Positions 1-11,729 of a stretch of 11,729 nucleotides of DNA are shown here, piece by piece. Within the stretch, counting starts at the first letter, position 1; each line of letters opens with the position of its first letter. The stretch lies in the NCBI GenBank assembly GCA_945947845.1, contig CAMEZN010000016.1, forward strand, positions 1 to 11,729. Reading direction: 5' to 3'. Origin of the DNA: an uncultured Mucispirillum sp. GTDB taxonomy: Bacteria > Chrysiogenota > Deferribacteres > Deferribacterales > Mucispirillaceae. Under the pieces are notes generated by a model that was not told the origin of the DNA, did not search any database, and saw only the letters and a program-made list of their open reading frames with translations. The translations under genes and the position numbers were made by a program.

Positions 1-1
1 T

Positions 2-970
2 GGGGAAGAATCACCTTCGCAGATTCGCATGCGGGCAGACAGGCTTAATGTTAAGGCGGATAATTTAGAGCTGCTTGCTACAACATCTTTTGAAGATGTG
101 CTTTCAGCAGTATCGTTAAAGCAGTATGATTATTTAATAATAGATTCTATTCAGACAATTACAAGTGAAGAAATTGTTTCCGGCGGCGGAGCAGTAGGAC
201 AGGTCCGCCATGTAACATACAGGCTTGTGGAGCTTGCAAAAAGCACTGGTTTAACAGTATTTATAATCGGTCAGGTTACAAAAGACGGAAATATTGCTGG
301 TCCGAAAGTGTTAGAACATTTAGTGGATACTGTCCTTTATTTTGAAGGGGATTATTCAAGGGGGGTTCGTATCCTTCGTTCTGTCAAAAACAGGTTTGGC
401 TCAACTGATGAAGTAGGTATTTTTGAGATGAGTCAGTCTGGGTTAATTGAAGCTGGCGATAGAGCATTTTTTGATAAGGACGGCATAGTAGCAAGCGGAA
501 AAGTGATATGCCCTGTTCTTGAAGGCACAAGGCCGTTTTTAGTAGAGATACAGGCTCTTGTGGCACCAACATTTTTTCAGTATCCTAAAAGAAATGCAAC
601 AGGTTATGATAATAACAGGCTTGCAATGCTTATTGCGATTTTAGAGAAAAAAGGCGGTTTAAATTTATCTGGTGCAGATGTTTATTTAAATATTGCAGGC
701 GGTATTAAGATAAATGAACCAAGTGCAGATTTAGCAGTGTGTGCAGCTCTTATTTCTTCTTTTAGAGATAAGCCTGTGCCATATACAATGGCTTTTGCTG
801 GTGAAGTGGGATTAACTGGTGAAATCCGCTCTGTATCAAATATACAGGGCAGAATAAATGAGTGTGCCCGCTTTGGAGTTGAAACTCTTTATGCTAATTT
901 TAAAGATGAAAAAAGCAAAAATTTAAAACTGATAGATGTTAAAAATATTGCAGACCTGTTAAAGCATTAA
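2..970 (+). CDS. radA: DNA repair protein RadA (Sms), 5'-truncated by window edge
   Basis: RadA is a RecA-like ATPase that promotes branch migration and processing of recombination intermediates. The frame is open from base 2, before the first ATG at 29, and the first residues GEESPSQIRMRADRL match the region just after the family's Walker A, so the gene begins left of the window. About 322 residues are visible; the family is usually about 450, so the N-terminal zinc finger and Walker A are missing. Visible marks are the Walker B strand YDYLIIDSIQT (about residues 41-51 of the visible part), the RadA-specific KNRFGSTDEVGIFEM motif, and the C-terminal Lon-like domain with ADVYLNIAGGIKINEPSADLA and GEVGLTGEIR. 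It ends in TAA with no clear terminator. Identification is very sure. The next gene, fabI, has its own promoter. Confidence 0.96.
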   Translation, partial: GEESPSQIRMRADRLNVKADNLELLATTSFEDVLSAVSLKQYDYLIIDSIQTITSEEIVSGGGAVGQVRHVTYRLVELAKSTGLTVFIIGQVTKDGNIAGPKVLEHLVDTVLYFEGDYSRGVRILRSVKNRFGSTDEVGIFEMSQSGLIEAGDRAFFDKDGIVASGKVICPVLEGTRPFLVEIQALVAPTFFQYPKRNATGYDNNRLAMLIAILEKKGGLNLSGADVYLNIAGGIKINEPSADLAVCAALISSFRDKPVPYTMAFAGEVGLTGEIRSVSNIQGRINECARFGVETLYANFKDEKSKNLKLIDVKNIADLLKH

Positions 971-1238
971 TACAGCCAAAGAAAACATTATATAAGTATT
1001 ATTTTATAAACTTTATACTTTATTCCATTTATATTCTTTTAAAATCAATGAAAATAACAGAGTTTAGATTACTGGCAGATTGCTGTTATAAGAATATTTA
1101 AAGCTGTTTTTGATTAGATGACAGATGAAAGCATTTTTATTGTCAGTTGAATAATGTATTTATATAAAAAAACTCTTGATATTTTACAGATTACGGGTAT
1201 ATTGCTAGTAAATAATTTAAAACATAAAGGTGTGTTCT
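971..1238. other. Intergenic gap between radA and fabI
   Basis: The 268 bases hold no convincing reading frame on either strand. The stretch is very AT-rich. The only structure I can support is the promoter at 1176-1203 and the fabI ribosome binding site. I see no intrinsic terminator with a GC-containing stem for radA. Confidence 0.6.
1176..1203 (+). promoter_or_regulatory. Sigma70-type promoter for fabI
   Basis: A -35 TTGATA (1176-1181) and a -10 TATATT (1198-1203) are separated by 16 bases, with a GGG just before the -10. Predicted transcription would start near 1210, about 30 bases before the fabI ATG. The match is good but the region is AT-rich, so chance matches are possible. Confidence 0.6.
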
Positions 1239-2003
1239 ATGGGTATATTAGAAGGTAAAAAAGCATTAGTTTTCGGTGTTGCAAGTAATTTAAGTATTGC
1301 TTACGGTATTGCAAAACAATTAAAAGCGGAAGGGGCAGATGTGGCATTATCTTATGCTGCTGTTCATGAAAAACGAGTTAAACCTATTGCAGAAGAATTA
1401 GGCTCTACATTTGTAGAAGAATGTGATTTATCAAGTGATGAAGCAATAGACAGCCTTGTAAATAAATATGAAGAAAAATTTGGTAAAATTGATATTATAG
1501 TTCATTCTGTTGCATTTGCTTCAAGAGAAGCGCTTTCAGGCAGATTTATGGAAGTTACAAGAGATGATTTTCTTGTATCAATGAATATTAGTGTATATAC
1601 ATTAATTGCTGTTGTTAAAAAGTTTGAAAGAATAATGAGTGATGATGCAAGTGTTATCACTTTAACATATTATGGTAGTGAAAAAGTTGTGCCTAACTAT
1701 AATGTTATGGGTGTTGCAAAAGCAGCTCTTGAAGCAACTGTTCGTTATTTAGCTGTTGATTTAGGTAAAACTGGTAAAAGAATCAATGCTGTATCAGCTG
1801 GTCCTATTAAAACATTATCAGCTGCTGGTATTGCTGGTTTTAAATCAATGCTTTCATCAAATGAACCACGAATTCCACTTGGAAGAAATGTAGATATTGA
1901 TGACTGTGGTAATTTAGCAGCATTTTTATTAAGTCCGAAAGCCAAAAATATTACAGGCTCGGTAGTCTATGTAGACGGCGGCTTTAATATTACGGCAATG
2001 TAA
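1239..2003 (+). CDS. fabI: Enoyl-[acyl-carrier-protein] reductase (NADH), FabI
   Basis: FabI catalyses the last reduction of each type II fatty-acid elongation cycle, turning trans-2-enoyl-ACP into acyl-ACP with NAD(P)H in the cytoplasm; it is the triclosan target. The 254-residue product has the usual length. Seen in sequence: the N-terminal nucleotide-binding motif GVASNLSIAYG (residues 13-23), the catalytic Tyr154-x6-Lys161 in NYNVMGVAK, the upstream LTYYG corresponding to the second conserved Tyr, SAGPIKTLSAAGI (about 186-198), and the C-terminal YVDGGFNI. I chose ATG 1239 because AAAGG (1226-1230) lies 8 bases upstream and MGILEGKKALVFG matches the family start; a GTG at 1230 would add three residues and overlap that site. 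It is monocistronic by appearance, with its own promoter and a strong terminator. Confidence 0.97.
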   Translation: MGILEGKKALVFGVASNLSIAYGIAKQLKAEGADVALSYAAVHEKRVKPIAEELGSTFVEECDLSSDEAIDSLVNKYEEKFGKIDIIVHSVAFASREALSGRFMEVTRDDFLVSMNISVYTLIAVVKKFERIMSDDASVITLTYYGSEKVVPNYNVMGVAKAALEATVRYLAVDLGKTGKRINAVSAGPIKTLSAAGIAGFKSMLSSNEPRIPLGRNVDIDDCGNLAAFLLSPKAKNITGSVVYVDGGFNITAM

Positions 2004-2019
2004 AATTAATCAGCATTTT

Positions 2020-2045
2020 AAGGCGATTATTTAATCGCCTTTTTT
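2020..2045 (+). terminator. Intrinsic terminator after fabI
   Basis: A perfect 9-bp stem, AAGGCGATT (2020-2028) with AATCGCCTT (2033-2041), has a 4-base loop. It is followed by an unbroken T run to 2045. It starts 17 bases after the fabI stop codon and only 31 bases separate it from the next ATG. Confidence 0.92.
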
Positions 2046-2076
2046 AATATAAGAAAATAATTAAGGAATAAATAAT

Positions 2077-3714
2077 ATGATAAATAACTGGCTGTCAGTC
2101 ATACAAAAAGCATTTCCAGCACTAAAAAAAGAAAATATAAATAAAACTAACTTAAAGTTTAATTTAATAGAAAATATTGATGATACAGAAATCACCATAG
2201 AAGCAGCAGCTGAAAATGGTATATGTTTTTCATGGGTTGATAATGCATGTCATTATATGCTTTCAGTTATGGAAGCAGAAGGCTGCACACAAAATGAAAT
2301 ACAGGATAAACTGGAAATAGTTTTTGACCGTCTTTTTGATAATTCATCATCAGAGCTTTATGCTGCAAGAAATGTGATTATTGATGATATGTATGGCCTT
2401 GAAGTGCTTGGCGGCAATGAAATAAGTGATAATAAATACGATATTTTTTACGGTCTTTATCTTTCAGATGGAAAAGAAGGGTATGTTATTACTGGCTTTG
2501 GAGATGATGAGGTAGAGTTTGTTTTTGAAAAATTAACTGGGGCAAGCAGGCTTTTTAATAGAAAAGATATGCCAGCATTAATAAATAAAGGTAAATCGCG
2601 GGATAAAGAGATTGTATCTTTAAGAAAATTAGCATCAAAATTAATGATTGATTATGATATGAACTGGCAGATTTTAAACTGCACATTTTCAGTTAAAGAC
2701 GGCAGGCTTGATACTAATCAGGAAACATCATTTTTAATGCTTTCTGAAAATGGTGTAGAGGAAATGGATTTTGCAGAAATATATAAAGAAGATAAATCAT
2801 TTAATAATGAGATTACAGAACTGCTGTCCAATATACCAGCCTATGATATTTCTGGCTTTACAGTTACTCTTTTTAAAGACGGCAGATATGGTGCCACATA
2901 TTACCCTGTGGAAGATGAATATGATGAAGAACACGAGCATATACATGATGACAGCTGCCAGCATGAACATTATTATAATGATGAGGATAACGATTACTTT
3001 CCTGAACATGGCAATGAAAAAGAGTATGCCTTAAACTATATGAATAAACTTCATTCTGATATTTTAAGCCCTGTTGAAAAATGGGATAACGGTATGGTGC
3101 TGATTCAAAATACAGAAAATTTTACTATGGTTTATCCATACTATAACACAGCAGAAAACCCTTTTACAGAAATAAATATTATAGAAGATACAGATGAAGA
3201 TATAAATGATGACAGTTATATAGAAGAATTAGGCACAAAGTATGGTAAATATTATCCTGCAATGTATGACTATTTTGGGGAAAAAGTAGATGAACTGAAC
3301 TTATTTTCAGTGTTATTTTACTTTAAAAATAACGGAGAAAATCAAGTGGATAACTCATCACTTGCCTATAAAGAATTTGCATTTGATATTTTTTGTGCAG
3401 TAGAAGACGGAGATGAAAGTGTTGAGGCAATAAATTTAATATCAACAGCAGATGCTTTTGAACATATTTTTATATCTAAACCTTTAATGTATATCACATT
3501 TGATATTTCTTACAGTAACACAATATCGCTTTTGGGAAATGTTACAGGTTTATCAGTTAATGGAGAAGAAGTTCTTGAAAACTGTAATAATATTGTATTA
3601 AACACTTTAAATACCATACAGATAATATTAGATAATACAAAATACAGCACAAATGTTAAAACAAGCAGATTTACGATATTTCCAAATGGTAAAATCGGTG
3701 TGCAGTTTATTTAG
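2077..3714 (+). CDS. Acidic protein of unknown function with a His-rich loop
   Basis: I do not recognise this 545-residue protein. ATG 2077 is supported by AAGGA (2063-2067) 9 bases upstream. No signal peptide or membrane helix is visible, so it is probably cytoplasmic. It is strongly acidic, rich in Asp, Glu and Asn, and reads as alternating short beta strands and helices with two halves. The N-terminal half (about 1-275) has segments such as VEFVFEKLTG. A central low-complexity acidic linker (about 278-315) carries HEHIHDDSCQHEH, with six His (286, 288, 290, 296, 298, 311) and Cys294. The C-terminal half (about 320-545) ends in FTIFPNGKIGVQFI. The middle piece before the linker, FTVTLFKDGRYGATYYPVE, resembles that C-terminal ending, hinting at two related domains. 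Metal binding by the linker is inference. There is no dedicated promoter between it and the fabI terminator, so expression may depend on read-through. Confidence 0.85.
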   Translation: MINNWLSVIQKAFPALKKENINKTNLKFNLIENIDDTEITIEAAAENGICFSWVDNACHYMLSVMEAEGCTQNEIQDKLEIVFDRLFDNSSSELYAARNVIIDDMYGLEVLGGNEISDNKYDIFYGLYLSDGKEGYVITGFGDDEVEFVFEKLTGASRLFNRKDMPALINKGKSRDKEIVSLRKLASKLMIDYDMNWQILNCTFSVKDGRLDTNQETSFLMLSENGVEEMDFAEIYKEDKSFNNEITELLSNIPAYDISGFTVTLFKDGRYGATYYPVEDEYDEEHEHIHDDSCQHEHYYNDEDNDYFPEHGNEKEYALNYMNKLHSDILSPVEKWDNGMVLIQNTENFTMVYPYYNTAENPFTEINIIEDTDEDINDDSYIEELGTKYGKYYPAMYDYFGEKVDELNLFSVLFYFKNNGENQVDNSSLAYKEFAFDIFCAVEDGDESVEAINLISTADAFEHIFISKPLMYITFDISYSNTISLLGNVTGLSVNGEEVLENCNNIVLNTLNTIQIILDNTKYSTNVKTSRFTIFPNGKIGVQFI

Positions 3715-3733
3715 AATGATAATAAATTAATAG

Positions 3734-3757
3734 AAATTTTAAAAACATATAAAATTT
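3734..3757. terminator. Weak AT-only hairpin after the His-rich protein gene
   Basis: AAATTTTA (3734-3741) and TAAAATTT (3750-3757) form an 8-bp stem with an 8-base loop, 19 bases after the stop codon. The stem has no GC pair and the T tract is short, so termination is uncertain. Confidence 0.25.
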
Positions 3758-3760
3758 TAT

Positions 3761-3789
3761 TTGACAATTTTAGATAAAATTCTTATTAT
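3761..3789 (+). promoter_or_regulatory. Near-consensus sigma70 promoter for the rpmH operon
   Basis: A perfect -35 TTGACA (3761-3766), a 17-base spacer and -10 TATTAT (3784-3789) make this the best promoter in the window. This fits the high demand for ribosomal protein L34. Predicted start is near 3796, giving a leader of about 60 bases before the rpmH ATG at 3859. Confidence 0.85.
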
Positions 3790-3813
3790 CATTTTTCATT
3801 GTATAAAAAGTGA

Positions 3814-3829
3814 GTCTGAAATATCAGAC
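3814..3829 (+). promoter_or_regulatory. Leader hairpin upstream of rpmH
   Basis: GTCTGA (3814-3819) and TCAGAC (3824-3829) form a perfect 6-bp stem around the loop AATA inside the predicted 5' leader. No T run follows, so it is not a terminator. It might stabilise the leader or contribute to translational control; that is inference. Confidence 0.4.
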
Positions 3830-3858
3830 ATTCTCTTATAAATTTATGGAGGCAAAAG

Positions 3859-3999
3859 ATGGCACAGCTTACTCTGGCAAAGCGTACCAACTTAAAAAAA
3901 GTTCGCAAACAAGGTTTTCGTGCAAGAATGGCTACTAAGGGTGGCAGACTTGTTATCAAAAGAAGACGTGCAAAAGGTCGTAAACGCCTTGCAATTTAA
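3859..3999 (+). CDS. rpmH: 50S ribosomal protein L34
   Basis: L34 is a small basic protein of the large ribosomal subunit. The 46-residue product is too short for common ORF cut-offs but unmistakable: [12 protein letters not shown] (residues 19-30) and [12 protein letters not shown] (35-46) are the family signature. ATG 3859 has a strong GGAGG (3848-3852) 6 bases upstream. The N-terminus is unusual: most L34 proteins begin MKRT[YF]QPS, whereas this one begins [18 protein letters not shown], so the usual YQP segment is not seen. It is the first gene of the long operon driven by the 3761 promoter, and its 3' end overlaps the likely rnpA start. Confidence 0.96.
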
Positions 4000-4360
4000 A
4001 CCTGAAAGTTTTCCCCGTAGCCTACATATTTGCAAATCAAAAGAATTTACAGCAATATATACGGGGAAACGAGTTTCAGGCTCAATGTTTATAATATACT
4101 ATAAAATATTGGGCAGTATAGGCAAAGCAGGTTTTACAGTCAGTAAAAAAGTTAGTAAATCAGCAGTTAAGAGAAACAAGCTGAAACGCAGATTAAGGGA
4201 GATATACAGGCAGAATAAATCTATGCTGCCTGCAAATATTTCTATAATTATACGAGTATTGCCCCAAGCCGCAGGAGCTGATTTTAATGGGATTAAAGAT
4301 GAAGTTCTATCACTTTTTAAGGTTATTGCAGCCAAAGAACATAGCAGTAATGTTAATTAA
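3989..4360 (+). CDS. rnpA: Ribonuclease P protein component
   Basis: RnpA is the protein subunit of RNase P and helps the catalytic RNA bind precursor tRNA 5' leaders. The product shows [13 protein letters not shown] near the start, [40 protein letters not shown] (the conserved RNR box, about residues 48-74) and a basic surface. No in-frame ATG precedes the conserved start. TTG 3989 would give 123 residues, the usual family length, overlapping rpmH by 11 bases, with AAAAGG (3972-3976) 12 bases upstream. GTG 3968 or GTG 3920 would give longer forms lying inside rpmH. I prefer TTG on length but the start is uncertain. The rpmH-rnpA order is the classical bacterial arrangement. Confidence 0.9.
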
Positions 4361-4541
4361 GTGTTATAAATACTGTATTTCTCCATACCTTGGCAACCAC
4401 TGCCGTTTTTATCCAAGCTGCTCAAGTTATGTAATAGAGGCTTTTCAGAAAAAAGGTTTTTTTAAAGGACTAATATTGACTATATGGCGAGTTCTGCGTT
4501 GCAATCCATTCGGTAAGGGTGGATATGACCCTGTTAAATAG
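4287..4541 (+). CDS. yidD: Membrane protein insertion efficiency factor YidD
   Basis: YidD is a small peripheral inner-membrane protein that assists YidC-dependent insertion. Family marks are [23 protein letters not shown] and [13 protein letters not shown], including the three Cys typical of the family ([13 protein letters not shown]). Two starts are possible. ATG 4287 has AGGAG (4273-4277) 9 bases upstream and gives 84 residues, within the usual 70-85, but overlaps rnpA by 74 bases. ATG 4350 gives 63 residues with little Shine-Dalgarno support and would shorten the N-terminal amphipathic segment seen in other YidD proteins. I list the longer form. It ends in TAG, 32 bases before yidC. Function is sure, start is not. 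Confidence 0.88.
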
Positions 4542-4573
4542 GGAATATTAAATATTTTAAGGATTTTATATAT

Positions 4574-6106
4574 ATGGATAAAAGAACCATTTTAGCATTA
4601 GTGCTTAGTTTTGCAGTAATATTCGGCTGGACATATATTGTAGTGCCAATTTTTGCACCAGTTCAGCCTGTTGTAGATAATACAACAGCTTCAAAAATAC
4701 CTCAGGCACCAGTTGAAAGTGCTGCTGTTGATAATGTAACACCTGTTAATATAAATCAGCAGGTATCGCCATCTGCTCCGGCAGAATTAACTACTGAAAA
4801 ATCAAAATTAATGGAAGTAACATTTAATACAAACACAGGGGATATTAGAAGTGTTGCCTTACCAGCATGGAAAGATACTGAGGGAGGCTATGTTACATTT
4901 AATAAAAACGGTACTTCTGATTATGCAAAAATATTTACACCAGTATCAAGCGGATATACAAAAAGTGTAACAGAGCTTGAAGGAAGCAAACTTATTACTT
5001 TTACAGCACAAAATGGTTCACTTATAATTAATAAATCTTATCAATTATTTGATAATTCTTACTTAATCAAATCATCAATAGATGTAACAAATACTGGCAC
5101 AAATTCATTAAATATTCCTGTCAAAATAAATATTGGTCCAAAGCTTGGCACTGGCTTTGAAGATGCAACATATGTTTTTGAAGGTGCAGTAATTTCAAAT
5201 GGCGGTAAAACATATAGAGTAAAAATAGATGATACTGACAGCGAAGTTTTAGATAAAGCTGTTTGGGCTGGTTATACTTCAAAATATTTCTTATTTGCAG
5301 CTGCAAGTAATGATATATTTAAAAAAGCTGAAATTTTTCCTGAAAATAAATCAGCTGTTGCATCAATTAATACAGATTTTGTTGTAAATCCGGGCAGCAG
5401 ACATCAGGCATCTTTTGATTTTTATGTTGGTCCTAAATATTATGACCAGCTAAAAGATTTAGGACTTTCTTTACAAAAAAGTATGGATTATGGCTGGTTT
5501 TACTTTATAGCTATCCCTATCCTTTATATTTTAAACTTTTTAAATGGTATATTCCATAACTATGGTATTGCAATTATTATACTTACTATTATTGTAAAAG
5601 TATTAACACTGCCGCTTACTTTAAAAAGTATGTTTTCTATGAAAGAAATGACTAAAATACAGCCATTAGTTTTAGAGTTAAGAGAAAAATATAAAAATGA
5701 CCCAGCAAAACTTAATCAAGCTACAATGGATTTATATAAAGAACACAATGTAAACCCATTAAGCGGCTGTTTTCCTCTGCTTTTACAAATACCAATATTT
5801 TTTGCATTATATAAAGCTCTGCTTTTATCTTTAGAATTAAAAGGCGCACCATTTTTTGGCTGGATTGTAGACTTATCTGCAAAAGACCCTTACTATATTA
5901 CTCCTATTGTAATGGGTATAACAATGTTTATTCAGCAGAAAATGACACCTACAACTGCAGACCCAATGCAGCAGAAAATATTTTTAGCTATGCCTATTAT
6001 ATTTACATTTTTATTTATAAACTTCCAGTCTGGTCTTGTGCTGTACTGGCTCACTAACAATGTACTGTCTATTATTCAGCAGTATATTATTAACAGGCGA
6101 AAATAG
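4574..6106 (+). CDS. yidC: Membrane protein insertase YidC (Oxa1 family)
   Basis: YidC inserts and folds inner-membrane proteins, alone or with SecYEG. The 510-residue product has the Gram-negative architecture: an N-terminal signal-anchor helix (about 4-26, after MDKRT), a linker rich in Pro, Val and Asn, a periplasmic P1 domain (about 75-300), then the Oxa1 core. The core has helices near 308-328, 330-350, 393-418, 440-458 and 475-500. Core signatures are VNPLSGCFPLLLQIPIFFALY, DPYYITPIVMGITMF, DPMQQKIF and SGLVLYWLTNN. The hydrophilic-groove Arg of E. coli is replaced by Lys342 (in IIVKVLTLPLT), a known and functional alternative. The start has AAGGA (4559-4563) 10 bases upstream. It follows yidD, its functional partner, by 32 bases. 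Confidence 0.97.
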   Translation: MDKRTILALVLSFAVIFGWTYIVVPIFAPVQPVVDNTTASKIPQAPVESAAVDNVTPVNINQQVSPSAPAELTTEKSKLMEVTFNTNTGDIRSVALPAWKDTEGGYVTFNKNGTSDYAKIFTPVSSGYTKSVTELEGSKLITFTAQNGSLIINKSYQLFDNSYLIKSSIDVTNTGTNSLNIPVKINIGPKLGTGFEDATYVFEGAVISNGGKTYRVKIDDTDSEVLDKAVWAGYTSKYFLFAAASNDIFKKAEIFPENKSAVASINTDFVVNPGSRHQASFDFYVGPKYYDQLKDLGLSLQKSMDYGWFYFIAIPILYILNFLNGIFHNYGIAIIILTIIVKVLTLPLTLKSMFSMKEMTKIQPLVLELREKYKNDPAKLNQATMDLYKEHNVNPLSGCFPLLLQIPIFFALYKALLLSLELKGAPFFGWIVDLSAKDPYYITPIVMGITMFIQQKMTPTTADPMQQKIFLAMPIIFTFLFINFQSGLVLYWLTNNVLSIIQQYIINRRK

Positions 6107-6143
6107 GGAAAGAACATACTAGTATTTAATACGAGGTTATATT

Positions 6144-6836
6144 ATGAGAATTTTTGAAGTGGAAGGAGATAGTGTAGAAGAAATTATCTCTCAGTTTACA
6201 AATCAGCAGAATATATCTGCTGATTACATCAGCTATGAAGTAATTGAACAAGGCTCTAAAGGGCTTTTTGGTATTGGCAAAAAAAGTGCAAAATTAAAAA
6301 TAACTTATAATGAATTAGAATATGTTAAGAAAAAAGCAAAACTTATGCTTAATGAGTTATTAGAAAAAGCTGGCTTTACAGATGCACATGTTAGTGTAGA
6401 AGAAAATGATAACAGACTTTTATTAAATATAGAAACTGAAACTCCAGAATTATTAATAGGTAAGTCTGCTCAAACATTAGATTCATTACAGTATGTGTTT
6501 GATAAAATGATAAACCTGCCAGAAGACAGTGAAATAAGCCTTATTGTTGATGTAGGTTTTTATAGAAAACGCAGAGTAGAAGAAAATGTTGCAAAAGCTT
6601 TATCAATGGCTGAAAAAGTTAAAAAATCCGGCAGACCATTTAAGCTTGCACCTATGAGCAGCATATTAAGAAAAGAAATACATATAGCATTAAAAAATGT
6701 GCCGGGTGTTACAACTATTTCTACTGGGGAAGGCCCATTAAAACAAGTATCTATTGTACCAGATAAACCAAGAAATAATAAAGGTAGATATGGCAATAGA
6801 AGAAATAATAGATACAATAATAGAGAAGAAAACTAA
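6144..6836 (+). CDS. jag: KhpB/Jag RNA-binding protein (Jag-N, KH, R3H)
   Basis: Jag (KhpB) is a cytoplasmic RNA-binding protein usually encoded next to yidC. The 230-residue product shows all three domains. Jag-N spans 1-54 (MRIFEVEGDSVEEI, KGLFGIGKKSAK). The KH domain is about 78-140, around LLIGKSAQTLDSLQYVFDKM. R3H is about 143-206, with Arg176-x3-His180 in RKEIH, then GEGPLKQVSIVP. The KH loop is G-K-S-A (106-109), where most Jag proteins keep GxxG. The tail (207-230) is rich in Asn, Arg and Gly, a likely flexible RNA-contacting end. ATG 6144 follows GAGG (6133-6136) by 7 bases. The stop codon overlaps the next start by one base (TAATG), indicating translational coupling. Confidence 0.94.
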   Translation: MRIFEVEGDSVEEIISQFTNQQNISADYISYEVIEQGSKGLFGIGKKSAKLKITYNELEYVKKKAKLMLNELLEKAGFTDAHVSVEENDNRLLLNIETETPELLIGKSAQTLDSLQYVFDKMINLPEDSEISLIVDVGFYRKRRVEENVAKALSMAEKVKKSGRPFKLAPMSSILRKEIHIALKNVPGVTTISTGEGPLKQVSIVPDKPRNNKGRYGNRRNNRYNNREEN

Positions 6837-7093
6837 TGGTTATGAAAGTTTTTGTGCTGGCAGCTATACTTGCTGGTATTTATTTCTTTTTTAAAATAAA
6901 AGATAAAAAAAAGGACGAACAGAAATATATAGATAATGAAGAAGTAAAAGCTGTTGAAATGAAAAAAGATACTATATGTGGCTCTTATGTAGAAGAAACT
7001 ACAAAGTATAAAGTTAAATTACATGATAAAATATATTATTTTTGTTCAGAAGAATGTAAAAATAAGTTTATAGATGAAAATACAAAGCATTAA
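6836..7093 (+). CDS. Small membrane-anchored YHS/TRASH-like metal-binding protein
   Basis: This 85-residue protein has one N-terminal membrane helix (about 3-19), a Lys-rich linker (20-30) and a C-terminal minidomain. The minidomain reads DTICGSYVEETTKY, then KIYYFCSEECKNKF. Cys48, Cys70 and Cys74 with an aromatic-Phe-Cys-Ser pattern match the YHS/TRASH type of small metal-binding domain found in copper and heavy-metal proteins. With the Lys-rich stretch after the helix, the domain should face the cytoplasm by the positive-inside rule. The start ATG overlaps the jag stop; a second ATG at 6842 would remove two residues. The ligand and role are unknown. Coupling to jag suggests a linked function or simply shared expression. 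Confidence 0.82.
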   Translation: MVMKVFVLAAILAGIYFFFKIKDKKKDEQKYIDNEEVKAVEMKKDTICGSYVEETTKYKVKLHDKIYYFCSEECKNKFIDENTKH

Positions 7094-7108
7094 TATTTAG
7101 GAGATATA

Positions 7109-7828
7109 ATGTATACATTATTATTAGGATTATTAGTTGGTGTTGTAACCGGTTATTTAGGTTTTTTAATATATCCAAGTTATATACTTGCAAGTTTGAC
7201 TTTTGTTGCAGGTATTTTAGTATTTAATTTTTTCATGGGTCGCTACTTTATGAGAAAATTAACTGAAATCTTTAATTCTACTGAAAAAGATATAAAATCA
7301 GGCAAAACAGATATTGCAATAGAAAAATTAAAAGCAGGTTATAAATATTCCAGATGGCAGTTTTTAGTAAGGGAACAGATAGATTCTCAGATAGGTATCA
7401 TATTATATGCTAATAAAAGGTTTGATGAGGCTCTGCCATATCTAAAAAAATCAATGAAAAGCAACTGGATGGCAATGAGTATGCTTGCTGCATATTATTA
7501 CCGCCAGAAAGATTATACAAATATGAAAGCTGTTATGGAGAAATCATCAAAAGCAAATAAAAAAGACAGCTTTACTCAATGCCTTTATGCCTATTTCTTA
7601 TCAGAAACTGGCGATGTTGACGGAGCTATTGCTGTACTAGCAAAAGCTATGAAAAAACTTCCATCTGATGAAAGACTGCAGAATGCAAGCGATGCACTTA
7701 AAAACAGAAAAAAAATCAAAATGCAGGCTTATAATACTTTATGGCTGCAGCTTCATTTAGCTAAAATGCCTGAAGGTATAAAGCAGTATCAAACATTAAT
7801 AGGAAGACAAAAAATAACTAGAAGATAA
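7109..7828 (+). CDS. Membrane-anchored TPR-like protein
   Basis: The 239-residue product begins with two adjacent hydrophobic helices (about 2-22 and 26-47) forming a hairpin anchor. An alpha-helical soluble part follows that looks like degenerate tetratricopeptide repeats: ANKRFDEALPYLKKSMKSN (about 101-119), AAYYYRQKDYTNMKAVMEKS (about 127-146) and FLSETGDVDGAIAVLAKAMKKLP (about 163-185). The end is basic. TPR arrays usually serve as protein-protein scaffolds; no enzyme motif is visible. AGGAG (7099-7103) lies 5 bases before ATG 7109, and the gene follows the YHS-like gene by 15 bases. The partner is unknown. Confidence 0.8.
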   Translation: MYTLLLGLLVGVVTGYLGFLIYPSYILASLTFVAGILVFNFFMGRYFMRKLTEIFNSTEKDIKSGKTDIAIEKLKAGYKYSRWQFLVREQIDSQIGIILYANKRFDEALPYLKKSMKSNWMAMSMLAAYYYRQKDYTNMKAVMEKSSKANKKDSFTQCLYAYFLSETGDVDGAIAVLAKAMKKLPSDERLQNASDALKNRKKIKMQAYNTLWLQLHLAKMPEGIKQYQTLIGRQKITRR

Positions 7829-7837
7829 GTAGAATTT

Positions 7838-8611
7838 ATGCTTGAAGATATACAAAGCTCAAAAGATACAAGAAATATTGATATAGACCAAGTTGGCATA
7901 AAAGATATTGTCTACCCTATATCTTTAAAAGATAGAAATAAAGGTATTCAGCAGACAACTGCTAAAATAACAATGAGTGTAATGCTTCCGCACCAGTATA
8001 AAGGCACTCATATGTCAAGATTTATAGAAATATTAAATAAACATAAAGATAATATGGATATTCATAATGTAGGCTCTATTTTGCAGGATATGCGGGAAAG
8101 ACTTGCATCTGATTCGTCATTTATATCATTATCCTTTCCTTATTTTATGGAAAAAACAGCCCCAGTTTCTAAAATGAAATCTCTTATGGATTATAACTGT
8201 GAATTTTCAGGCAGCTGTTCAGAAAAAGGGCTGGATTTTGTATTAAAAGTAAAAGTGCCTGTTCAGTCATTATGTCCATGTTCAAAAGAAATATCAGAAT
8301 ATGGAGCACATAACCAAAGAAGTATAGCTTCTATATCTGTTCGTTTTAATAAAACTGTATGGATAGAAGATTTAATAGAAATTGCAGAAAGCTCAGCAAG
8401 TTCGTCTATTTATTCTCTTTTAAAAAGGGAAGATGAAAAATATGTTACAGAATATGCATATGATAACCCTGCTTTTGTAGAAGATATTGTCCGCAGTTTA
8501 GCAGAAAAACTTATGCAGGATGATAGAATAACATGGTTTGAAGTAGAATGTGAAAATATGGAATCAATTCATAACCATAACGCATGGGCTAGAATTGAAA
8601 GAACAAAGTAA
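7838..8611 (+). CDS. folE2: GTP cyclohydrolase FolE2 (type IB)
   Basis: FolE2 converts GTP to 7,8-dihydroneopterin triphosphate, the first step of folate synthesis, and also feeds queuosine synthesis. It is the alternative to zinc-dependent FolE and can use other metals. The 257-residue product has the usual length. Seen in sequence: the N-terminal VGIKDIVYPISLKD, the family signature VQSLCPCSKEISEYGAHNQRS with metal-ligand candidates Cys146 and His158, and C-terminal [19 protein letters not shown] 7838 lies 9 bases after the preceding stop codon, with only a weak ribosome binding site. A second, diverged copy of its last 213 bases lies at 10482-10694. The gene here appears intact. Confidence 0.95.
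   Translation: MLEDIQSSKDTRNIDIDQVGIKDIVYPISLKDRNKGIQQTTAKITMSVMLPHQYKGTHMSRFIEILNKHKDNMDIHNVGSILQDMRERLASDSSFISLSFPYFMEKTAPVSKMKSLMDYNCEFSGSCSEKGLDFVLKVKVPVQSLCPCSKEISEYGAHNQRSIASISVRFNKTVWIEDLIEIAESSASSSIYSLLKREDEKYVTEYAYDNPAFVEDIVRSLAEKLMQDDRITWFEVECENMESIHNHNAWARIERTK
8399..8611 (+). repeat. Long direct repeat, left copy (folE2 3' end)
   Basis: This is the left arm of a 213-base direct repeat whose right arm is 10482-10694. The arms flank the membrane-protein gene and the Fn3-like fragment, 1870 bases in all. Homology stops sharply after the folE2 stop codon on the 3' side and at about codon 188 on the 5' side. Confidence 0.85.
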
Positions 8612-8629
8612 ATAAAAGTGAGGTCTAAT

Positions 8630-10129
8630 ATGGCTCAGTATAGATATTTATACTTTGTAGCTGCTGTTTCTTTTTTAGTATCAATTTACCTTATTAGTTT
8701 TTCAATTTATAATTTTCCTTCAGCAGATGATTTTGTATATGGTTCAAAATACTCATTAAACTCATTTTCTTTGGCAATAAATAGTTATTTATATGGTTCA
8801 AGTGGCAGGGTATTTTCTAATACTCTTTATTATTTTTTTGCTGGTATTTCAAATAATCATCTTATAATTTATCAAATACTACCTATTTTGACTTTTATTA
8901 TGTTTGTTATTGTCAGTTATATGCTTTTTTTTATTATATTACAATCTTTTAGTAAAAAAATTGTATTTTCATTAACCTGCATTTTTATACTTGTATGGTT
9001 ATTAAGTCTTAATTCTATGAATGACACTGTATTATGGTATGGTGGAATATTTAATTATTTTTTACCAATGACATTAATGTTTTTAAGTATATATCTTTTT
9101 TTAAAAGCATATTATTCAAAAAGTATATCTTATATAATATTTATGCTTTTTCTTTCATCTGTTATTCTTTTTATTTCTTCTTTTTCTAATGAAGCATTGT
9201 TTTTAGTATTTTTAATTATATATTTTTTAATATTTTTTTATAGTATTATTTATAAAAATAATAGAATAATATATATGCTTATATTAAATATTTTAGTATT
9301 AATTATTGCATTTATATTTATACTTTTTGCACCCGGAAGTGCTAATCGAGTGGGTGGGGGAAATACTAATTTATTATTTGGTATATACAGAGGGTTAATG
9401 ACTGCTTTGGAGCGTGGTTTTTCTTATTATTTTACAACTGCAGTAATTCCTTTATCAATATTTTTATATCTTATATTTTATAAAATAGAACCAAAAAGAT
9501 TTTTTCCTAATTTATCATATAAATATCATGGTGTTATATTTTTAGTATTAGGTATAATTTTGAGCTGGGCTGCTCATTTTGTTGTTTCTTATGGACTTGG
9601 AGCACTGGGACTTCCTCCAAGAGCTAAAGTTATACCTCAAACTTTTTCAATTATTACATTTACTGTTAGTAATATTTATTTTTTATATTATTTTAATTTT
9701 TATAAAAAATTTTACAATAATAAAAGGAAATTTATTATTTTTATTTCATTATATGCTTTATTTTCAATTAGTAATTCAGATGATTTTACAGGCTCAATAA
9801 TTAGTCTTGGGGAACATAAAGGATATTATGAACAGTCTAAAACACGTCTTGATTTTTTAAAAATTGCTGAAAAAAATAAAGATGAAATCATTTTAAAGAA
9901 AATTGATGTTGCACCATATCCTATTGCTCCAATTGATGAGCGAATGATTAGAAGTGATTGTAATTATTATGTTAATACCCAGCTTGCTTATTACTTTAAT
10001 TATAAAGGTTGTATAAGGTTAGAAAATGGAATAGATGGTGAAGACTCTAGTTCTAAAAAGTTTTTTAGAACTAAGGATTACATTTTAAAAGATGGGGCAA
10101 GAATTTGGATGTATAGTCTATTTAAATAA
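8630..10129 (+). CDS. Polytopic membrane protein, GT-C / DUF6056-like
   Basis: The 499-residue product has roughly ten to twelve hydrophobic helices and a soluble C-terminal tail (about 410-499). After helix 1 it carries SADDF (Asp33-Asp34), then a conserved-looking SGR (58-60), NEA (187-189) and APGSANR (234-240). An acidic pair right after the first helix plus an APGxxxR segment resembles GT-C-fold glycosyltransferase-like families such as DUF6056, suggesting transfer of sugars from lipid carriers at the envelope; the assignment is from memory of the family and moderate. ATG 8630 with GAGG (8620-8623) 6 bases upstream is better than GTG 8618, which precedes that site. It is more T-rich than its neighbours, partly because of its hydrophobic content. 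A fragment related to its C-terminal tail lies at 10954-11127. Confidence 0.8.
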   Translation: MAQYRYLYFVAAVSFLVSIYLISFSIYNFPSADDFVYGSKYSLNSFSLAINSYLYGSSGRVFSNTLYYFFAGISNNHLIIYQILPILTFIMFVIVSYMLFFIILQSFSKKIVFSLTCIFILVWLLSLNSMNDTVLWYGGIFNYFLPMTLMFLSIYLFLKAYYSKSISYIIFMLFLSSVILFISSFSNEALFLVFLIIYFLIFFYSIIYKNNRIIYMLILNILVLIIAFIFILFAPGSANRVGGGNTNLLFGIYRGLMTALERGFSYYFTTAVIPLSIFLYLIFYKIEPKRFFPNLSYKYHGVIFLVLGIILSWAAHFVVSYGLGALGLPPRAKVIPQTFSIITFTVSNIYFLYYFNFYKKFYNNKRKFIIFISLYALFSISNSDDFTGSIISLGEHKGYYEQSKTRLDFLKIAEKNKDEIILKKIDVAPYPIAPIDERMIRSDCNYYVNTQLAYYFNYKGCIRLENGIDGEDSSSKKFFRTKDYILKDGARIWMYSLFK

Positions 10130-10481
10130 CTATGTTCATGCAGAAACAGATATTTTTTAGATACTTTTTTATTTCTAACTGTGGCAAGTTTAAAATTTAT
10201 GCAGTTATCATCTTTGGCAGTATATCTAAATAATTCTACATCAACTTGTTTAATAAATTTATCTTTATCATTTTCTGTAATATATATTATATTTTGGGTT
10301 ATTTTTTTCTTTATCCCATGTTAATACAATATCATTTCCCTTACGTTTTACTACAACATTTTGAGGGGGCAGGTTAAGAGTGCTTGTATCTCTTTTAAAA
10401 TTCATTTGATAAGGAATACCAGTATTATTATCTTTATCATAAGGCATTGCAATAACAGAAAGTGTGGCAGAATTAACTGGC
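10130..10481 (-). pseudogene. Frameshifted fragment of an Fn3-like protein gene
   Basis: Read on the minus strand, from 10481 downwards, one frame gives [19 protein letters not shown], then LPPQNVVVKRKGNDIVLTWD and KYNIYY before a stop at 10268-10270. A shift of frame near 10275-10290 restores TENDKDKFIKQVDVELFRY and AKDDNCINFKLATVRNKKVSKKY. Together these read as the end of one fibronectin type III-like domain and most of another (the LTWD and YNIYY strands are typical). There is no start codon at the 5' side, which ends abruptly where the folE2 copy begins. The 3' side runs without a stop into the end of the membrane-protein gene. It is a fragment cut at both ends with at least one frameshift. 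Fn3 proteins of this kind are usually exported, but no signal is left to see. Confidence 0.7.
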
Positions 10482-10694
10482 AGTTCATTAATTTATTCTC
10501 TTTTAAAAAGAGAAGATGAAAAATATGTTACAGAATATGCTTACGATAACCCTGCTTTTGTAGAAGATATTGTCCGCAGTTTAGCAGAAAAACTTATGAA
10601 AGATGATAGAATCACATGGTTTTTGGTAGAATGTGAAAATATGGAATCAATTCATAATCATAACGCCTGGGCAAGGATAGAAAGGAGTAAATAA
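10482..10694 (+). pseudogene. Duplicated 3' end of folE2
   Basis: These 213 bases align without gaps to 8399-8611, the last 70 codons and stop of folE2. I counted about 21 mismatches by eye, so identity is near 90%. Sixteen codons differ; twelve changes are synonymous and four change a residue (Ser to Leu, Gln to Lys, Glu to Leu, Thr to Ser). The fragment lacks the SLCPCSKEIS...GAHNQRS catalytic region and so cannot be an active cyclohydrolase. An open frame can be extended back to GTG 10464, but those bases belong to the opposite-strand Fn3-like fragment and there is no good ribosome binding site. Confidence 0.88.
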
Positions 10695-10714
10695 TAGTAA
10701 AATATTCAGATTGT

Positions 10715-10734
10715 CGAAAAAATACATTTTTTCG
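10715..10734. repeat. Hairpin 1: perfect 8-bp inverted repeat
   Basis: CGAAAAAA (10715-10722) pairs with TTTTTTCG (10727-10734) around the loop TACA. It is 20 bases after the stop of the folE2 fragment. The T run is inside the stem, so it is not a typical terminator. Confidence 0.6.
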
Positions 10735-10746
10735 TTAGTCTTTTGC

Positions 10747-10782
10747 CAGCCTAATAATGCTCTTAAGCATTTTATTAGGCTG
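10747..10782. repeat. Hairpin 2: long near-perfect inverted repeat
   Basis: An 11-bp outer stem, CAGCCTAATAA (10747-10757) with TTATTAGGCTG (10772-10782), encloses a 4-bp inner stem TGCT/AGCA, with a CTTA loop and a two-base bulge. No T tract follows on either strand. Confidence 0.7.
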
Positions 10783-10788
10783 TAAGGG

Positions 10789-10823
10789 TAACTAAACTTG
10801 GATACATGCTCCAAGTTTAGTTA
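10789..10823. repeat. Hairpin 3: perfect 14-bp inverted repeat
   Basis: TAACTAAACTTGGA (10789-10802) is the exact reverse complement of 10810-10823, with a 7-base loop TACATGC. No U-rich tail follows. Possible meanings are an end of a lost mobile element, a recombination site or a transcript-stabilising hairpin. Confidence 0.75.
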
Positions 10824-10953
10824 AACAGATTAATTTTTAATGCAAACAATATTTCTTATTATAAGTTTAAAATAATCAATAACTTTTTTAACAGTCTGAA
10901 ATATTATTATATCATTTATAATAAATATTTGTATTATGCTGCTTTTATTTCAT

Positions 10954-11127
10954 TTAGATGTTTTCCCATACCTAGCTCTAATTGATGCAAGCATAATTAG
11001 AGATGATTGTCAGTATTATGTAAATATAGTATCGGATGGTATCAATTCTACATCTAAACAATATTTCAGAACTAAATATTATATTTTAAAAGATGGTGCA
11101 AAAATTTGGCTATATAGCTTATTTAAA
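10954..11127 (+). pseudogene. Remnant of a second membrane-protein gene (C-terminal tail of the GT-C-like family)
   Basis: The frame reads LDVFPYLALIDASIIRDDCQYYVN, then SDGINSTSKQYFRTKYYILKDGAKIWLYSLFK. It matches the tail of the gene at 8630-10129 (IDVAPYPIAPIDERMIRSDCNYYVN ... SKKFFRTKDYILKDGARIWMYSLFK) at roughly 60% of residues. About 17 residues between YYVN and DG are missing here. The stop after LFK is lost (TAA became TAT), and the frame runs on to 11148. All of the membrane helices are absent. An ATG at 10936 lies just upstream but has no ribosome binding site that I can see. It is a decayed paralogue or a diverged copy of the same gene. Confidence 0.75.
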
Positions 11128-11148
11128 TATTTTTATTTACACTTTTAG

Positions 11149-11180
11149 TAGTTTAAATTTCATTCAAATTAGTTTAAATT
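11149..11180. repeat. Pair of 11-base direct repeats, 21-base period
   Basis: TAGTTTAAATT occurs at 11149-11159 and again at 11170-11180. The start-to-start distance of 21 bases is two helical turns, upstream of the promoter at 11204. It could be a tandem operator for the lipoprotein gene, but it is AT-only apart from one G per copy. Confidence 0.4.
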
Positions 11181-11203
11181 GTTTATTACTCCTACTAAAA
11201 TAG

Positions 11204-11232
11204 TTGAATTTTATAAAAAATATAATTATATT
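11204..11232 (+). promoter_or_regulatory. Candidate promoter for the PKD lipoprotein gene
   Basis: TTGAAT (11204-11209) and TATATT (11227-11232) are separated by 17 bases, about 30 bases before the ATG at 11264. The surroundings are very AT-rich, so confidence is moderate. Confidence 0.5.
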
Positions 11233-11263
11233 TGCTCTATATAACTAAATTAAAGGAGACTCA

Positions 11264-11729
11264 ATGAATAAAAAAGTAATATTTTATATCTTATTAATGT
11301 TTAGCATTTTTGGATTATATGGATGCGGTAGTGAAGATAGTAATGTATCTGCACCTTTTGAAGAACAGATAGTTATATTTTTTGACTGCACAACAAATCT
11401 AGCAGATGTAAAATGTTCTGTTACAAAAGAGTATATTCCAGATAATATGAAAGTATTAGAATATTATTGGGATTTTGGAGACAGTAAAGGAGCACAAGGT
11501 AAAGATAATGGCAACCATACTTATGATGTATCAGGTAAATATAATATATCATTAAAGATACAATATAAAGAAAATGGCAATCCATTAACAAAAGAAATAG
11601 GTACAAAACAAGTTAATATATCTATTCCAGATACAGATAATGGCACAACCAGTCCAAATGAAATAGAAATATTATTTGACTGCACAACAAATCTAGCAGA
11701 TGTAAAATGTTCTGTTACAAAAGAGTATA
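11264..11729 (+). CDS. PKD-domain lipoprotein, 3'-truncated by window edge
   Basis: ATG 11264 follows AAAGGAG (11252-11258) by 5 bases. The product opens with a lipoprotein signal peptide: MNKK, a hydrophobic core, then the lipobox LYGC with Cys21 as the lipidated residue. It should therefore be anchored to the inner or outer membrane and face the periplasm or outside. Residues about 37-130 form a PKD-like beta-sandwich, with FFDCTTNLADVKCSVTKEY, then YYWDFGDSKG and HTYDVSGKYNISLKI; WDFGD and the H-TY-G-Y pattern are the PKD hallmarks. A linker (DTDNGTTSPNE) leads to a second unit starting with the same FDCTTNLADVKCSVTKEY at residue 138. The frame is still open at 11729, so more repeats may lie outside. 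Such proteins often act in surface adhesion or carbohydrate and protein binding. Confidence 0.85.
   Translation, partial: MNKKVIFYILLMFSIFGLYGCGSEDSNVSAPFEEQIVIFFDCTTNLADVKCSVTKEYIPDNMKVLEYYWDFGDSKGAQGKDNGNHTYDVSGKYNISLKIQYKENGNPLTKEIGTKQVNISIPDTDNGTTSPNEIEILFDCTTNLADVKCSVTKEY
11381..11435 (+). repeat. PKD repeat unit DNA, first copy of the identical core
   Basis: The 55 bases from 11381 are identical to 11675-11729, where the window ends. The period is 294 bases, exactly 98 codons, so the repeat keeps the reading frame. Identity across every visible base, including third positions, indicates recent duplication or gene conversion. Confidence 0.9.

Follow-up and report, generated by a model that had tools for sequence, protein, structure and literature searches.

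A foreign-type folE2 3' end, a displaced folE2 tail and a microhomology junction at a Mucispirillum cargo slot: a probable scar of inter-species exchange

Genes and repeats at the folE2 slot

The window analyzed here, 11,729 nucleotides in length, is one entire contig of a fragmented Mucispirillum genome (336 contigs, 75% complete). Its forward strand carries an intact folE2 gene (GTP cyclohydrolase FolE2, 7838–8611; Pfam GCHY-1, 3e-100), followed by a DUF6056 membrane protein gene (8630–10129, forward strand), the 3' fragment of an Fn3-like lipoprotein gene on the reverse strand (10131–10491) and, fused to that fragment, a displaced second folE2 3' end on the forward strand (10482–10694), hereafter tail B. 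Further downstream lie an interspersed structured repeat of 195 bp (10706–10900), near-full copies of which occur in seven of nine genus relatives, the 3'-end remnant of a second, diverged DUF6056 gene (10936–11148, forward strand; 79% over 95 nt, 63% amino acid match), and a PKD-domain lipoprotein gene (11264–11729, forward strand; Pfam PKD_4), within whose internal repeat the contig ends and which has a full-length relative on contig C61 of genome G009. No Rfam match was found that explains the locus.

Pfam assigns the membrane protein to DUF6056, and a structure model suggests that it may be GT-C transferase-like. The predicted structure, a low-confidence model, is nearest to GT-C enzymes; a sequence search against solved structures returned no credible match (best E 0.63), and NCBIfam offers no name for the protein. 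Relatives carry variable cargo in the slot between folE2 and a convergent lipoprotein gene, and the DUF6056 gene is part of it: it occupies the slot in G006 and G008, is disrupted in G001, and is truncated by the end of the contig in G005. The G009 assembly holds the right flank of the slot in two versions, on two contigs. A separate protein record, P0121, corresponds to the window's DUF6056 protein with the ending of the downstream remnant.

The comparisons below use two close relatives, G003 and G004, and the more distant, M. faecigallinarum-like G009. Upstream of folE2 the window belongs with the former, clustering with G003/G004/G007 in trees of jag-TPR (support 98/98) and yidC (89/92), and a grouping of the window with G009 is rejected by jag-TPR (AU p 0.006).

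Two folE2 3' ends of different type

The two folE2 tails form a gap-free direct repeat with a start spacing of 2083 nt, which at its extended length (8384–8611 and 10467–10694, 228 nt) is 88% identical and in its convincing core (8399–8611 and 10482–10694) has 21 differences per 213 bases. In a search of the window's own genome the second copy scored E 2.2e-79, far beyond what chance would give; the ungapped 213-bp repeat reported in a sequence-only reading of this DNA is real. Codon comparison likewise reproduced the hand count of 16 differing codons, 12 of them silent, made in that reading; the four replacements are Q>K, E>L, T>S and, in the junction codon itself, S>L. To the right of the junction codon lie 66 codons, of which 14 differ, 11 of them silently, and the base differences number 2, 2, and 14 at the first, second, and third codon positions. 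When 18 random changes (half transitions, half any base) were placed on the same sequence, silent codons averaged 3.7, and 11 or more arose in 0.015% of 20,000 draws. This excess of silent change, together with a dN of 0.028 and a dS of 0.52, a ratio resembling the between-species value, supports the earlier proposal that the differences arose within working folE2 genes. A local tandem duplication of folE2 tail, DUF6056 gene and lipoprotein gene in one lineage, followed by decay, would produce the observed order of lipoprotein 3' fragment, folE2 tail and DUF6056 tail. That reading is disfavored and we consider it very improbable, because the tail differences are mostly silent, many of them are standing between-species differences that do not point to a local ancestor, and the DUF6056 tails are ~80% alike while the folE2 tails are ~90% alike.

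The intact gene changes type along its length, being mostly G003/G004-like from 7838 to 8504 and G009-like from 8505 to 8611 (forward strand). Over 104 nt of this terminal part (8505–8608) it differs from G009 at 2 positions, from G004 at 11 and from G003 at 14; the greatest comparable preference for G009 among 7234 upstream windows is 6. At 81 diagnostic sites, defined as those where G003 and G004 agree and both are unlike G009, the intact gene has the close-relative base at 55, the G009 base at 16 and neither at 10, and the final five sites (8516–8590) are all G009-type. In shuffles, a terminal G009-type run of at least five sites occurred in 0.016% and any such run in 1.1%. The switch therefore falls between 8504 and 8516 in an unbroken gene, as homologous exchange at one end would leave it, beside or within a 54-bp stretch that is identical in both tails (8462–8515, forward strand; 10545–10598 in the second copy) and is the likely exchange interval. 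These types rest on two close relatives and one G009 genome, and they are not clean: in a six-row tree of folE2 7838–8503, from which G005, G006, and G008 were left out, the window has no supported sister and G007 is joined to G009 at 94/94, which indicates that folE2 has recombined elsewhere too.

Tail B is less easily assigned. At the five diagnostic sites where the intact gene is G009-type it has, without exception, the close-relative base, yet over the 104 sites it differs from G003, G004, and G009 at 13, 15, and 14 positions and is thus about equidistant from them. Its left half is G009-type at a single unambiguous site (10544), close-relative-type sites follow from 10574 to 10613, and outgroup-like sites lie at 10623–10625, the right half containing a Leu codon and further bases found in outgroup genomes. 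Leu at this WFLV position also occurs in P0135, as seen in an examination of nine of at least 120 folE2 relatives, so the residue is polymorphic among working folE2 genes. Single-crossover integration of a circle would create a reciprocal mosaic, with resident sequence left and donor sequence right in one copy and the converse in the other. The first copy clearly has this form, while the second is donor-like on the left at one site and resident-type at 5/5 sites in an otherwise equidistant right half. Tail B is plausibly the host's own former folE2 3' end, an identification that, given its equidistance, is an inference. Evidence for a foreign origin comes from the intact gene's 3' end (2 differences in 104 from G009) and not mainly from the displaced tail; the sequence-only reading probably had the foreign and native ends the wrong way round.

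All eight relatives that have folE2 carry a single folE2 tail, and the second was absent from each (nine genus relatives searched, nine candidates scored per genome), in a search that recovered the window's own second tail. Both results that would have counted against the sequence-only reading, a two-copy layout shared by relatives and a lack of excess silent change, thus failed to appear. That folE2 is single-copy in 8/8 relatives regardless of cargo also speaks against an integrase-driven island with its attachment site at the folE2 3' end, an idea suggested by the whole gene on one side and the displaced tail on the other and to which we give almost no credence. No integrase was found among the scanned window proteins (three plus seven further ones) or the slot and flank proteins of relatives (seven, the flanking lipoprotein among them, and two of G007), the slot being covered up to the contig end, and a tRNA scan of the window and of seven relative stretches gave none. 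Where an attachment site has a short identical core, the repeat here is 213 bp long, ~90% alike and mosaic, and the analogy drawn earlier with islands at the ends of tRNA genes or guaA finds no support.

The lipoprotein fragment and its junction

The inverted Fn3-like fragment noted previously comes from the 3' part of a lipoprotein gene, intact relatives of which sit between folE2 and argH. It is of G009 type, 92% identical to the copy on G009 contig C19 compared with 80% for G004 and 79% for G003, and relative to G009 has 1- and 2-base deletions that shift its frame. Among 693 upstream windows of equal length, the excess of G009 identity over G003 never exceeded 0.014. In the fragment's tree the window and G009 alone form a clade (support 82/83); placement of the window with its close relatives is not rejected by the AU test (p 0.24), so that the gene alone is no proof of transfer and the argument here is one of distance. 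In the window's own genome, searches for the rest of the lipoprotein gene and for argH (in one of them, 40 of 171 candidates scored) found the fragment alone.

The fragment meets tail B at a microhomology of ~11 bp (10481–10491), which reads CAGTTCATTAA in the window. Its counterparts are CAGTTCATCAA in the folE2 of G009, and CAGTTCATCAA (G007) and CAGTTCGTCAA (G009) in intact lipoprotein genes, the window differing at one base. The junction pattern had 0 matches in viral contigs. The junction residues recur in another protein record, P0001, which also shares the end of tail B (WFLV...IERSK) and has a different tail mosaic; start codon aside, 5 of 76 residues differ, a G009-type middle replacing the close-relative one.

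P0001 bears on two further explanations. Fusion of the slot versions of two strains into one metagenome contig, by assembly or binning, would be in keeping with an assembly of 336 contigs and 75% completeness, with the location of both type switches in or beside the 54-bp identical stretch, and with the two right-flank versions in the G009 assembly. P0001 makes this artifact, otherwise a serious candidate, less likely. The same join within a different sequence argues against assembly error, with the proviso that P0001 could share a sample with the window, and the ~11 bp shared at the lipoprotein–folE2 join presumably fall below the usual assembler overlap; we regard an artifact as quite improbable. 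The second explanation is an older, inherited junction, the tail mosaic having arisen later, rather than at insertion, by gene conversion between folE2 and the displaced tail or with the folE2 of other strains. The shared junction and end of P0001, combined with its G009-type middle, most simply mean that at least one tail was rewritten afterwards, and tail B does mix G009-, close-relative- and outgroup-like sites. An older junction alone does not account for the position of the foreign-type tract, at the 3' end of the intact folE2 and in one block with a lipoprotein fragment that is also foreign-type, and we rate it as unlikely.

Proposed exchange and comparison with known systems

We favor, with a probability of roughly 60%, the reading that an exchange between species at the cargo slot left this block as its scar. 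The exchange model of the sequence-only reading, insertion through the folE2 3' end, is supported. What the sequences show is the change of type along the intact gene, the likeness of the lipoprotein fragment to G009, the microhomology, and the recurrence of the junction residues in P0001. The lipoprotein fragment and the DUF6056 gene look to have been imported along with the new folE2 3' end. A segment from a G009-like Mucispirillum would have run from the last ~100 bases of folE2 through the DUF6056 gene into the 3' part of the convergent lipoprotein gene. Homologous recombination with the resident folE2 inside ~8462–8515 would have kept the gene whole and given it a foreign 3' end, and the other end of the segment may have fused, through the ~11-bp microhomology, to folE2 slightly upstream of the exchange point. 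Tail B would then remain ahead of the resident cargo, that is, the structured repeat, the DUF6056 remnant and the PKD lipoprotein gene. We infer both the direction of exchange and the joint arrival of the DUF6056 gene. The segment could have entered as a linear piece by homology-facilitated illegitimate recombination (HFIR) or through a single crossover of a circular molecule, or the donor may already have carried the junction. ComEC was found in 10/10, DprA in 9/10 and Ku in 0/10 genus genomes, the ComEC and DprA searches also giving hits in control genomes, E. coli among them. In the literature, our searches found no paper combining Mucispirillum with folE2 or with miniature inverted-repeat, and the main text of a study of gene transfer in M. 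schaedleri contains neither "competence" nor "natural transformation" (PMC5285517). Points against the exchange are the impure folE2 types, the equidistance of tail B, the AU result for the lipoprotein fragment, the duplication seen where HFIR classically deletes recipient DNA, and the slot on G009 contig C19, which is without a DUF6056 gene.

A bolder reading, which we think quite unlikely, makes the folE2 3' end the portable homology arm of a ~2-kb unit, composed of the folE2 tail, the DUF6056 gene and the lipoprotein fragment with its own microhomology joint, that enters any Mucispirillum folE2, restores the gene and exits by tail recombination, so that cargo cycles without an integrase. 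P0001, with the same joint and another allele's tail, and P0121, which looks as if the debris between had been lost, would represent further states in such a cycle.

If the favored reading of a single exchange is right, the locus offers a case from a little-studied gut genus in which both joints of an apparent inter-species exchange can be read, the homologous one in a housekeeping gene and the other at microhomology, with the supplanted 3' end apparently retained. Genes flanking a cargo slot can become mosaics in this way, which calls for caution with folE2-based trees. The junction also provides a trackable marker in strain collections for distinguishing displaced ends that are passive debris from those still recombining with the live gene.

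Several known systems resemble the folE2 locus in part. The small variable segments found between backbone sequences of E. coli, S. aureus, and S. pyogenes share its conserved flanks and variable content; as described, they are mostly 20 to 500 bp, and for those of E. coli the authors thought illegitimate recombination likely (PMC2884548), whereas the folE2 slot carries whole genes over several kilobases. In merodiploids formed by transformation of Streptococcus pneumoniae, incoming DNA partly repeated in the chromosome likewise yields a tandem duplication and a new junction, although the duplication studied there was 107.4 kb and paired through incomplete IS861 copies (PMC3784515). The type VI secretion system (T6SS) effector modules of Vibrio cholerae undergo sequential displacement, for which an HFIR-like process was proposed: a new module, with its anchor in conserved sequence upstream, moves older 3' parts downstream and leaves orphan pieces (PMC5361080). 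Unlike these modules, the folE2 locus is without toxin–immunity logic, and its displaced piece is the end of a conserved housekeeping gene with no evident benefit in being kept. In HFIR itself, one end is likewise homologous, the other lies at microhomology and foreign DNA is gained. In the account consulted, the microhomology is 3 to 10 bp in most cases and ~1 kb is gained on average (PMC3240628), compared with ~11 bp, slightly more, and ~2 kb at folE2. A net duplication of ~213 bp here also contrasts with the usual loss of recipient DNA of similar size, and the process at folE2 is deduced from sequence alone rather than observed. The process would be a known one, HFIR or a relative of it, of which the folE2 locus would be a new instance.

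Organization of the folE2 locus

The window constitutes the whole of contig C16 (11,729 bp) in a genome of 336 contigs that is 75% complete and has Mucispirillum as its nearest relatives, and it was compared with nine further genomes of the genus. From left to right it encodes an intact folE2 (7838..8611, +), a DUF6056 gene (8630..10129, +; Pfam E 1e-15), and the 3' part of a lipoprotein gene (10131..10491, −) that directly abuts the DUF6056 gene, as in the relatives G006 and G008. An 11-bp microhomology (10481..10491) lies between this lipoprotein fragment and a second folE2 3' end, tail B (10482..10694, +), which is followed by an interspersed repeat of 195 bp (10706-10900), a remnant comprising the 3' end of a diverged DUF6056 gene (10936-11148, +), and a PKD lipoprotein gene (11264..11729, +). 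The latter matches the PKD lipoprotein of contig C61 of G009, a more distant, M. faecigallinarum-like genome, and runs off the contig within an internal repeat; its 67-bp repeats (11369-11435 and 11663-11729) are near-identical (96%), and since the contig stops precisely in the second, this is probably where the assembly broke. A sequence-only reading had called the DUF6056 gene a GT-C-like membrane gene. The membership of DUF6056 comes from Pfam, and the glycosyltransferase likeness from a low-confidence predicted fold, for which membrane glycosyltransferases are the top structural hits. The inverted Fn3-like fragment of that reading corresponds to the 3' part of the opposite-strand lipoprotein gene, which is frame-shifted by the loss of 1 and 2 bases compared with G009. 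From the gene order, the left part of the block is thus a G006/G008-kind slot truncated inside the lipoprotein gene, while the right part resembles a C61-kind slot beginning within folE2.

As previously described, the final 213 bases of folE2 (8399-8611) recur ungapped 2083 bases downstream, with 21 differences. A search of the window's own genome recovered the second tail (E 2.2e-79) and reported no third copy. Eight of the nine relatives carry folE2 (G002 lacks it), and the two-copy arrangement is absent from all of them: no second tail was found among 9 candidates scored per genome, a search that did find the window's own, and the extra folE2 matches in G005 and G009 are only 37-39 bp pieces. 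No tRNA was found in the window or in the seven relative stretches examined.

Divergence and ancestry of the two folE2 ends

The two tails differ in 16 codons, 12 of them silent, exactly as had been counted by hand. Among the 66 codons to the right of the junction, 14 differ, 11 of them silently, whereas equally many random changes would be expected to give 3.7 silent codons (11 or more in 0.015% of 20,000 draws), and dN (0.028) and dS (0.52) between the tails are similar to between-species values for the same stretch. This silent excess and the species-like dN and dS indicate that most of the divergence of both ends arose within working genes, as had been proposed for the tail.

Upstream gene trees place the window with G007 and the close relatives G003 and G004, apart from G009, and for jag-TPR a grouping with G009 is rejected (AU p 0.006). 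When base types are defined from the two close relatives and the one G009 genome, 81 folE2 sites are diagnostic, with G003 and G004 sharing a base that G009 lacks. Of these sites, the window matches the close relatives at 55 and G009 at 16, and it fits neither type at the remaining 10. The final five such sites (8516-8590) are all G009-type in the intact gene, a terminal run that 0.016% of shuffles reproduce (1.1% for a run of at least this length anywhere). Over its last 104 coding bases, intact folE2 shows 2 differences from G009 versus 11 from G004 and 14 from G003, a preference for G009 of 9. The largest such preference upstream is 6, among 7,234 overlapping 104-base windows comparable with all three genomes, a scan whose end-trimmed count gives the folE2 end a preference of 7 because G003 stands at 9 there. 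The earlier proposal of an exchange at the folE2 3' end is strengthened by these G009-type bases, but the foreign type probably sits in the intact gene. Because 8462-8515 is identical in both tails, the exchange point would most simply fall within it.

The lipoprotein fragment shares 92% identity with G009 contig C19 and 79-80% with G003 and G004; across 693 upstream windows of the same length, the G009 excess over G003 is at most 0.014. Its tree joins the window to G009 with a support of only 82/83, and the AU test does not reject grouping with the close relatives (p 0.24).

At the diagnostic sites of its right half where intact folE2 is G009-type, tail B is close-relative-type throughout (5/5). 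Across all 104 sites it is about equidistant from G003 (13), G004 (15), and G009 (14), and it has a Leu codon position in common with outgroup genomes. We infer that tail B is the resident's former folE2 3' end, which fits its place ahead of other cargo.

A variable cargo slot and related records

The slot between folE2 and the convergent Fn3-like lipoprotein gene is readable on a single contig in seven of the nine relatives, and its cargo differs among them. It spans 81 bp without a gene in G003, holds only a DUF6056 gene in G006 and G008, a broken DUF6056 gene in G001, and two PKD-type proteins in G007. The G004 slot encodes two adjacent GmrSD-type proteins (L103 1231-5168), a possible defence pair. 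In G005, folE2 and the DUF6056 start are followed by the contig end, and only the right side is present in G002. On C19, the G009 slot lacks a DUF6056 gene and encodes a sulfatase, an unassigned protein, and a Mac-1-like protein; this last (L003 13345-15042), two genes downstream of the sulfatase, also has a Listeria-Bacteroides repeat. C61 carries a broken DUF6056 gene, the PKD lipoprotein, and an additional lipoprotein-argH pair. One G009 pair is G009-type and the other close-relative-type, with different cargo (C19 versus C61; L003, L106, L131). G009 thus has two right-flank versions; its assembly may be mixed, or a second locus may exist.

Querying with the 76-aa reading frame across the junction retrieved protein cluster P0001, itself 76 aa long, whose two members come from separate contigs of up to 3,138 bp. 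At its start P0001 has the lipoprotein-derived residues seen in the window, and the junction leucine is also shared. Five residues differ, NITQ and Q (G009-type folE2) versus SLAE and K in the window (close-relative-type). Most simply, the junction would have a single origin and occur in more than one strain, one tail having since been exchanged with a working folE2 allele. Like clusters containing any protein of the window, P0001 has no source label, and one of its members may therefore come from the window itself. The DUF6056 protein retrieved P0121, which has 11 members and a representative encoded on a 2,000-bp contig. Its residues 1-493 equal the window's protein but for one residue, and its ending, LYSLFKYFYLHF, is that encoded by the downstream remnant. 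Such a protein would be expected from recombination between the two DUF6056 ends with removal of the debris between them, and inter-strain exchange would fit equally well; P0121 suggests that another strain carries this locus in resolved form.

The 195-bp element has inverted ends (TCAGATTGTC...ACAGTCTGAA), an RNA fold z of −7.9, and three conserved hairpins with both-sided change in 5/39 pairs; Rfam has no match in the window. Searching with 10690-11150 gave matches in 10/10 genus genomes. With 40 candidates scored per genome, which makes copy counts at least values, near-full copies occur in seven of nine relatives (G001, G002, G003, G004, G006, G008, and G009), only short matches in G005 and G007, and no further near-full copy in the window's own genome. 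For the window's copy and 20 of the matches, both ends could be placed in 16 of the 21. In 8/16 copies versus 6/240 cross-pairings, some copies being close kin, an identical direct repeat (10-28 bp) lies on both flanks and in many cases comprises an entire terminator-like hairpin; the window's own copy has none. This repeat may be mobile, targeting terminators and duplicating them upon insertion. We found no paper naming both Mucispirillum and miniature inverted-repeat.

Origin of the probable scar and comparison with known recombination

The most economical account would combine one homologous exchange inside folE2 with one illegitimate joint at the microhomology. A circle entering via a single crossover would yield nearly the same product, as would transfer from a donor already carrying the joint, and the left half of tail B has, outside the microhomology, one informative site (10544, G009-type), too few to choose between these routes. 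By its position, the DUF6056 gene was presumably imported with its neighbours. ComEC (10/10 genus genomes) and DprA (9/10), which also match most control genomes, together with the absence of Ku (0/10), are compatible with a scenario in which DNA is taken up and recombined in a RecA-type manner, with no end joining. The recombination scar proposed for this variable cargo slot is probably real, and inter-species exchange at the slot is its best explanation, to which we assign a probability of roughly 60%, graded slightly lower because of the folE2 7838-8503 tree (six rows), where the window has no supported sister and G007 groups with G009 (94/94). The folE2 tail is a possible reusable homology arm.

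We found no paper naming both Mucispirillum and folE2; the process is already known, and this instance is apparently new. An exchange inside folE2 with a joint at microhomology would be the same pair of events as in homology-facilitated illegitimate recombination (PMC3240628), a process also proposed for orphan arrays in Vibrio cholerae (PMC5361080). Unlike its usual outcome, the events here would have left the window with a duplication.
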